Assembly: GCF_007995015.1 (NCBI RefSeq)
Contig: NZ_VORB01000001.1
Location: 1-64,000, forward strand
Reading direction: 5' to 3'
From: Luteibaculum oceani
GTDB lineage: Bacteria; Bacteroidota; Bacteroidia; Flavobacteriales_D; Luteibaculaceae
DNA length: 64,000 nt
The notes below the pieces were generated by a model. It was not told the origin of the DNA, searched no databases, and was given only the letters and a program-made list of their open reading frames with translations. The position numbers and the translations under genes are program-made. Position 1 is the first letter of the stretch. Each line of letters begins with the position of its first letter. Shown here piece after piece: positions 1 through 64,000 of the stretch.

Positions 1-63
1 TAGCGCTTCTATTGCTACCATTGCCTTAAATTTAGCTGTGAATTTCCTTTTTGTTCGTGCCAT
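1..63 (-). CDS. IS3-type transposase OrfA, N-terminus only (cut by window edge)
   Basis: The 21 visible codons from the ATG at 61-63 read MARTKRKFTAKFKAMVAIEA then L. This is the typical start of the helix-turn-helix OrfA protein of IS3-family elements, which carry a (K/R)RKFTxEFKxxVxxEAL signature at the start of the DNA-binding domain. OrfA normally binds the terminal repeats and is joined to the OrfB catalytic domain by a programmed frameshift; neither the rest of OrfA nor OrfB is visible. Recognition rests on only 21 residues, but the match to the family pattern is strong. Confidence 0.75.
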   Translation of the reverse strand, partial: MARTKRKFTAKFKAMVAIEAL

Positions 64-127
64 TTCTAACGGTTTTTTTAAATGTAAATAAACTTAACCG
101 CTGGTCCACTTTTTAGGGAGTATTACA
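1..127 (-). mobile_element. Left end of an IS3-family-like insertion sequence (partial)
   Basis: The reverse strand opens an IS3-type transposase OrfA at 63 (next entry), preceded by about 60 bases of leader. Read outward on the minus strand, the sequence near 127 begins TGTAATACTCCC and continues with a TGGACC motif (around 103-108). IS3 elements usually end in TG...CA, so an end at about 127 is plausible. The other end and any target duplication lie outside the window, so the boundary is inferred and uncertain by some bases. Confidence 0.6.
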
Positions 128-161
128 TATATTATCCGAATCAGATTCGAATATCAAAAAT

Positions 162-1868
162 GTGGATAGCAGAAATATTGCTAGAATATTTAACCTGGTA
201 CAAAACGAGTTTGCAGATTGCATTAAAGCTGAGTTTGTTCATACGACATCGCAATTAGACATACTTATTGATATTCTCATAAAAGATGGAAATTCAATCC
301 TGAAAAGAGATTGGTTAAACAAGCTTTACGAAAAGGAATTGGATAGCCTACGACAAAAAACCAAAGAATTAAACAAGGAATTAATTTCAGAAAAACCAAC
401 TCTTGACGTAAGCCGAATTAGAGATTATAAAATTTACAAATCCTGTGTTCATGAGGCATATTTCAATGATGACGAAAATAATAGAGATGCCAAAATTACA
501 GATGACGAACTATCCATTCTAGTTACCCTCACTAAGGCCCTGAACCTTTCCCAAGAGGAGGTGAAACTAATTAACTACCTAATTATCCCTCCAATAAAAA
601 GTGATATTGACGAAGTAATCAACTTTCTGAAGAACATTGGAGTGATTTTTTACTCTAAAAAGATCAATACAGTTTATGTTGCTGATGAAATGGTTATGCT
701 ATTAAGGCGAATTCGCAAAAAAGATGTAGCGGACAAGTACTTTAAGCGAGTTCTAAGGCTTTTAAAAGACTCTCAAATCAATCAATTATGTAGGAATCAC
801 AATATCTCATATCGCGATATTGATACTGAAACTAAGATTAAACAGCTAATCAAAGAAGGTATCTCCTTCTCCGATGTGCTTTTTGATGAGATGTACAAAC
901 CAGGAACTACTTTAACTGAGAAAAAGAAGGTTCTAAATGAGTTATGGACCGACAAATTGAAGTTTGAGGGATCACTAAAAGGAAGTACCCTAGAGGAGAA
1001 AGTGGAAAACCTAATTAGTCATTTCAATGAATTGGAAAAAGACGAAAAGGTTGGAATTTCTATTGAAGGTTACGAAAGATTAATAACTGACCTAAAAAGT
1101 TTCAGCACTAGCTTTGATAGAGATATTCGTGCGGCATTTGAAATAGAAGATCGAATTGAAATCGAAAGTGATTTTCTATTGGACCTAAATATTAAGCCAA
1201 GAGATTTGCTGGACAACCTTTCTAAAGAAGATTTAAAGCGCTTCGCCGAAGGTGCAAATATCAAATCCAGGGGGGATATTGCCTTAAATATTCTGGAGGC
1301 ATATACAGACATTGAAAATCTTTTTATTGAAAATTACACTCTTATAGGAACAAGAGATTTAGCAAGCCTAAAAGAAAATGGCATAAACATTAAGGAAAGT
1401 GAACTAGGGTTAAAATTTGAGGATATAACGGGTGAAATTTTTAAGCAGCTTGGATTTAATGTTGATTATGATCTTAAAAATCAAATAAGCACCAATAAGA
1501 ACAAAATTGATCTGATTTTAAACTTGGGGAACCAAGACCTAATGATTGTGGAATGTAAGACATCAAAAGACAGTAGCTTTAATAAGTTTAGCACAGTCTC
1601 TAGACAAATCAAATCTTACATTAATACAGCAGAAAAATCAGGCTACAACGTGGTTAAGTCCCTATTGATTGCACCCGAATTTAGCGACGATTTCATTAAC
1701 GAATGTGGTTTAGAATTTGAGATTAACCTATCCCTAATAACAGCAGAATCATTGTCAAAAATTCTGGAATATTTCAGAGAATCTAAGCACGAAAAACTTC
1801 CCTATCAACTATTTATGAAGGATGTCTTAATTAGAGAGGATAGAATTCAAAAAGCCCTAAAGAAATAA
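162..1868 (+). CDS. Unrecognised protein with C-terminal PD-(D/E)XK nuclease-like domain
   Basis: I do not recognise the full-length protein (568 residues). Its last ~150 residues look like an Mrr-type PD-(D/E)XK fold: Glu420 and Glu425 in a helix of the pattern GLKFEDITGEIFKQLGF, Asp450 in KIDLIL, and Glu464-Cys-Lys466 in VECKTSK, the expected D-x(n)-E-x-K spacing. The first 400 residues are charged, mostly helical by eye, with no signal peptide or membrane segment; two stretches (about 205-245 and 350-390) weakly recall SAP-like helical modules. Only a GTG (162) is available as a usual start; the frame is open back to 117, so the true N-terminus may be different or may have been removed by the neighbouring IS. 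The composition looks more AT-rich than the neighbours by eye. A DNA-processing or defence role is an inference only. Confidence 0.6.
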   Translation: MDSRNIARIFNLVQNEFADCIKAEFVHTTSQLDILIDILIKDGNSILKRDWLNKLYEKELDSLRQKTKELNKELISEKPTLDVSRIRDYKIYKSCVHEAYFNDDENNRDAKITDDELSILVTLTKALNLSQEEVKLINYLIIPPIKSDIDEVINFLKNIGVIFYSKKINTVYVADEMVMLLRRIRKKDVADKYFKRVLRLLKDSQINQLCRNHNISYRDIDTETKIKQLIKEGISFSDVLFDEMYKPGTTLTEKKKVLNELWTDKLKFEGSLKGSTLEEKVENLISHFNELEKDEKVGISIEGYERLITDLKSFSTSFDRDIRAAFEIEDRIEIESDFLLDLNIKPRDLLDNLSKEDLKRFAEGANIKSRGDIALNILEAYTDIENLFIENYTLIGTRDLASLKENGINIKESELGLKFEDITGEIFKQLGFNVDYDLKNQISTNKNKIDLILNLGNQDLMIVECKTSKDSSFNKFSTVSRQIKSYINTAEKSGYNVVKSLLIAPEFSDDFINECGLEFEINLSLITAESLSKILEYFRESKHEKLPYQLFMKDVLIREDRIQKALKK

Positions 1869-1873
1869 ACTAG

Positions 1874-1903
1874 TTGGTGGGTAGTTAAAAGATTACCCGC
1901 CAA
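1874..1903. terminator. Hairpin between convergent genes (weak terminator candidate)
   Basis: A 10-bp stem with one G-T pair (1874-1883 with 1894-1903, loop 1884-1893) lies just after the stop of the nuclease-like gene and overlaps the stop codon of the convergent small gene. Neither side has a clear T-run, so termination is only suggested by position. Confidence 0.35.
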
Positions 1904-2159
1904 TTACTCCCATATCCAACAAAAATCCCTTTATTCTATCTTTAAAAAAGTGCCAGAATAAAAAGCCCAATAATAGATAGGGGATGAACATGATGTAGAT
2001 AATCCCTTTATTGATTCCTGCTCCAGTATTTAACTGGTTGGGATCTGCTTGGGAAGAAGATTCGGTAACCGCTTTACACATAGCACACTGCGCATTCGCT
2101 TCTTCTACAAAAAGCAGTAACAAGGCAATCGACACTATGTAAAAAGCGATTTTACGCAT
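1893..2159 (-). CDS. Small CxxC membrane protein at the end of the oxidase assembly operon
   Basis: This 88-residue protein has a signal peptide (about residues 1-23, ending ANA-Q), then a CAMC motif (residues 25-28), a short polar stretch and one transmembrane helix (about 52-72) with a basic end. It is the last gene of the ctaB-coxC-coxC-coxD-sco-DUF420 run and its start overlaps the DUF420 stop by 8 bases, so translational coupling is likely. I do not know a named function. The exported CxxC next to a Cu chaperone (SCO) suggests a thiol or metal role in oxidase assembly, which is inference. Confidence 0.75.
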   Translation of the reverse strand: MRKIAFYIVSIALLLLFVEEANAQCAMCKAVTESSSQADPNQLNTGAGINKGIIYIMFIPYLLLGFLFWHFFKDRIKGFLLDMGVIGG

Positions 2160-2682
2160 AGTAAGGCGATATCATCAGGTAAACAATAACTCCAGTTGCC
2201 GCAACGTAAATCCACAATGGAAATGCATAACGAACCAACTTTTTATGACGGGTTACCAGGTTATTAATACCATAGGCATAGCTAAATAGCACAAGGGGTA
2301 TGATACCCACGCTTAGGACTATGTGAGAGATTAATACAAAGTAATAAATGGTTCTAATTGTACCTTCGCCACCGAAAGCTGTGGAGTCTGATGTTATGTG
2401 ATAGGCCACGTAACACAACAAGAAGAACAGCGACAGTACCAATGAGAATTGAATGAACAGACGATGTAAATCTATGTTCTTCTTTTTTATAGCTACTAAT
2501 GCCATTAGGAGTGTAACCACGGTTACCGCATTAATACCGGCATAAATTGGAGGTAAAAATGAAAGATCAACCCCGTCGATTTTAACTTTAAATAAAATGG
2601 CAACGGCCAGGGGAATGACTACAGAAACTGCTGTAATTAATTTCTTAGTCTGTGGACTTAGCTTTTCTTCGGTTGTATGCAT
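2152..2682 (-). CDS. DUF420 family membrane protein
   Basis: The 176-residue protein has about five hydrophobic helices and the general pattern of the DUF420 family (a helix with HIVLSVGIIPLVLFSY and a late RHKKLVRYAFPLWIYV segment with the conserved HKK-R-x-PLW signature). DUF420 proteins regularly sit in cytochrome oxidase clusters, and some (CtaM-like) are needed for oxidase maturation in Gram-positives. Here the gene lies between sco and the small CxxC protein. It overlaps the sco gene by 38 bases in another frame; the start MHTTEEKLS is the only sensible one. An assembly role is expected from family and context, and the exact reaction is unknown. Confidence 0.85.
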   Translation of the reverse strand: MHTTEEKLSPQTKKLITAVSVVIPLAVAILFKVKIDGVDLSFLPPIYAGINAVTVVTLLMALVAIKKKNIDLHRLFIQFSLVLSLFFLLCYVAYHITSDSTAFGGEGTIRTIYYFVLISHIVLSVGIIPLVLFSYAYGINNLVTRHKKLVRYAFPLWIYVAATGVIVYLMISPYYA

Positions 2683-3313
2683 CGATATCTTCCTCTTTAA
2701 GCAGGAGTTTTATTTCATCTCCCAAACGGTCAACCTCCTCGGAATTGGTTCCATCGTAAAAGCCTCTAATTCTACCCTTACGATCTACCAATACAAACTT
2801 TTCGCTATGTAAAAACCCACCTGGCGCCGAAACGTCTTCCTGGGCAGCCAATAAGTAACTGCTCGCGCCCAGCGTGTATATTTCGCTTTTATCACCAGTT
2901 AATAGTACGGTTCTATCGTCTTGTAAATGATACTTTTCTGCAAAAGCCAGAAGGACTTCTGAGCTATCGTGTTTTGGATCTACGCTATGAAGTAAAAACT
3001 TGATTTCATCAAAGGCCTCGTTATCCAATTTAAGTTGTAAACGCGCCATTTGTTGGGTCATCCTCGGACAAATAGAAGGACAACGGGTAAAAACAAACCC
3101 AGCCACGTATATGGTACTATCGATATCTTTTGAACCAAAAGCCCTGCCGTGTTCATCTATAAAGTTGAACTCCGCAATGCGGTGGTCCAGGGTATCGATA
3201 GTTCCCGTAGCCTCGTTATACACTTCTACCTTAGGACCAAAGACAGGTAACCTTTTAAAATTATGGGTTCCCATGTTGAGAAACCACAATAAAAAAACAG
3301 GCATGAGCAACAT
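2645..3313 (-). CDS. SCO1/SenC-type copper chaperone for cytochrome oxidase
   Basis: SCO proteins deliver copper to the CuA site of oxidase subunit II. The 222-residue product has an N-terminal membrane anchor (about residues 2-14), then a thioredoxin-like fold with the copper motif CPSIC (Cys78, Cys82) and the distal histidine His169 in GGFLHSEKFVLVD, so all three Cu ligands are present. The ATG at 3313 follows an in-frame TAA by 17 codons with no other usual start; the intervening codons would add a basic KPAPKYLKW stretch, so a rare start slightly upstream cannot be excluded. It lies between subunit IV and DUF420, in the oxidase operon. Confidence 0.92.
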   Translation of the reverse strand: MLLMPVFLLWFLNMGTHNFKRLPVFGPKVEVYNEATGTIDTLDHRIAEFNFIDEHGRAFGSKDIDSTIYVAGFVFTRCPSICPRMTQQMARLQLKLDNEAFDEIKFLLHSVDPKHDSSEVLLAFAEKYHLQDDRTVLLTGDKSEIYTLGASSYLLAAQEDVSAPGGFLHSEKFVLVDRKGRIRGFYDGTNSEEVDRLGDEIKLLLKEEDIDAYNRRKAKSTD

Positions 3314-3365
3314 GAGTGCTATGCCTGTCCATTTTAAATATTTAGGTGCTGGTTTCAGAGCTTAT

Positions 3366-3740
3366 CTAAAAGAATTTAACTAACATATCGTGCACGTAGC
3401 TAGACTCTGTTAGTGCAATGAAAATTAAATAACAGATAAATAAAGCGTATGGATAAAGAATTACGTTTCTCGCATTCTTTCTTTCATCACCAAGGTGCAT
3501 GAAAGACATTACAATGTATCCTGCTTTTACCAAGGTTAGGATGATATAGAATAACTTAATCCAAAACCAAGTTGTATCTGATACTGTTCCTCTTCCGTAA
3601 AATACACCAACAAGAACTTCTACAGCAGTAATTACCGTTAATAACAAGGTAACTTTGATGATGTTCTTACGAATTTTTCTTCCCGCTTCTTCTCCGTGAA
3701 CCTGATCGGGAGCGTATTCAATAATATCGTCTCTTTCCAT
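3366..3740 (-). CDS. Cytochrome c oxidase subunit IV-type protein
   Basis: The 124-residue protein has three transmembrane helices and the KAGYIVMSFMHLGDERK pattern of the small subunit IV (caa3 CtaF/CoxD type) that stabilises the oxidase core. A charged N-terminal tail of about 27 residues precedes the first helix. It is located directly after the subunit III gene with 22 bases between, and before sco, as usual in Bacteroidota. Confidence 0.88.
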   Translation of the reverse strand: MERDDIIEYAPDQVHGEEAGRKIRKNIIKVTLLLTVITAVEVLVGVFYGRGTVSDTTWFWIKLFYIILTLVKAGYIVMSFMHLGDERKNARNVILYPYALFICYLIFIALTESSYVHDMLVKFF

Positions 3741-3762
3741 TTCCTTAAATCAATGTTTGGGA

Positions 3763-4602
3763 TTACAGTAGGTAGAAGAAGGTAAATACAAATACCCACA
3801 CTAAATCTACAAAGTGCCAGTAAAGACCAACTTTCTCAACCATTTCGAAGTGACCTCTAGAGTCGTAAACGCCTCTTGCCACTTGAATAAGAACCAATAG
3901 GTTTATCACTACTCCAGAGAATACGTGGAAACCGTGGAAACCAGTGATAAAGAAGAAAAAGTTTGCATATAACTGAGGTCCGTATTCGTTTTCTTTAAGG
4001 TTAGCACCTTGAACGTGCTTGTACATGGTAGAAAGTGCTTGATCTTTCTCTGTTCCGCTTAATACGGTTCCGTCTTCTAATACAAGATCCGCTTCGGCAT
4101 AAAGCTCCTCGGTGCTATGGAAATGGTGTCCGTGCGTTTCGAAGGTTGCTTTTTCTCCGTTTTCAAGAAGAACATACCCACTAGAACCGTGGATAAAGTG
4201 AGACCACTCCCAAGCCTGAGACCCTAAGAAGAAGAATCCACCAACTACAGTTGCTGCCAACCACTTGATAACACCTTTTTTATCTAGTCTATGACCCGCT
4301 TCTACTGCTAACACCATGGTTACCGAAGAAACAATAAGTAAAAAGGTCATTAATGCCACATAAGCCAAAGGCAAATAAGCATCTGTACCTGGGAAAGAGT
4401 GGAATACATCTTCCGCTATAGGCCATTCGCCTGTATACTTGTGTCTTGCATATCCGTATGCTACTAGTAATCCTCCAAAGGTTAGTGCATCGGAAACTAA
4501 AAAGAACCACATCATGAGCTTTCCGTAGCTCATAGAAAATGGTGACATTTTACCGCCCCATAAGGTGGCTGTGTCTATCTGCTGTTTAGCATGTCCTGCC
4601 AT
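3763..4602 (-). CDS. Cytochrome c oxidase subunit III (longer paralogue)
   Basis: Haem-copper oxidase subunit III, an integral membrane protein without redox centres that supports the core and its proton uptake. The 279 residues include the family signatures FHGFHVFSGVVINLLV and the final YWHFVDLVWVFVFTFFYL. A polar insert of about 65 residues (roughly 138-205, with many His and Glu) separates two helices; similar loops occur in Bacteroidota homologues. It follows a second, shorter subunit III gene, giving a tandem pair. The start MAGHAKQQID fits well. Confidence 0.93.
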   Translation of the reverse strand: MAGHAKQQIDTATLWGGKMSPFSMSYGKLMMWFFLVSDALTFGGLLVAYGYARHKYTGEWPIAEDVFHSFPGTDAYLPLAYVALMTFLLIVSSVTMVLAVEAGHRLDKKGVIKWLAATVVGGFFFLGSQAWEWSHFIHGSSGYVLLENGEKATFETHGHHFHSTEELYAEADLVLEDGTVLSGTEKDQALSTMYKHVQGANLKENEYGPQLYANFFFFITGFHGFHVFSGVVINLLVLIQVARGVYDSRGHFEMVEKVGLYWHFVDLVWVFVFTFFYLL

Positions 4603-4634
4603 AAACCGCTCCTCGCTTTAAAAGTTGTGCAATT

Positions 4635-5357
4635 TTAATGAATAAAAAGTAAAAACAGGAACAAATATAGCCACAAGCCGTCTAGAAAATGCCAATATGT
4701 TCCACAAAGTTCTAAGCGTAAAGTATTTCCGCCCTGATATTTCCCTTTTTTAGATTCAATATAAACAACCAACAAGTAGATTAATCCCCCTAATAAATGC
4801 AGTAAATGCACCGCACTAAGAATGAAAATGTAGCTACTTGCGCTGTTGCGAGAACCCAAAATCTTATCTTTTAATGGGTTTTCGTAGTACTTATCATCTG
4901 GGCTGTAAAATTCTCCATCTACCTCAACCAGCTTTTGCCCTTTGTAAATAAAAGTGTAATCCTCGCCGTGGGTACCTTTTAAATCGTTAAGGCTCCCAAT
5001 AAAATAACTCCCCTTCTCGGTGAGTTGATTCCAGCTTTCGAATTGAATTAAAGCAAATGCTATCCCCAGTAACAGGGTAACCATCACCAAAGCCGTTGGG
5101 TTTTGATTGTTTCTGGCTTTTTGTAGCGCTTTCCAAATGGTAAAGCTACTTAGTAATAAGACTGCTGAAGAAATATAAAATCCGCTTGGAAGGGTAATAT
5201 CTACCCAAAATCCATCGGCTTGCGAAACGATGTAAGCTGAGGTTAATCCCCCAAACAACATCACTATGCTGAATATACCTATGTATAACAACATTTTCTT
5301 TGAACGCGCTTTAACCTCGGGGCTATCGGCATTGGTTTGATTTTCTATCTGACTCAT
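4635..5357 (-). CDS. Cytochrome c oxidase subunit III-like protein (shorter paralogue)
   Basis: A second subunit III family member, 240 residues, with the signatures SAVHLLHLLGGLIYLL and YWHFLDGLWLYLFLFLL. The N-terminus is cytoplasmic and polar; a ~55-residue hydrophilic loop is inserted in the middle, as in its neighbour. Tandem subunit III-type genes are common in this phylum; whether both enter one complex or one belongs to a different oxidase cannot be told from sequence. Spacing is 9 bases from ctaB and 32 bases to the next gene, within one operon. Confidence 0.88.
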   Translation of the reverse strand: MSQIENQTNADSPEVKARSKKMLLYIGIFSIVMLFGGLTSAYIVSQADGFWVDITLPSGFYISSAVLLLSSFTIWKALQKARNNQNPTALVMVTLLLGIAFALIQFESWNQLTEKGSYFIGSLNDLKGTHGEDYTFIYKGQKLVEVDGEFYSPDDKYYENPLKDKILGSRNSASSYIFILSAVHLLHLLGGLIYLLVVYIESKKGKYQGGNTLRLELCGTYWHFLDGLWLYLFLFLLFIH

Positions 5358-5366
5358 AAAATGATT

Positions 5367-6239
5367 TTAGATTTTATCTACCACTATGGCTATTAGCGCC
5401 ACCGGCAAATAGAAGAAACTGCTAAACATTACTTTCCTTGCCATAGAAACCGACAATCCAGTGTAAAGTTTTCCGCTGTAATACGCTATAGGCAATGCCG
5501 CGATAGCTGCAATTATCCCTCCATATAATCCAGAGAAATTGAATGCATATGGCAACAATCCACATGGAATTAAAAACAACGAATACATATAGATCTGGAA
5601 TGCACTAGATTGATCTCTACCTCCAGCAGATGGTAATAATTTAAACCCACCCAAGCTATAATCGTCTTCTAATACCCATGCAATAGCCCAAAAGTGAGGG
5701 AACTGCCAAATAAATTGTATGATAAACAAAATACCGCCTCCTAAACCAAAGCTATTAGCCGCTGCTACCCAACCTAATAGGGGCGGAATTGCACCCGGAA
5801 AAGCTCCGATAAACACGGCGAATGGTGTTTTAGATTTTAAGGGCGTGTATATAAAGGCGTAAGAAACTAATGCCGATAAACTAAGTAAAGCGGTTAACCA
5901 GCCAAACGCGAAATAAAGTGTCCCTAAACCAAGAATGGCAGTAATAACACACAGAACCCATGCCTGGTTGGGTGTCATTTTCCCAGCGGGCAATGGACGT
6001 TCTTTGGTTCGCGACATTTTCTTATCGCTCTCTATTTCAATAATCTGATTAATTCCGTTACTAGCCCCAGTCACTAACATACCCCCAATTAGCAGCCAAA
6101 GTAGATTTAGCCACTCCTTTCCTTCCGGCATATGATGGAACATATATCCAAATAAGGCGGAAAAAATCACCAAGGAGGATAATCGGAGCTTAAAAAGCGC
6201 CGGTAGTGAGGAAAACGGATTGTGTTTCTTTTCTACCAC
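5367..6239 (-). CDS. ctaB: Protohaem IX farnesyltransferase (haem O synthase)
   Basis: Converts protohaem to haem O by adding a farnesyl chain, the first step toward haem A for the oxidase. The 290-residue UbiA-type membrane protein shows the prenyl-diphosphate-binding region NGINQIIEIESDKKM followed by RTKERPLPAG, and a second loop YTPLKSKTPFAVFIGAFPGA typical of CyoE/CtaB. About eight or nine membrane helices are visible. The start is a GTG at 6239; a -7 element lies at 6254-6261, leaving a very short leader. It is the first gene of the oxidase assembly operon that runs down to 1893. Confidence 0.92.
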   Translation of the reverse strand: MVEKKHNPFSSLPALFKLRLSSLVIFSALFGYMFHHMPEGKEWLNLLWLLIGGMLVTGASNGINQIIEIESDKKMSRTKERPLPAGKMTPNQAWVLCVITAILGLGTLYFAFGWLTALLSLSALVSYAFIYTPLKSKTPFAVFIGAFPGAIPPLLGWVAAANSFGLGGGILFIIQFIWQFPHFWAIAWVLEDDYSLGGFKLLPSAGGRDQSSAFQIYMYSLFLIPCGLLPYAFNFSGLYGGIIAAIAALPIAYYSGKLYTGLSVSMARKVMFSSFFYLPVALIAIVVDKI

Positions 6240-6253
6240 GTGGGAAATTTGTG

Positions 6254-6261
6254 CAAAAATA
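6254..6261 (-). promoter_or_regulatory. Predicted -7 element of the ctaB operon
   Basis: The minus strand reads TATTTTTG, a full match to the Bacteroidota TAnnTTTG element, with the ctaB GTG 15 bases downstream. No convincing -33 TTG is seen. The leader would be about 5-10 bases. Confidence 0.5.
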
Positions 6262-6283
6262 GAGCTTTAGTCGGGTTAGAAAA

Positions 6284-7648
6284 TTAGTATTGATAGTAAT
6301 TCTTAAAGATCCCTCTTCTAATTCCTACTTCTAACCAATAATCATTGTCATTTTTATAGCCAGTTCGCGAAGAAAAAGCCAACTGTAACCAGTATGGATT
6401 ACCATTTACCTCAACCTTTCGATCTAACCAAAAAGAATAAAAAAGGTAGTTGTCCGGAATTTCTACCGCCTGATATCCGTAATCCGACTTTCTGTTGTTG
6501 CTGCTGCTATATATATCTCCACCATCTTGTGCCAGCCTGCTGCCAAGTTCTATGGCCGACAGATGAAAACCATACTTAAAAGATTGATTTTCAACCTGAC
6601 CCCGCAAAATGGATTCGGAAAAATTATTTCCAAGAGGATGACCAATAGCCCGCCCCCTATGATGCCAACCTTGAGCCACAAAATTATGTCCAAAAGTAAA
6701 AGGACGAGTTCGGTTGTGCTCCAATCTAAGCTTTAAGGTACCGTTTCCTATTACAAACGACTTTTCCAATCCTAATTGTAAAGACCATTTATTGGCCCAC
6801 CAACCATCGCCAGCTTTTAACTCTCTCAGAAGAAACTCATCGAAAATCAACTTTCCGTAAGCGGTAAAGCCGTTCTTGTTTAATTGTAATTCTCCTCCCA
6901 GCAAGGCGTTATCCGAAGATCCAGATTGAAATTCAACCGGCCTATATGGAACAAAGGGTATTAGATACTGAGCTTCAATATATCTCTGGTTGGATGAATC
7001 GTTGGCCGCCCATGTTATGGCCTCGAAAACAGCGATGCGCAACCAATGATTCTGATACCCAAACTTATGGTGCACTATGCCCTTATGCTTACTGTAAAAC
7101 TCATTATCGGGATACTCACCCTTTGGATTCTGCGCAATTTGATATCGATAATTGAAAAAGAATTTTTTGCCTGTCCAGCTAAAACCCAAAAATGGAATGG
7201 GAGCAGATAAAGAATTATGTAAAAGTCCTCTATACCCAATATCTTCACTAAAGGTTGCTTTTCCTGTGGCCAAAACACTGCGATCAGATAACTTATAGCT
7301 TAAAACATAATTTCCAGCTAATAGTGGTCCGCTTTCTCCTACATAATTTAGTGGTGCGCCGCTTTTGCGCAGCAAAATTTGGTCTTCACCAAAGTTCCCC
7401 ATAAATAACTGGGGTTGCAATAAGAATTGAAGACGGTTAACCTGAAACCTGGCCTGATAGCGAAATTCGACATAGCCATTTAACAGATTCTTTTGCTTGG
7501 AAGCATTGAGTGAATTAATTCCCCTTAGCTGCATGGAAAACCCAGCACTTACATCCTTAATGGAATCAATTTTGTTGATGGAAATAGACTGGGCAAATAT
7601 TTGAGAAAAACTCAATGCTAAGCCTAATATCAACAAGGAAATTCTCAT
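6284..7648 (-). CDS. Wzi-like outer-membrane beta-barrel protein
   Basis: The 454-residue protein has a signal peptide (residues 1-19, ending FAQ) and alternating aromatic and polar segments of a large beta-barrel. The pattern RAIGHPLGNNFSESILRG near residue 330 recalls capsule-assembly Wzi-type proteins and related Bacteroidota barrels such as RemB. Context supports a surface polysaccharide role: the gene follows a WecA/TagO-like transferase with 3 bases between, downstream of GDP-fucose genes. The C-terminus ends in an aromatic residue as usual for barrels. The family assignment is by pattern only. Confidence 0.65.
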   Translation of the reverse strand: MRISLLILGLALSFSQIFAQSISINKIDSIKDVSAGFSMQLRGINSLNASKQKNLLNGYVEFRYQARFQVNRLQFLLQPQLFMGNFGEDQILLRKSGAPLNYVGESGPLLAGNYVLSYKLSDRSVLATGKATFSEDIGYRGLLHNSLSAPIPFLGFSWTGKKFFFNYRYQIAQNPKGEYPDNEFYSKHKGIVHHKFGYQNHWLRIAVFEAITWAANDSSNQRYIEAQYLIPFVPYRPVEFQSGSSDNALLGGELQLNKNGFTAYGKLIFDEFLLRELKAGDGWWANKWSLQLGLEKSFVIGNGTLKLRLEHNRTRPFTFGHNFVAQGWHHRGRAIGHPLGNNFSESILRGQVENQSFKYGFHLSAIELGSRLAQDGGDIYSSSNNRKSDYGYQAVEIPDNYLFYSFWLDRKVEVNGNPYWLQLAFSSRTGYKNDNDYWLEVGIRRGIFKNYYQY

Positions 7649-7651
7649 CGA

Positions 7652-8695
7652 TTAACGCAATCTTTTAATCCAAACCAGTGCTTGCAATAAAAGGGCAGCC
7701 GAAAATAACATGGCCACAAAATACCAGGTTACAGGTAGTTGATCCCAAACCAAATTCAATAGAATTACTGCAATACAATAGCCGTATAAAATTACAGCTA
7801 CAGGACCATGACGCCTTTTATTATCGTCGATTAAGATGTGATGCACGTGATTCTTATCCGGGGAAAATGGGGAAACTCCATTTAAGGCTCGAATTGCAAA
7901 AACTCTTAGCGTGTCTATGAGTGGATAAGACAAAATAGACATTGCCAAAACAGGCTTGGAAACGGGTCTTAAAAACTCCCAATCTGGTTGGGTAGGGTAA
8001 TTTATAAGCTTCATTGCCAAAATGGCCAAAACGAAACCAATAACCAAACTCCCAGAGTCGCCCATAAATATTTTGGCTGGAGAAAAATTAAAGACTAAGA
8101 AGCCACTAAGCGCACCCGCTAATGATATAGCTAGGGTAGTCCAAAACAGGTCGCCACACTGATAGAAGTAAAAAGCAAAAAACAAGGAGGCCAAACACCC
8201 AATACCTGCTGCCAAACCATCTATACCGTCTATTAAATTCATTGAATTTATTATGACGATATAAGTAAAAATACTGAGGCTGTACGAAACGATATCGGGT
8301 AATTGATGTAGCCCAAATATCCCCCCCATACTTACTATTCTAATATCAGCTAGATAAACCAGAATGTACCCAACAATAAGATGAGCAATCAGCTTTTTAA
8401 GTGCGGATAAGCCAGTTATATCGTCTTTTAACCCAACGTAAAAGAGGATAAGCAAACAGCAAATGAGGTATCTAAATTCGTTACCCGTGTTAACATCAGT
8501 AACTGGGGCGAACAAGCAAAATGTAATTAAAAAACAAGCGAATATCGAAACACCACCAATGGTTGGAGTAGAATACACATGTACCTTCCTTTTTCGATCC
8601 GGAACATCCACCAGGTGCTTAATTTTCGCCACCTTAATGACAACCGGTGTTGCCACCAGCATTAAAATTATTCCGCAAAAAAACACTTCGAACAT
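7652..8695 (-). CDS. WecA/TagO-like undecaprenyl-phosphate sugar-phosphate transferase
   Basis: A polytopic membrane enzyme of the MraY/WecA family that loads the first sugar phosphate onto undecaprenyl phosphate. In 347 residues it shows the catalytic NSMNLIDGIDGLAAGIG loop (Asp pair), the KIFMGDSGSLVIGF motif, and the basic/His loop DKNHVHHILID that in WecA-type enzymes contacts the nucleotide sugar. About ten helices are visible. It is placed between two outer-membrane barrel genes and downstream of gmd-fcl, which suggests polysaccharide or O-antigen initiation rather than peptidoglycan. The sugar substrate cannot be told. Confidence 0.88.
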   Translation of the reverse strand: MFEVFFCGIILMLVATPVVIKVAKIKHLVDVPDRKRKVHVYSTPTIGGVSIFACFLITFCLFAPVTDVNTGNEFRYLICCLLILFYVGLKDDITGLSALKKLIAHLIVGYILVYLADIRIVSMGGIFGLHQLPDIVSYSLSIFTYIVIINSMNLIDGIDGLAAGIGCLASLFFAFYFYQCGDLFWTTLAISLAGALSGFLVFNFSPAKIFMGDSGSLVIGFVLAILAMKLINYPTQPDWEFLRPVSKPVLAMSILSYPLIDTLRVFAIRALNGVSPFSPDKNHVHHILIDDNKRRHGPVAVILYGYCIAVILLNLVWDQLPVTWYFVAMLFSAALLLQALVWIKRLR

Positions 8696-8698
8696 ACA

Positions 8699-10105
8699 CT
8701 AAAAATCTAGGCGACGACCAAACAAATGGGTAGCCAATCTAACATAAATATTTCGGTCTAAACCGCTAACTGCGTAGCCACATTGAATTTTTAAGTGATA
8801 ACTGGGGTTTATCACATACCCCAATCCAAAATCGCCTACTAATCTAGTGTTTCGCGTACCGCTTGGTGCCTTGTATACAGAGTATATTACCCCTGTTCCG
8901 TGAAGGAAAAATCGCTTGTAACTCGCCTCACTTTCCAAAAGGGTCTGCTGATCTCCCATATCTCCATTTGCCGGAAATATTCCAGAATACTCGCTTAACA
9001 GAGCAACATCCGAGAACCATAATTTTTCTGCCCTAAATCGCAGTCCAAATTCCCGTTGTAAATTAAATTCTCCTCCTAGCTGAAATTGGCCATTTTCAGT
9101 AAAAAAATCCACAAATGCTGTTCCGTAAAATTTAAGGTAGTTATTGGGTTTAAAGAGTATATCCAATGTAACCGAGTTACTTTCCACTCTTTCATCTGGT
9201 TTATCATCTTTTATGTGACGTGCCAAAACTCCCAAAAGCGGAATCGGATTATAGTCGTACCAAGTGGCTGGATTTTCCTTCGAATCCATCAACAACCCTT
9301 CGTCTTTATGCGACCTGCTATATCTCAACTCCCCAAGTCCTACACTTAACTTTTTAGATACATCATAGATAATACTAGATTTAACTCCCCTATTTTGCTG
9401 AAACTGAGCTTCCGCACTTGCTGTTTTCTTTATGCGTTCGGAACTGCTTAAACGAAACCACACATTTTCTAAGCGCAGTTTATTTTGGTATAGATTGATG
9501 GAAGATTGGAGAAAAGGGTAAGAGGCAAAATTTCTTCCGAACACCAGATTTCTGTATCCCGCACCCTGAATAACCTTACCGTAACCACCTTTTAAGTGCC
9601 ATCCTTCAGTAGGATTCAGAGCTATAGTTCCTCCTGCGTTATTGGCATCGAAACCGTTTTCTTTAAAACGCTTCCAACGACTGTACTCCGGAATAGCGCC
9701 ATGACTTTCGTAGAATTCAGATAAAAAGGATGGAGGATGAACTGTTTGCATCTCCAAAATATAGGCCTCAATCTCAAGGTTATTGCCAAATACTCCTACG
9801 TAAGCTCCTCGCCCATTGCGCCACCAATAATCTCCATTAAACTTCGAGTTTCTTCCAACTATTTGGTCTAAAAGGGGCGTTATAACGATATCCGTCTTGT
9901 CATCCCTTACAGATACTAGGGGTTCGGTTACAAGCCGCTGAAGAAAATTCCGTGAATCTATATTTGTATCCAAGCGGATAATAGGCGATTGATCCAATTT
10001 AATGTCGCCACCTCTTACTTGTGCCTTTGCTTCAATGGATAAAAGGGAAATAAAGAGAAGGGTTATTATGGATTTATGCAGAATATTTTGACGTAAACTC
10101 TTCAT
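8699..10105 (-). CDS. Outer-membrane beta-barrel protein of the polysaccharide locus (RemB/Wzi-like)
   Basis: The 468-residue protein begins with a long signal peptide (residues 1-29, ending AKAQ). The N-terminal part contains [17 protein letters not shown] and [18 protein letters not shown], and the rest consists of amphipathic strands ending in an aromatic residue, as in outer-membrane barrels. It resembles, by architecture, Bacteroidota barrels annotated near gliding or capsule functions, but I cannot name it with certainty. Its start overlaps the fcl stop by 32 bases; the signal peptide fixes this start. It is co-directional with gmd, fcl and the WecA-like gene. Confidence 0.65.
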
Positions 10106-11006
10106 AAACAGATTTTATTCCCTCTTGGAGAGAAATTTTTGCTTTCCAGCCCAAGTTATTAATACGTGTAACATCCATCAATTTTCTTGGTGTACCGTCG
10201 GGCTTACTCGTGTCATGTACAATTTCACCTTCAAAGCCAACGATGTCTTTTATCAACTCGGCAAGCTCCAGAATAGATAAGTCTTCTCCTACTCCAACAT
10301 TCAAGAACTGGGAATCATTATAATTATCCATTAGGAACAAACAAGCCTCCGCCAGATCATCTACGTGCAAGAACTCTCGTTTTGGAGAGCCCGTACCCCA
10401 AAGGGTAACGCTTTTACTACCGTTCAACTTAGCCTCGTGAAACTTTCTGATTAAGGCCGGCAGTACATGCGAATTTTGAGGGTCGTAATTATCATTTGGA
10501 CCGTACAAATTGGTCGGCATGGCAGAAATAAAATTGCAGTTGTACTGGTTTCTATACTCTTCGCACAACTTTATTCCCGCAATTTTTGCAATGGCGTAAG
10601 GTTCATTTGTTGGCTCCAGGTATCCGCTAAGCAAATACTCCTCTTTTAAAGGCTGTGGAGCAAGCTTTGGGTAGATACAAGATGAGCCTAAAAAGAGTAG
10701 TTTTTCAGATTTAAAATCATGTGCGGCCTTTATGATGTTGGAGGCAATCAGCAAATTATCATACAGGAAGTCGGCACGATAAGTGTTGTTTGCAACTATC
10801 CCCCCAACCTTAGCAGCAGCTAGAAAAACAATCTCTGGTTTTTCGGATTCAAAAAAAGTGTTTACAGCAGACTGGTTGCGTAAATCCAGCTCAGAACTGG
10901 TTTTATACACCAGATTGCTATAGCCTTCTTGCTTCAATTTTCGAACGATGGCAGACCCCACCATCCCCCTATGTCCGGCTACATAGATTTTGGCGGCTTT
11001 ATTCAT
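10074..11006 (-). CDS. fcl: GDP-L-fucose synthase
   Basis: Epimerises and reduces GDP-4-keto-6-deoxymannose to GDP-L-fucose with NADPH. The 310-residue short-chain dehydrogenase has the N-terminal nucleotide motif [14 protein letters not shown], the catalytic Ser in GSSCIYP and the YxxxK pair in YAIAKIAG, and the family patterns [10 protein letters not shown] and [11 protein letters not shown]. It overlaps gmd by 8 bases (start within the gmd end), so the two steps are translationally linked. Length and motifs are normal. Confidence 0.95.
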
Positions 11007-12087
11007 GATAGTTCATCACTTTATGGCCACCTTTTAGCAGGTATTTATCTCTTTGGAATAAGCTAAGATCGGCCTGAACCATATCTTTAACAAGGCCTTC
11101 TAAATCATATTTTGGTTCCCAGCCCAATTCTTTTTTCGCCTTACTAGCGTCTCCTACTAATAAATCTACTTCTGCAGGTCGGTGGTAGCGTTCATCTATT
11201 TCAACTAAAACATTTCCAGTTGCTTTATCTAGACCTTTTTCGTCGACTCCGCTTCCTTTCCACTCCAACTCTATTCCAACCTCCTTAAAAGCAAGGTTAA
11301 CAAAGTGTCTAACCTCGTAGGTTTTTCCTGTTGCCAATACAAAGTCATCAGCGGTTTCTTGCTGCAGCATGCGCCACATACCTTCAACGTAGTCCTTGGC
11401 GTGTCCCCAATCGCGTTTAGCATCGAGATTTCCTAAGTACAGTTTATCCTGAAGTCCGAGTTTAATTTTAGCAACTGCTCTTGTTATTTTTCTTGTAACA
11501 AAAGTCTCCCCCCTAAGTGGTGATTCGTGGTTAAATAGTATTCCGTTGCATGCGTACATTCCGTAGGCTTCACGGTAATTTTTGGTAATCCAAAAGGCAT
11601 ATAACTTAGCCACCCCGTATGGAGATCTAGGGTAAAATGGCGTGGTCTCTTTTTGAGGAATCTCCTGTACCAACCCGTAAAGTTCCGATGTAGAAGCTTG
11701 ATAGAATTTTGTTTTCTTTTCCAGGCCACAAATCCTAATTGCCTCTAACAAGCGCAAAGTACCCACTCCATCAGCGTTTGCTGTATACTCTGGCATTTCA
11801 AAAGAAACTTGTACGTGCGATTGAGCTGCTAGGTTATATATTTCATCAGGTTGCACCTCCTGCACAATACGAATAAGATTAGTGGAGTCGGTTAAGTCTG
11901 AGTAGTGTAACTTAAATCGAATATTTTTTTCGTGAGGATCCTGGTATAAGTGATCTATTCTATCGGTATTAAAAAGAGATGCTCTCCTTTTTAAACCATG
12001 CACTTCATATCCTTTTTCTAGTAGGAGTTCTGCTAAATAAGCACCATCCTGTCCAGTGATTCCTGTAATTAAAGCTACCTTCTTCAT
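10999..12087 (-). CDS. gmd: GDP-mannose 4,6-dehydratase
   Basis: Catalyses the first step from GDP-mannose to GDP-fucose or related deoxysugars. The 362-residue protein shows the [15 protein letters not shown] nucleotide-binding start, the [15 protein letters not shown] segment, the catalytic region [10 protein letters not shown] with YGVAKLYA, and [18 protein letters not shown], all typical of GMD. It is the first gene of the polysaccharide run; a -7 element is 21-28 bases upstream of the ATG. No odd residues were seen. Confidence 0.96.
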
Positions 12088-12107
12088 TTCTTATACGGGT
12101 AAGGCCA

Positions 12108-12115
12108 CAAACTTA
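12108..12115 (-). promoter_or_regulatory. Predicted -7 element of gmd
   Basis: The minus strand reads TAAGTTTG, matching TAnnTTTG, 20 bases before the gmd ATG. The implied leader is about 14 bases. No clear -33 element is present. Confidence 0.45.
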
Positions 12116-12188
12116 GGTTTTTAAGATAGTTTTAGAAAGTAAATTTTATCCTCAAAGCCAGTAAATGAGCGGCAAAAAACAATCATGC

Positions 12189-12221
12189 AAAAAAAAACCA
12201 CCTAGCCGATGCTAGGTGGTT
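12189..12221 (-). terminator. Rho-independent terminator after tonB
   Basis: A perfect 11-bp stem (12196-12206 with 12211-12221) and a CGAT tetraloop, followed on the minus strand by a run of T (12195 down to 12189). It lies 24 bases after the tonB stop and separates tonB from the gmd promoter. Confidence 0.92.
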
Positions 12222-12244
12222 GTACAATTATAAATATCCGACAA

Positions 12245-12913
12245 TTACCTAAGGGTAAACCTTACTGGTAAGTTGTACTGAACTTTCACTTTTTTACCAC
12301 GCTGCTCACCTGGTGTCCATTTTGGCATAGAGCGAACAACTCTTAACGCTTCTTCGTCGCATCCTCCGCCAATTCCGCGTAGAACTCTAGCGTCTGAAAC
12401 AGAACCATCTTTCTCAACTACGAAGGTTACGAACACTACCCCTTGGATACCTGCATCTTGTGCCATGGTTGGGTACTTAATGTTCTTTCCTAAGTATTTA
12501 AAAAGCTCTGCATCTCCACCAGGGAATTGAGGCATTTGCTCAACAATGGTAAAAATCTCTTCTTCTTCTACTTCTTCTGCCGGCATCTCAACGATTTCAA
12601 CGTCGGTGTCTTCATCAACCTCAAGGTCCATAACCTCAAGTTCTTCTTCAACATCCTCCTCATCGTCTACAATTTCGATAACAGTTGTAGGTTGTGGTGG
12701 TGGAGGTGGTGGAGGTGGCTGCACTTGTGCAATAGGCACAATTTCCTCCTCGATAAGATCTAATTGTAATTCACCTAAGGAAGATATTTCCTTATCGTAG
12801 GTGGTATACTCAAATGCCAATAGCACCAAGGCCAAGGCAAAGACTAACCCCACGAATAAAAATCCGCTGCGTTTGTTTTCTAGGTTAGCTTCTGGGTTTT
12901 TCTTTAACTCCAT
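12245..12913 (-). CDS. TonB-type energy transducer
   Basis: Couples the proton motive force to outer-membrane receptors. The 222 residues show a short cytoplasmic start, one transmembrane helix (about 17-35), a proline run (66-73) and a very acidic linker (about 80-125, full of Glu and Asp rather than the usual Pro-Lys), then a TonB C-terminal domain (about 126-222) with KYPTMAQDAGIQGVVFVTF and the final VQYNLPVRFTLR. The partner ExbB/ExbD genes are not in the window, so this is one of probably several TonB paralogues. It has its own promoter element and terminator, so it is likely monocistronic. Confidence 0.9.
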   Translation of the reverse strand: MELKKNPEANLENKRSGFLFVGLVFALALVLLAFEYTTYDKEISSLGELQLDLIEEEIVPIAQVQPPPPPPPPQPTTVIEIVDDEEDVEEELEVMDLEVDEDTDVEIVEMPAEEVEEEEIFTIVEQMPQFPGGDAELFKYLGKNIKYPTMAQDAGIQGVVFVTFVVEKDGSVSDARVLRGIGGGCDEEALRVVRSMPKWTPGEQRGKKVKVQYNLPVRFTLR

Positions 12914-12929
12914 ATTGTGCAGTTTGCCT

Positions 12930-12937
12930 CAAAAATA
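12930..12937 (-). promoter_or_regulatory. Predicted -7 element of tonB
   Basis: The minus strand reads TATTTTTG, matching TAnnTTTG, 16 bases before the tonB ATG. The implied leader is about 10 bases. Confidence 0.5.
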
Positions 12938-12998
12938 GAGGATTTGTTTAATCTAAACGAAATTCCGAGGCGTTTATTTTTTGCTTTTTTCTAATTCC

Positions 12999-13382
12999 CT
13001 ATAAATAGAATAATCGCTTTCCGTATAGAACCCGAAATCCTGTTAATCCAGCCAAAATTCCAGACATGTTGGCTAAAATATCCATCCATTCAAAATTTCT
13101 ATCCACCACCCAATTCTGTAAAATCTCGGTAAGACACGAAAATGTAATTACCAAAACGAGTGAAAAAACTATGGGGTGGTATCGAAATCCGCCGTGTATG
13201 TATTCCTTTTTAACTCCAATTATGGTAACCAGGGTAAAAATAAAATACAAGGTAAAGTGGATGACCTTATCCATGCTAAACTCTCCCAGGTTATTTTCTG
13301 GAAACCAAGAAGAGGGGATTAATCCAAGGACCAGGATAATTAGTCCCCAAATTATACTCACCACATGGAAACGGAATACCAA
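12999..13382 (-). CDS. VanZ-like small membrane protein
   Basis: The 127-residue protein has four hydrophobic helices and the VanZ-family features KVIHFTLYFIFT and a helix with CLTEILQNWVVDRNFEWMDILANMSGILAG, where the conserved E-x-x-Q and DxxxN residues are present. The function of such proteins in this phylum is unknown; the family name comes from teicoplanin resistance and does not imply resistance here. The start is a TTG at 13382, 9 bases after the gcvH stop in the same frame; a GTG-GTG pair a few codons on is an alternative. It is probably translated from the gcvH transcript. Confidence 0.75.
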   Translation of the reverse strand: MVFRFHVVSIIWGLIILVLGLIPSSWFPENNLGEFSMDKVIHFTLYFIFTLVTIIGVKKEYIHGGFRYHPIVFSLVLVITFSCLTEILQNWVVDRNFEWMDILANMSGILAGLTGFRVLYGKRLFYL

Positions 13383-13391
13383 AACGGAATC

Positions 13392-13763
13392 TTACAGAAT
13401 AGCCTTGTAGTCGTCTGCAGATAATAGACTATCTACATTTGTATCGGCCATCTTAATCTTTATCATCCATCCTTTACCGTATGGATCTTCATTTACCAAC
13501 TCAGGATTATCTTCTAACTCCTCGTTAAATTCCATTACCTCACCGGTAAGTGGCATAAACAAGTCAGAAACAGTTTTAACAGCCTCTACCGACCCAAAAA
13601 CTTCTCCCTCTTCAACGTCATCACCTACGGTGTCTACGTCTACAAAAACAATATCTCCTAGCTCTCCCTGAGCAAAATCGGTGATACCTACCGTTGCAAT
13701 ATCTCCTTCTATTTTAACCCACTCGTGGTCTTTGGTGTACTTTAAATCTGCTGGAATATTCAT
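13392..13763 (-). CDS. gcvH: Glycine cleavage system H protein
   Basis: The lipoyl carrier that shuttles the aminomethyl group among the P, T and L proteins. The 123 residues match the H-protein length, with the [12 protein letters not shown] start and the lipoylation segment [12 protein letters not shown], where Lys63 would carry the lipoyl group. The gcvP and gcvT genes are not nearby; a lone gcvH after sprA is a familiar arrangement in Flavobacteria. A -7 element lies just upstream, so it need not depend on sprA transcription. Confidence 0.95.
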
Positions 13764-13784
13764 GATTTAATTCTCGTTTGTCGC

Positions 13785-13792
13785 CAAAAATA
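13785..13792 (-). promoter_or_regulatory. Predicted -7 element of gcvH
   Basis: The minus strand reads TATTTTTG, a TAnnTTTG match in the 50-base gap between sprA and gcvH, 21 bases before the gcvH ATG. Confidence 0.5.
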
Positions 13793-13813
13793 ATCAAATA
13801 GCTAAGTCGACCA

Positions 13814-16800
13814 TTACGGTGCTAAAGAATATCTAAAACTTAAACCTGCTCGCGTATTAAATGTTGGGAATGGGATGGATAAAACGGGCTTAGTTACACT
13901 GCGATCGTAATATGCTCTAATGGTAATTTGAGAGTTCACCACATAATCTGCATTGCAACGTATCGAAATGCTTAATCTACCATCCGTAGGATCATTAACC
14001 CCCTCATTAATTTTTCTAATAACGGTAACGTTTCTGGCAATTGATATTTGGGCGTTTGCGTTTATATCACTCTTCAAATCTTTATTCCCTATTTGGAAAG
14101 GGAATTTCACGTCCTTAAACCTGTACCCTATACCAATATCAAAGCCAAGACTCTTTACCTCCGTTATCTGCTGGTTGGTTAAACTCAATGCTACCTGACG
14201 ATCTTTATTAACATTAAGCTTGGTGCTTAAACTGTTTTTCCAACTCACGTTAAATCCAACTAGCGGTGCCAAACTTTCTTGAATTGCAACTGTTGTTATT
14301 TGCCTTTCGGGAATAAAGTCGTTGTTGTCTCCACTTCTTGCCGCATTACCGTTATTATCTGTACTCTGCAGGTTGGTGGTATAACTAGCTCTCGCCGACG
14401 CTTTGTAAGCGTGATTTACCGAAACGTTTCTAAACAATTTTCGCATGGCGGGAACTTTCCCCAGTCCGGTATAAGTTAAATTCCAACTTGGCGCGGGGGT
14501 TTGACCAAAAATATCCAGTGAAACAGAATTTGCAGATTTACCAGTGTACGCCGCCATAAAAGAGGGAATTAATACATGTTGCGAGCTTCCACTGTAACCA
14601 TCGTAATATCCAGACTGCAATACGCCAGAACTGTTGTCATCTTCTTCTCCTAAACGTCTAGAAATTTCTCTTCTATTTTCTAGGAGCTCATCAAATAATG
14701 GGTTGGTAAAATTATCTGGATCATCTGGTGTGAAGGCGGTTTTAAGCATGTTTATAGACATACTAACCGAACCTTGCTCTACCGGGCTTTGCAACTCCCA
14801 AGCATCGGGATTGAATAACAATTGGCCAAACTGATTGGTATCTCCATTGTGCCTGAAAAACCCATTGCTAGAAACCGTTAAGTCTTTATTCCAACTTAAA
14901 TCGATACGCATATCCTTAACCGGTTCTAGATTCAACCTAAGATTATACGTTTCATTTTCGGTGGTGGTGTAAGGCTGGAAAAGCTCTGGTTCTGCTACTA
15001 ACCATCCTTCTTGGGCCGCCATAAATGGGAAGTCTTCATTTTGCTGCCCGAAAACAAAGCCAAACCCTGGTGCATTAAACCCAGGGTCCATCCCCATAAT
15101 ACTGGTCCTCTTTGCATATCCCGGCAACATCATACCCTGGTTTTTGGTGTAGGTAAACGTTGCCGTTTTAGCCGACATCAATAGACTTAGGAACTGTTCT
15201 GCGGGGTTTAAGGCGTTTGGATCCTTTTTCTTCTTTTTATCGGTAGTATCCGATTTATTAGGTTGAATTTTATTAAGGTTGTTTAAAGAACTTACTGCGC
15301 TGCTTCTTGAGCGTGAACGCCTAGCTCTATTTTTCTTGGCAGTTAACTCCCTTAAGAATTTAACCTTGTTGTATAAGCGAGCAAAGGTGGCTTGTCCATT
15401 AATAGATTTGGTATTGCTATTTTGTAGGGTATGCCCCAAACTATCTTGAGAAAACGGTGCTCGCTGCCAATCGTAAGTTCCATTGTATCCCAAATTGGCG
15501 TCTAACCAATCTAAAGCGGGAATTTTACTTAAGGGGATGTTGTAATTCAATCCAACCGTTTGCGTAAAGTGCGTGGTTTCACCAAATTCTCGAATACTCG
15601 CTCTAACGCTATCTACAAAGACCTTGTACTCGTCTTCGAACTGCTTGCTAACCCTTCCAGCAGGTTCCCCAATTACCGCCTCATTATTAGCGTTGTACGT
15701 TAACTTTAACGACTTGGTTAAATCGTATTTTAAATCGTAAACCCTATTCCAGTTAAAGGTTTTAGTATAGTTTGGAGTCGGAGGCAATTCGAACTCTGTA
15801 TTGGAGCGGATTACCTGCTGAGTATATGACCTGTTTACAGTAGTACTGAAGGCAATATTTCTTGGAGATAAGTAAAAGTTAAAGTCTCTAATGGGCGCAA
15901 AGTATTTCCCTTCTTGCAGCCACTCTACCTTTTCGAAGGGTTTTATGCTTTTTGGAATATGATTAAACCCATAGGTCAAACCTCCTCGATAGGTTTTATT
16001 AATCTTATTCTCGGTATTAAAATCTCTGAAGTAGGTTTCGTTGTAGGCATAACTTAACGACAAGTTTTCTACATCGTAAATCTTGGGTTTCTTTTCTGGA
16101 TTAGTTCTTTCCTTTCTAACCCCTGTGAAGTTTATAGATCTCCTTATGGTTTTAGTTTGCGTTCTTCTTAAACGCTTTTCCTTGGCATCTTTGGATAATC
16201 CATCTGTTGCCTGATCAAACTCTAAGTCTGGAGATAGCGGATCGTAGCGAGGATTCACGGTTTGTTCTGAAACTCCCATGTACATTGGAATTTTTATTCC
16301 CGATTCCTCGGGTAAAAATTTCCCTAATTCCAAATTGGTACTGGCATCGTAGCCTTTTCGGGTTTCTTGTTGCCTTTCGTTTACCTTTTTCTCAATAGAC
16401 CCAAAGCCAGGGGTACTGATATTACCCGCCACGGCAACGGTACCAAAATCGGCGAGATCGGCATTTAATCTACCTACGGCAGCCCATCCCCCTTCATTGG
16501 TAAAATCGGTTAAACGCAACTCGTTTACCCAAACCTCTACCGATCTTAATCGACCGTCATCGTTGTTCCAAATATTCTTCTCTCGATACGGATTTCGAAT
16601 CCCTATCATCAAGGTTGTTACATCACTTAAAACAGGGTTCCCCTTAATGGTCACTCTATTTTTACCTATGGTTTTAGAATACTCTATTATGGCAGGATTA
16701 CCGCCATTATTTCGTTCGATTTTCAAATTCTGCAGATCCTCGAACTCGATAACCATGTTGTTCGCCTCTGGCCAAACACGGTTTGGATCCGTTACTATCC

Positions 16801-19800
16801 CCCCCGAAATATCGGTTGGGGTGAGCGGCATTTCGTACTCGTAGTAGTTATTTTCAAAATCCGATCCCAAACGAACAAAAACAGTGATATCTCCATAATT
16901 CAGAGGTAAGCTCTCGGAGATATTTTCTCCGTGAACGTACATTTGAATTTTCTTGTATTGTCTAACATCGAACTGGGTATTTTTAAATCCAGCCTTTGCC
17001 TCCCCGTCGTTTAAGTTCTGAGAACGCAAAACCAATGCTTGCTCGTTTAGTTCCCGCGCGTTGGTTGTAGATACATCTCGCTCCCTTGCTATCCCTGGAG
17101 GCAGCACATAATTTACCGGCTCACGTTGAGAGTTTTCCTCAATATTCACAGCCGCAATATCGAAGCTACTGGTAACCGCCGGAAGCGGTGCATCTGGATC
17201 CAGTAATGCCTTTTGGTACTTACGCCATTCTCCTCGCACCAACTCCAATCTTGCAAACCTTAAATTTGCCTGCTCAGACCACCCCTTCATGAACATTCTG
17301 ATAAAACGGATGGCTCTTAAATCTTGAATTCCACCAATAGTTGCTTCTGGAGCGCGAACGGGTACTTTAAACTGGTACCATTTTACTGGTTTCTCGGCTC
17401 CATTGGGGAGTTCGGGAACCGCCTCAACAACGTTGGTAATGAAATTCTGTCCAACAACCATATCCTCAGGTCTTAGAGAAACTCGGTATTGGAAATAACT
17501 TTCCGATTCTGATAAGTTGTTATCCAGGTTAACGTCCTCTGTAGTTGGAATTGCAGTAGCCGAAGTTGGATAGTTTTCCGGACTATCTTGAGTGGTAGGC
17601 GAGTTACCTTCTACTCCATTGTATCTTTTATAGCGCTCTATAATATCGAGACTAGCATCATCGTAATCTGTACCTCGATAATAATGGTAATTATCATTCG
17701 CAGGGTCATTCACAATCGCATTATACGCTTCGGGACTAACCCTTGGACGGATGGCATCCAAAAATGGTTTAAAGAAAGTACGCTCAGCTAAATCCGGTAA
17801 TCCATCCATACCCACATCCTGGGTTTTGGTAGAATTATCGGAGTTATCAAAGGCGTTAACTATACTTTGTTTTTTGGGTATCAATCCCCAAACGGTAGTA
17901 TCCAATTGCGCATCGATGTCCGATGGATTTTTAGGAAGACCATTCTCAAAACTCTTTCTCGAATCCTTTAAGATATCCTCCGAAATATTCCCTAGGTTAA
18001 AATACAGATCACCACCAGTAGTATTTTTAGAATCCTCGTTAAAGGGATCCATTAACCAGAACTGAATGAACTCAACGTTGTTTTGTTCGAAATTGGAAGT
18101 AGAAATTCTTTTCATAATCCCCCCCCAAGATTCCTCCGGATTACTCAGGCTACCGTCTGGCTCTAGGTTGGGGTTAAAGTTATAGGGACCTCTTTCTTTC
18201 GGGAAGAAGTTTAAATCAAAAACGGCAATGTTTGCAGGAGTTTGAGGCGCTAATTGGCGGTTGGGAAATACTTCCTGTTCCAGTACCTGACGCTGAAAAT
18301 GGTTAGAACGAATATCGTCGTCTATATTATCAGGGGTTAGATTATCGTTTCTAAAGAATAACGGATCAATAACGTGCCACGCCAATTGTGCTCTGTCGTA
18401 CCCATATTCCAGATTATTGGTTTTCCCACCATTGGGAAATAAAGTTGGCTGCCCTTGCGGTGCAGAAGCTAAACTCCAGCCGTTCGCAGATCTTAAATCA
18501 ATGGTAGATTGTGAACCTTCGAAATCATCGATGTAGGCATTTCCACCTTGACCAATTGCTCTGGAGTGCCCTGGTATTAACTGAGCAAATTCCCCGTTGA
18601 AACTAATATTCGACTTCTCCTTAGTGCTAATAAATGGAAGTCCATCCACCAACTTTGTTAGGAAGGGAGCCTCTTTTTGGAAAGCAACATCAAACCCATA
18701 AATGGTATTGTTAATGGGTTCATCGCCAAAATTAACTTTTGGAGTGATGGGTCGTTCGCTAAGATTTAAAATGGTTGCACCAATGTTTATGTCTTTGCTA
18801 ACTCGATAATCGAAACGTCCTCCAATAAGGGTTTTCTGTTGTACCGAGAACAATGAGTTAGACTCCAAACTGATTTTGATGGGGGTTTGCGACTCCAGTA
18901 ACCCTTGATTTATAATGGTTACCCTACCCAAATTGTAATCTACGGTATAATCGACATTTTCTTTAAGTACCACCCCACCAGCAGAAACCACCACTGAACC
19001 TTCGGGTATGTTTAAAGCGTTAAGCGAAATTTCCGATCCCGAGGCAGACTTGTATTCTCCCGCCATACTAAATCGGTTTTTCTCTGGAATTTGTTGCGCA
19101 GCAATAACCGTGGAATCGTAAAGCTCCTTGAAAACGACATTTGCAATGGTATCGGGCGGAACCCCAGCAGCAATAAGCTGTTTCTCTAGAAACTCACCAA
19201 AGGGTTCAACAGAGGTTAAGTATATCCTACCATTTCTGGCATTTATAGTTCCTCCGTTAGTTGCAGCACCATCCACAAAGTCAAAAACTCCATCAGGATT
19301 TGAGGCACCCACAGCATCTAAACGATCTAAGCCCACCACCTGAAGCAAAGGTTTGTCTTCCACCCCTTTTAATGGCAAATAATTAATGTTCACCCCTATT
19401 TCTGGGCTGTTGTACAGCACATTTAAGGTAAAGTCTTGCTTATTTACTTGGTAGGCGTTTATCGAGTAAACGTTTTTCATCATCAGATCCCAAAGGGGAA
19501 TACGAGGGTTGATGATGGTAGGCTTAATAAGTTTTAGCAACAGCGCTTTAGGTGGATTTACCCCATCAGTAGAAAGCTGTCCTACCTGGTAGGTTTCTCC
19601 ATTTAAAGTATACTCAAATGCAACTGCCAATACTTCGTCGTTGTTAAGAGGCTGGGAATTAAGCGTAATAAAACCTAGTCTTGGGTTTAAGCTAAAATCG
19701 CTGTCTCTTAATTTCCTAGCACTTTCCAGTTTCTCGAAATGGACGGCAGAAACATAACCCTTTGCCTCTAAAGCACTGGCAGCATTACTAAAACCTGTTA

Positions 19801-21016
19801 TATCAGGATCCTGCGAAATATCCGCATATATGCTGTTGTGGTTATTGTATGGGTGACGCCCTGGGTCGTTATCTGTAAAGGTAAAGGGAGGATTATAATT
19901 TGGAGTCTGGTATGCCTGATCTTCCCCTAAATCGGAAATGGCTACAATATTCCTAGTATCCTCAGTGGTATTATTGTAATTGGTTACCCAAACCTCTATC
20001 CTCGTAATGTTTATACCCGAATTCACATTCGGTAGACTCGCCAGCGCCTTGTCGTACTGATTCCTAAAGTAGTTCGATAGAAAGAAGTGCTTGTTCGCTT
20101 CGTACTCGTCTGCCTTTATTTCAAATTTGGAAGTTTGAGCTCCTCCCGAAACTTCAATTTCAGATCTTTTTCCCTTTTGTTGGGAGAAAACAGTGGTGGC
20201 TGTTAATCTTCCAAATTGGAGCTGCGTTTTAATACCAAATAAACTCTGGCTACCGGTAATAAGGCTATTGTTAAGCGGAAGGGAAACGTTACCTGCCTCA
20301 ATTTTCTTTATAATATCGTCTTCTTCACCCGAGTAATCCAATTTCATTTGGTTATCGAATTCAAAAGTCGCTTCGGTGTTGTAGTTGGTTCCTAATTTTA
20401 ATTTTTCCCCAATTTGCCCAACTACGTTAAGGTTAATGCGCTGATTAAATTCTGGGGTAATTATCCTTCTTTGTCTTTCGGCAAGGGCTGGATTTTCAGT
20501 TCGGCTTACATTAACTCCAAAATCCACCTCGAGTTGTCCTTGAGGCCGGATATCAATACGGTTTCCCCCAAAGATTCTATCAAAGGATTCGCTTTCTACT
20601 TCGAAACCAAACAAAGGTTTCTCGGCTCTTGCGCCCCCTTCAGACCCAAGGGCATCGGCCTGTTGTTTAGATTGCCAGTACTGTTTTATGGATTGCTCTA
20701 GATCGTAGCTTAAATATTCTTCTACAGTAAAGGTGCGAGGATAACGAACATACTTTCCACCTATCATTTTGTACACGGTGTAGCGCCCCGTTTTAGGGTC
20801 GTATTTTACCTGTGTTCCAAAATTGGATGGGTTATTTAGATTAAAAGGAGAGGAATATTCACCTCCAGCTTGAAAATCGTCGCGAAGAGGAAAGGGAAGG
20901 TTTACGCGAGGGGAATCGGCCTGCTGTTGCTGAAATGCAAAAAGGGAGTTTATCCCTATGCAGAACAAAAAAGCCAAAAGACAACAAGACCGAATAAATC
21001 TCAGCGAACTCAACAC
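13814..21016 (-). CDS. sprA: SprA, outer-membrane translocon of the type IX secretion system
   Basis: SprA forms the very large outer-membrane channel through which T9SS substrates leave the cell, and is needed for gliding in Flavobacteria. The 2400 residues are in the usual range. A signal peptide (about 1-28) ends at LFAFQ. Recognised features include the early LSYDLEQSIKQYW region, the repeated SprA blocks with VEVWVTNYNN near 340 and VEVWVNELRLTDF near 1500, and the IPGHSRAIGQGGNAYIDDFE block near 810. The protein ends in beta strands. The start is a GTG at 21016, 3 bases after the ruvA stop, indicating co-transcription with maeB-ruvA. A G8 run at 18119-18126 codes for Gly-Gly and leaves the frame intact. 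Confidence 0.96.
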   Translation of the reverse strand: MLSSLRFIRSCCLLAFLFCIGINSLFAFQQQQADSPRVNLPFPLRDDFQAGGEYSSPFNLNNPSNFGTQVKYDPKTGRYTVYKMIGGKYVRYPRTFTVEEYLSYDLEQSIKQYWQSKQQADALGSEGGARAEKPLFGFEVESESFDRIFGGNRIDIRPQGQLEVDFGVNVSRTENPALAERQRRIITPEFNQRINLNVVGQIGEKLKLGTNYNTEATFEFDNQMKLDYSGEEDDIIKKIEAGNVSLPLNNSLITGSQSLFGIKTQLQFGRLTATTVFSQQKGKRSEIEVSGGAQTSKFEIKADEYEANKHFFLSNYFRNQYDKALASLPNVNSGINITRIEVWVTNYNNTTEDTRNIVAISDLGEDQAYQTPNYNPPFTFTDNDPGRHPYNNHNSIYADISQDPDITGFSNAASALEAKGYVSAVHFEKLESARKLRDSDFSLNPRLGFITLNSQPLNNDEVLAVAFEYTLNGETYQVGQLSTDGVNPPKALLLKLIKPTIINPRIPLWDLMMKNVYSINAYQVNKQDFTLNVLYNSPEIGVNINYLPLKGVEDKPLLQVVGLDRLDAVGASNPDGVFDFVDGAATNGGTINARNGRIYLTSVEPFGEFLEKQLIAAGVPPDTIANVVFKELYDSTVIAAQQIPEKNRFSMAGEYKSASGSEISLNALNIPEGSVVVSAGGVVLKENVDYTVDYNLGRVTIINQGLLESQTPIKISLESNSLFSVQQKTLIGGRFDYRVSKDINIGATILNLSERPITPKVNFGDEPINNTIYGFDVAFQKEAPFLTKLVDGLPFISTKEKSNISFNGEFAQLIPGHSRAIGQGGNAYIDDFEGSQSTIDLRSANGWSLASAPQGQPTLFPNGGKTNNLEYGYDRAQLAWHVIDPLFFRNDNLTPDNIDDDIRSNHFQRQVLEQEVFPNRQLAPQTPANIAVFDLNFFPKERGPYNFNPNLEPDGSLSNPEESWGGIMKRISTSNFEQNNVEFIQFWLMDPFNEDSKNTTGGDLYFNLGNISEDILKDSRKSFENGLPKNPSDIDAQLDTTVWGLIPKKQSIVNAFDNSDNSTKTQDVGMDGLPDLAERTFFKPFLDAIRPRVSPEAYNAIVNDPANDNYHYYRGTDYDDASLDIIERYKRYNGVEGNSPTTQDSPENYPTSATAIPTTEDVNLDNNLSESESYFQYRVSLRPEDMVVGQNFITNVVEAVPELPNGAEKPVKWYQFKVPVRAPEATIGGIQDLRAIRFIRMFMKGWSEQANLRFARLELVRGEWRKYQKALLDPDAPLPAVTSSFDIAAVNIEENSQREPVNYVLPPGIARERDVSTTNARELNEQALVLRSQNLNDGEAKAGFKNTQFDVRQYKKIQMYVHGENISESLPLNYGDITVFVRLGSDFENNYYEYEMPLTPTDISGGIVTDPNRVWPEANNMVIEFEDLQNLKIERNNGGNPAIIEYSKTIGKNRVTIKGNPVLSDVTTLMIGIRNPYREKNIWNNDDGRLRSVEVWVNELRLTDFTNEGGWAAVGRLNADLADFGTVAVAGNISTPGFGSIEKKVNERQQETRKGYDASTNLELGKFLPEESGIKIPMYMGVSEQTVNPRYDPLSPDLEFDQATDGLSKDAKEKRLRRTQTKTIRRSINFTGVRKERTNPEKKPKIYDVENLSLSYAYNETYFRDFNTENKINKTYRGGLTYGFNHIPKSIKPFEKVEWLQEGKYFAPIRDFNFYLSPRNIAFSTTVNRSYTQQVIRSNTEFELPPTPNYTKTFNWNRVYDLKYDLTKSLKLTYNANNEAVIGEPAGRVSKQFEDEYKVFVDSVRASIREFGETTHFTQTVGLNYNIPLSKIPALDWLDANLGYNGTYDWQRAPFSQDSLGHTLQNSNTKSINGQATFARLYNKVKFLRELTAKKNRARRSRSRSSAVSSLNNLNKIQPNKSDTTDKKKKKDPNALNPAEQFLSLLMSAKTATFTYTKNQGMMLPGYAKRTSIMGMDPGFNAPGFGFVFGQQNEDFPFMAAQEGWLVAEPELFQPYTTTENETYNLRLNLEPVKDMRIDLSWNKDLTVSSNGFFRHNGDTNQFGQLLFNPDAWELQSPVEQGSVSMSINMLKTAFTPDDPDNFTNPLFDELLENRREISRRLGEEDDNSSGVLQSGYYDGYSGSSQHVLIPSFMAAYTGKSANSVSLDIFGQTPAPSWNLTYTGLGKVPAMRKLFRNVSVNHAYKASARASYTTNLQSTDNNGNAARSGDNNDFIPERQITTVAIQESLAPLVGFNVSWKNSLSTKLNVNKDRQVALSLTNQQITEVKSLGFDIGIGYRFKDVKFPFQIGNKDLKSDINANAQISIARNVTVIRKINEGVNDPTDGRLSISIRCNADYVVNSQITIRAYYDRSVTKPVLSIPFPTFNTRAGLSFRYSLAP

Positions 21017-21019
21017 CTA

Positions 21020-21598
21020 CTAATACAACATTTTAAGGGCGGCTTTTATTGCACTTTCCACACTTTCGGGTTTGCTTTCCGCCACTTTATCCAACACCTT
21101 TTGCGCTTTGGTTTTATCAAATCCCAAAACTAACAAGCCCGATAACGCTTCATTTATCAAAGTATTGCCCGAAACGGATGAAATTCCACCCATTTCTACG
21201 TCTTTAATTTTATCCTTTAATTCTAAAATTATTCGCTGTGCAGACTTGGCTCCTATTCCCTTGATTTTCTTGAAGGTATTAACATCCTCGGATGCTATGG
21301 CTACTTTAATTTCTTGGGCCGACAAAGATGACAAAATTAGTCGAGCTGTAGAAGCTCCCACCCCAGAGATTCCAATTAACAAGCGGAACATATCCAGCTC
21401 TTCCAAAGTAGAGAACCCAAATAGGCTGTGTGCATCCTCCTTTATTTGAAGGTGGGTATAAATTCTGTATTTCCCGCTTTCTGGAATATCCTGAAAAGTA
21501 TTCAGGGAAATATGAATCCAATACCCCACACCATTTACATCGAGTAATAAATGGGTTGGAGATTTCTCTTCTATGGTACCTTGTAAAAAATGTATCAT
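21020..21598 (-). CDS. ruvA: Holliday junction branch-migration protein RuvA
   Basis: RuvA binds four-way junctions and loads the RuvB motor. The 192 residues show an N-terminal OB-fold (MIHFLQGTIEEKSPTHLLLD), two helix-hairpin-helix motifs (LIGISGVGASTARLIL and FKKIKGIGAKSAQRIILEL) and the C-terminal RuvB-binding domain (about 145-192). It is placed 1 base after maeB and 3 bases before sprA. Its partner ruvB is in this window too, but 11 kb away at 32482-33504, so the two are not in one operon. Confidence 0.95.
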   Translation of the reverse strand: MIHFLQGTIEEKSPTHLLLDVNGVGYWIHISLNTFQDIPESGKYRIYTHLQIKEDAHSLFGFSTLEELDMFRLLIGISGVGASTARLILSSLSAQEIKVAIASEDVNTFKKIKGIGAKSAQRIILELKDKIKDVEMGGISSVSGNTLINEALSGLLVLGFDKTKAQKVLDKVAESKPESVESAIKAALKMLY

Positions 21599-21599
21599 C

Positions 21600-23870
21600 C
21601 TATTTCCGGGTTTCGCAGTCTAAAACAGCGATGGCTGCCATGTTAATTATTTCCTTTACCGAACAACCCAGGGTTAATACATGGAAAGGTTTATTCATTC
21701 CCATTAGCACAGGGCCAAGTGTTTCTGCACCTCCCATTTCATCCATTAATTTATAGGCAATATTTCCTGCAGATAAATTGGGGAAAATCAAGGTATTCGT
21801 TCTTTGGTCTAAAAGTTTTGAGAAGGGGAATTTCTCATTCATCAAATCATTGTTGATGGCAAAATTCGCCTGGATTTCCCCATCCACAATTAAATCTGGG
21901 TGCTCTTCTTGAAGTATTTTATTCGCTGCACGCATTTTTTCGGCGTCGGGACCAGGTGCCGAACCGAAATTGGAATACGAAAGCAATGCAATGCGAGGCT
22001 CTATACCGAATTTCTTAACCGTTTTAGCCGTTAACAGCGTAATCTCTACAATCTCCTCAACAGTTGGATTTAAGTTTACCGTAGTATCCGCGAAAAAGTA
22101 GGGTCTGTCTTTGGTAAGCATTACATACATTCCCGCCACTTTTTTAATTCCCGGCTCGGTTCCCACACATCTCAGTGCAGGACGCAATACCTCTCCATAA
22201 GAGCGGGTAATTCCACTTAAAAAGGCATCCGCCTTACCCGTCTCTACCAGCATAGATCCAAAATAATTTCGCTCGCGCATCATTTTTTCGGCTTCCCAAA
22301 GGGTTACCCCTTTGCGCTGACGCTTGGCAAAGTATTTCTTACCAAAATCCTTTCTCAACTCCGCAGCCGAATCATCACGTGGATCCATTATTTCACATCC
22401 GGATAAATCCAGATGATGCTCCTGTTCTAAAGATCTAATCTCATCTTCCTTACCCAATAAAATAGGTATGGCTAAATTTTCCTCAACACATTGTTGGGCT
22501 GCCTTTAGAATGTAGTAGTTATCGGCCTCTGCAAAAACTAAGCGCTTCTTTTTAATTTGCTTAGCATTCTCAAAAATATTTCTGGTAAAGCGCTTTTCTA
22601 AACCTAAGCGCGACATCAATTTTTTCTCGTAGGCTTTCCAGTCGGTAATGGGGTGTTTAGCAACTCCCGAATCCATTGCCGCCTTTGCTACAGCCATAGA
22701 TACCTCAGTTATTAATCTAGGATCTAGAGGTTTAGGAATTATGCTTTCTCTACCGAAGGTTAGGGTTTTTAATCCATAGGCTTGTGCCACCTCATCGGGA
22801 ACCGTCTTTTTTGCCAGCTTTGCCAGAGCGTGTACGGCAGCCAATTTCATTTCCTCATTAATATCGGTAGCCCTTACATCTAGCGCACCTCTGAATATGT
22901 ATGGAAACCCAAGTACGTTATTAACCTGGTTGGGATGATCGCTTCGACCCGTTGCCATAATCACATCTGGCCGTGTTTCTATGGCTGTTTGGTATGGAAT
23001 TTCGGGATCGGGATTAGCACAGGCAAAAACAATTGGGTTCTTGGCCATGCTTTTTAGCATTTCAGGAGTAACGATATTCCCAATACTCAATCCCAAAAAC
23101 ACATCTGCACCTTTCATGGCATCAGCTAAATCCTCATAGCTATTTGGATTAGCAAATTGTCTTTTTCTTTCGTCGAGATCATCTCTATCGGTGGTTATTG
23201 CGCCTTTGGAGTCGAACATAACTATGTGCTCTTGCTTTACTCCCAGGGCTTGGTACAATTTTCCACAGGAAATAGCTGCAGCTCCTGCACCGGAAACCAC
23301 CACTCTAACTTCCTCTATTTTTTTCTCTGCTAGTTCAAGTGCATTTAATAATGCTGCTGCCGAGATAATGGCTGTACCGTGTTGGTCGTCGTGCATAATT
23401 GGAATATCCAATTCCGCTTTTAAACGACGTTCTATTTCAAAAGCTTCTGGAGCCTTAATGTCCTCTAAATTTATTCCCCCAAAAGTTGGAGCGATAGCCT
23501 TAACAGCATTAACAAAACCGTCTATATCTGTAGCATCAACCTCTATATCAAAAACGTCTATATCAGAAAAGACCTTAAACAAAAGTCCCTTTCCTTCCAT
23601 TACTGGCTTAGATGCCTCAGGCCCAATATTCCCCAATCCGAGGACTGCAGTACCATTAGAAATTACTGCAACTAAATTCCCTTTTCCAGTGTAGTTATAG
23701 ACTTTATCGGTGTCTTCTGCAATTACTTTACAGGGCTCTGCCACCCCAGGAGAATAGGCTAATGATAAATCACGTTGTGTTTGATAGGGTTTGGTTGGAA
23801 CCACTTCTATTTTACCGGGCTTTCCCTTTTCGTGGTAATCCAGTGCTTCCTGACGCTTTGATTTAGCCAT
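21600..23870 (-). CDS. maeB: NADP-dependent malic enzyme fused to a phosphotransacetylase-like domain
   Basis: Decarboxylates malate to pyruvate, giving NADPH. The 756 residues match the MaeB hybrid type: a malic enzyme half (about 1-430) with YSPGVAEPC, DIDVFDIEVDATDIDGF, IMHDDQHGTAI and the NADP-binding VVSGAGAAAISCGKLYQ, then a phosphate acetyltransferase-like half (about 435-756) with FLSGITRSYGEVLRPALR and NLNPTVEEIVEITLLTA. In E. coli the second half regulates the enzyme through acetyl-CoA rather than acting as a transferase; the same is assumed here. It is first in a run with ruvA and sprA, and has its own -7 element, facing that of cobB. Confidence 0.95.
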   Translation of the reverse strand: MAKSKRQEALDYHEKGKPGKIEVVPTKPYQTQRDLSLAYSPGVAEPCKVIAEDTDKVYNYTGKGNLVAVISNGTAVLGLGNIGPEASKPVMEGKGLLFKVFSDIDVFDIEVDATDIDGFVNAVKAIAPTFGGINLEDIKAPEAFEIERRLKAELDIPIMHDDQHGTAIISAAALLNALELAEKKIEEVRVVVSGAGAAAISCGKLYQALGVKQEHIVMFDSKGAITTDRDDLDERKRQFANPNSYEDLADAMKGADVFLGLSIGNIVTPEMLKSMAKNPIVFACANPDPEIPYQTAIETRPDVIMATGRSDHPNQVNNVLGFPYIFRGALDVRATDINEEMKLAAVHALAKLAKKTVPDEVAQAYGLKTLTFGRESIIPKPLDPRLITEVSMAVAKAAMDSGVAKHPITDWKAYEKKLMSRLGLEKRFTRNIFENAKQIKKKRLVFAEADNYYILKAAQQCVEENLAIPILLGKEDEIRSLEQEHHLDLSGCEIMDPRDDSAAELRKDFGKKYFAKRQRKGVTLWEAEKMMRERNYFGSMLVETGKADAFLSGITRSYGEVLRPALRCVGTEPGIKKVAGMYVMLTKDRPYFFADTTVNLNPTVEEIVEITLLTAKTVKKFGIEPRIALLSYSNFGSAPGPDAEKMRAANKILQEEHPDLIVDGEIQANFAINNDLMNEKFPFSKLLDQRTNTLIFPNLSAGNIAYKLMDEMGGAETLGPVLMGMNKPFHVLTLGCSVKEIINMAAIAVLDCETRK

Positions 23871-23875
23871 AAACT

Positions 23876-23883
23876 TATATTTG
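23876..23883 (+). promoter_or_regulatory. Predicted -7 element of the sirtuin gene
   Basis: The plus strand reads TATATTTG, a TAnnTTTG match 37 bases before the preferred ATG at 23921. It lies 4 bases from an opposing element for maeB, so the two promoters overlap. Confidence 0.5.
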
Positions 23884-23886
23884 GCG

Positions 23887-23894
23887 CAAAGGTA
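23887..23894 (-). promoter_or_regulatory. Predicted -7 element of the maeB-ruvA-sprA run
   Basis: The minus strand reads TACCTTTG, a TAnnTTTG match 16 bases before the maeB ATG. It faces the cobB element at 23876-23883. Confidence 0.5.
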
Positions 23895-23920
23895 ATAGAA
23901 CCATTAAAGTGGACTACCCC

Positions 23921-24625
23921 ATGAGCAAAAAGAAACTCGCCGTATTAACTGGAGCTGGAATTAGCGCCGAAAGCGGATTAAAGACCTTTAGAGATGGCGA
24001 TGGCCTTTGGGAAAATCACTCTGTTTACGATGTGGCTACCCCAGAAGCATGGCAGCGAAATCCGAATCTTGTATTACGTTTTTATGAGGCGCGTTGGAAG
24101 CAAATGAAAACAGTGCAGCCCAATGCCGCCCACCAGGGTTTAAAAACGTTGGAAACTGATTTTCAAGTAGAAATTATCACCCAAAATATAGACGACCTTC
24201 ATGAGCGTGCCAGCAGTAACCACATCCTTCACCTACACGGTGAAATAAACAAGGTTTGCTCGGATAAAAACCCCTTTAAGCCATTGAAATTACCCAACCC
24301 CGAAAAATACATAACACTTGATGACAGGGCAGCGGACGGAGGAAAATTAAGACCATATGTAGTTTGGTTTGGAGAACCCGTTCCCGCAATGGAACAAGCT
24401 GCAGAAATCGTTATTTCGGCCGACGCATTAGTGATTATTGGGACAAGCCTACAAGTATATCCAGCCGCTGGCCTTGTTAACTATTTACATCCTTCCAAAC
24501 CCATTTTTATTTTAGACCCCAACCCCATGGCCGAATTATCGGTTGCAAACCCCATATACAGCATAGCCAAAAAAGCGGGTGAAGCTTTTGAGGAACTTAA
24601 AACACTAATTGATAGAAATTTATGA
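23921..24625 (+). CDS. cobB: Sirtuin, class III-like NAD-dependent protein deacylase lacking the zinc cysteines
   Basis: Removes acyl groups from lysine using NAD. The 234 residues show GAGISAESGLKTFRDGDGLW, TQNIDDLHERA and the catalytic His106 in HLHGE. Tyr55 and Arg58 form the YxxR motif that in class III sirtuins such as CobB and SIRT5 favours succinyl or malonyl lysine, so acidic acyl groups are likely substrates. Only one cysteine (Cys113) is present where four zinc ligands usually sit, so the zinc module is replaced by a zinc-free loop, as in several Bacteroidota relatives. I prefer the ATG at 23921 over the GTG four codons earlier. The next gene overlaps by 4 bases. Confidence 0.92.
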   Translation: MSKKKLAVLTGAGISAESGLKTFRDGDGLWENHSVYDVATPEAWQRNPNLVLRFYEARWKQMKTVQPNAAHQGLKTLETDFQVEIITQNIDDLHERASSNHILHLHGEINKVCSDKNPFKPLKLPNPEKYITLDDRAADGGKLRPYVVWFGEPVPAMEQAAEIVISADALVIIGTSLQVYPAAGLVNYLHPSKPIFILDPNPMAELSVANPIYSIAKKAGEAFEELKTLIDRNL

Positions 24626-25230
24626 TTAGAATCCTAACAACAGCTACTTTACTTCTCTTAACTGGGGTAATATTTGGACAGAAATATAGGTTTACACCAG
24701 AATTTAGCTTTGGCCTAGTCGCTGCTCAAGTAGATGGAGATGCCATTGGCGGATACGACAAACCTGGTTTAGCAATTAGTTATGGTGTTAATAAATTATT
24801 GGACCGCAAGTGGAATTTCAATTTTGCCCTACAATTTGCCCAGAAGGGGAGTCTAAAAAGACCAAATACTCAGCAGGGAGATTATACTAAATACGGCATA
24901 AACACCATGTATATTGAAAGTCCGTTTCGTATAGAATACCTAGCTAAACCTTTATCCATCTTTATTGGAAGCAGTATTGGCGGTTTAATTTATGCCAGAG
25001 AGTACGACCAAAATGGTACAATAGATGGCAATCCAGAATTTAACCGAATTGAATTGGCTGGGTTTATGGGAATTAAATACTTTTTCAATCGAAAACTATT
25101 TGTTGAGCTCAGCGCAGGTAATTCGTTGCTCCCCATACGAAACTTTAGGGATGGCCCCTCTTGGTTTAGAAATAACGGACAATACAACCGATGGCTGCTT
25201 AGCAAAATAGGATTCAATATTCGCCGTTAG
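24622..25230 (+). CDS. Small outer-membrane beta-barrel protein (PorT-like pattern)
   Basis: The 202-residue protein has a signal peptide (about 1-19, ending IFGQ) and alternating strands: SFGLVAAQVDGDAIGGYDKPG, then FALQFAQKGSLK, IESPFRIEYL, and a final FNIRR. This is the layout of small eight-stranded barrels often called PorT-family or outer membrane beta-barrel proteins in Bacteroidota. The start ATG overlaps the cobB stop (ATGA), so expression follows cobB. A direct functional tie to the deacylase is not apparent. Confidence 0.7.
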   Translation: MIRILTTATLLLLTGVIFGQKYRFTPEFSFGLVAAQVDGDAIGGYDKPGLAISYGVNKLLDRKWNFNFALQFAQKGSLKRPNTQQGDYTKYGINTMYIESPFRIEYLAKPLSIFIGSSIGGLIYAREYDQNGTIDGNPEFNRIELAGFMGIKYFFNRKLFVELSAGNSLLPIRNFRDGPSWFRNNGQYNRWLLSKIGFNIRR

Positions 25231-25255
25231 CTAATTGAAACCAGATTAATAAGAC

Positions 25256-25444
25256 ATGTTAGATTTAATTAAAAAAGTGCTCCAACAGGTAAGCTTCGAT
25301 CCAAAGCTATTTGAAAAAGAGCTTAAAAAAGGAATAAGCCGATTGAAGCAAAAAAATGAGATTCAACAATTGCGGCAATGGTGCCACGAAAAATTTCACC
25401 ATCAATACGGTGGGATAATTAACAACTGCTTTGCCCTAGGGTAA
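25256..25444 (+). CDS. Conserved-looking 62-residue soluble protein
   Basis: A basic, helical protein with no signal peptide, of the pattern VLQQVSFDPKLFEKELKKGI then LRQWCHEKFHHQYGG. It recalls short uncharacterised proteins of Flavobacteria with a (V/A)SFD--LFEKEL--A core; I cannot give a function. It is 25 bases after the barrel gene and directly before a strong terminator, so it looks like the last gene of the cobB transcript. Confidence 0.6.
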   Translation: MLDLIKKVLQQVSFDPKLFEKELKKGISRLKQKNEIQQLRQWCHEKFHHQYGGIINNCFALG

Positions 25445-25446
25445 AT

Positions 25447-25481
25447 AAAAAAGGGGATGATCGCTGATCATCCCCTTTTTT
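25447..25481. terminator. Strong bidirectional terminator
   Basis: A perfect 16-bp stem (25447-25462 with 25466-25481) with a GCT loop, A-run on one side and T-run on the other. It ends the plus-strand cobB run and the convergent minus-strand T9SS cargo gene. Confidence 0.93.
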
Positions 25482-25499
25482 ATTTCAGTAATGGCTTTA

Positions 25500-26201
25500 T
25501 TAGAAAATAGAAACCTTGCTAATGTTTAGCACTTCACCATTCTCATTTAATAGGTTCACTAAGTGAATTCCTTTTGTAAATCTTTGTGTTGGTACAATTA
25601 GAACTCCATCGTCTAAACGTACATCATCCATAAATACAACCTTACCAGTTATATCTCTAATTTCAATGCTTCCTGCACCTTCTAAGTTAGAAAGCGCAAG
25701 TGTAAGCTGCTCATTTGCTGCGCTATAGGCTACTTTCACCTGGTTTTTAGCAAGTTCTTTAATTCCTACTGTAGCTTCGGTTGCATCAAAAATGATAGTT
25801 AACCTCTGGTTATCCGACGTGTCATTTGCATTAGTAAATATATAGTCGATTTCGGTAACACCTGGTCTTTCTTCGGGGTTGTAATAAGCAGTAAAGGTTT
25901 CATCAACTCCCTGTGGATCAATAATAACACTAGCCTCTGGGTTACTTTGGTTAGCGTTGGCTGGGTAACAATTAACCCCCCAACAGAAATAATTAATACT
26001 TCCAAATACCTCTTTAACCAACTCTCTTCTCATGTCAACTTCAGCGGTGTTATTTGCATCGTTATATACTTTAACGTAAACACCTCTTTCGTATTCAGTG
26101 TAACCCATTTTAACGGTTACTTCTGTTTTTTCTAAACGTATTTGAGAAAATGAGGTAAGGGTAATTGCTAAGGATACTAGTAAAAGGGTAAAGTGTTTCA
26201 T
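25500..26201 (-). CDS. Secreted protein with type IX sorting domain
   Basis: The 233 residues begin with a signal peptide (1-19, ending SFSQ). The middle part contains FCWGVNCYPANANQSNPEA and a beta-sandwich-like stretch, a pattern seen in small uncharacterised Bacteroidota exported proteins. The last ~70 residues look like a type A T9SS tail: LEGAGSIEIRDITGKVVFMDD, then FTKGIHLVNLLNENGEVL and KVSIF. It is therefore probably exported through SprA. It has its own -7 element and terminator. Specific function unknown. Confidence 0.8.
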   Translation of the reverse strand: MKHFTLLLVSLAITLTSFSQIRLEKTEVTVKMGYTEYERGVYVKVYNDANNTAEVDMRRELVKEVFGSINYFCWGVNCYPANANQSNPEASVIIDPQGVDETFTAYYNPEERPGVTEIDYIFTNANDTSDNQRLTIIFDATEATVGIKELAKNQVKVAYSAANEQLTLALSNLEGAGSIEIRDITGKVVFMDDVRLDDGVLIVPTQRFTKGIHLVNLLNENGEVLNISKVSIF

Positions 26202-26555
26202 ACTCCTGTTTGTTTTATTTGAGATTCAAAATTATAGAAATAATGGGCTTTTGCGGATGGTTTTGAGTGTTCAGAATAATCTACCAAAACGGTGGTGTTT
26301 ACAATTTTGAGGTAGAAAAATTATTCCAAATTTAATTTGGAGATTATAATTGAAATTCCCGCAATTCATTGTTGACAAAGGAATTAAAGATTTCTTTACC
26401 TAGGGTTAAATTTTCGACGAACGGGAGCTAACCGTCAGTCAGCGGCCTAAACCTTCTCTATAAAACACCAAGAATTGTACTAATCTTTCCAATTAGATGA
26501 TTTGGCAAAACCCTTTAGTTGCCGCAATTTAGTGTCGCAAAAAATTAAAGATCCT
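26202..26555. other. 354-base intergenic region between divergent T9SS cargo genes
   Basis: It holds the minus-strand -7 element at 26227-26234. On the plus strand I find no TAnnTTTG match before the ATG at 26556, though a TTGACA sequence (about 26371-26376) is present. No RNA gene or repeat was recognised. Confidence 0.5.
26227..26234 (-). promoter_or_regulatory. Predicted -7 element of the minus-strand T9SS cargo gene
   Basis: The minus strand reads TAATTTTG, a TAnnTTTG match 25 bases before the ATG at 26201. Confidence 0.45.
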
Positions 26556-28466
26556 ATGAAAAGACTATTACTCTTGTTACTAGCCTCAGTTTTCACCGGC
26601 GGATTATTCGCTCAAACGGTGATTTATACTGAGACTTTTGCCAACGGTGCTCCAGACTGGACCATCGAAAATCTGGGGAACAGCCCAGAGCAATTCCAGA
26701 TTGTTACATTAAACAACACTTCTCTGTTCACCTCAGGAGCAGATGGAAGTTTATATGCTAACGGATATAATACCGGAGCAGGAACCACCCATCAAGGGCA
26801 TACCACTATCACTTCTCCAGGTTTCGACTGTTCTTCTTACGATAAAGTAATGATGACTTTTGAACAGCTATTTAGCCACATCCAAAGTAACTCTACTTGT
26901 AAGGTGTTAGCTTCTAACGATAGCACCACTTGGACTACGGTTTATTCTAACACTGGTGAAATAACCGACCCTATTTTAACTTACGTTGATCTTACTGCAG
27001 TTGCGGCAAACCAACCAAAGGTTTACTTGAAATTCGAATTTACTTCTACGGGAGATAGATATTGGATAGTTGATGACGTTACTGTTTTCAATCCAGTAGC
27101 AATTAACCTTAACACTAACTACTCTGACATTGTTAGAACGCTAGGTGGTATTAAAGTTATTACTTACTCTCCTGCCTTTGGTAGATATGGAATGAGAATT
27201 AATGTACAAAACACTGGTGGTGATGTGATTACCGACATTGAAGTTGATTACGACGTTAACGGTGGTACTACTGAGTCTTACTCTTTTACAGGATTAAACA
27301 TTGCACCAGCGGAATCTGATGACATTATTATTCCAAACATTGTACAACCTTCAGGAGCAAGCTTCTTTAGAGTAACTGCTAACATTAAATCTGTTAACGG
27401 AGTATCGTACTCGGCAGATACACAAATGGCAGATGCTATTTTCTACAAAGATGGCGAGTCTAGCCCAAGAACTCCGGTAATTGAGGTATTTACTAGCTCA
27501 ACTTGTGGACCATGTCTTCCTGGTAACACCCAAATCCATAGTGTTATGGATCCAAAAGATCCTAAAGAGTACGTTATGATTAAGTACCAACAGGATTTCC
27601 CAGGAACAGGTGATCCATACTGTACTGATGAAGCGGTTTCAAGAAGAGGATTCTACGGAGTTAACTCTATTCCTAACACAGCGATTGATGGTGGATGGAA
27701 CCAAAACCCTAATGGTGGAGCATTCAACAATACGGTTTACAACGATCACAAGGACATTCCTAGTGTAGTTGTGGTTTCTGGAACTTATAATGTTGATCCA
27801 GCTACTAAAACTGTTACATATTCTGTAGATGTAACTCCTGACTTTGACATTCCTGCGGGGGCGTTAAACGTTAACATTCAAATTATAGAAGGAAAAACAG
27901 ATAACAACGTTAAAAGCAACGGTGAAACTGAATTCCACCAGGTAATGAAGAAGATGTTGACAGGTGTTCTCGGTCAACCACTTCCTGATTTAAAAGCTGG
28001 TGTTGCTACTAACATTTCCGGTTCTTACACTTTCCAAGGTAACTACCGTTTACCTAACAATGCAGGTGACAGAATTGATCACGAAATTGAGCACACTGTT
28101 GAGGAGTTCGAAGATCTATACGTTGTTGCATTCGTTCAGCACATGGGAAGCAAAAAGATTATTGGTGGTGGAAACACTTCTAAATCTACTTCTATCGAAG
28201 AAAAAGAAAGCGTAGTTGCAGAATTAACTGCTTCTCCTAACCCATTCAACAACGTTCTTAACCTAAACATCGATGCTATCAGAAATGCTTCTGCTAACGT
28301 GGTAGTTATGGATGTAACTGGCAAGGTTGTTGCTTCTGAATTAGTAGAGGTTAATGCTGGATCTCAAGAAGTTTCTTTAGACCTATCTAACGTTAATGCT
28401 GGTGTTTATACCGTAGCGGTAAACGTGAACGGAAGCGCTAAGCAAGTTAAGGTTGTGAAGCTGTAA
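26556..28466 (+). CDS. Omp28-like secreted protein with CGPC motif and type IX sorting tail
   Basis: 636 residues from the ATG at 26556, chosen because it starts a clean signal peptide (1-19, ending LFAQ); an earlier in-frame TTG at 26502 would add a non-signal extension. Order of parts: a jelly-roll or MAM-like adhesive domain (about 20-180), a beta-sandwich linker (about 190-300), an Omp28-like thioredoxin-fold domain starting at VIEVFTSSTCGPCLPGN with Cys317 and Cys320, and a type A T9SS tail (about 555-636) with ASPNPFNNVLNLNI and GVYTVAVNVNG. It is predicted to be exported through SprA and to act at the cell surface. A thiol-disulfide function is suggested by the CGPC but not proven. Confidence 0.82.
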   Translation: MKRLLLLLLASVFTGGLFAQTVIYTETFANGAPDWTIENLGNSPEQFQIVTLNNTSLFTSGADGSLYANGYNTGAGTTHQGHTTITSPGFDCSSYDKVMMTFEQLFSHIQSNSTCKVLASNDSTTWTTVYSNTGEITDPILTYVDLTAVAANQPKVYLKFEFTSTGDRYWIVDDVTVFNPVAINLNTNYSDIVRTLGGIKVITYSPAFGRYGMRINVQNTGGDVITDIEVDYDVNGGTTESYSFTGLNIAPAESDDIIIPNIVQPSGASFFRVTANIKSVNGVSYSADTQMADAIFYKDGESSPRTPVIEVFTSSTCGPCLPGNTQIHSVMDPKDPKEYVMIKYQQDFPGTGDPYCTDEAVSRRGFYGVNSIPNTAIDGGWNQNPNGGAFNNTVYNDHKDIPSVVVVSGTYNVDPATKTVTYSVDVTPDFDIPAGALNVNIQIIEGKTDNNVKSNGETEFHQVMKKMLTGVLGQPLPDLKAGVATNISGSYTFQGNYRLPNNAGDRIDHEIEHTVEEFEDLYVVAFVQHMGSKKIIGGGNTSKSTSIEEKESVVAELTASPNPFNNVLNLNIDAIRNASANVVVMDVTGKVVASELVEVNAGSQEVSLDLSNVNAGVYTVAVNVNGSAKQVKVVKL

Positions 28467-28495
28467 ACCAGAAATTCTTGTTATTTTCACTTTTC

Positions 28496-28521
28496 AAAAG
28501 CCCTCTCCGGAGGGCTTTTTT
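28496..28521 (+). terminator. Terminator after the Omp28-like T9SS cargo gene
   Basis: A 10-bp stem (28496-28505 with 28510-28519) with a TCCG loop and a T-run, 29 bases after the stop codon. The TlpA gene begins only 14 bases beyond it with no obvious promoter, so some read-through is likely. Confidence 0.88.
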
Positions 28522-28534
28522 AAATTATAAAACC

Positions 28535-29035
28535 ATGAAATACCTAGTAACTTTACTTTCAATTTGTTTCTCTGTAGCCCTTATGGCTCAATCTACCGAC
28601 TTACCATCGGTTACCGTTAAAACACTAGCGGGAAAATCCTTTAACAGCGCTGATATCGATAATGATGGTAAACCCATTATCATCAATTTTTGGGCAACTT
28701 GGTGTGGACCTTGTAAAAAGGAATTAAATACCATCCACGATCTTTATCCAGATTGGCAAGATGAAACAGGTGTTGTTATTTACGCGGTTTCTATCGACGA
28801 TTCTAGAAACGTAGCAAAAGTTGGTCCTTATGCAAACAGTAGAGCCTGGGAATACGAAATTCTATTGGACTCCAATGGGGATCTTGCTCGTGCTATGAAT
28901 GTTACCAACCCTCCTCATACCTTTGTTCTAGACGGAAATAAGAAAATCGTATGGCAGCACAATGGATACGCTGCTGGTGACGAGGAAGAATTGTACGACG
29001 TAATCACAAAAGTAGCTAACGGTGAAGATCTGTAA
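28535..29035 (+). CDS. TlpA-family thiol-disulfide oxidoreductase
   Basis: A periplasmic thioredoxin-fold protein of 166 residues with a signal peptide (1-19, ending LMAQ) and the active site WATWCGPCKKE (Cys57, Cys60). The cis-proline region is TNPPHTFVLDG near residue 130, as in the TlpA/ResA group, which usually keep cysteines reduced, for example for haem attachment. The ATG at 28535 was preferred over an earlier start at 28478, which would lie across the terminator and give no signal peptide. The following gene overlaps it by 14 bases. Confidence 0.9.
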   Translation: MKYLVTLLSICFSVALMAQSTDLPSVTVKTLAGKSFNSADIDNDGKPIIINFWATWCGPCKKELNTIHDLYPDWQDETGVVIYAVSIDDSRNVAKVGPYANSRAWEYEILLDSNGDLARAMNVTNPPHTFVLDGNKKIVWQHNGYAAGDEEELYDVITKVANGEDL

Positions 29036-30662
29036 ATACGCAGCCCCTTTTATTCTCCTTTTTATATCCTTCAATCTTAGTGCTCAGGTGGGAGGAAAGT
29101 TCAGCGGAAACTTCGAGTTTAACGGCCAATACTATGTGGAAGACACATTAATTGATGCCATTCAGCCCGATGAAAAAATGCTGAGCAACGCTTTCTTAAA
29201 CCTATTGTACAGCAACGATAAAATTAGTGCGGGAATTAGATACGAGGCCTATCAAAATCCCCTACTCGGATTTCCAACTGGGTACACTGGACAAGGAATT
29301 CCATATCGCTTTGTATCCTACCGAGATGATAATTACTCGGTAACCGTTGGGAATTTTTACGAGCAATTCGGAAGTGGATTAGTTCTGAGAGCATACAATT
29401 CCCCAGGATTAGGATACGATAATGCCTTTGATGGGATTCGTTTAACCTACAAGCCTCACAAGGCTATCAACATTAAAGCCCTTTGGGGTAAACAAAGAAT
29501 TTTCTTCGACAATGGCCCTGGAATTGTAAGGGGCTTGGATACAGAAGTGAGCTTATCCGACCTATTAAAACCTGATGGATCTTACGAGCATTCGGTTATT
29601 GTGGGTGGATCTGTAGTTAGTAAATATCAGGAAGATAACCGCCCCGATTTAAATCTTCCGGAAAATGTGGCTGCATTCAGCGGAAGAGTGCAATACGCAA
29701 ACACCAAGGGGATTAATGTTCAGGCAGAATATGCCTACAAAGCAAATGACCCATCCTTTGATAATAGATACATCTATCACAATGGTAAGGCACTTTTAGC
29801 CAGCGCGTCATATTCTACAAAGGGATTTGGACTTACATACGGTATTAAAGCCGTAGATAATATGTCATTTAGATCGGATAGAAATGCACAAAGCAATAAT
29901 CTATTCATTAATTATATACCTGCCCTTAACCGCCAGCATACCTACAACTTAGCGGCAAGCTTTTATCCATATGCGGTTCAACCCAATGGTGAGTTTGGTG
30001 ATCAAATAGAACTGCTTTATACCTTCCAAAGAGGTACCCTGCTGGGTGGGAAATACGGGACTTATTTAAGCGTAAACTACAGTCGAGTTAAGGAACTAGA
30101 AAAAGTTGGTATTCCCGATTCTTTGGACGAAAAACTACAAGGGTATGAACGCACGGTGTTTAAACCAGGTAAGCGAGAATATTTTCAGGACTTAAACATT
30201 GAGTTGCGTAAGAAATTAAATAAGGAATGGTCCTTTGTATATAACTACGTGAATCTGTTTTACAACATGTCGGTTGTACAAGGGCTTGAAGGGTCGAAAG
30301 ATGTCAGAGCCTCAATACATATAGCGGATGTAACCTATAAGCTTGCTAGAAAAAAAGCACTTCGACTGGAGATGCAGCACATGGCAACCGAGCAAGATCA
30401 AGGAGACTGGGCTTCGGCGATTTTAGAATATACCATTTCGCCACACTGGTTTTTCTCCGTATTTGATCAATACAACTACGGAAATCCAGAAGAGGCCCGA
30501 CGCGTACATTATTTCGTTGGTTCAATAGGATATATCAAGGATGCTTTCAGAATTACTGCCAACCTAGGTAAGCAGCGTGCTGGAATATTCTGTGTAGGTG
30601 GTGTTTGTAGAAATGTACCTGCATCAAGCGGTTTTTCGTTAACTGTAAGTGGAACTTTTTAG
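29022..30662 (+). CDS. DUF6029-like outer-membrane beta-barrel protein
   Basis: The 546 residues start with a signal peptide (1-22, ending LSAQ) at a GTG inside the end of the TlpA gene. The body is a series of strands with repeated features such as GNFYEQFGSGLVLRAY and FDGIRLTYKPHKAINIKALWG, matching what I know of the DUF6029 family of large Bacteroidota barrels, usually found next to TlpA/Omp28 genes. The protein ends in GFSLTVSGTF, a barrel-like C-terminus with final Phe. Near residue 525 there is a cysteine pair (IFCVGGVCRN), unusual in a barrel and noteworthy next to thiol-redox genes. Function unknown. Confidence 0.72.
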   Translation: MKICKYAAPFILLFISFNLSAQVGGKFSGNFEFNGQYYVEDTLIDAIQPDEKMLSNAFLNLLYSNDKISAGIRYEAYQNPLLGFPTGYTGQGIPYRFVSYRDDNYSVTVGNFYEQFGSGLVLRAYNSPGLGYDNAFDGIRLTYKPHKAINIKALWGKQRIFFDNGPGIVRGLDTEVSLSDLLKPDGSYEHSVIVGGSVVSKYQEDNRPDLNLPENVAAFSGRVQYANTKGINVQAEYAYKANDPSFDNRYIYHNGKALLASASYSTKGFGLTYGIKAVDNMSFRSDRNAQSNNLFINYIPALNRQHTYNLAASFYPYAVQPNGEFGDQIELLYTFQRGTLLGGKYGTYLSVNYSRVKELEKVGIPDSLDEKLQGYERTVFKPGKREYFQDLNIELRKKLNKEWSFVYNYVNLFYNMSVVQGLEGSKDVRASIHIADVTYKLARKKALRLEMQHMATEQDQGDWASAILEYTISPHWFFSVFDQYNYGNPEEARRVHYFVGSIGYIKDAFRITANLGKQRAGIFCVGGVCRNVPASSGFSLTVSGTF

Positions 30663-30672
30663 GAGATAAGTG

Positions 30673-31542
30673 ATGAAGAAATTATTTGGATTACTGTGTT
30701 GTGCAGCATTATTTGCTTGCGATAAAATAGACAACCCCATCCCCGAGCAAGTTCAGTTAACAGCTTGCGAAGTAGAATTTCCCGATTTAGTACCCTTTAC
30801 AACCCGACGCGTTTTGATAGAGGATTACACGGGCCACAAATGTGGAAACTGCCCCGCCGCTGCGCTGGAGGCCAAACGCATAGAGCAAAAATATCCAAAC
30901 GACGTTGTGGTTATGGGTGTACATGCTGGATTCTTCGCTGAATATAGATCCAGTGGAAAATATTCTACCGATTTCACTTGCGAGGCCAGCGAAAAGTGGG
31001 ACTTAGATTTTGGAATCTCTGCCGTTGGAAATCCGAACGGAATGGTAAACAGGTTGGACAATGGAGGTAATAAAGTGGTCGCATATCCAGATTGGGAGTC
31101 TAAAGCCACCCAGTTTATTGGTCGTTTGGCCGATTTAGAACTTAACGTTGCCGCTAAAATTAACGACGACAAAATCTGTGGTCAGGCTTTTATTCAGCCT
31201 CTTACAAAACTAGATTCCAATCTGGCGATTAACATCGTGTTACTAGAAGACAGCATTGTAGATTGGCAAAAGAACTACAAAAACACAGGAGGAGACCCAA
31301 ACCTTCCAGACGGTGATGTGCCAGACTACGTGCACAATCACGTCCTTAGAAAATCATTTAACGGACCATACGGAACCCTGCTTACGGGAATTTCTAAGGT
31401 GCCCACGGATAGTATTTTTCCAATTGGAATTGAAACGCAAATCGATAGCACCTGGAGAAAATCTAAGCTAAGTGTTGTGGCATTTGTGTACGATATCAAC
31501 TCTAAAGAAGTACTACAAGTAGCCAAAGCAAAGGCTAAATAA
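30673..31542 (+). CDS. Omp28-related lipoprotein with CGNC thioredoxin motif
   Basis: The 289-residue protein has a lipoprotein signal peptide with lipobox LFAC (lipidated Cys16) followed by DKID. Its thioredoxin-like fold begins with RRVLIEDYTGHKCGNCPAA (Cys57, Cys60), the hallmark of Omp28-related proteins of Bacteroidota. It should be anchored in the outer membrane. The start ATG at 30673 has an AGGAG sequence at 30661-30665, a rare clear Shine-Dalgarno in this window; a GTG one codon earlier is also possible. It is the last gene of the TlpA-DUF6029 run and ends just before a terminator that lies inside queG. Confidence 0.82.
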   Translation: MKKLFGLLCCAALFACDKIDNPIPEQVQLTACEVEFPDLVPFTTRRVLIEDYTGHKCGNCPAAALEAKRIEQKYPNDVVVMGVHAGFFAEYRSSGKYSTDFTCEASEKWDLDFGISAVGNPNGMVNRLDNGGNKVVAYPDWESKATQFIGRLADLELNVAAKINDDKICGQAFIQPLTKLDSNLAINIVLLEDSIVDWQKNYKNTGGDPNLPDGDVPDYVHNHVLRKSFNGPYGTLLTGISKVPTDSIFPIGIETQIDSTWRKSKLSVVAFVYDINSKEVLQVAKAKAK

Positions 31543-31549
31543 TAGCGGA

Positions 31550-32482
31550 CTAACTATTCTTAAGAAACCCAATATTGCGTTTTATACCGCGATATTGGGT
31601 TCTTTTTATTGCAGACCCTTTGAAAAGCTCTTCAAAGAGTTCTTCCGTCATTTCTTCCCACCCCCTATCGGATATTTGGATTCTTTCCTTATTTGCCCGT
31701 AAATCCTCTGTTTTATGGGGGGTTGAAAATCGATTCCATGGGCACACATCCTGACAAACATCGCAACCAAAAGCCCAATCGTCCATTTTCCCTTTAAAAT
31801 TATTGGGGATATTCTCTTTTAGCTCTATTGTGAGATAGGAAATACATTTAGAACCATCAATCTGATAAGGTTGAATTAAAGCATCAGTTGGACAAGCATC
31901 AATACATTTGGTACAGGTACCACAATAATCTTTAATGGGGCCATCTGGTTCCAAATCCAGATCTAAAATTAATTCGGCGATAAAGAAAAAAGACCCACTT
32001 CCCTTATTGATTAAGTTGGTGTTCTTTCCTATCCATCCCAATCCAGATTTCTTTGCCCATGCCTTATCCATTACCGGAGCAGAATCGACAAAAATTCGTC
32101 CGCCGACCTCCCCTATTTGTTCGGTAATGGCATGGAGAAAATGTTTGAGTTTCTTTTTAATCACCTTGTGGTAATCCCTACCATAGGCATATTTAGAAAT
32201 CTTGTATTTACTGTCTTCTCGCTGCTTTTCTGATGGGTAATAATTAAGCAGCAAGCTAATCACAGATTTGGCACCTGGAACAAGAATCCGCGGATCTATG
32301 CGCTTATCGAAGTTCCTTTCCATGTACGACATATCGCCATGAAACCCCTTTTTAAGCCAAAGCTCAAGACCCTTAGCCTCTTCCTGCAATTGTTCTGCTT
32401 TGGAAATACCACAAAAATCAAAACCTAAATCGGCGGCTATTTGCTTTACGGTTTGGGTTCGAGTGGATTTTAATAGGTCCAT
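31550..32482 (-). CDS. queG: Epoxyqueuosine reductase
   Basis: Last step of queuosine synthesis in tRNA, a cobalamin and iron-sulfur reductase. The 310 residues contain the two ferredoxin-type motif groups [16 protein letters not shown] and [13 protein letters not shown], plus the QueG region [23 protein letters not shown] with its conserved Asp for acid catalysis. Its ATG overlaps the ruvB stop (TAATG). The 3' end of the coding sequence contains a hairpin that would terminate transcription from the opposite strand. Typical lengths are 310-390, and this one is at the short end. Confidence 0.95.
31566..31608 (+). terminator. Plus-strand terminator inside the 3' end of queG
   Basis: A 14-bp stem (31566-31579 with 31588-31601, one G-T pair) and a T-rich tail (31603-31608) follow the stop of the Omp28-related lipoprotein gene by 23 bases. 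It falls within the last codons of the convergent queG. On the minus strand the tail is poor in T, so it probably works mainly for the plus strand. Confidence 0.8.
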
Positions 32483-33504
32483 TAGAATAGCTTAAATTCA
32501 TCTGGCCCACCAGGAAGTTTCCCGAAATGTTTAAAGCACTTTTCCGTTACTTTTCTACCACGAGGGGTACGGATTAAGAAGCCTTCTTGGATTAAAAAGG
32601 GTTCGTACACTTCTTCAATTGTTCCCGCTTGTTCCCCCACCGCTGTAGCGATGGTAGTTAAACCAACAGGCCCACCCTTAAATTTATCTATTATGGCCTC
32701 AAGGATTTTACAATCCATTTCATCCAAGCCATAGTGATCCACATTTAATGCGTTTAATGCGTGGGTCGTAATCGCCAAATCGATACGCCCGCTGCCTTTT
32801 ACCTGCGCAAAATCTCTAACCCGACGAAGTAATGCATTGGCTATCCTGGGAGTTCCACGAGACCTTCCTGCTATTTCTTGAGATGCTTCTGGACTGATAG
32901 GAATATTTAAAATGTCTGCAGATCTTGTTACAATGCCCGAAAGTATTTCTGGCTGGTAGTACTGTAATCGAGAGTTAATTCCAAACCTGGCTCTTAACGG
33001 CGCAGTTAATAATCCTGATCTTGTTGTGGCTCCAACAAGAGTAAAGGGATTAAGCGTAATCTGAACACTTCTTGCGGAAGGACCCGCATCGATCATCAAA
33101 TCGATTTTGAAATCCTCCATCGCTGAATATAAATATTCCTCCACAACCGGATTCAGACGGTGAATTTCATCTATGAAAAGAATATCATTTTCTTGCAAAT
33201 TGGTCAATAATCCAGCCAAATCTCCTGGCTTATCTAAAACCGGACCGGAGGTTATTTTTAAATCAGCTCCCATCTCATTTGCAATGATGTTTGCCAACGT
33301 AGTTTTACCTAAACCGGGGGGACCGTGTAATAAAACATGGTCTAGTGATTCTCCTCGATGTTTTGCGGCCTCAACAAACACCTTAAGATTATCCAAAACT
33401 TGCCTCTGACCACTGAAATCCTCAAATGATTGGGGTCGAAGTACTCTATCGACATCTCTTTCGCCTGCTAAGGCATCGTCATCTCTAAAATCAAAATCCT
33501 CCAA
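32482..33504 (-). CDS. ruvB: Holliday junction branch-migration ATPase RuvB
   Basis: The AAA+ motor that drives branch migration with RuvA. The 340 residues have Walker [13 protein letters not shown], Walker [10 protein letters not shown], sensor [18 protein letters not shown] and the winged-helix end with [17 protein letters not shown]. The start is a TTG at 33504; a stop codon lies 4 codons upstream in frame and no ATG follows in the N-terminal region, so TTG is the only reasonable choice. It overlaps the preceding outer-membrane protein gene by 14 bases and queG by 1 base. Confidence 0.95.
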
Positions 33505-34147
33505 GATCCGTCTGGTTTAATTTGGATAATATCTCCTCGAAATTGAGGTTGAATTTAAGGCTATATATGGGCGAATTAAAATTTAAGCCAAAACTTCTAT
33601 TTCCAAAAAGCAAAACTCGATAACCCAAGCCCGTACCTATTGAAAATATTTTTGTTGGGTGATAGTTTACAACCATTACCGCCTCATAAATCATTAGGAA
33701 ATTATGTTCTCCGGTGCTTTCTCCTGTTATTTTACTACTGATATCACCAATTCCCATCTGCAAAGGATAGGAGGCTGTAAAACGGCCTTTATTAAAGAAT
33801 AAGTACTCTAGGAAAACAGAACCATAATCTAAGTAGACTTCTTCGTTTATAGAATTCGCCGCGAGCGGAGCACTTTTACCAAGTCTGTTGGTGTGATATC
33901 CAACCCCCAGTTGCAACCTTTTCCCAAAATTAGCACCAACCTGTATTCCTTGAATCTTTACCTGAGTGTTAGCAATGAAGGAATTCTTCCCATCTAGGCG
34001 CAACAAAAATTTGGGTTCATTCTCATTGATTTCAGACTTCAACAATTTTCCCACCTGGCCATAGCTAATAGAAGCCGTTCCGATAAGGACAAACCCCAAC
34101 AAAAAAATCCGCTGAAGCAAAGCAGCAGCGGATTTTTTACTATTCAT
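33491..34147 (-). CDS. Uncharacterised outer-membrane protein between ctaD and ruvB
   Basis: 218 residues from the ATG at 34147, chosen over an ATG at 34177 that overlaps ctaD. A signal peptide (about 1-30, ending SYGQ) is followed by strands typical of small barrels ([37 protein letters not shown]). I do not recognise the family. The first codons contain a strong terminator-like hairpin (34102-34138), so transcription from the ctaD operon may stop inside this gene. Its stop overlaps the ruvB start. Confidence 0.65.
34099..34138 (-). terminator. Terminator-like hairpin after ctaD, inside the next gene's signal-peptide codons
   Basis: A 12-13 bp stem (34102-34114 with 34126-34138), followed on the minus strand by a T-run. 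The ctaD stop codon is at 34161-34163, only 23 bases upstream. The same bases encode residues [13 protein letters not shown] of the downstream protein. By position and form it is the natural end of the act-cox transcript. Confidence 0.82.
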
Positions 34148-34160
34148 TGAAACAATATTT

Positions 34161-35936
34161 CTAATGATCCTCTTCACCTTCTTTTAATGGAACGGTCTGA
34201 GGCATATAATCTTGTTCTTCGTAACGGCTATAGTCGTAAGCCCAACGGTGTACAGTTGGAAGTTCACCTTCCCAGTTTCCGTGAATGTGCTCCACTGGTG
34301 TAGTCCACTCAAGTGTATTAGACTTCCATGGGTTTTGAACTGACTTCTGTCCTTTGAAAATGCTATAGAAGAAGTTAAATAAGAAAATCCCTTGAGCAGC
34401 TGCACCAATTATTGCGAAAACACTAATTAGCACGTTCAAATCAACAACTTGATCAAACATAGCAAACTCAGAGTACTCGTAGTAACGTCTTGGAGCACCG
34501 GCCAAACCTAGGTAGTGCATAGGGAAGAATACCCCGTAAGCACTTACAATAGTAATCCAGAAATGCGCGTAACCAAGCTTAGTGTTAAGCATTCTTCCAT
34601 ACATTTTCGGGAACCAGTGGTAAACACCTGCGAACATTCCAAAGATGGCAGATAGACCCATTACAATGTGGAAGTGAGCTACAACAAAGTAAGTATCGTG
34701 AACGGTGATATCTAATGTGGAATCCGCCAGGATAATACCCGTAACACCACCAGTTACGAAAGACGATACCAACCCAATAGAGAACAACATTGCTGGGGTA
34801 TACACGATGTTACCCTTCCATAACGTGGTAATGTAGTTAAATGCCTTAACCGCGGATGGAATAGCAATAAGAAGTGTTGTAAATACGAATACAGACCCTA
34901 GGAATGGATTCATCCCGGTAACAAACATGTGGTGACCCCATACGATAAACGAAAGGAATCCAATTGCCAAGATAGAACCAATCATTGCACGGTATCCAAA
35001 AATTGGCTTCCTAGAGTTTGTTGCAATAATTTCTGAAGTAATACCCAATGCAGGAAGCATTACGATGTATACCTCTGGGTGACCTAAGAACCAGAATAAG
35101 TGCTGGAATAGGATAGGCGATCCACCAGTAGCATCTAAAGCTTCACCAGCAATATAAATATCTGATAAGTAGAATGCCGTACCAAAAGAACGGTCCATGA
35201 TTAGAAGTAACGCTGCTGAGAATAATACTGGGAAAGATAATACCCCAAGTACAGCAGTGATGAAGAATGCCCAAATAGTAAGTGGCAATCTTGTCATCTT
35301 CATTCCCTTAGTTCTAAGGTTTAGGATGGTAACGATATAGTTAAGACCACCTAGAAGAGACGAAGCAATGAAAATTGCCATCGAAACTAACCAAAGGGTC
35401 ATACCAAGACCAGAACCAGGAACTGCCTGTGGAAGAGCTGATAGAGGAGGATAGATTGTCCAACCTGCTGCTGCTGGTCCACTTTCTACGAATAATGAAA
35501 TGATCATTACTACAGAAGAAATGAAGAAGAACCAGTAGGAAAGCATGTTAAGGAATCCACTAGCCATATCTCTTGCTCCAATTTGTAACGGAATAAGTAG
35601 GTTAGAGAAGGTTCCTGATAATCCTCCAGTTAATACAAAGAATACCATAATAGTACCGTGCATTGTAACCAATGCCAAATACATATTACGATCTAATATT
35701 CCATCTGGAGCCCATTTGTCTCCTAGGAAAGTATTAAGGATACCAAAAGATTCTCCTGGCCATCCTAATTGAAGTCTAAAGAACACAGACATCATCATGG
35801 CTACAATAGCCATAACAATTGCAGTTACTAAGAACTGGCGCCCGATCATTTTATGATCCTGGCTAAATACCCACTTCGTTAGAAACGTTTCTTCGTGGTG
35901 ATGTGCGTGACCTGCTGTATGTACTGTACCAGCCAT
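34161..35936 (-). CDS. ctaD: Cytochrome c oxidase subunit I
   Basis: The catalytic core with haem a and the haem a3-CuB centre. The 591 residues have the 12-helix core and the key patterns: GHPEVYIVMLPALG (CuB His, cross-linked Tyr and the Glu of A1-type enzymes), WGHHMFVTGMNP (CuB His pair), TVHDTYFVVAHFHIVMG (haem a3 and a ligands) and MHGTIMVFFVLTGG (haem a ligand). It is thus an A1-type proton-pumping oxidase. It lies 3 bases after coxB. Subunits III and IV are encoded 28 kb away in the ctaB operon. Confidence 0.96.
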   Translation of the reverse strand: MAGTVHTAGHAHHHEETFLTKWVFSQDHKMIGRQFLVTAIVMAIVAMMMSVFFRLQLGWPGESFGILNTFLGDKWAPDGILDRNMYLALVTMHGTIMVFFVLTGGLSGTFSNLLIPLQIGARDMASGFLNMLSYWFFFISSVVMIISLFVESGPAAAGWTIYPPLSALPQAVPGSGLGMTLWLVSMAIFIASSLLGGLNYIVTILNLRTKGMKMTRLPLTIWAFFITAVLGVLSFPVLFSAALLLIMDRSFGTAFYLSDIYIAGEALDATGGSPILFQHLFWFLGHPEVYIVMLPALGITSEIIATNSRKPIFGYRAMIGSILAIGFLSFIVWGHHMFVTGMNPFLGSVFVFTTLLIAIPSAVKAFNYITTLWKGNIVYTPAMLFSIGLVSSFVTGGVTGIILADSTLDITVHDTYFVVAHFHIVMGLSAIFGMFAGVYHWFPKMYGRMLNTKLGYAHFWITIVSAYGVFFPMHYLGLAGAPRRYYEYSEFAMFDQVVDLNVLISVFAIIGAAAQGIFLFNFFYSIFKGQKSVQNPWKSNTLEWTTPVEHIHGNWEGELPTVHRWAYDYSRYEEQDYMPQTVPLKEGEEDH

Positions 35937-35939
35937 TGA

Positions 35940-37127
35940 TTACTTTTTTAAATTTTCTGCTAAACCTTCTTCTTGATCATTTAAACCGTAGGCTTCGGCA
36001 AATGTTTTTTGACCTTCTAACCAACGCTTATAATCTTCTTCAGATTCTACGATAATGTCCATTTTCATGTTGTAATGGGCAGAACCACAAATCTTGTTAC
36101 AAAGAAGCGTGTAGTTAAAATTCTCATCTCCTAGCATGGTTCTCATGCTGTCGGTAGTAATGGTAGGAGTAAACTTAAAGGTAGTTGTCATTCCTGGAAC
36201 CGTGTTCATTTGAGCACGGAAATGTGGCATATAAGCCGAGTGGATAACATCCTGTGAACGGAAAGTAAAACGAACTTCTTTACCCACTGGTAAATGAAAC
36301 TCAGCTTTTACGATTCTGTCATCGTAACCTTGTTTCATCTGCTCGTCACTTATTTTTAAACCATTGATTCTAGCGCGTTGTGCATAAAGTCTACGCGTAG
36401 CAACTCTAACGCTTTCTTCAACCGCATCAGACATTACTTCCTCTTCCAAACGAGTTTCATTCGCTTTAATTTGCTCATCAATTTCAGCAAGCTTAGTATC
36501 GATAGACTCATTGGTTATAATTCCTAGTGGATTCGTACCAGAAATAAAGTTGAAAGAAGTGCTTCCCAATTGGTTATCTGCTCCTCCGTATCTAGCAGTC
36601 CAGTCGAATTGCTTAGAGTATAACTCAATATTGATGGCGTCTTCGCTAGCTTCGTCGGTAATATCATCCCAAGCTACTAACCCGGTAATGATAATAATAG
36701 CTAGCACTACAGTTGGAACTACGGTCCAAAATAACTCTAACCTATTGTCGTGTGGGAAGAAAACTGCTTTTCTACCTGGCTTAGAGTAATACTTGTAGCA
36801 GAACCAAAAAAGAAGTGTATTCACTACAAAGAAAACCGCTGAAACCAACACAAGGTTAAGTGTCATTAGGTTATCGATGGTAACTCCGTGCTCCGAAGCT
36901 GATGGAGGAAGCATTTTATCCCAGTATGCAATGGTTAACCAAATAAACATACCGTAAAAAGCTACCATAAAAACCATCCACAAATTTGCGTTCAGCTTAT
37001 TATTAGCATCGCTAATTACTTCTTCGCGTTGTTGCTTGAGCTTTCTTCCTAGTTCGTAAATTCGAGTTAGCTGGGCAATTGCAACTACCACTAAAACTAA
37101 CACGATAAAAAGCATCAAATTGCTCAT
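35940..37127 (-). CDS. coxB: Cytochrome c oxidase subunit II (CuA)
   Basis: Receives electrons at CuA. The 395 residues are longer than usual: an extra N-terminal helix (about 2-25), a second (about 48-72), the two standard subunit II helices, then the cupredoxin domain. The CuA site is complete: CNKICGSAHYNM at about 342-354 gives Cys, Cys, His and Met, with the earlier DVIHSAYMP His. A charged insert (about 205-275, Glu and Arg rich, probably coiled coil) splits the cupredoxin region, as I know from other Bacteroidota. No haem c motif is present, so the donor is a separate cytochrome or the ACIII haem subunits. Confidence 0.94.
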   Translation of the reverse strand: MSNLMLFIVLVLVVVAIAQLTRIYELGRKLKQQREEVISDANNKLNANLWMVFMVAFYGMFIWLTIAYWDKMLPPSASEHGVTIDNLMTLNLVLVSAVFFVVNTLLFWFCYKYYSKPGRKAVFFPHDNRLELFWTVVPTVVLAIIIITGLVAWDDITDEASEDAINIELYSKQFDWTARYGGADNQLGSTSFNFISGTNPLGIITNESIDTKLAEIDEQIKANETRLEEEVMSDAVEESVRVATRRLYAQRARINGLKISDEQMKQGYDDRIVKAEFHLPVGKEVRFTFRSQDVIHSAYMPHFRAQMNTVPGMTTTFKFTPTITTDSMRTMLGDENFNYTLLCNKICGSAHYNMKMDIIVESEEDYKRWLEGQKTFAEAYGLNDQEEGLAENLKK

Positions 37128-37163
37128 TTGTCTATTGTTTTTCTAATTCTATTAACTCCCTAA

Positions 37164-38354
37164 TTAAATGTGCATGTGCTTAGACTCATCTAAGAATGGA
37201 TGGTTCTTAGGTAAGAATGAAGCTTTGGTAAACGCATTTAATGTCAGATAAATAAATAATCCCAAAAATCCTAAGAATGTTCCCGCCTCAAAAAGACCAT
37301 AATGCCAGTGGTGCGTTGCACCTGGAATTACAAGTAGGTAAACATCGAACCAGTGCCCAAGGAAAATGATAGATCCTACTAAAAGAAGGATGCTATTTGT
37401 TCTCTTGGCGTTTCTAGACATTAACATCACCATTGGAAGAATGAAGTTAACTCCTACCATTAGGAAATAAGGAACTTTAAAGTGCTCGATACGCTCCACA
37501 AAGTAGGTTACCTCTTCAGGAATATCAGAGTACCAAATCAACATAAACTGGCTAAACCATAGATATGTCCATAAGAAGCTAAGTGCAAACATCCACTTAC
37601 CTAAATCGTGAATATGGTTTTCGTTTACATATGGAAGGTATCCTTTACCCTTTAACCATCTGATTAAAAGGATAGCAGTAATCATTGTGGAAACCCACAT
37701 TCCAGAGAAAGTGTACCAACCATACATGGTAGAGAACCAGTGCGTATCAATGGACATTAACCAGTCCCAAGATAGAGTTGATGAGAATACAGCAAAGAAT
37801 ACTAAGAATAAAGCACCTCTTTTGTATAAGAATTTGTGGATTTCAGTACCCCCTACCTGATCCTCCTCCAGAGATTTCTTGCGGAATAATCTTGCAAAGA
37901 ATACAAATGTACCGATGTAAACAAGGGTTCTAATCCAGAAGAAAGGTTTGTTTAGGTATGCTGCTTTACCAGCGATGATAGCATCGTAATGTTCAGAAGT
38001 TGGATCGAACACATGTGAATCCATCCAGTGATAGATGTGGTGCCCGCCGAAAGTTCCAACTAGAAGAACAAAAATTAAGATTCCGCCGAATACGGGGATA
38101 CTTGAATAAATTCCTTCGAATATACGCTTAACCAATACAGTCCAACCTGTTTCGGTAGCGTATTGGAGTGCATAAAAGAATAAAGCTCCTAATCCAATAG
38201 CTAAAAAGAAAAAGCTATTTACCAAGATGTTAGACCAGAAGTGGTTGTGATGATCCGAGTGGTCTGTGAAAAATCCAACCAGAATAGATATAATTCCGAT
38301 TGCCATTAACACAAACGTAGATCGTTTCGCCTTTTTAGAAAATACAAATTCCAT
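37164..38354 (-). CDS. actF: Alternative complex III subunit ActF
   Basis: A polytopic membrane subunit of the quinol:cytochrome c oxidoreductase. The 396 residues contain about ten helices, with the patterns STLSWDWLMSIDTHWFSTMYGW and FLWTYLWFSQFMLIWYSDIPEE that mark this family and the related NrfD-like ActC. It follows actE and precedes coxB with 36 bases between. It is thought to contribute to quinol binding and proton movement together with ActC. Confidence 0.93.
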   Translation of the reverse strand: MEFVFSKKAKRSTFVLMAIGIISILVGFFTDHSDHHNHFWSNILVNSFFFLAIGLGALFFYALQYATETGWTVLVKRIFEGIYSSIPVFGGILIFVLLVGTFGGHHIYHWMDSHVFDPTSEHYDAIIAGKAAYLNKPFFWIRTLVYIGTFVFFARLFRKKSLEEDQVGGTEIHKFLYKRGALFLVFFAVFSSTLSWDWLMSIDTHWFSTMYGWYTFSGMWVSTMITAILLIRWLKGKGYLPYVNENHIHDLGKWMFALSFLWTYLWFSQFMLIWYSDIPEEVTYFVERIEHFKVPYFLMVGVNFILPMVMLMSRNAKRTNSILLLVGSIIFLGHWFDVYLLVIPGATHHWHYGLFEAGTFLGFLGLFIYLTLNAFTKASFLPKNHPFLDESKHMHI

Positions 38355-38372
38355 TTCGGATACTTTATCTTA

Positions 38373-39005
38373 TTAAATATTCTCAGCAGTTGCAGCAGCC
38401 TCTTCCTTCACTAAGTCGGGATTAGTACCGTTATTTTGCAATGCCTTTACATACTGAATTACTAACCAACGCTCTTTCTTATTAAGCTGAGAAGCGTGAG
38501 ATCCCATCTGCCCTTTACCGTAGGTAATGGTGTGGAACATTTTACCTTCCTCAAGATTTTTAAGCGGCCCGTTGTACGCTGGAGGAGGTGGATATCCACC
38601 ATTGGTAACTACACCACCGTCTCCGCCACCTTTTTCTCCGTGACAGTGCTGACAAAATTTGGTGTAGATATCTTTTCCTTTCGCTAAGGAAGCTTCGGTA
38701 GTCTTAAGAGGAGATTTTAATTCCGCACCTGCCTTCTCATAACCCTCTGTAGTGTTAGGGTATGGGTAGGGGAAGTTTATCCAAGCGTCGCTAGATGAAC
38801 CTGTATTAGGGATAGTACCCTCAACTGGTTTTCTAACCGATAGCTCATCAAGGTTTTCGTAGTCTACGTATGCCTCAACAGCCGGAGAGCGGTACATATC
38901 TGGCATGTACTCAACTCCTGGACTCTGCTCATTTGTAGAACAAGAAGTCGCTGCAAATGCAAGAGCAGGAAGCGCTACTATATATTTAAATGATTTCATT
39001 TTCAT
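38373..39005 (-). CDS. actE: Alternative complex III subunit ActE (mono-haem cytochrome c lipoprotein)
   Basis: A periplasmic electron carrier subunit. The 210-residue protein has a lipoprotein signal with lipobox ATSC (Cys22) and one haem-binding motif CQHCH (Cys118, Cys121, His122); the axial Met is probably in GKGQMGSHASQL. The ~95 residues between lipid anchor and haem domain contain the PDMYRSPAVEAY stretch found in ActE homologues. It lies between actD and actF in the usual order. Confidence 0.94.
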   Translation of the reverse strand: MKMKSFKYIVALPALAFAATSCSTNEQSPGVEYMPDMYRSPAVEAYVDYENLDELSVRKPVEGTIPNTGSSSDAWINFPYPYPNTTEGYEKAGAELKSPLKTTEASLAKGKDIYTKFCQHCHGEKGGGDGGVVTNGGYPPPPAYNGPLKNLEEGKMFHTITYGKGQMGSHASQLNKKERWLVIQYVKALQNNGTNPDLVKEEAAATAENI

Positions 39006-39024
39006 ATCTCGATGCTCTTCTTTC

Positions 39025-39588
39025 TTAGTATTTATCTTCTTCAGCTACTTCGTAATCCTTTTCTTCCAATTCGAATGGATTGGTAGCAGAGACCCACTCA
39101 GATAATTCAGAAGCAGAAACCTGATGGTTGTCCTCCGTTCTGATTTCCATTACAAACTTATCGTCTGTGGTACGTGGATCTGGGTTACGAGCTGGTGCAA
39201 ATGGCACTGTTTTACATCTTAATAAGTATGTAATGGCCATACCGTGAGCTGCACATAAAACGGTGAACTCAAAGGTAATAGGCACAAATGCCGGTAGGTT
39301 TTCTATTAGTGAGAAACTTGGTTTACCACCAATGTTCATTGGCCAATCTACAATCATAAAATAACGCATTGCAACGATAGCAAGTGTCATTCCGATTAAA
39401 CCATAGATAAAGGCCATATCACCTAAACGGGTTGGTTTTACACCGATAATAGGATCGATTCCGTGGATAGGGAATGGAGAGAATACATCTCTAACTCTAA
39501 CTCCCTTGTCAACTAATGACTTCGCACTGTTCATTAATGCTCCATCATCGTCGTACATCGCGTATATTACTTTTTCGTTTTTTGCCAT
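39025..39588 (-). CDS. actD: Alternative complex III subunit ActD (DUF3341)
   Basis: The 187-residue DUF3341 protein carries two membrane helices (about 57-75 and 100-122) between soluble ends. The pattern VRDVFSPFPIHGIDPIIG is diagnostic for ActD. It stabilises the membrane part of the complex and has no cofactors. Gene order actC-actD-actE is kept. Confidence 0.94.
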   Translation of the reverse strand: MAKNEKVIYAMYDDDGALMNSAKSLVDKGVRVRDVFSPFPIHGIDPIIGVKPTRLGDMAFIYGLIGMTLAIVAMRYFMIVDWPMNIGGKPSFSLIENLPAFVPITFEFTVLCAAHGMAITYLLRCKTVPFAPARNPDPRTTDDKFVMEIRTEDNHQVSASELSEWVSATNPFELEEKDYEVAEEDKY

Positions 39589-39599
39589 GTCTTTAAACC

Positions 39600-40976
39600 T
39601 TAGTGAGATTCATCGTTTTTATACGCCTCTCCAGATGATTTTAAGATTGTTTTTAGCTCGTTAAGTGCTAACACTGGGAAATATCTTGCAAACAATAAGA
39701 AGAATGTAAAGAATAACCCAAGCGTTCCAATGAATACCCCTATATCAATAAATGTAGGGTAGAACATTGTCCAAGAAGATGGAAGGTAATCTCTGTGTAA
39801 CGAGGTAACGATAATTACAAATCTCTCGAACCACATCCCGATGTTTACTACAATCGAAAGGATGAAAGTTGCAAATAAGTTGGTTCTAATTTTCTTGAAC
39901 CAGAACAACTGAGGAGAGATAACGTTACAAGTCATCATACACCAGTATGCCCAAGCATAAGGTCCTGAGAAACGGTTAATGAATGCGTAAGATTCGTATT
40001 CAACACCGGAGTACCAAGAAACAAATAGCTCTGTTAAGTATGCAACCCCAACGATAGATCCTGTTACAATAATTACAATGTTCATGTACTCAACATGCTT
40101 AATTGTAATGTATGGCTCAAGGTGCATAGCCTTTCTCATGATTAACAATAGGGTAAGTACCATTGCAAATCCAGAGAATACCGCTCCTGATACGAAGTAA
40201 GGAGGGAAAATAGTGGTGTGCCAACCAGGGATAACCGAGGTAGCAAAGTCCATAGATACAATAGAGTGAACCGAGAATACAAGTGGAGTTGCAAGACCTG
40301 CTAAAACCAAAGATACTTCCTCGAAGCGATTCCAGTGTTTTGCGTTACCACTCCATCCGAAAGAAAGCATTCCATAAACCTTCTTTTTAATTGGATCGGT
40401 TACTTTATCTCTAATCGTTGCGAAATCAGGAATTAATCCAATGTACCAGAATACTAGGGATACAGAGAAATAAGTAGAAATCGCAAATACGTCCCATAGA
40501 AGTGGAGAGTTAAAGTTCACCCACAGTGATCCGAATTGGTTTGGTAGAGGTAATACCCAGTATGCCATCCAAATACGTCCCATGTGAATTCCAGGGAAAA
40601 GGGCTGCCATCATTACCGCGAAGATGGTCATCGCTTCTGCAGAACGGTTAATTGCCATTCTCCATTTCTGACGGAAAAGTAAAAGTACGGCAGAAATAAG
40701 TGTTCCTGCGTGTCCAATACCTACCCACCATACGAAGTTGGTGATATCCCAAGCCCAACCTACTGTTTTGTTAAGCCCCCATACACCGATACCGGTTCCG
40801 ATAAGGTAAAGGATACATCCTATACCCCAAAGACCAACAATAGCGGCAATGGATAATAATATGTACCAAGGACGAGGAGCTTTATCCTCAATTGGTTTTA
40901 CCACATCCTCGGTAATGTCATGATAGGTCTTGTGACCTAAAATTAACGGTTCTCTTATCGCTGCTTCTTTATGCAT
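39600..40976 (-). CDS. actC: Alternative complex III subunit ActC (NrfD/PsrC-like)
   Basis: The large quinol-interacting membrane subunit. The 458-residue protein has about ten helices and the NrfD/PsrC-like features GIGHAGTLISAVLLLFRQKWR, NRSAEAMTIFAVMMAALFPG and PGWHTTIFPPYFVSGAVFSG. In solved ACIII structures the quinol site is in this subunit near ActB. It is 11 bases downstream of actB. Confidence 0.94.
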   Translation of the reverse strand: MHKEAAIREPLILGHKTYHDITEDVVKPIEDKAPRPWYILLSIAAIVGLWGIGCILYLIGTGIGVWGLNKTVGWAWDITNFVWWVGIGHAGTLISAVLLLFRQKWRMAINRSAEAMTIFAVMMAALFPGIHMGRIWMAYWVLPLPNQFGSLWVNFNSPLLWDVFAISTYFSVSLVFWYIGLIPDFATIRDKVTDPIKKKVYGMLSFGWSGNAKHWNRFEEVSLVLAGLATPLVFSVHSIVSMDFATSVIPGWHTTIFPPYFVSGAVFSGFAMVLTLLLIMRKAMHLEPYITIKHVEYMNIVIIVTGSIVGVAYLTELFVSWYSGVEYESYAFINRFSGPYAWAYWCMMTCNVISPQLFWFKKIRTNLFATFILSIVVNIGMWFERFVIIVTSLHRDYLPSSWTMFYPTFIDIGVFIGTLGLFFTFFLLFARYFPVLALNELKTILKSSGEAYKNDESH

Positions 40977-40987
40977 CTGAATCCTGT

Positions 40988-43900
40988 TTAAGCTTCGCTA
41001 TGCTGCTCAGCGTTTCTAACTTTAACTTGATAGTAGATATTTGGACGAGTACCAACTTCTTCTAGCACGTTGTATGCACGGTTACCATCAGCAAGTTTTC
41101 TTACTCTTGAGTTCTTATCATTAAGATCTCCAAATACAATTGCATCTGTAGGACAAGCCTCAGCACAAGCCGACTGAACTTCTCCATCCTTAACTGGTCT
41201 TCCTGCTTTCTTAGCATCTAATTTACCAGCTTGGATACGCTGAACACAAAGGCTACACTTCTCCATAACCCCTCTAGAACGAACAGTTACGTCTGGGTTT
41301 AATACCATACGGCCCATTTCGTCTTGTGCAGGGTTAACCTCTGTAAATTTCTTGTATGCTTTGTAGTTAAACCAGTTGAAACGACGTACTTTATAAGGAC
41401 AGTTGTTAGCACAGTAACGTGTACCAATACAACGGTTATAAGTCATCTGATTTAACCCTTCGTTACTATGTGTAGTTGCAGCTACTGGACAAACTGTCTC
41501 ACAAGGTGCGTGATTACAGTGCTGACACATCATTGGCATGTGAACTACCGAAGGATTCTGTTCTGGAATTTCCATTGCTCCGTAGCTGAAATCTCCACCT
41601 TCTTCCCTTACTTTCTCCTCAGCGGAAGAGAAGTAACGGTCGATACGCATCCAGTGCATATCACGGCTTCTACGAATTTCATCTTTACCTACTACAGGAA
41701 CGTTATTCTCTGAGTGACAAGCGGTAATACATGATCCACAACCAATACAAGTTGAAAGATCAATACTCATACCCCAACGGTGTCCAACACCTTCAACTGG
41801 GTGAGCATCCCAAAGATCGACCTCAGATACAGGCACTTTTTCCATTCCATTTTCAGTATGGATAGGAAGGGTGTGTCCATGGTTGTAATCGTGTTTATGT
41901 CCGTGTTGGAAAACTCCAAGTGTAGTTTCCTTTACTACAGACTCTCTTCCCATTACGGTATGGTGCGTTTGAGTACATGCCAAAGGATATTCTTCTCCAG
42001 TAGCAGCCACGGTAGCTCCAAATGCAGCATCGATATGAGTTGCACCGAAGGCAGCAGCCATTTGAACAACACGCTTTCCGATAGCAACTTTGTTACCGTT
42101 TTCTCCCTCTACGTATCCACCATACTCTCCAGTTTGGAAAGCAGATTTACCAATGTTTTCACCATTTGCTCCACGACCATATCCTAATGCGATACCGATA
42201 GTACCTGGAGTTTGTCCTGGTTGTGGGAAAACAGGAAGTTTTAATTCATTTCCATTAACCGAAACGGTTACTAGACTCGCTGGTAATTCTTGACCAATTT
42301 CCCCATTTAATCCCATTTGCTCAACATCAGAAGGAGCCATGGTTACGTAGTTATCCCACGTTACTTTAGAAATTGGATCTGGCATCTCTTGTAGCCATGG
42401 GTTAGCAGCCTGAGCTCCTGAACCAATACCAACCTTGTGGTAGAATTTAACTTCTATTCCATCCACTGGTTTGGCTAACTTAGAAATTGCACTTGCAGTT
42501 GCGCTAGCATCGAAATCAGTCCAAGAAAGACTTTCAGACTTAACCGCTCCTTTGGCAACACCATCGTGAAGACTTTGGTGCCAGAAATCTGCAGCTAAAC
42601 CAATTTTACCAGTTGCAGCGAAAATATTCTCTTGCCAGTTCTTTTTCATGTATGCATGGAAAGAATCCGCAGACCCCATCCAAGCTAATAAACTCTCTTC
42701 GAACTGACGTGTCTTATATAATGGATTAATTGCCGGTTGAGTTAAACTTAATTCGCCAACTCTTGCTTCGGCATCCTTCCAAGACTCTAAATAGTTATGG
42801 TCCGGTGCAATTGCAGTACAATTTGCGGCCGTTTCATCAGCGTACTCAGCAATAGCAACTGAGAAAGCTACTTTTTTCAATCCAGCTAGGAATTTATCCC
42901 CGTTAGCTAAATAGTATGCAGGGTTAGTTCCTGCGATTATAACCGCACCATAAGCACCTGAATTCATATCAGCAATAAGTTGCGAAACCTCGCTATCCAT
43001 TTGCTGCCCCAGGTTAATTGGTTGGTTAGTATCTAGAGTAGAACCATAGTTACCCAATAATTTATTGGTGGCAACTACTAATTCTTGTACTTCTTTCAGT
43101 TTAGATCCAGAAACAAAAAGAGAAGCCCCTTTTGCAGACCATAAATCCTCGGCTACCTTTTTAGTTTTTGCAGCCCAATCTCCTGTACTAACAGAAACAG
43201 AGCTTGCTCCAGCCTTAGCAGCGATGTGATTATAAATTGCAGCTACCACTAACCCCTCTTCAGAAGGCTTCATCATCATTCTAACATCTGCGTTAGAACC
43301 AGATAAAGACATGGTGGTTTCAATTTGATAGTGCTTTGATAAACCAGACTCTGGATTTCTCAATTCAGCATAACCCTTTGTAAAGGCAGCTGGATAAACC
43401 CAATCGTTTAGGAAGTCTGCATTAACGGCAACTAAAGTTTTTGCCTTTGCAAAGTCGTAGAAAGGAATAATAGCCTTCCCAGTGTGGCTTTCATGTGCTT
43501 CTCTTATGGCAGAGAATGAATTTGCATCGATAGTTACATGGTTAAAGCTCTCGCCTTCACCGTTGTATTTCGCAGCAAATTCTGCAACAAGCTTGTTTGC
43601 ACTTGGGCTAATGATGGAATTGCTAACTAAAGCAACTTTCTTCCCAGCAGAAACAGCCTTCTCTAGCTCACCCACAACTTTAGCATCTAACTGCCCCCAG
43701 GTTGTTGCCTCACCTTTTAACTGTGGCTGTTGAACTCTTGCTGTATTGTAAAGATTTAAAACAGAAGCGTTAATTCTTGCATTAACCGCCCCTTTTGTAA
43801 ATCCATTTTTATTCCCCTTGATGTGAATTGGTCTACCCTCACGAGTTTTAACCATTACGTTTGCAAAATCAAATCCGTCGTAAAAAGAAGACGCATAGAA

Positions 43901-44179
43901 ATTTGCTACACCCGGAGTAATGTCCTCTGGTTTGTTAACGTAAGGAATAGACTTAATTACAGGAGCCTCACATGCTGCAACAGTTGCCGCTGTGATAGAG
44001 AATCCCATGAATTTGAGGAAATCTCTTCTTGAAGTTGAAGAAGAAGATTGCTCTTGGTTCGATAAGAATTCCTCTACAGGAACTTCCTCACTGAATTCCT
44101 TATTGGCTTTTACTTGAAAAGCTTCAGTTTGATGAAGCTCTTCTAAACCTTTCCAGTATTTTTTATTCATCGATGCCAT
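40988..44179 (-). CDS. actB: Alternative complex III subunit ActB (iron-sulfur protein, TAT-type signal)
   Basis: The peripheral electron-transfer subunit. From the ATG at 44179 (1063 residues; a TTG at 44197 and an ATG at 44170 are alternatives) it has an N-terminal tail with the twin-arginine motif SRRDFLKFMG (Arg51, Arg52), a long molybdopterin-oxidoreductase-like region (about 80-740), then an NrfC-like region with four cysteine groups: CIGCGSCITACH, CQHCNHAPCETVCP, CIGTRYCANNCP and CSLCV with CAEACPTDAI. The first region resembles Mo enzymes but in ACIII binds no Mo cofactor. Its position after actA is the standard order. Confidence 0.94.
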   Translation of the reverse strand: MASMNKKYWKGLEELHQTEAFQVKANKEFSEEVPVEEFLSNQEQSSSSTSRRDFLKFMGFSITAATVAACEAPVIKSIPYVNKPEDITPGVANFYASSFYDGFDFANVMVKTREGRPIHIKGNKNGFTKGAVNARINASVLNLYNTARVQQPQLKGEATTWGQLDAKVVGELEKAVSAGKKVALVSNSIISPSANKLVAEFAAKYNGEGESFNHVTIDANSFSAIREAHESHTGKAIIPFYDFAKAKTLVAVNADFLNDWVYPAAFTKGYAELRNPESGLSKHYQIETTMSLSGSNADVRMMMKPSEEGLVVAAIYNHIAAKAGASSVSVSTGDWAAKTKKVAEDLWSAKGASLFVSGSKLKEVQELVVATNKLLGNYGSTLDTNQPINLGQQMDSEVSQLIADMNSGAYGAVIIAGTNPAYYLANGDKFLAGLKKVAFSVAIAEYADETAANCTAIAPDHNYLESWKDAEARVGELSLTQPAINPLYKTRQFEESLLAWMGSADSFHAYMKKNWQENIFAATGKIGLAADFWHQSLHDGVAKGAVKSESLSWTDFDASATASAISKLAKPVDGIEVKFYHKVGIGSGAQAANPWLQEMPDPISKVTWDNYVTMAPSDVEQMGLNGEIGQELPASLVTVSVNGNELKLPVFPQPGQTPGTIGIALGYGRGANGENIGKSAFQTGEYGGYVEGENGNKVAIGKRVVQMAAAFGATHIDAAFGATVAATGEEYPLACTQTHHTVMGRESVVKETTLGVFQHGHKHDYNHGHTLPIHTENGMEKVPVSEVDLWDAHPVEGVGHRWGMSIDLSTCIGCGSCITACHSENNVPVVGKDEIRRSRDMHWMRIDRYFSSAEEKVREEGGDFSYGAMEIPEQNPSVVHMPMMCQHCNHAPCETVCPVAATTHSNEGLNQMTYNRCIGTRYCANNCPYKVRRFNWFNYKAYKKFTEVNPAQDEMGRMVLNPDVTVRSRGVMEKCSLCVQRIQAGKLDAKKAGRPVKDGEVQSACAEACPTDAIVFGDLNDKNSRVRKLADGNRAYNVLEEVGTRPNIYYQVKVRNAEQHSEA

Positions 44180-44200
44180 AGGCCTTAGTTCGAACAATGA

Positions 44201-45475
44201 TTAATAGTGACACTTAGCACATTCAATACCACCTAATTCGCTGGCAGTAATTTGCTCATCACCATTTAAATATTTCTTAAGTTCTTCTGGAGTTAATCTG
44301 TTATGAATTTCGTCGTAATAGCCGTTATCAGCCATTTTAACCTCGGTTTCTCTGTGACAGTTAATACACCATCCCATAGTAAGTGGAGCATGTTGTTGTG
44401 CAACATCCATCTTCTCCACTTCACCGTGACATTCTTGACACTCTATCTCACCAACTACTACGTGCTGAGAGTGATTGAAGTAAACGTGATCTGGAAGGTT
44501 GTGCACTTTCACCCACTTGATAGGCTGTGTCTCACCTGTATATGACCTAGTTTCTTTATCCCAACCAACAGCAGCATAAATTTTGTTGATTTCTTTTTCA
44601 CCAGTAATCTTCCCTTTAGCAACCGCTGTATGACAGTTCATACAAATGTTCGCTGTAGGAATTCCTGCGTGTTTAGATTTCTCTGCCGAGTTATGACAGT
44701 AAACACAGTTAATCTGATTCTGACCAGCGTGTACTTTATGGCTAAACCAAATTGGTTGTTCTGGCTTATACCCTTCGTAAACACCAACACCAGAAAGACC
44801 ATACCACCCTTCTCTCAAGACCGCTACAAGAGCAACCACGATTAAGAAGATAACTAGTAATTGATTTTTTCTTACCCACAATCTAAATGCGTCGGCATAG
44901 GTATTTGGACCGTCGTATTCCTTACCTGCTTCGCGAGCAACTGCCATTGCCATCGCTCTCCTTGCACCTGCAAGCGAGAAAATAGCAATAACCAGAATTA
45001 ATGCTAACAATGCAGTTAATACGTACCAGGTAGTATCGGTATCTGCCGAAGTAGCCTCTCCACCTTCAGCCTCTACTGGCCCAGCAGCTGCTACCGGAGG
45101 TTGATACGCCTCTACATAATCAAGAATAGCGTCGATCTCCTCGTTGTTAACCGCTTGCGCTGGCATAACCCCGGAAGATTTCCAATTCTTGTACAACTCA
45201 TTCGCATAAGCGTCGCCAGAGTTCAATACCTTTTGAGGATTCTTGATCCACTGATACAACAACTCTTCGCGCCCTGCCCAACGCTCTCTCGCACCTTTTA
45301 GTCCCGGACCCGTTAAAGGTTCTTCTGTAGGTCTGTGACAAGAAGCACAGTTTCCTTTAAACAAAATTTCCCCGTTCGGTTGCGCTAAAAGTGATGCAGA
45401 GGAAAAAAGAAGGGCTGTAAAAACTAGCAATAGACGTAGCTTGCTTCCTGAAATGACCCTACTCAAACTCACCAT
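44201..45475 (-). CDS. actA: Alternative complex III subunit ActA (multihaem cytochrome c)
   Basis: The haem wire of the complex. Using the ATG at 45475 (424 residues) a signal peptide ends at LLAQ (about residue 32). Six CxxCH motifs are visible: CASCH at 43-47 in an N-terminal mono-haem domain, then CVYCH, CMNCH, CQECH, CINCH and CAKCH in the C-terminal half. Two membrane helices lie between. The fusion of a mono-haem domain to the pentahaem part is longer than the plain pentahaem ActA. In-frame ATG (45559) and TTG (45583) starts exist, but they precede a predicted -7 element at 45520-45527 and give no signal peptide at the N-terminus. Confidence 0.93.
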   Translation of the reverse strand: MVSLSRVISGSKLRLLLVFTALLFSSASLLAQPNGEILFKGNCASCHRPTEEPLTGPGLKGARERWAGREELLYQWIKNPQKVLNSGDAYANELYKNWKSSGVMPAQAVNNEEIDAILDYVEAYQPPVAAAGPVEAEGGEATSADTDTTWYVLTALLALILVIAIFSLAGARRAMAMAVAREAGKEYDGPNTYADAFRLWVRKNQLLVIFLIVVALVAVLREGWYGLSGVGVYEGYKPEQPIWFSHKVHAGQNQINCVYCHNSAEKSKHAGIPTANICMNCHTAVAKGKITGEKEINKIYAAVGWDKETRSYTGETQPIKWVKVHNLPDHVYFNHSQHVVVGEIECQECHGEVEKMDVAQQHAPLTMGWCINCHRETEVKMADNGYYDEIHNRLTPEELKKYLNGDEQITASELGGIECAKCHY

Positions 45476-45519
45476 ATAATTTGGATTAAGCGGATTTCTA
45501 ATCCTCGATTTCGTGTCGG

Positions 45520-45527
45520 CAAATTTA
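45520..45527 (-). promoter_or_regulatory. Predicted -7 element of the act-cox operon
   Basis: The minus strand reads TAAATTTG, a TAnnTTTG match 44 bases before the preferred actA ATG. The implied leader is about 38 bases. It supports the start at 45475. Confidence 0.45.
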
Positions 45528-45656
45528 ATAGAAAGTGCCTTTCTGCTTACTTTATTCATAGGATTTTGAGATGGGTTAGTCAATTTATAATCTTTCTAAA
45601 TTAATGTTAAGCTAGTCTAATCTTCCACTACTGAACCCCGTTCAGCGTTCCACATA

Positions 45657-45716
45657 AACCACTTACACCATACTCATAACCAATTTTTGATAATTTGGTT
45701 TGCTGTGTAAGTGGTT
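45657..45716. repeat. 12-bp perfect inverted repeat in the actA/SPOR divergent intergenic region
   Basis: Arms 45657-45668 and 45705-45716 (AACCACTTACAC and its complement) enclose 36 bases, within which a second 6-bp inverted pair (45678-45683 with 45695-45700) occurs. The right arm covers the -33 area of the SPOR promoter. It may be an operator or an RNA-free DNA-binding site; a terminator is unlikely because no T-run follows. Confidence 0.6.
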
Positions 45717-45732
45717 CTTTAAATGCACTTTG

Positions 45733-45740
45733 TACTTTTG
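45733..45740 (+). promoter_or_regulatory. Predicted -7 element of the SPOR gene
   Basis: The plus strand reads TACTTTTG, a TAnnTTTG match 17 bases before the ATG at 45758. Confidence 0.5.
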
Positions 45741-45757
45741 TTTTGAACTTTTGATTT

Positions 45758-46213
45758 ATGGCAATCCGTATCCTATCTATTCTTGTTTTTGCAGTTGGTT
45801 TTTCATTTTCTTCTTGGGGGCAAAGTCCTGTGCAAAAGAGATGGACAATCGACGATGCTATAGGATCGAAATACCAGCCAATGACCGGTAATGTTCAATT
45901 AATCATAGAACCCAGTGTTTCTTCTTTAATAGAGCGTTTTCAAAGCAGCAAAGCAGCGGACCCAAGGATTGACGGTTACCGAGTTCAACTGTATTTTGGG
46001 ACAAGGGAAAAGGCCACCGAAACTAAAACTGAGTTTTTAAAGAAATTTCCTACAGTAAAATCCTATATCACTTGGCTTGAGCCCAACTTTAGAGTTCGAG
46101 TTGGGAACTTTAGGACACAACTAGAAGCGGAATCCTTTCTTCAAAGAATTAAGCGGTATTTCCCAACTGCTTATGTAGTATCTGAGCGTATTGATTTACC
46201 AGATATTAAGTAA
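45758..46213 (+). CDS. SPOR-domain protein
   Basis: SPOR domains bind denuded peptidoglycan at division sites. The 151-residue protein has a signal peptide (1-21, ending SWGQ) and a C-terminal SPOR domain (about 70-148) of the pattern GYRVQLYFGTREKATETKTEF, then RVRVGNFRTQLEAESFLQRIK and FPTAYVV. Between them is a short acidic-neutral linker. It is divergent from actA and convergent with infB; the pairing of a SPOR gene between act genes and infB is familiar to me from Flavobacteria. It is probably monocistronic. Confidence 0.88.
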   Translation: MAIRILSILVFAVGFSFSSWGQSPVQKRWTIDDAIGSKYQPMTGNVQLIIEPSVSSLIERFQSSKAADPRIDGYRVQLYFGTREKATETKTEFLKKFPTVKSYITWLEPNFRVRVGNFRTQLEAESFLQRIKRYFPTAYVVSERIDLPDIK

Positions 46214-46387
46214 TCCAAACTAGAATTTTTAGGCTTGATTAAACGATACCTTTATGGTATTAAGACACCATTCTTGAAACCGTATTAGCTTACTTTGCGC
46301 GAAAGGATATTCGACTCAAGTAGCACCCTCCCCTATTTGAACACACCTAGTGACCAGATATCACTAGGTCAGGAATTATCATAAACA

Positions 46388-46419
46388 AAAAAGGGTTGCC
46401 AAAATTGACAACCCTTTTT
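46388..46419. terminator. Terminator after infB (also faces the SPOR gene)
   Basis: An 11-bp stem (46388-46398 with 46409-46419) and a 10-base loop, A-run on one side and T-run on the other, 20 bases after the infB stop. It can act in both directions. Confidence 0.88.
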
Positions 46420-46439
46420 CCTAATATGCTTTATGTTCG

Positions 46440-49400
46440 TTACAGCTTTTTAGCAACCTCGACTTGTTCGAAGCTTTCAACTATATCGCCCACCTTAATA
46501 TCGTTGAACTTATCGATGTTAAGACCACACTCCATACCACGTGGTACTTCTTTAGCATCGTCTTGGAATCGCTTAAGAGAACCAAGGTTTCCTTCGTAAA
46601 TCACAATTCCATCTCTAATTATGCGGCACTTATTATTTCTAACAATCTTACCTTCTTGAACGAAACATCCGGCAACAACACCCACTTTAGAGATTCTAAA
46701 GGTTTCTCTAATTTCTGCAGTACCAACAATTCTTTCTTCAATATCAGGAGACAACATTCCTTCCATCGCATCCTTAATTTCTGCAATGGCATCATAGATA
46801 ATGCTGTACATTCTGATTTCGATTTCTTCCTTCTCCGCCAATTTCTTAGCCGATGCGTTAGGTCTAACTTGGAAACCAACGATAATCGCATCAGAAGCAG
46901 AAGCAAGAAGTACATCAGAATCGGAGATTGGTCCAACTGCTTTGTGAATAATATTTACTTGAATATTCTCATTTGATAACTTCAATAATGCATCTGAAAG
47001 GGCCTCGATAGAACCATCCACATCCCCTTTAACGATAAGGTTAAGTTCCTTAAAGTCTCCAAGTGCAAGACGTCTTCCGATTTCATCAAGGGTAACGTGT
47101 TTCTGAGCACGGATACCTTGTTCTCTCTGAAGTTGTTGACGTTTAGCCGCAATTTGTTTCGCTTCTCTTTCGTCTTCAACAATATGGAAACGGTCTCCAG
47201 CATTTACTGAACCGTTAAGACCGAGCACTGAAACGGGATCTGAAGGACCAGCTACTGAAACCTCTTGTCCACGTTCGTTGTGCATTGCTTTAATTCTACC
47301 ATACTGAGATCCAGCAAGGATAAAGTCTCCAACTTTCATTGAACCAGATTCCACAAGCATCGTTACAACGTAACCTTTTCCTTTGTCAAGTGAAGATTCG
47401 ATAACTGAACCTGCAGCTCTTTTATCTGGATCTGCCTTAAGTTCAAGTAATTCCGCCTCTAGAAGTACTTTATCTAGTAATTCTTCGATACCAGTACCTT
47501 GCTTAGCAGAAATTTCTTGGCATTGGAACTTACCACCCCAGTCCTCAACAAGGATATTCATCTGAGCTAGTTCTTCCCTAACTTTATCTGGATTAGCACC
47601 TGGCTTATCAATCTTGTTGATTGCAAAGATCATAGGAACCTCAGCCGCCTGCGCGTGATTGATTGCTTCCTTAGTTTGTGGCATCACAGCATCATCCGCT
47701 GCTACAACAATAATTGCAACGTCAGTCACCTTTGCACCACGGGCACGCATGGCGGTAAACGCTTCGTGACCAGGAGTATCAAGGAAAGTAATTTCCTTTT
47801 CGTTGTGGGCAAGTTGTACTTTGTATGCACCAATGTGCTGGGTAATTCCACCCGCCTCACCAGCAATTACGTTCGCAGAACGGATGTAATCAAGAAGCGA
47901 AGTTTTACCGTGATCTACGTGACCCATCACCGTTACAATTGGTGAACGAGGTTGTAGGTTATCCGGGTTATCCTCTTCTTCTAATACGGTTTCAGTTTCC
48001 TCTGCATCCACAAACTCAACTTTGTAACCGAACTCCTCACAAATTAAAGTAAGGGTTTCAGCATCGAGTCTTTGGTTAATAGCAGCAATGATCCCCAAGG
48101 TCATACAAGCAGAAATTACCTGTGTAACGGGAACATCCATCATGGAAGCAATTTCACCTACTGTTACAAATTCTGTAACCTTAAGAATTTTTTGTTCCGC
48201 TTGCTTTTTAGCTGCTTCTTCCTCCATTTTTTGAGAAATAGCATCTCTTTTTGCTCTCCGGAATTTTGCTCCTTTATTCTTCCCTCCACCAGAACTTAAT
48301 CTAGCTAGGGTTTCCTTAATTTCTTTTTGGATTTGCTCTTCGGTAAGCTCTGGTTTCGGCTCTCTCGCCTTACCGCGTTGTCCACCTCTTTGGTTTCCAC
48401 CTTGTCCACCTCTACCTCTTTGTTGGTTTTGGTCTGGTTGGTTAATACGCTTGCGCTTACGCTTTTTATTACCAGCCTTGTCCTCAGAAGAAGCCACCTT
48501 TTTAACATCGGCCTTTTTCTTCTCAGGTTTAGTAGGAAGCTCCATTTTACCTAAGACAGTTGGACCCGATAATTTTTGAACCTTAGCTCTAATTACGTCG
48601 TCCTCCTTTTTAGCAGGGGTTTCCTCCTTTTTCTTGGATTCAGCCTCAGCAGCTTTTTGCTTAGCTTCTTCGGCCTCTTTTACCTTGCGTTCCGCCTCTT
48701 TCTTAGCTTGAGCCTCTTTAAATGCTTTTTCTCCAGCCTTCTTTTCTTTGAGAATTTCTTCTCTACTTTTCTTAGAAGGACGTGTTTTCGTATTGAGATT
48801 AGCAAGATCTAATTTCCCTACAACGCGAGGACCAGATCCATCATCTGCCACCTCCTCATTGCTTTCTGGAGCTTGCTTTTCCTCTGCTGCTGCTTCTGCA
48901 GGGGCTTCAGCCTCTGCTTCAACTTCTGGCTCTTTTTCTACTTCGGCTGCTTTAGGTACAGATTTAGCTTCTTCAACCTTTTCTTCAACCTTTTCAACCT
49001 CTACTTTAGGCTCTTCTTTAGCGACTTCAGGTTCTGCTTTTGCAACTGGCTCTTCCTTTGCTGGTTCCTCAGTGCTTTCAACAGTTTCCTGCACAACCTC
49101 AGCTTTTTCCTCAGTTGTTTCCTCCGATGGGTTATCTGCTTTTTCAGCTTTAGCATCATCGGTTGATTCCGCCTCTGTTTCTGCCTCAGGTTCTGGCTTA
49201 GATTTTTCTTCCATGTAATCTAAGGCCACCGTTTCCTTTGGCTGGCGAGCAATAGTCTCTTGTTTAGACGCTTGCTTCACCAATAAATCCGGCATAAACT
49301 CTTTAAGCACCATTTCATAGTGCTCCGGATCAAGCTTAGTATTGGGTTTAGCATCGATCTCCACTCCCTTTTTTCCAAGGAAGTCTACGACGGTAGATAG

Positions 49401-49463
49401 AGATACGTTGCAATCCTTAGCTACCTTACTTAATCTCGCCGGTTTTACTTTAGTTTCAGACAT
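46440..49463 (-). CDS. infB: Translation initiation factor IF-2
   Basis: GTPase that places initiator tRNA on the 30S subunit. The 1007-residue protein has an N-terminal domain with a helix-turn-helix-like start ([20 protein letters not shown]), a long low-complexity stretch rich in Glu, Ala and Lys (about 70-390), and the conserved core with G1 [17 protein letters not shown]3 [17 protein letters not shown]4 [10 protein letters not shown] and the C-terminal domains ending [15 protein letters not shown]. The length is at the upper end for the phylum because of the linker. It follows nusA by 86 bases and belongs to the rimP-nusA-infB operon. Confidence 0.97.
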
Positions 49464-49549
49464 ATAAATTTTGTCTCCTATCTTTTACTAATTCAGGTCT
49501 GCGCTTAGAAAGGGCATCCTAATCTAATACGCAATTAAGCAATTTTATC

Positions 49550-50779
49550 TTATTTGAACTCTTCTTCAAGAATTCTGAAAACCTCCATAACCGTTTCCTC
49601 TTCCAGATCGGTTCTTTTAACGAGGTCTTCAACAGATAGCTCTAAAACACTTTTTGCAGTATCGCATCCTACTGCCTTTAATTCGTCTAAGATCCACCCG
49701 TCAATTTCATCTGCAAATTCTTCTAGATCAACGTCTTCGTTGTCATCGTTTTCACGATACACATCAATTTGGTAACCCGTTAATTTAGAAGCCAGACGAA
49801 TGTTGTGTCCACCTTTACCAATAGCAAGTGAAACTTGATCTGGTGAAAGGAAAACATCAGCTGTTTTATCTTCTTCGTTTACCGTTATACTAGAAATCTT
49901 AGCGGGGCTAAGCGCTCTAGTAATATAAAGGCTAACGTTATTTGTATAATTAATTACATCAATATTCTCGTTATGTAATTCGCGAACGATACCGTGAATA
50001 CGCTGTCCCTTCATACCTACACAGGCACCAACAGGATCAATTCTATCATCGTAGGATTCTACAGCTACCTTAGCTCTTTCTCCTGGCTCACGAACGATAT
50101 TTTTGATGGTAATTAATCCATCCATAACCTCTGGTACCTCTTGTTCAAACAGACGCTCAAGGAAATCTGGGGCTGTTCTAGATAGAATTACACGGAGGTT
50201 ATTGTTTCTCATTTCAACCTTAGCAACAACCGCTCTAATGGTATCGCCTTTCTTGAAATAATCTTTTTGGATTTGCTCCGATTTTGGAAGGATAAGCTCT
50301 ACTCCGTCATCATCTAAAAGTAGCACCTCTCTTTTCCAAACTTGATAAACTTCACCTGCAACAATTTCTCCAACTCTTTCAGAATAGTGCTGGTAGATAT
50401 CGTCTTTTTCAAGGTCCATAATCCTCGCCACTAAATTTTGTCTTAGTGAGAGAATATTTCTTCTTCCAAATTTTTCGATATCGATAGGTTCAGAAACTTC
50501 TTCGCCTACCTCGAAATCTTCTTCGATTTTTATCGCTTCAGAATATGCGATTTGCGTATTCTCATCTTCCACAGCACCATCTTCAACGATTTCACGGTTT
50601 CTCCAAATTTCTAGATCACCGCGATCACTGTTAATGATGATATCAAAGTTGTCATCCGACCCATACTTCTTTTTAAGCATAGATCTAAAAACATCCTCAA
50701 GTAAAGCTTGTAGCTTTTCTTTGTTTATGTTCTTGTTGTCCTTGAAATCCGCAAAGGATTCAACCAAATTTAAGCTCAT
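49550..50779 (-). CDS. nusA: Transcription termination/antitermination factor NusA
   Basis: Binds RNA polymerase and modulates pausing, termination and antitermination. The 409 residues contain the N-terminal domain (about 1-130), an S1 domain (about 135-200, GEIVAGEVYQVWKREVLL), and KH1 and KH2 domains with VGACVGMKGQRIHGIVREL and LAIGKGGHNIRLASKLTG. The C-terminal acidic repeats of E. coli NusA are absent except for one short helical domain, as usual outside proteobacteria. It is preceded by rimP with an 11-base gap. Confidence 0.96.
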   Translation of the reverse strand: MSLNLVESFADFKDNKNINKEKLQALLEDVFRSMLKKKYGSDDNFDIIINSDRGDLEIWRNREIVEDGAVEDENTQIAYSEAIKIEEDFEVGEEVSEPIDIEKFGRRNILSLRQNLVARIMDLEKDDIYQHYSERVGEIVAGEVYQVWKREVLLLDDDGVELILPKSEQIQKDYFKKGDTIRAVVAKVEMRNNNLRVILSRTAPDFLERLFEQEVPEVMDGLITIKNIVREPGERAKVAVESYDDRIDPVGACVGMKGQRIHGIVRELHNENIDVINYTNNVSLYITRALSPAKISSITVNEEDKTADVFLSPDQVSLAIGKGGHNIRLASKLTGYQIDVYRENDDNEDVDLEEFADEIDGWILDELKAVGCDTAKSVLELSVEDLVKRTDLEEETVMEVFRILEEEFK

Positions 50780-50790
50780 GGTCCTTCCTA

Positions 50791-51255
50791 TTAAAAACTT
50801 AGCTTAACAAAAGCTTTTCCTATTTCTTTAAACTCGAAAACACTCGTTGTGGTTACCCACTCCTTCTTTTTTGTGCCCTCTATTTTTTTTCTTTCCGTTT
50901 TCTCAATGGTAATTCCAGTTTCCGATACCTCCTTAAGGGTGCCTACACGTTTCTCGCCATTGCTTAAAACTAGCTCTACTTCTCTTCCAATATTTTTATG
51001 ATATTGTTGAGGCACCTTAAATGGCTGATCCAAACCAGGTGATGTAACTTCAAGTGCGTAATCTTCAACATCGCGATCGAAAACGGCCTCTACCGCTCTA
51101 TTGATTTTTACACAATGTTCTATCTTAAACCCCTCTAAACTATCTACCTCTATCTTAAAGTTATTCCCATTACCTGCATGCATATCTACCAGGTACAGGT
51201 TGTATTCCTCTAATGTCGGCTGTATAACTTTTTTGATTGCCTCTAGGCTTATCAT
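50791..51255 (-). CDS. rimP: Ribosome maturation factor RimP
   Basis: Needed for 30S subunit maturation. The 154 residues show the two-domain pattern: an alpha-beta domain with YLVDMHAGNGNNFKIEVDS and the conserved ALEVTSPGLDQPFKVPQQYHKNIGREVEL, then an SH3-like C-terminal domain. It is the first gene of the rimP-nusA-infB operon. A -7 element is about 50 bases upstream, and a strong hairpin fills the leader. Confidence 0.94.
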   Translation of the reverse strand: MISLEAIKKVIQPTLEEYNLYLVDMHAGNGNNFKIEVDSLEGFKIEHCVKINRAVEAVFDRDVEDYALEVTSPGLDQPFKVPQQYHKNIGREVELVLSNGEKRVGTLKEVSETGITIEKTERKKIEGTKKKEWVTTTSVFEFKEIGKAFVKLSF

Positions 51256-51261
51256 AAACCG

Positions 51262-51296
51262 GTATAATAAAAAGAGGGGAACCGGTCCCCTCTTTT
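51262..51296 (-). terminator. Terminator-like hairpin in the rimP leader
   Basis: An 11-bp stem (51270-51280 with 51286-51296) and a short loop, followed on the minus strand by a T-rich run (51273-51262). The rimP ATG is 15 bases beyond the stem. It can end the upstream YwqK-repeat transcript, and lies just inside the predicted rimP transcript. Confidence 0.85.
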
Positions 51297-51305
51297 AATT
51301 TGCTG

Positions 51306-51313
51306 CAAATATA
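51306..51313 (-). promoter_or_regulatory. Predicted -7 element of rimP-nusA-infB
   Basis: The minus strand reads TATATTTG, a TAnnTTTG match between the stop of the YwqK-repeat gene and the hairpin. Transcription would start near 51299, so the hairpin would be the first part of the rimP mRNA. Confidence 0.5.
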
Positions 51314-51328
51314 CAAATAATCTTTGTT

Positions 51329-52921
51329 TTATTTTTCAGTCAAAATTTCTCGGTTAATTAACTTACCATCTTTGTACTCCATCTTCGAGGTAGCCTTTCC
51401 CTTTTCGTAAATTAAGACCTCGCCATCCAGTTTGTTGTTTTGGAATTCTTTTTTCGAGGTTATTACCCCCTTAGCGTTATACTCCTTACTTACACCATTT
51501 AGTTCCCCATTCTTAAATGACTGCTCCATAACTAAGGTTCCGTGGGGTGCATAATACTTCCAAGTACCCGTTTTTAAATCCTCCTTGTATGCTCCCTCGG
51601 TTAAAAGGTTACCAGATTTTTCATCGTAGGTTTTCCAAACTCCTTCCTTTTTTCCAGACTTAAAATTTCCTTCCTCTAAAAGCTTACCGTTTTCTGAATA
51701 TCGTTTCCATGGTCCGTTTTTAACTCCTTCTGCCCAGGTGCTTTCGTAGCGCTTTTTGCCATTATCATGAAATCCTTCCCAGCTACCCGTGATTATTCCT
51801 TTACTAAAAGAGCCCTTATCTTTTAATTGGCCATTTTCGAACCAAGATTCCCACATACCATCTTCGGTTCCTGCAGTGTAGTCACCCTCCTGAAATTTAT
51901 TGCCATTTTCGTACCAGTACGTCCAAGTTCCAGACTTTTCATCTACTAGGTAATCGCCTTCCATTTCCTTCTGACCATCTTTAAAGTAATACACCCATGT
52001 GCCTTCCTTTAATCCAACTTCGAAACTTCCGGTAGAAGAAATCTGCCCGTTAGGGTAAAAATACTCCCACTTCCCATGGCGTTCGTCGTTGAGAAAGCTC
52101 CCTTTCATTTCGATTTTTCCATTCGGGTAATTCCAAGTCCAAAGTCCAGTTTTTGAGCCATTGTCATACTCACCTTTAAAATTCATAACGTTTGGCTTAA
52201 AATACTCAAGGCACACTCCGTGTAGCACCCCGTTTTTATAGCCATACTTGCTTTTAACGGTTTTATCCGAGAAATAAGCAATCCACTCACCATGCTTTTT
52301 CCCTTCATTGTACATTCCTTTTATATGCACATCCCCATTGGGGTAGTACTGCATATAATCGCCATGCTCAATTCCATTTTTGTAGCCAATAAGTTCGAAA
52401 ACTGCACCATCCGCTGTGTAATCCTTGTGAATTCCACTTCCCGAAACAACCAAAGGTTTACCATCGGGGGTAAAACTCTTTACCATCTTAGCCGACTTAT
52501 TACCCGCCTCGTATTTCCCAATTTTTCGTAGTTGACCATTGGGATAGAAATATTCCCAGGCCCCAATTTTTTCGTTGTTATCGAAGAATCCAGATGAGGC
52601 TATTTGACCATCCTTGTAAAAAGACTTAAACAAACTGTCCTGAGAACCGTAATAAAAATACCCAATGGACTTTAGTTCCTTATTAGGATAAAAGTTCTTA
52701 GCCTCTCCATTAAGAATCCCCATGTGGTAATTTAACTCCTCGCGGGGCACCCCCTCTTTATAGAAATAAACCCACTTCCCATGCTTTTCACCCTTTAGGT
52801 ACTGGCCTTTAGACTTGGGAATTTTTTTATCGTAATTCCAGTAGTCTATATAGGATTGCGTTTGTGCAAAAACCGAGCTTGTAAGGATAAATAATGAGAG
52901 AAAACCGAGAAAATTTTTCAT
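51329..52921 (-). CDS. Secreted protein made of about 20 YwqK/MORN-like repeats
   Basis: 530 residues from the ATG at 52921, which opens a signal peptide (1-20, ending VFAQ); the ORF start 8 codons earlier does not. The whole mature protein consists of ~23-residue repeats of the form GxWxYYYxNGxxxxxGxYxxGxxxG, about 20 copies counted by eye (for example GKWEYFYPNGQISSTGSF and GTWTYWYENGNKFQEGDY). Databases often call such proteins YwqK-family antitoxins, but the export signal and repeat number argue against an antitoxin. A beta-structured surface or periplasmic binding protein is more likely. No promoter motif was found upstream. Confidence 0.82.
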   Translation of the reverse strand: MKNFLGFLSLFILTSSVFAQTQSYIDYWNYDKKIPKSKGQYLKGEKHGKWVYFYKEGVPREELNYHMGILNGEAKNFYPNKELKSIGYFYYGSQDSLFKSFYKDGQIASSGFFDNNEKIGAWEYFYPNGQLRKIGKYEAGNKSAKMVKSFTPDGKPLVVSGSGIHKDYTADGAVFELIGYKNGIEHGDYMQYYPNGDVHIKGMYNEGKKHGEWIAYFSDKTVKSKYGYKNGVLHGVCLEYFKPNVMNFKGEYDNGSKTGLWTWNYPNGKIEMKGSFLNDERHGKWEYFYPNGQISSTGSFEVGLKEGTWVYYFKDGQKEMEGDYLVDEKSGTWTYWYENGNKFQEGDYTAGTEDGMWESWFENGQLKDKGSFSKGIITGSWEGFHDNGKKRYESTWAEGVKNGPWKRYSENGKLLEEGNFKSGKKEGVWKTYDEKSGNLLTEGAYKEDLKTGTWKYYAPHGTLVMEQSFKNGELNGVSKEYNAKGVITSKKEFQNNKLDGEVLIYEKGKATSKMEYKDGKLINREILTEK

Positions 52922-53052
52922 GGTGGATTTTAAATTCATTTCCAATCAGGCCTGCAATTTAACCGAAAATCCATGAGATACTTCTTTTGTATTATCTCTA
53001 CTTGGAAATGGGATAAGGAAAAAGGAATTTAGCACCCGTTAAATAAACACTC

Positions 53053-54897
53053 ATGAAAAAACTGATTTTCCTATTTAGTTTATGTGCTATGTGTCTTAGT
53101 TCCTTTTCTCAGGGAGTTGAGAAGTATAGAGTTAAACTGGATTTAAGCAATGTGGTAAACGACGAATTAGAGGTAGAAATTACGGTTCCTAAAGTTACCA
53201 AGGACGTGGTAGAGTTTCAAATGCCTAAAATCGTTCCGGGAACCTACTCCATTTCTGATTTTGGAAGATTTATTACCCGCCTAGATGCCTATGACACCAC
53301 CGGAAACCCTATAGCGATTAAAAAACTAGGGGTTAACCGTTGGGAAATTAGAAACGCACAACGACTGAAGACTTTCCGTTACAGAATTGAAGATAGCTTT
53401 GACACCAAATTGGACAATGTAATTTTTGAGCCTGCAGGAACCAATTTCGAAGAGGGCAAAAACTTTGTTCTCAACAACTTTGGTATCATCGGATACCTAA
53501 GTGACATGAAAAACTATCCCTACGAAGTAGAGATTAGAAAGCCGAAAAAACTTTACGGAGCTTCTTCGCTTCCCCAAAAGATGATATCTCCAGACAAGGA
53601 CATCTGGCTAGCTAAAGATTATTTTCACCTGCACGACAATCCAATAATGTATTGCGAACCAGATACGGCTACCATTCCGGTTGGTAATTGCGAAGTATTA
53701 ATTTCTGTTTACTCGCCTAACAAGATTCTAACCGCTGATGCTGTAAAGGAAAACGTTGGAGCGACATTAGAGGCGCAGAGAAAATATTTAGGTGGCATAC
53801 TTCCAGTAGACAAGTATGCAATCTTAATTTACCTTTTTGATGGAGCTTCACTCAGCGGTTCGGCAGGAGCCTTAGAACACAGCACATCAACGGTATTTAG
53901 TTTCCCGGAAGGAGATCCCGAACAGTTAGCATCTAGCATTAGAGATGTAACCGCTCATGAGTTTTTTCATATAGTTACTCCCCTTAATATCCACTCTGAA
54001 CAAATTCATAACTACAATTTTATTGAGCCGAAGATGTCTAAACATCTATGGATGTACGAGGGTTGTACCGAATACGCTGCGCAACATGTGCAAGTAAAGT
54101 ATGACTTAATGTCTGAGGAGGATTTTCTTGATGTAATGCGTCAAAAAATGCTAGTTGCATCGGTTTATAACGACACCCTTCCTTTTACAAAAATGAGTAA
54201 ACACGTACTGGATAAGTACGAAAATCAATACGGAAATGTATACCAAAAGGGTGCTTTAATTGGGATGTGTCTGGACATATTACTTTTAGAAAAATCTAAT
54301 GGTGAAATGGACCTTCAGCAATTAATGCGAACACTTGCCAAGGAGTATGGAGCTCATAAACCTTTTGAGGATGAGAAGCTTTTTGAAATTATTGGAGAAA
54401 AAACTTACCCAGAAATTCAAGCTTTCTTAGAAACATACGTGGGTGGACCTGCACAACTTCCATTTGCTGAAATTCTAAATAAAGTTGGGGTAGAATATGC
54501 TGCCGAAAAAGAAGTGTCTAAAATAACTTTTGGCGGTATTTCTCTAGGTTACAACATTGAAAAGCAACTTATTCAAGTTAACGGATTGGACAACGCGAAT
54601 GATTTCGCTAAAAAGATTGGTTTCAAAACAGGAGATCTTCTTTATAAACTAAACGGAGAAGAACTTACGCCTACTGCTTTCCAGGATGTATACAATCGCT
54701 TTGTTAAAGAAACCCAGGAAGGTGATAAAATAGAGATCACGGTGTTAAGAAAGAAAAAAGATGACTTTAAGGAAAAAACCTTGAAAGCTAAAGCTCAGAA
54801 GGTAAACACCATGGAAAGGCATTATGTAAAAATGATGGAAAATCCATCCGAGGAACAACTGAAACTAAGAAAAGCTTGGTTAACCGCTAAAGAATAA
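53053..54897 (+). CDS. M61-family metallopeptidase with PDZ domain
   Basis: The 614-residue protein has a signal peptide (1-19, ending SFSQ), an N-terminal beta domain (about 20-190), and an M61 glycyl-aminopeptidase-like catalytic domain. The zinc motif HEFFH is at 302-306 (in TAHEFFHIVTPLNIHSEQI) and the third ligand Glu336 in MYEGCTEYAAQH. A PDZ domain (about 500-590) contains GGISLGYNIEKQLIQVNG and GLDNANDFAKKIGFKTGD. It probably acts in the periplasm on peptides or misfolded proteins. It is a single gene followed by its own terminator. Confidence 0.9.
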   Translation: MKKLIFLFSLCAMCLSSFSQGVEKYRVKLDLSNVVNDELEVEITVPKVTKDVVEFQMPKIVPGTYSISDFGRFITRLDAYDTTGNPIAIKKLGVNRWEIRNAQRLKTFRYRIEDSFDTKLDNVIFEPAGTNFEEGKNFVLNNFGIIGYLSDMKNYPYEVEIRKPKKLYGASSLPQKMISPDKDIWLAKDYFHLHDNPIMYCEPDTATIPVGNCEVLISVYSPNKILTADAVKENVGATLEAQRKYLGGILPVDKYAILIYLFDGASLSGSAGALEHSTSTVFSFPEGDPEQLASSIRDVTAHEFFHIVTPLNIHSEQIHNYNFIEPKMSKHLWMYEGCTEYAAQHVQVKYDLMSEEDFLDVMRQKMLVASVYNDTLPFTKMSKHVLDKYENQYGNVYQKGALIGMCLDILLLEKSNGEMDLQQLMRTLAKEYGAHKPFEDEKLFEIIGEKTYPEIQAFLETYVGGPAQLPFAEILNKVGVEYAAEKEVSKITFGGISLGYNIEKQLIQVNGLDNANDFAKKIGFKTGDLLYKLNGEELTPTAFQDVYNRFVKETQEGDKIEITVLRKKKDDFKEKTLKAKAQKVNTMERHYVKMMENPSEEQLKLRKAWLTAKE

Positions 54898-54914
54898 ATA
54901 CCCAAACTGAAAAT

Positions 54915-54948
54915 AAAAAAGGGAGCCTCATGGAGTGCTCCCTTTTTT
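54915..54948. terminator. Bidirectional terminator between convergent M61 and M48 genes
   Basis: A 12-bp stem (54915-54926 with 54937-54948) with A-run and T-run flanks and a further 3-bp inner stem, 18 bases after the M61 stop. Confidence 0.92.
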
Positions 54949-54972
54949 ATTGCTTAAAACTAACGTTACTAA

Positions 54973-55779
54973 TTATGGTAATGAATTAATAAATGCGGCG
55001 TACTCCTGATCGTAAGTTGCAGTGCCCTCACAACCCAACTCTTGCCTTTTGGCTCTTATATCCTCCACGCGATTCTCTGGGTTAGGGTGAGTGGAAAGGA
55101 ACTCTGGTTGCCCTCCGGCTTGCTGCTCTGCGATTAACTTGGCAAAGAATTCCGCTGCCCCGTCGGCTTGATAATCTGTTGGACACATGTAGCGTACCGA
55201 AAAATCATCCGCCTGCGCCTCATCATTTCTATTAAACTTTAGAAAAAGTAACTTGGCTGAAATTTCGGCCAATAATCCCGGGTTATTTCCCAACACGATC
55301 CCCAATAAAGCCGAAATTCCATACTGTTGTGTAAGTTGAGATGTAGAATGACGCAAATCGGCATGCGCCATTTCGTGACCCAGCACTCCAGCTAATTCGT
55401 ATTCGGCATCCAAGTACTTTATTAAACCGGTGTATATGTATATATATCCACCTGGAGTACAAAAGGCGTTCAGGGTTTCATCATCTCGAATGATTTTTAC
55501 TTCCCAGTCAAATTCATCCTTGTACGTTACTTGACCACTATTTAGTAGTTTATCACGCATATTTTCCAAATAGCTGTATGCTTGTGGATATGCGTTTTTG
55601 CTCAGAACTGGGTATTCGTTGGGGCTTGCCAAAATCGTTGAATCCATTTGGGCGCCAAAACGTTTATCGTCTTCTATAGAGAATAGGTTAAAACCCGGTG
55701 ATCCTCCATCTTTTTTCTTACAGGCACCAAGGGTTAATAATGCAATGAAAATGAGAGTTATGCTTTGTTTTAATTTCAT
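54973..55779 (-). CDS. M48-family metalloprotease lipoprotein
   Basis: A periplasmic or outer-membrane zinc protease. The 268 residues start with a lipoprotein signal (lipobox LGAC, Cys20, followed by KKKDGG). The catalytic motif HEMAH is at 135-139 and the third ligand Glu187 in NRNDEAQADDFS, both complete. The form resembles BepA/LoiP-type quality-control proteases without the TPR part. The C-terminal STHPNPENRVEDIRAKR stretch is standard for the group. It is convergent with M61 and divergent from the NlpC/P60 gene. Confidence 0.92.
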   Translation of the reverse strand: MKLKQSITLIFIALLTLGACKKKDGGSPGFNLFSIEDDKRFGAQMDSTILASPNEYPVLSKNAYPQAYSYLENMRDKLLNSGQVTYKDEFDWEVKIIRDDETLNAFCTPGGYIYIYTGLIKYLDAEYELAGVLGHEMAHADLRHSTSQLTQQYGISALLGIVLGNNPGLLAEISAKLLFLKFNRNDEAQADDFSVRYMCPTDYQADGAAEFFAKLIAEQQAGGQPEFLSTHPNPENRVEDIRAKRQELGCEGTATYDQEYAAFINSLP

Positions 55780-55933
55780 ATCTGTATGGGTTTGGGCTAA
55801 ATTTAAAGTTATTGCTTCTTAAAAAAATTAAACCTAATTAAAATGTGGATGCTAGCTATAATACGTCAGCATTTCCAGCTAATTTTCAACACAATTAAAA
55901 GTTATTTTTACCTCTTAGTTTCCTAACTACTGC

Positions 55934-56482
55934 ATGACCACCGACAAAAAAATTATCAGAGGAATATTTCTAAAGAGGTTATCACTTCTTTGTTTAGCCA
56001 TTTTTCTGGTGCTAATAAGTCAGAAAATGATTGGTCAGGAGGGGTATGAATTAAGCTTAGAGGAGGCAATAGATCAACATCCTAGGCAAATACTAACTAA
56101 GTATTTATTGGATACGAGTAACACTTTTATTGGAGTTCCATATCGATATGGGGCCGACGGACCCAATCATTTCGATTGCAGCGGATTTGTCCGTTATGTT
56201 TTTCAATCAATTTCACTAGATCTACCGAGGAGTTCTGGGATGATTGCCAACACTGGGAAATCCATAAGCCGCGAAAAAATATCGGTGGGAGATTTAATCA
56301 TATTCGCTGGAAGGAATAAAACTACCAAAACGCCTGGACATGTAGGCATAGTCTCGGAAATTCGCAAAAATCAAATCATTTTCATCCATGCATCCACCAG
56401 TTCGGGTGTACGAACCGATAGTCTTTATGGACATCCCTATTTTGAAGATCGAATTTTAGATTTTCGCACCTGGGAATGGTAA
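55934..56482 (+). CDS. NlpC/P60 (C40) peptidoglycan endopeptidase
   Basis: Cleaves peptide stems of peptidoglycan. The 182-residue protein has a hydrophobic N-terminal segment (about 15-34; a signal peptide or anchor with a basic start) and a C40 domain with Cys82 in NHFDCSGFVRYVF, His136 in TPGHVGIV and His152 in IFIHAST, giving a complete catalytic triad. The ATG at 55934 is the start; there is no obvious TAnnTTTG element upstream in the 154-base divergent gap, which otherwise shows only AT-rich sequence. Confidence 0.9.
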   Translation: MTTDKKIIRGIFLKRLSLLCLAIFLVLISQKMIGQEGYELSLEEAIDQHPRQILTKYLLDTSNTFIGVPYRYGADGPNHFDCSGFVRYVFQSISLDLPRSSGMIANTGKSISREKISVGDLIIFAGRNKTTKTPGHVGIVSEIRKNQIIFIHASTSSGVRTDSLYGHPYFEDRILDFRTWEW

Positions 56483-56488
56483 CAAAAA

Positions 56489-57355
56489 CTAGTCCTTTTT
56501 GTCTTTTTCTTTTCCCTTTTCTTTTTCTGGATCCTTTAGATATTTAGAAGCGATAATCTCTTTTTTGGCTTCTTTTTCTTGACGCTTACGTTCCTTTTCG
56601 GCTTCTTTTTGCTCCTGCTTAATTTGTTTTTCTATTTCCTTAAGCGACATTTCGGATTCCACATCCAAAATAGTACTCACTTTTTCACCGTCTTTATTAA
56701 AGTACTCGGTTCTACCGGGAATTAGTACGTTTAGGAACAATTGCGTTTGATTAAAACCCCATGTTGGATCGGCATCATCCGCCTTTCTATCATGCGGACC
56801 AAAAAGCTTCTCGGCGCTTTTAAAAAATTCAATCGCATTTTTCCTGTTTTGAGGGTTAATGCTGGTATCTGCCAATGCTTGTACACCTTTTACGTAGTAA
56901 TACCTTGGATTTAGCTGATCTAGGTAGAATGCATTACTCATTAACTCCTTGTAGCGGAAGATGAATTTGTTCTCGCGCTCGTCTCTGTTTATTTCAATTT
57001 TTTTGAAAAGTAAAAGAGCTTCTAGGATATCCAGTTCTGGGTGGGTTCGCTTTATAAGTCTTGCTCGGTCTACGTATCCCAAAGCGATATTAATTGCTTG
57101 ATCGCGATTCGATTTTTCGAAACTGTATTCTGCCTTTTTAAGGTTACCATAAGCCAGCCAATAATAGCTTCTCCAGTCGGTACCGTGCTCTGAAATCATC
57201 GATTTGTAATCCTTTAGGATATTTCCAATGGTTTCGGAAGAGGCACAAGTATCTATGCGCGTTAGCATTTCTTTAACCTTATCACCTAAATCATTTCCTG
57301 CATAAGCAGAAGACACAAGGGTAAACAGGCAAAAAAGCGTGAGGATTCGCTTCAT
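56489..57355 (-). CDS. Uncharacterised exported TPR-like protein with Lys/Glu-rich tail
   Basis: The 288-residue protein has a signal peptide (1-19, ending AYA). Residues ~25-215 are helical with TPR-like pairs (DWRSYYWLAYGNLKKAEYSF, NPRYYYVKGVQALAD, NRKNAIEFFKSAEKLFG). The last ~60 residues are almost only Lys, Glu and Gln, a charged helix or disordered tail, with runs of the KEK type. I do not recognise the family. It has its own -7 element and is convergent with the NlpC/P60 gene, with 6 bases between stops. Confidence 0.7.
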   Translation of the reverse strand: MKRILTLFCLFTLVSSAYAGNDLGDKVKEMLTRIDTCASSETIGNILKDYKSMISEHGTDWRSYYWLAYGNLKKAEYSFEKSNRDQAINIALGYVDRARLIKRTHPELDILEALLLFKKIEINRDERENKFIFRYKELMSNAFYLDQLNPRYYYVKGVQALADTSINPQNRKNAIEFFKSAEKLFGPHDRKADDADPTWGFNQTQLFLNVLIPGRTEYFNKDGEKVSTILDVESEMSLKEIEKQIKQEQKEAEKERKRQEKEAKKEIIASKYLKDPEKEKGKEKDKKD

Positions 57356-57373
57356 GAATCAAAAAATTTTGGA

Positions 57374-57381
57374 CAAATATA
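57374..57381 (-). promoter_or_regulatory. Predicted -7 element of the TPR-like gene
   Basis: The minus strand reads TATATTTG, a TAnnTTTG match 18 bases before the ATG at 57355. Confidence 0.5.
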
Positions 57382-57423
57382 ACAGGGCTTTTGGAGGGGA
57401 TGAAAACCTCCCATAATTAAAAC

Positions 57424-58707
57424 TTAAGCATCTTGAAATCCAGACAAGTACTGCTTTAAAACCCTAACGGAATCTTGAAAAACTGGTAGGTCTGTGGCGG
57501 GAATTGGATCTGCCGGACTAAATTTCTCCCTAAGGTGGTCTACTTGTTTCCCGTATTTCCACAATCTTAAGCAAACATGCGGTCCGGTAGCTAAACCTGT
57601 AGCTCCTACGTAGCCAATGATTTGACCTTGTTTAACTCGAACTCCAGCCTTAATTCCACTACCGTATTTTGACATGTGTAGATACTGAGAGGTATAGGTG
57701 GAATTATGCTTTATCTTAACATACCTACCATTGTATTTAGAGTACTTAGCCTCTAAAACCACCCCATCGCCCACCGCTAAAATAGGAGTGCCATGCGGTG
57801 CGGCATAATCGGTACCTAAATGAGCTTTATACCTTTTTTGAACAGGATGGAACCTCCTAAGTGAGTAGCGTGATGATATTCGTCCAAATTTCACTGGGGA
57901 CTTCAGCATAGATTTTTGAAGATTCTCTCCCTTATGATCAAAAAATTGATCCATATCCAGGGCAGAATGGTAAAATCTAAATGCATCCAAAGTATCATTA
58001 CCTGATCTATATTCGGCAGCCAAAACACGCCCCACTCCAATGGATTTACCCTCGGCTTTTCTCTCTTCGAAAAGGAAAGAGAACTCATCGTTTTTGTTTA
58101 ATCGATAGAAGTCTAGAGTCCAAGCATAGATGTCGGATAACTTTAGTGCCAATCCCACCGGAAGGTCTTTTTCTTTAAAAGCATCGTACAGGTTACTTGT
58201 AATTTTCACATTACCCGACCTCAAAGTGGTCTCCACGGGAAGAGAAAAAATCTTTGCATTGGTACTATCTTTTAGCGATATCCGTAAAAAATCTGTTTTA
58301 TCAATCTGATACAGAAAATAGGCTGCAGTTTCTATTGAATCTTTGAGATAGGTGAATACCGAATAAGCGTTTCCAGCTTTAATTTTAGTAACAGGAAAGA
58401 CTTTTTTACAGCTATCTGCGGCTACCAATATTTGCTCCCAAGAAATGTTGTAATCCAAAAGTAAATCGGAGAAAACAGCACCGCGTCTTACCTCTCCTTC
58501 CACCACATTAAACTTGGTAATAGGAATACCAAACTTACGCTCCTCCACCTTCGGTTTTTGAACCAACAATGTATCTGTAGCGTCGGAGCCAGTGTTGGAA
58601 GGAGCATCTTTACCACCTCGGTTAAAAATAGAAAATAAGGCTATAGCGATGGTCCCTACAACTAGGACAATCCACCATAATTTCTTTTGGGGAGACTTCT
58701 TTTGCAT
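57424..58707 (-). CDS. M23-family peptidoglycan metallopeptidase
   Basis: A LytM-type endopeptidase. The 427-residue protein has a cytoplasmic start, one membrane anchor (about 11-28), an OapA/LysM-like N-terminal region (about 60-250) and an M23 domain (about 290-400). Zinc ligands His296 and Asp300 are present in AHLGTDYAAPHGTP and the catalytic His344 in QYLHMSKY. The final motif is GPHVCLRL, so the usual HLH zinc His is replaced by Cys379, which could still bind zinc. It is followed downstream by the TPR-like gene and preceded by kynA at 1 base, suggesting one transcript with kynA. Confidence 0.9.
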   Translation of the reverse strand: MQKKSPQKKLWWIVLVVGTIAIALFSIFNRGGKDAPSNTGSDATDTLLVQKPKVEERKFGIPITKFNVVEGEVRRGAVFSDLLLDYNISWEQILVAADSCKKVFPVTKIKAGNAYSVFTYLKDSIETAAYFLYQIDKTDFLRISLKDSTNAKIFSLPVETTLRSGNVKITSNLYDAFKEKDLPVGLALKLSDIYAWTLDFYRLNKNDEFSFLFEERKAEGKSIGVGRVLAAEYRSGNDTLDAFRFYHSALDMDQFFDHKGENLQKSMLKSPVKFGRISSRYSLRRFHPVQKRYKAHLGTDYAAPHGTPILAVGDGVVLEAKYSKYNGRYVKIKHNSTYTSQYLHMSKYGSGIKAGVRVKQGQIIGYVGATGLATGPHVCLRLWKYGKQVDHLREKFSPADPIPATDLPVFQDSVRVLKQYLSGFQDA

Positions 58708-58708
58708 A

Positions 58709-59677
58709 TTACTTTAAGCCCAACGCACTTTCAACCCAATTCTTGCCCCAGTTATCTTTTTCTTCTTGAGTCCATAGGGTTGGGAAAAAGATTCTTTTTT
58801 GAAAGTGTGGAGGTAAATAATCCTGCCAATTGGTACCTCCTGTAGCAGCGATGTCTTTTTCTTTGCTTTGCAGGTAACGAACAGCAGATTTATAATGTAC
58901 CAAAGGCCAATCTACGTTAACCAGGATGTCGAAGGTTTTAAGTTGGCGCTTAATTTCTTCATCCCCATCAGAAAGGTAACCTTCTAGCAACAGGTGATTT
59001 AGGTTGCAAAACTTCAGTTTGGTTAAAAGACCCAACAGTTCGGTATCGTAACGCTCTTCGAACATTTTAAGCGTTAGGGTTTTCTCCCCCGTATCTTTTG
59101 TAGTTGCTCCAAACTTCCAGTAAATGTTATCGAAGTTCTGGTTGATATCTTCCTCCTTGGTAATTTCTACCTCTCCTCGAACTGAGTGGTGCAACAAGTT
59201 TTCAAGTCCCGTTGCGTGAATTTCAATTTTACGGTATTGCACCGACTGAAATCCTGAAGCCGGCAAAAGAGCCATTCTAAATTTCAAAAACTGTTCCTTG
59301 TCCATTCCTTCGATCATAATTCCGAATGAATGCACCAAGGCTCTGAAGTAATTATTAATGCGCTTAAGCTTGGTAACGGTTTTTTTACTGTCCCATTTTT
59401 CCTTTTTAGACCCCCCACAGATATGATCTAGCTCCTGCAGACAAAGCTTAAAGTAAAGCTCCGTTATTTGATGGTAGATGATGAAAATATTTTCATCTGG
59501 ATATATTGTTCGAGGAGTTTGCAGGGATAGTAAGGTATCTTGATGGATATAATCCCAATAGGTTAGAAACTCGCTATGAAGCAATCCATCTAGGTATGAG
59601 CCCAAATCTTGTCCACGTTCCGAAAACTTTTGGTGGAGCGCTTCTAACTTGTTCTGAATTTCTGAGGTAACAACCAT
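58709..59677 (-). CDS. kynA: Tryptophan 2,3-dioxygenase
   Basis: The haem enzyme that opens the indole ring of tryptophan to give N-formylkynurenine. The 322 residues contain the distal-pocket segment IIYHQITELYFKLCLQELDH, the RMALLPASGFQSVQYRKIE substrate region with conserved Arg, and AATGGTNWQDYLPP near the C-terminus corresponding to the TGGS loop. The other kynurenine genes are not in the window. It lies between the DUF3108 gene (11 bases) and M23 (1 base), an arrangement without obvious metabolic sense. Confidence 0.93.
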   Translation of the reverse strand: MVVTSEIQNKLEALHQKFSERGQDLGSYLDGLLHSEFLTYWDYIHQDTLLSLQTPRTIYPDENIFIIYHQITELYFKLCLQELDHICGGSKKEKWDSKKTVTKLKRINNYFRALVHSFGIMIEGMDKEQFLKFRMALLPASGFQSVQYRKIEIHATGLENLLHHSVRGEVEITKEEDINQNFDNIYWKFGATTKDTGEKTLTLKMFEERYDTELLGLLTKLKFCNLNHLLLEGYLSDGDEEIKRQLKTFDILVNVDWPLVHYKSAVRYLQSKEKDIAATGGTNWQDYLPPHFQKRIFFPTLWTQEEKDNWGKNWVESALGLK

Positions 59678-59688
59678 TTAAAATCTAT

Positions 59689-60495
59689 TTAATCAATCTT
59701 GGAAATTGGCGCAGCCAACCCCTTGTAATCTGTAAGTTCCATTTTAATAGAACCCACCAATACTTTTGCTTGGATCAATACCGGAATGTTGTTTTTATCC
59801 GCCGTAATCCAAACATTTAGATCTTCTTCGTCTTTAAAAATTCGTCCTTTTTGAACCACTGGGACAAATTTTCGACACTTAAATTTTCCATTCCTAATAC
59901 TTACCACATCCGAACCCAGATACTTTATCTTCAGAGGCCAGTACTCATCGTCTACAAAAGCTGGAATGGTAAATACATCGCCAATTTTTGCCGTATCGAA
60001 ATTTAGGGTTCTCGCATAATAAAATGCCGACAACATATCTTGGGTGTACTCGGGAATGTCAAAGACTTTATGCTTTCCTGTCTCGACTTTTTGCTGATGC
60101 TGGTAAAACTTATAATCTTGATTGATTTCGTACCCACCTTCGTTTACCCTTCGGATAAAAATCCAGGGAAATGCTCCATTAGCATCTAAATAACTCTCAT
60201 AACGGTCCCTAACCTTAAAAAACCAGTTGAAAGCACCAACAGACCTTCCCGTTCCAACCAAATGCAAAAGTGGCCTCCCATAAACAGTTCTATCAGTAGC
60301 CTCCACTTTTAACTTGGCTACTCCTGCATTTACTAGACCATAGTGCAGAACGTAATCTAATTCTTCTCCAACCTTATATGCCTTTACTGAAAATTTTCTA
60401 AGTGTATCGGCACTGGCTTTTAAATTTTGGCCGTTCGTATTGGCATAAATGAACCCAATAGAAACGGTCAGAATAATGCTGCTTATCCATTTCAT
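59689..60495 (-). CDS. DUF3108-family exported protein
   Basis: 268 residues from the ATG at 60495, which starts a signal peptide (about 1-23, ending TNGQ); an upstream start at 60525 overlaps the leuS stop. The body has features of DUF3108 proteins: YKVGEELDYVLHYGLVNAGVAKL, then RDRYESYLDANGAFPW and a late FKDEEDLNVWITADKNNIPV. The fold is expected to be a beta-barrel-like periplasmic lipid-binding type; function unknown. It follows leuS by 29 bases in the same direction. Confidence 0.82.
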   Translation of the reverse strand: MKWISSIILTVSIGFIYANTNGQNLKASADTLRKFSVKAYKVGEELDYVLHYGLVNAGVAKLKVEATDRTVYGRPLLHLVGTGRSVGAFNWFFKVRDRYESYLDANGAFPWIFIRRVNEGGYEINQDYKFYQHQQKVETGKHKVFDIPEYTQDMLSAFYYARTLNFDTAKIGDVFTIPAFVDDEYWPLKIKYLGSDVVSIRNGKFKCRKFVPVVQKGRIFKDEEDLNVWITADKNNIPVLIQAKVLVGSIKMELTDYKGLAAPISKID

Positions 60496-60524
60496 AATAT
60501 TAGCTGAGCTCAAGAAGTGTGCCA

Positions 60525-63332
60525 TTAGGCCACAACATTAACTATTTTCTTAGGTACAACGATGACCTTTTTAGGTTTTTTATCGACTAAATATTTTGCA
60601 GTTTGAGGATTTTTCAAAACCTCCTCTTCCACCTGATCCTTACTTAATGAAAGCGAAAGTTCTAGTTTAAACCTCATTTTACCATTAAAAGAGATAGGAT
60701 ATTCGAAGGTATTTTCCACAAGATATTCTTCGTTATGAACGGGGTATTCCGCAAATGTTATACTGCCAGTCATTCCTAGTTTTCCCCACAGTTCCTCGGC
60801 AATATGAGGAGCGTAGGGTGACAATAAAACACACAGCGGCTTAAGAATATCCTGCTTATTGCACTTAAGTGCTTGCAATTCATTAACGCAAATCATTAAC
60901 TGACTTACCACGGTATTAAAGGAGAACCTATTGATGTCCTCGTTAACCTTTTTAATGGTAGCATGCAGAACTTTAAGCTCCTCTTTACTTGGTGCTTCCT
61001 GGCTTACACCTTGCTCTCCGTTAAATAATCTCCAGAACTTTTTAAGGAAGTTGAATACACCAGTAATTCCTTGAGTATCCCATGGTTTGTGTTGTTCTAT
61101 AGGACCTAAAAACATCTCGTAACACCTCAAGGTATCCGCTCCAAACTGCTCAACTAAATCATCTGGATTCTGAACATTTAGCTTGGATTTAGACATTTTT
61201 TCTACCTCGTCATCACAAAGTACGTGAGTAGCATTTTCTGGGAAGAAGGTAGCATTTGCAAAATCGGGGGCTGAATTGCGTAGGGCTTCTAAACCGATCT
61301 TATCGTTTTCTACCAAGTTGATATCTACGTGAAGCTTTTGGAAACGATCGAATTTGAACTCCTCATTGGGAAATTGATCTTGATACTCCTGTAACTTATC
61401 CTTAGAAACAATAACATTGGGATTGGCTTTGTCCCTAAAAACAAAGTTACTTCTACCCAATATCATCCCTTGATTAATCAGCTTTTTAAAAGGCTCTTCG
61501 AATGGTAAGTAGCCTAAATCGAATAGGAATTTAGTCCAAAAGCGTGCATATAAAAGGTGTCCTGTAGCATGCTCAGCACCACCAATGTATAGGTCTACAT
61601 TTTGCCAATAGGCAAGCTTATCCTGGCCAGCAAAAGCTTTGTCGTTATTAGGGTCTACGTACCTAGCGAAATACCAAGAAGAGCCAGCCCATCCCGGCAT
61701 GGTATTGCATTCCATTTCATCGGCATCCACCTGCACATTCCAGTCTTCCTTTGCCGCTCTTGCTAAAGGTGGCTTACCATCTTTTGTAGGTTTAAACTCA
61801 TTTATCTCTGGAAGTTCAATTGGCAGCTGTTCGTCGGCAATTAATTTTGGAATTCCATCTTGGAAATAAACTGGGAAAGGCTCGCCCCAATAACGCTGTC
61901 TTGAGAACACCGCATCGCGCAATCTAAAATTGGTTTTCCCCTTTCCTAAACCACGTTTTTCTATTTCCTTAATTGCAACGGGAATAGCCTCCTGCCCGGT
62001 AAGGCCATTTAAGAAATCGCCATTAATTACTTTGGCTTCTTTGGTGGCATTTGCCTCCTCAGAAATATCTACCCCTTCGAATATCGCAGGGATATCCAAA
62101 TTGAATTTTTTAGCAAAATTATAATCGCGTTGATCGCCAGCAGGTACTGCCATTACAGCACCGGTACCATAACCAGCAAGCACGTAATCGGCTATATAAA
62201 CTGGGATTTTATTTCCAGTAAATGGGTGGATAGCATAAGCTCCGGTAAAGCAACCTGTAACCTTATCGGTATCTGCCTGACGCTCTCTTTCTGTTTTTAA
62301 ACCTGCAGTTTTGATGTATTTTTCAACCTCTTCTTTTTGCTCGGCAGTGGTAATGGATTTTACAAGCTCGTGTTCGGGAGCCAAAACCATGAAACTTACA
62401 CCAAAAATAGTATCAGGACGAGTGGTAAACACTTCAATTTTGCCCTTTTCATTTTCCAACTCAAAGTTTACCGAAGCCCCTTCAGATTTACCTATCCAAT
62501 TGCGCTGAATTTCTTTTAGCGCATCACTCCAGTCTAACTTATCCAGATCTTCAAGTAGACGCTCAGCATACGCTCCGATGCGCATCATCCACTGTTTCAT
62601 CAATTTTTGCTCAACAGGGAATCCGCCTCGCTCCGACTTGCCGTCTTTTACTTCATCATTGGCTAACACTGTACCCAATTCTTCACACCAGTTTACCCAA
62701 GTATCTGCTAAATAGGTTAAGCGATATTCTTGGAGAATAGCCTCCTTTTCTTTATCGGAATAATTTTCCCAATCTGGAGCTGAGAAAATACGCTCACAGG
62801 AAGTTTCGGCTTCAACATTCTTATTTCCTTCTTTTTCAAAGAGAGACACTAAGTCTTCGATAGGACGTGCTCTGTCTAACCCTTTATCGTAATACGAATT
62901 GAATAACTGCTTGAATATCCATTGGGTCCATTTATAGTATTCGGGGCTAGAAGTTCTAATCTCCCGACTCCAATCGAAAGAGAAACCAATATTATCTAAT
63001 TGCTGACGGTAACGAGCAATGTTGTTTTCAGTAGTAATTGCAGGATGCTGACCCGTTTGGATGGCATATTGCTCTGCTGGCAATCCAAAGGAGTCGTACC
63101 CCATTGGATGCAATACGTTAAATCCTTTATGTCTTTTGTAACGAGCAATAATATCGCTTGCAATGTAGCCCAGAGGGTGCCCCACGTGTAATCCAGCACC
63201 AGAGGGGTAAGGGAACATATCTAGTACATAGTACTTTGGCTTAGTACTGCTATCTTCAGCTTTAAAAACCTGGTTTTCTGCCCAAAATTTCTGCCACTTT
63301 TTCTCTATCTCTATGTGCTTGTATTCGCTCAT
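60525..63332 (-). CDS. leuS: Leucyl-tRNA synthetase
   Basis: Charges tRNA-Leu. From the ATG at 63332 it has 935 residues, normal for the bacterial type. The class I signatures are the HIGH variant PYPSGAGLHVGHPLGY and KMSKS in VEKMSKSKLN. The editing (CP1) domain region, roughly 220-420, has TTRPDTIFGVSFMVLAPEH and the GTGAVMAVPAGDQRD motif with the conserved Asp. The apparent start at 63338 is a TTG two codons ahead and is less likely. It is co-directional with the histidine kinase upstream and the DUF3108 gene downstream. Confidence 0.97.
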   Translation of the reverse strand: MSEYKHIEIEKKWQKFWAENQVFKAEDSSTKPKYYVLDMFPYPSGAGLHVGHPLGYIASDIIARYKRHKGFNVLHPMGYDSFGLPAEQYAIQTGQHPAITTENNIARYRQQLDNIGFSFDWSREIRTSSPEYYKWTQWIFKQLFNSYYDKGLDRARPIEDLVSLFEKEGNKNVEAETSCERIFSAPDWENYSDKEKEAILQEYRLTYLADTWVNWCEELGTVLANDEVKDGKSERGGFPVEQKLMKQWMMRIGAYAERLLEDLDKLDWSDALKEIQRNWIGKSEGASVNFELENEKGKIEVFTTRPDTIFGVSFMVLAPEHELVKSITTAEQKEEVEKYIKTAGLKTERERQADTDKVTGCFTGAYAIHPFTGNKIPVYIADYVLAGYGTGAVMAVPAGDQRDYNFAKKFNLDIPAIFEGVDISEEANATKEAKVINGDFLNGLTGQEAIPVAIKEIEKRGLGKGKTNFRLRDAVFSRQRYWGEPFPVYFQDGIPKLIADEQLPIELPEINEFKPTKDGKPPLARAAKEDWNVQVDADEMECNTMPGWAGSSWYFARYVDPNNDKAFAGQDKLAYWQNVDLYIGGAEHATGHLLYARFWTKFLFDLGYLPFEEPFKKLINQGMILGRSNFVFRDKANPNVIVSKDKLQEYQDQFPNEEFKFDRFQKLHVDINLVENDKIGLEALRNSAPDFANATFFPENATHVLCDDEVEKMSKSKLNVQNPDDLVEQFGADTLRCYEMFLGPIEQHKPWDTQGITGVFNFLKKFWRLFNGEQGVSQEAPSKEELKVLHATIKKVNEDINRFSFNTVVSQLMICVNELQALKCNKQDILKPLCVLLSPYAPHIAEELWGKLGMTGSITFAEYPVHNEEYLVENTFEYPISFNGKMRFKLELSLSLSKDQVEEEVLKNPQTAKYLVDKKPKKVIVVPKKIVNVVA

Positions 63333-63372
63333 TACCAAAAAACTTTGGCGCGAATTTAGGCATTAAGAAGCG

Positions 63373-64000
63373 TTATGCCCGTAAAAGAATCCTAAAGGTT
63401 GTACCTACACCTGGTTCTGAATGTTTTACAAAGATTTTTCCTTTGTGATAATCCTCTATAATTCTCTTTACAAGGGTTAAACCTAAGCCCCAACCTCTTT
63501 TGCGGGTGGTGTAGCCAGGTTCAAAAACCGTCTTCTGTTTGTTTGCAGGAATTCCTTTTCCGGTATCTGTAATATCTATGATAACCTCAGCACCTTTTGA
63601 TTGGAGATTAATATCAATTTTACCTGAGCCCTGCATGGCATCCACAGCATTTTTAATAAGGTTTTCCAATACCCATTCAAACAGCTGAATATTAATCTTT
63701 GCAGCAGTATTGGCATCCTCTGCACTAATATTTATCTCAACCGTTCTCGGTATTCTCGGTTTTAAATAATCTACCCCAGCATTGATAATGGGTAACATTT
63801 TTCTTGGCGACAACTCAGGTGCAGCTCCAATTTTTGAAAAACGAGCCGTGATTACTTCCAAGCGTTTTATATCGTTCCCCATTTCCTTGAGGGTAGATTT
63901 ATCAACCCCCTGCGACTCTAAAACATCCTTCCAAGCTAATAAAGATGATAACGGGGTACCCAATTGGTGTGCCGTTTCCTTGGCCATTCCCACCCAAACC
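63373..64000 (-). CDS. Histidine kinase, C-terminal part (cut by window edge)
   Basis: The visible 209 codons include the phosphoacceptor region GMAKETAHQLGTPLSSLLAW (H-box), then a HATPase_c domain with N-box LENLIKNAVDAM, G1 DTGKGIP, F-box FEPGYTT and G2 GWGLGLTLVKRIIEDY. The frame stays open to base 64000 (preceding residues VWV), so the sensor domain is missing. The ETAHQLGTPLSS form of the H-box is common in Bacteroidota kinases. No response regulator is visible; leuS follows after about 40 bases. Confidence 0.9.
   Translation of the reverse strand, partial: VWVGMAKETAHQLGTPLSSLLAWKDVLESQGVDKSTLKEMGNDIKRLEVITARFSKIGAAPELSPRKMLPIINAGVDYLKPRIPRTVEINISAEDANTAAKINIQLFEWVLENLIKNAVDAMQGSGKIDINLQSKGAEVIIDITDTGKGIPANKQKTVFEPGYTTRKRGWGLGLTLVKRIIEDYHKGKIFVKHSEPGVGTTFRILLRA

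Follow-up and report, generated by a model that had tools for sequence, protein, structure and literature searches.

The window analysed here is a stretch of 64,000 nucleotides from Luteibaculum oceani. The initial annotation had placed in it a row of four genes for envelope proteins that might handle thiols at different locations, and all four were found where it put them, at 26556-31542 and on the + strand. With their neighbouring elements the features are as follows:

24622-25230, + strand: small outer-membrane barrel of the OMP_b-brl_2 type, 202 aa (PF13568, 33.3 bits, cut-off 27)
26556-28466, + strand: T9SS-tailed Omp28/HBP35-like thioredoxin-fold protein, 636 aa (CGPC at 27504-27515)
28496-28521, + strand: probable intrinsic terminator in the gap between the T9SS gene and tlpA (hairpin with T run)
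28535-29035, + strand: periplasmic TlpA-type thiol-disulfide oxidoreductase, 166 aa (PF00578; CGPC at 28703-28714)
29022-30662, + strand: DUF6029 outer-membrane barrel with 24 predicted strands (PF19494)
30591-30608, + strand: barrel Cys pair CVGGVC, Cys502 and Cys507 in the numbering of the model
30673-31542, + strand: Omp28/HBP35-family lipoprotein with thioredoxin and Ig-like domains (lipobox Cys at 30718-30720; CGNC at 30841-30852)
31566-31601, + strand: terminator-like hairpin 3′ of the operon, from a terminator scan

The tlpA and barrel genes overlap (the barrel gene starts at 29022 and tlpA ends at 29035), and 10 nt lie between the barrel stop codon and the lipoprotein ATG. The hairpin at 28496-28521, with a 10-bp stem, a 4-nt loop and a T run (-16.8 kcal/mol, z -5.5), is absent from the output of the terminator scan that gave 31566-31601. 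Because this strong hairpin sets the first gene apart from tlpA, the operon probably consists of the last three genes, which encode TlpA, the DUF6029 barrel and the Omp28 lipoprotein. The four-gene row claimed earlier stands as a gene order; its first gene, however, lies behind the probable terminator, and a counterpart (at least 400 aa, with CxxC, on the same strand) is directly upstream of tlpA in 24 of the 80 loci that have at least 2.8 kb of upstream sequence (8 of the 80 have no adjacent TlpA). A T9SS-tail pattern fits 23 of these 24 counterparts, and in three CxxC counterparts the Omp28 profile PF11551 gave 66.2 bits (L033), 34.6 bits, just under the cut-off (L061), and no match (L072). 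In L085 and L086 a first-gene-like neighbour is on the opposite strand. The small barrel gene at 24622-25230 lies 5′ of the range first annotated and encodes a possible accessory; in 30 of 71 loci a homologue directly follows omp28, and 5/5 of these homologues tested are over the PF13568 cut-off.

The first gene product carries a T9SS type A tail (TIGR04183, 37.8 bits, cut-off 23) and GldK is encoded in this genome (559.2 bits, cut-off 350), so that with a sorting domain over cut-off and a T9SS in the genome it is, by sequence, a predicted T9SS type A cargo. Its matches to choice-of-anchor J (20.4 bits, cut-off 30) and to Omp28 (PF11551, 16.8 of 34.9 bits) are weak. TlpA has a WCGPC motif, an AhpC-TSA match (PF00578, 76.5 bits) and a signal peptide that, read by eye, has no lipobox, and it scores below the NCBI cut-offs for ResA (76.1 of 170 bits), DsbE (59.4 of 123.15) and TlpA (42.3 of 230). 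The genome has 19 AhpC-TSA matches, 18 of them over cut-off, and because TlpA-type proteins are this common in it the TlpA neighbour has weight only through its conserved adjacency (below). There is a single DsbD in the genome and no match there to DsbB or VKOR.

The lipoprotein matches PF11551 at 66.6 bits (cut-off 34.9) and is under the cut-off of the NF033782 Omp28 lipoprotein subfamily (127.9 of 150 bits); PF11551 matches in the whole genome are confined to it and the first gene (the latter below cut-off), which makes their closeness more than a coincidence. Its lipobox Cys was assigned by eye, and the residues after the lipid Cys, also compared by eye, are C-D-K-I-D here and mostly C-D-K-[IV]-[DE]-x-P in relatives. 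The lysine and an acidic residue are present, yet the sequence is off the published consensus for surface-export signals, given as C-X-K-(D/E)2 or S-D-D type in the available part of PMC5080379. In an alignment of the lipoprotein with 102 of 104 references (made without L014 and L026, which have long N-terminal ORF extensions and both contain the CxxC), the CxxC and Pro105 are invariant, and we read Pro105 as the thioredoxin cis-proline. Family-profile searches found no cytochrome family in the four genes.

The barrel belongs to DUF6029 (PF19494, 610.5 bits, cut-off 27). Its Cys pair had been called uncommon, which is wrong: the pair is the most conserved feature of the family. It is intact in 200 of 202 DUF6029 loci, and in the other two, which are frame-disrupted, the motif is present in a different frame from the ORF; the 202 are counted without L208 (30 bits, no motif, judged non-DUF6029) and L209 (without DUF6029). 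In an alignment of 89 homologues, down to 17% identity, the two cysteines are 2 of only 7 invariant columns. Near-duplicates were thinned for this alignment, only sequences of 480-610 aa were used (which takes out the fusion L120), the frame-disrupted L062 and L138 were left out, and L166 was added to the survey only afterwards. The AlphaFold (AF2) model has 24 strands (pLDDT 96.3) and puts the pair in the hairpin between strands 23 and 24. This is the most conserved connector of the fold and is on the long-loop side, where the mean connector length is 14.8 residues in the model vs 4.2 on the opposite side; the pair presumably faces the extracellular side. The closest solved structure is the FimD translocation domain (3ohn_A, Z 18.5, rmsd 4.3, 373 aligned, 11% identity), and the matches ranking below it are general porins that are uninformative on function. 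RecA constructs (residues 100-137), the sole matches of the barrel-alignment profile to solved structures, were discarded as an artefact, no stretch passing alone. A scan of viral contigs with one short pattern found no relative.

The cysteines are thus kept in the family, but are the genes that carry them linked across genomes? We surveyed the TlpA-DUF6029-Omp28 neighbourhood, as the initial annotation had proposed, in 172 loci (counted without those that share the same last 200 residues and without the 372-aa L139). TlpA adjoins the barrel in 155/172, including 2 in-frame fusions, and Omp28 does so in 147/172; the DNA available for the loci has no TlpA match in 15 of them and no Omp28 match in 20. 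The fusions are in two genomes of one genus, with no barrel signal peptide between the parts. Counting any C-x-x-C whatever its position, the motif is present in 162/162 adjacent full-length TlpA proteins and in 168/168 Omp28-type matches within 1 kb. A chance neighbourhood was rejected on the basis of control counts, in which overlap resolution favoured ORFs with TlpA or Omp28 matches equally at all positions. The upstream neighbours identified, at few loci, are SIR2, mannose isomerase, NADH dehydrogenase and T9SS proteins, and those identified downstream (nine genes, 64 loci) are the small barrel, QueG, colicin V and zincin-type proteins.

DUF6029 occurs in 115 of the 120 genomes that represent the window's order, and is over the curated cut-off in 78 of 296 genomes across the phylum. 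In the phylum sample, searched with an Omp28 profile that favours DUF6029-positive genomes because it was built from barrel-adjacent proteins, Omp28 at E ≤ 1e-18 (a threshold picked after the values were known) is in 59/59 strong-DUF6029 genomes vs 4 of the 216 (296 minus 80) without DUF6029; at E ≤ 1e-3 the counts are 59/59 vs 55/216. Just 1 of 21 genomes with only a weak DUF6029 match has Omp28 at E ≤ 1e-18. Within one family Omp28, at the same post hoc threshold, is in 59/59 genomes with a strong DUF6029 match vs 2/135 without DUF6029, and it is sometimes far from the barrel (on different contigs in G136, ~1 Mb away in G492). A purely T9SS-linked set was rejected as the sole explanation: in match lists compared without tabulation, many members of the class have a GldK match over cut-off but no DUF6029, and the list of such GldK matches contains none of the DUF6029 genomes from other classes. 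Neither of the two findings that the initial annotation had named as refuting was made: adjacency, fusion and co-occurrence link the members genetically, and homologous clusters keep the cysteines, both the CxxC in all counted partners and the barrel pair.

The Omp28 slot can be filled in other ways. In deep lineages it is occupied by T9SS-tailed forms (6/7 tested are over the TIGR04183 cut-off), and across the 18 loci of a divergent branch redoxin-type thioredoxin-fold proteins replace Omp28, with T9SS tails in 16/18 and additionally lipoboxes in 13/18. These were read by eye because strict patterns caught only 1 tail and 9 lipoboxes; 7/7 tested tails of this branch are over the curated cut-off. 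The branch has mostly CPHC, a motif reminiscent of the oxidising DsbA. Where T9SS-type tails occupy this slot, GldK is not over cut-off in the lineages concerned, so that T9SS export is an assumption there. Granting it, the placement of the products from periplasm to surface suggested by the initial annotation is supported by sequence signals and by the T9SS-type tails that replace the lipobox in the same slot.

The lipoprotein resembles Porphyromonas gingivalis HBP35 (5y1a) and Omp28 (2r2c, titled an outer membrane lipoprotein) in having a thioredoxin plus Ig-like fold, and HBP35 is its best structural match (Z 23.3, 221 aligned). The available portions of the HBP35 papers report secretion via the Por/T9SS system (PMC3120885), a 1.1-kb hbp35 transcript, and a cysteine-dependent thioredoxin activity that reduces insulin through the CxxC (PMC2907840). 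HBP35 differs in having been studied for hemin binding, and the accessible text of the HBP35 literature searched names no barrel or TlpA partner. The CxPC TlpA-type periplasmic oxidoreductase and the DsbD in the genome are as in the DsbD-driven TlpA/ResA/CcmG/DsbE pathways. Those pathways serve cytochrome c maturation and other proteins of the periplasm, and we know of no outer-membrane barrel among their partners. In Shewanella MtrCAB a large barrel (MtrB, 26 strands vs 24 in the DUF6029 model) has a redox partner on its inner side and, as a second partner, a lipoprotein at the surface, and a barrel between an inner redox partner and a surface lipoprotein is what we propose here. The likeness is a functional analogy only, as MtrCAB uses hemes rather than thiols, has no sequence relation to these proteins, and its structure 6r2q is merely one of many barrels among the Foldseek matches. 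FimD/PapC ushers, which are 24-strand translocation pores, are similar in strand number and overall barrel; however, no sequence relation to the DUF6029 barrel was found, and the window barrel has no usher domain because PF19494 is its only Pfam match. In Shewanella, extracellular disulfide (DTNB) reduction needs DsbD and the Mtr system, according to the available part of PMC10986466.

The conserved gene set is a genuine thiol-redox module built around an outer-membrane barrel, and its composition, conservation, adjacency, fusion, co-occurrence and predicted fold are all tool-supported. We infer from these a contact between the parts, a surface location for the lipoprotein, and the flow of electrons with its direction and substrate. 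Our tentative reading, to which we give slightly less than an even chance, is that the products of these genes exchange thiols and disulfides as one module at the outer membrane, with reductant passing most likely from periplasm to surface. Periplasmic TlpA, probably recharged by the single DsbD, would sit at or inside the periplasmic mouth of the 24-strand barrel; the invariant Cys pair would be on a hairpin at the outer end, where a surface thioredoxin-fold partner (lipid- or T9SS-tail-anchored) would swap thiols with it; and a second T9SS-tailed thioredoxin-fold protein, where present, would prolong the pathway outward, so that surface proteins or extracellular disulfides would be kept reduced. 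Cys-pair invariance, TlpA adjacency and fusion, Omp28 co-occurrence, the CxxC of adjacent partners, the refilling of the Omp28 slot by T9SS-tailed or redoxin-type forms, insulin reduction by HBP35, and one DsbD with no DsbB or VKOR match argue for the module. Against it are the loci without TlpA (15/172) or Omp28 (20/172), the first gene's position behind a probable terminator, the bias of the Omp28 profile and the weaker contrast at E ≤ 1e-3, the single Omp28 genome among the 21 with weak DUF6029 matches, the off-consensus export signal, the lack of GldK over cut-off where T9SS-type tails fill the slot, and the Omp28 without DUF6029 in four phylum-sample and two family genomes. The interpretation in the initial annotation is partly supported: its relay across the outer membrane is a plausible hypothesis, and its alternative, upkeep of disulfides in exported proteins, would likewise have to fit a modelled Cys pair that faces outward. 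In the model this pair would be beyond the reach of a TlpA in the periplasm; contact would require TlpA to move into the lumen or to act on the barrel before it is inserted. A heme-free, thiol-only conduit, in which TlpA would plug the barrel lumen and pass electrons to the cross-strand CxxGxC hairpin at the outer rim and from there to surface thioredoxin-fold proteins, is possible but doubtful. The flow could be oxidising instead of reducing, because hbp35 complements an E. coli dsbA mutant (PMC2907840, available part) and the divergent branch has CPHC.

Could these genes serve the barrel itself, with no electron flow across the membrane? A dedicated TlpA might keep the barrel Cys pair reduced or shuffle it before insertion, and the surface pair might be structural or form a mixed disulfide that docks Omp28. 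This would account for tlpA directly upstream and for its fusion at the barrel N-terminus, for the outward-facing pair, and for the pair's invariance even where no Omp28 is adjacent. We hold it to be somewhat unlikely; alone it leaves unexplained the catalytic set of the lipoprotein (CxxC and invariant Pro105) and the extra T9SS-tailed thioredoxin-fold CxxC proteins. It is unlikely, too, that DUF6029 is a channel for a thiol- or disulfide-bearing, heme or polysaccharide substrate on which the thioredoxin-fold proteins act: no recurrent heme, glycan or metabolic gene is among the minority of neighbours identified. These few neighbours also include no polysaccharide export genes of the kind expected beside a Wzi/polysaccharide porin. 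Such a channel would agree with the translocation pores and porins that are nearest to the barrel among solved structures, with the second, small barrel often 3′ of omp28, and, in the available parts of these sources, with HBP35 binding hemin and being required for hemin-free growth (PMC2907840) and with barrel-only Wzi homologues near polysaccharide exporters that resembled DUF6029 (PMC9603273).

A neighbourhood that reflects shared regulation or export needs, its cysteines serving ordinary fold stability, is very improbable. The wider gene order (malic enzyme, SIR2, QueG, T9SS proteins) also seems partly conserved, as such a neighbourhood would have it; the natural fusion, the rearrangements that preserve TlpA beside the barrel, the co-occurrence without adjacency and the other thioredoxin-fold proteins in the Omp28 slot speak against it.

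Thiol-disulfide pathways are established in the cytoplasm and periplasm. The module may represent a mechanism, not described before, by which bacteria regulate thiol chemistry on their surface or transmit it; our literature searches, with most subscription journals outside their scope, found nothing that joins DUF6029, TlpA and Omp28. It is a concrete candidate for what keeps HBP35 and other thioredoxin-like proteins functional outside the outer membrane, and it gives the DUF6029 Pfam family, hardly named in the literature searched, a suggested function with defined cysteines for mutation. If the thiol-only conduit is true, Bacteroidota would set their surface redox state from the cytoplasm through DsbD.

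Four thiol or barrel genes stand in a row on the + strand of the window, as the initial annotation had it:

26556-28466 (+), T9SS-tailed Omp28/HBP35-like protein, motif CGPC
28535-29035 (+), TlpA-type oxidoreductase, motif CGPC
29022-30662 (+), DUF6029 barrel, motif CVGGVC close to the C-terminus
30673-31542 (+), Omp28 lipoprotein, motif CGNC

The tlpA and barrel genes overlap and the lipoprotein ATG is 10 nt further on; because a strong hairpin followed by a T run lies between the first gene and tlpA, the operon most likely consists of the last three genes. Genome-wide, PF11551 matches just the two Omp28-type genes, and AhpC-TSA matches are numerous (19).

The linkage count used 172 distinct loci whose barrel gene is preceded by at least 600 nt and followed by at least 900 nt. 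TlpA adjoins the barrel in 155 of them (137 upstream copies, 16 opposite-strand copies and 2 fusions) and Omp28 in 147, and a single locus has a match to neither. In the named-genome set (the best 80 of 431 loci by similarity to the window barrel) TlpA immediately precedes the barrel in 70 of 75 cases and accounts for 11 of 645 other genes; Omp28 immediately follows it in 78 of 79 and accounts for 33 of the 645 other genes, a control count that includes the T9SS-tailed Omp28 genes upstream. All 162 full-length TlpA proteins adjoining a barrel and all 168 Omp28-type matches within 1 kb of one carry C-x-x-C. TlpA and barrel form a single protein (667 and 678 aa) in two congeneric genomes, with no signal peptide between the two parts.

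The association also holds at a distance. One family with a patchy distribution has DUF6029 over the cut-off in 59 of 194 genomes, and an Omp28-profile match (E<=1e-18) was found in 59/59 of these versus 2/135 of the others; several of its Omp28 genes are remote, on another contig (G136) or ~1 Mb from the barrel (G492). Across a phylum sample of 296 genomes the same threshold gave 59/59 with a strong DUF6029 match (E<=1e-15), 1/21 with weak matches only and 4/216 without DUF6029 (59/59 versus 55/216 at the looser E<=1e-3); the E<=1e-18 threshold was chosen afterwards, the profile was made from barrel neighbours and the genomes are related, so p-values for this co-occurrence are not literal. 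In 12 loci TlpA is on the opposite strand and no Omp28 lies within the locus DNA examined. Two genomes, G451 and G566, have strong Omp28-lipoprotein-type matches and no DUF6029 was found in them, though congeners carry it; recent loss is possible.

The barrel cysteine pair had been thought uncommon, which is contradicted here: it is a hallmark of the DUF6029 family (200/202 loci). C-x4-C is present near the C-terminus in 184 of 186 distinct proteins of at least 480 aa (the other two are frame-disrupted copies whose motif sits in another frame) and in 16 of 16 further, very divergent loci. When 89 barrels with 17-53% identity to that of the window were aligned, the two disrupted copies having been excluded beforehand, only seven columns were invariant: G88, G97, G499, C502, G505, C507 and G515.

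The AlphaFold2 model of the barrel (mean pLDDT 96.3) has 24 strands, counted from its DSSP line, and its connectors are by turns short (mean 4.2) and long (mean 14.8), as is usual for the periplasmic and extracellular sides respectively. The pair lies in a long-side connector (residues 497-512, which includes two short strands) whose conservation, 3.32 bits versus a long-side mean of 2.19, is the highest of any connector. The closest solved structure is the 24-strand FimD pore (Z 18.5, 4.3 Å, 373 aligned). The lipoprotein model (pLDDT 93.9) resembles P. gingivalis HBP35 (Z 23.3, 221 aligned); both CxxC cysteines, one glycine and Pro105, which we read as the thioredoxin cis-proline, are invariant in 103 barrel-adjoining Omp28 proteins.

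Other thioredoxin-fold proteins occupy the same places elsewhere. The barrel-adjoining Omp28 protein of deep lineages carries a T9SS-type tail and, by eye, lacks a lipobox; six of seven tails tested exceeded the TIGR04183 cut-off (L157 fell below), and GldK gave no match over cut-off outside the window's class, so the tail is the ground for assuming T9SS export there. The most divergent branch has TlpA 5' of the barrel in 18/18 loci, no Omp28 was found downstream, and a redoxin-type protein of ~270 aa with a T9SS-type tail is there instead in 16/18, accompanied in 13/18 by a redoxin-type lipoprotein of ~175 aa; L160 and L207 have neither downstream. Of 80 loci with 2.8 kb or more of upstream DNA, 24 have a same-strand CxxC protein of at least 400 aa 5' of tlpA, mostly Omp28-like by motif, with TlpA-like proteins in L052 (PF00578 at 44.6 bits, above the cut-off), L110 (24.1 bits, short of the cut-off of 26) and, by motif and profile, L111. 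This interchange of subfamilies is the strongest argument that the module would serve thiol chemistry on the outer side.

Gene order around the module is widely kept, since SIR2 (L084), QueG (L053) and similar ends recur beside it in relatives. In the window the module is preceded by a malic enzyme-phosphotransacetylase gene (Pfam) and a SIR2-like gene (21600-24625) and followed by a gene that looks QueG-like by eye (31550-32482). A small barrel (PF13568, mostly 200-220 aa) is on the same strand 3' of omp28 in 30 of the 71 named-genome loci (best 80 of 431) with enough downstream DNA; it is homologous to the window gene 24622-25230, there upstream, and is a candidate further member. The T9SS tail of the 233-aa protein at 25500-26201 (-) is weak (19.7 bits against a Pfam cut-off of 27), and similar-sized opposite-strand T9SS-like proteins recur near this position in other loci; the 228-aa product of 33491-34177 (-) matched nothing in Pfam or NCBIfam at E<=1. 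Elsewhere, L136 and L185 have two consecutive Omp28 lipoprotein copies 3' of the barrel, L196, L198 and L200 a CAVC-motif protein 3' of the redoxin pair with a TonB-receptor type start by eye, and L134 (2-1486, -) an Omp28 neighbour of no fewer than 495 aa whose truncated end holds a second CxxC stretch.

With the parts, their conservation and linkage, the fusion and the predicted fold established, a relay across the outer membrane would run as follows: TlpA, at or inside the barrel mouth, would exchange thiols with the outer hairpin, which would hand over to the surface thioredoxin-fold proteins. Its weak step, judged from the model, would be how TlpA reaches an outward-facing pair. Ushers let folded domains through, so a 24-strand lumen could by analogy be wide enough for TlpA. 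A real rival is that TlpA acts on the barrel pair during assembly.

As for direction in the relay, the surface partner could by analogy act either way: HBP35 reduces insulin in a cysteine-dependent manner, and hbp35 complements a dsbA mutant of E. coli (PMC2907840). A single DsbD, comprising N-terminal, membrane and thioredoxin domains, is encoded in the genome, where no match to DsbB or VKOR turned up; this favours reduction.

Our literature search returned no relevant paper on Omp28 with TlpA or on TlpA with type IX secretion and disulfides. Within the literature searched, DUF6029 is named by a single paper, which suggests a polysaccharide role (PMC9603273). Other work describes a reduction of extracellular disulfides in Shewanella that depends on DsbD and on the heme-based Mtr system (PMC10986466), and a 2026 preprint (PMC13404670) discusses an HBP35-like surface thioredoxin of Muribaculaceae, with no DUF6029-type barrel mentioned in the excerpted text. 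We rate the module as an envelope thiol-disulfide pathway reaching the outer membrane and the cell surface; the relay, if proved, would be categorically new.
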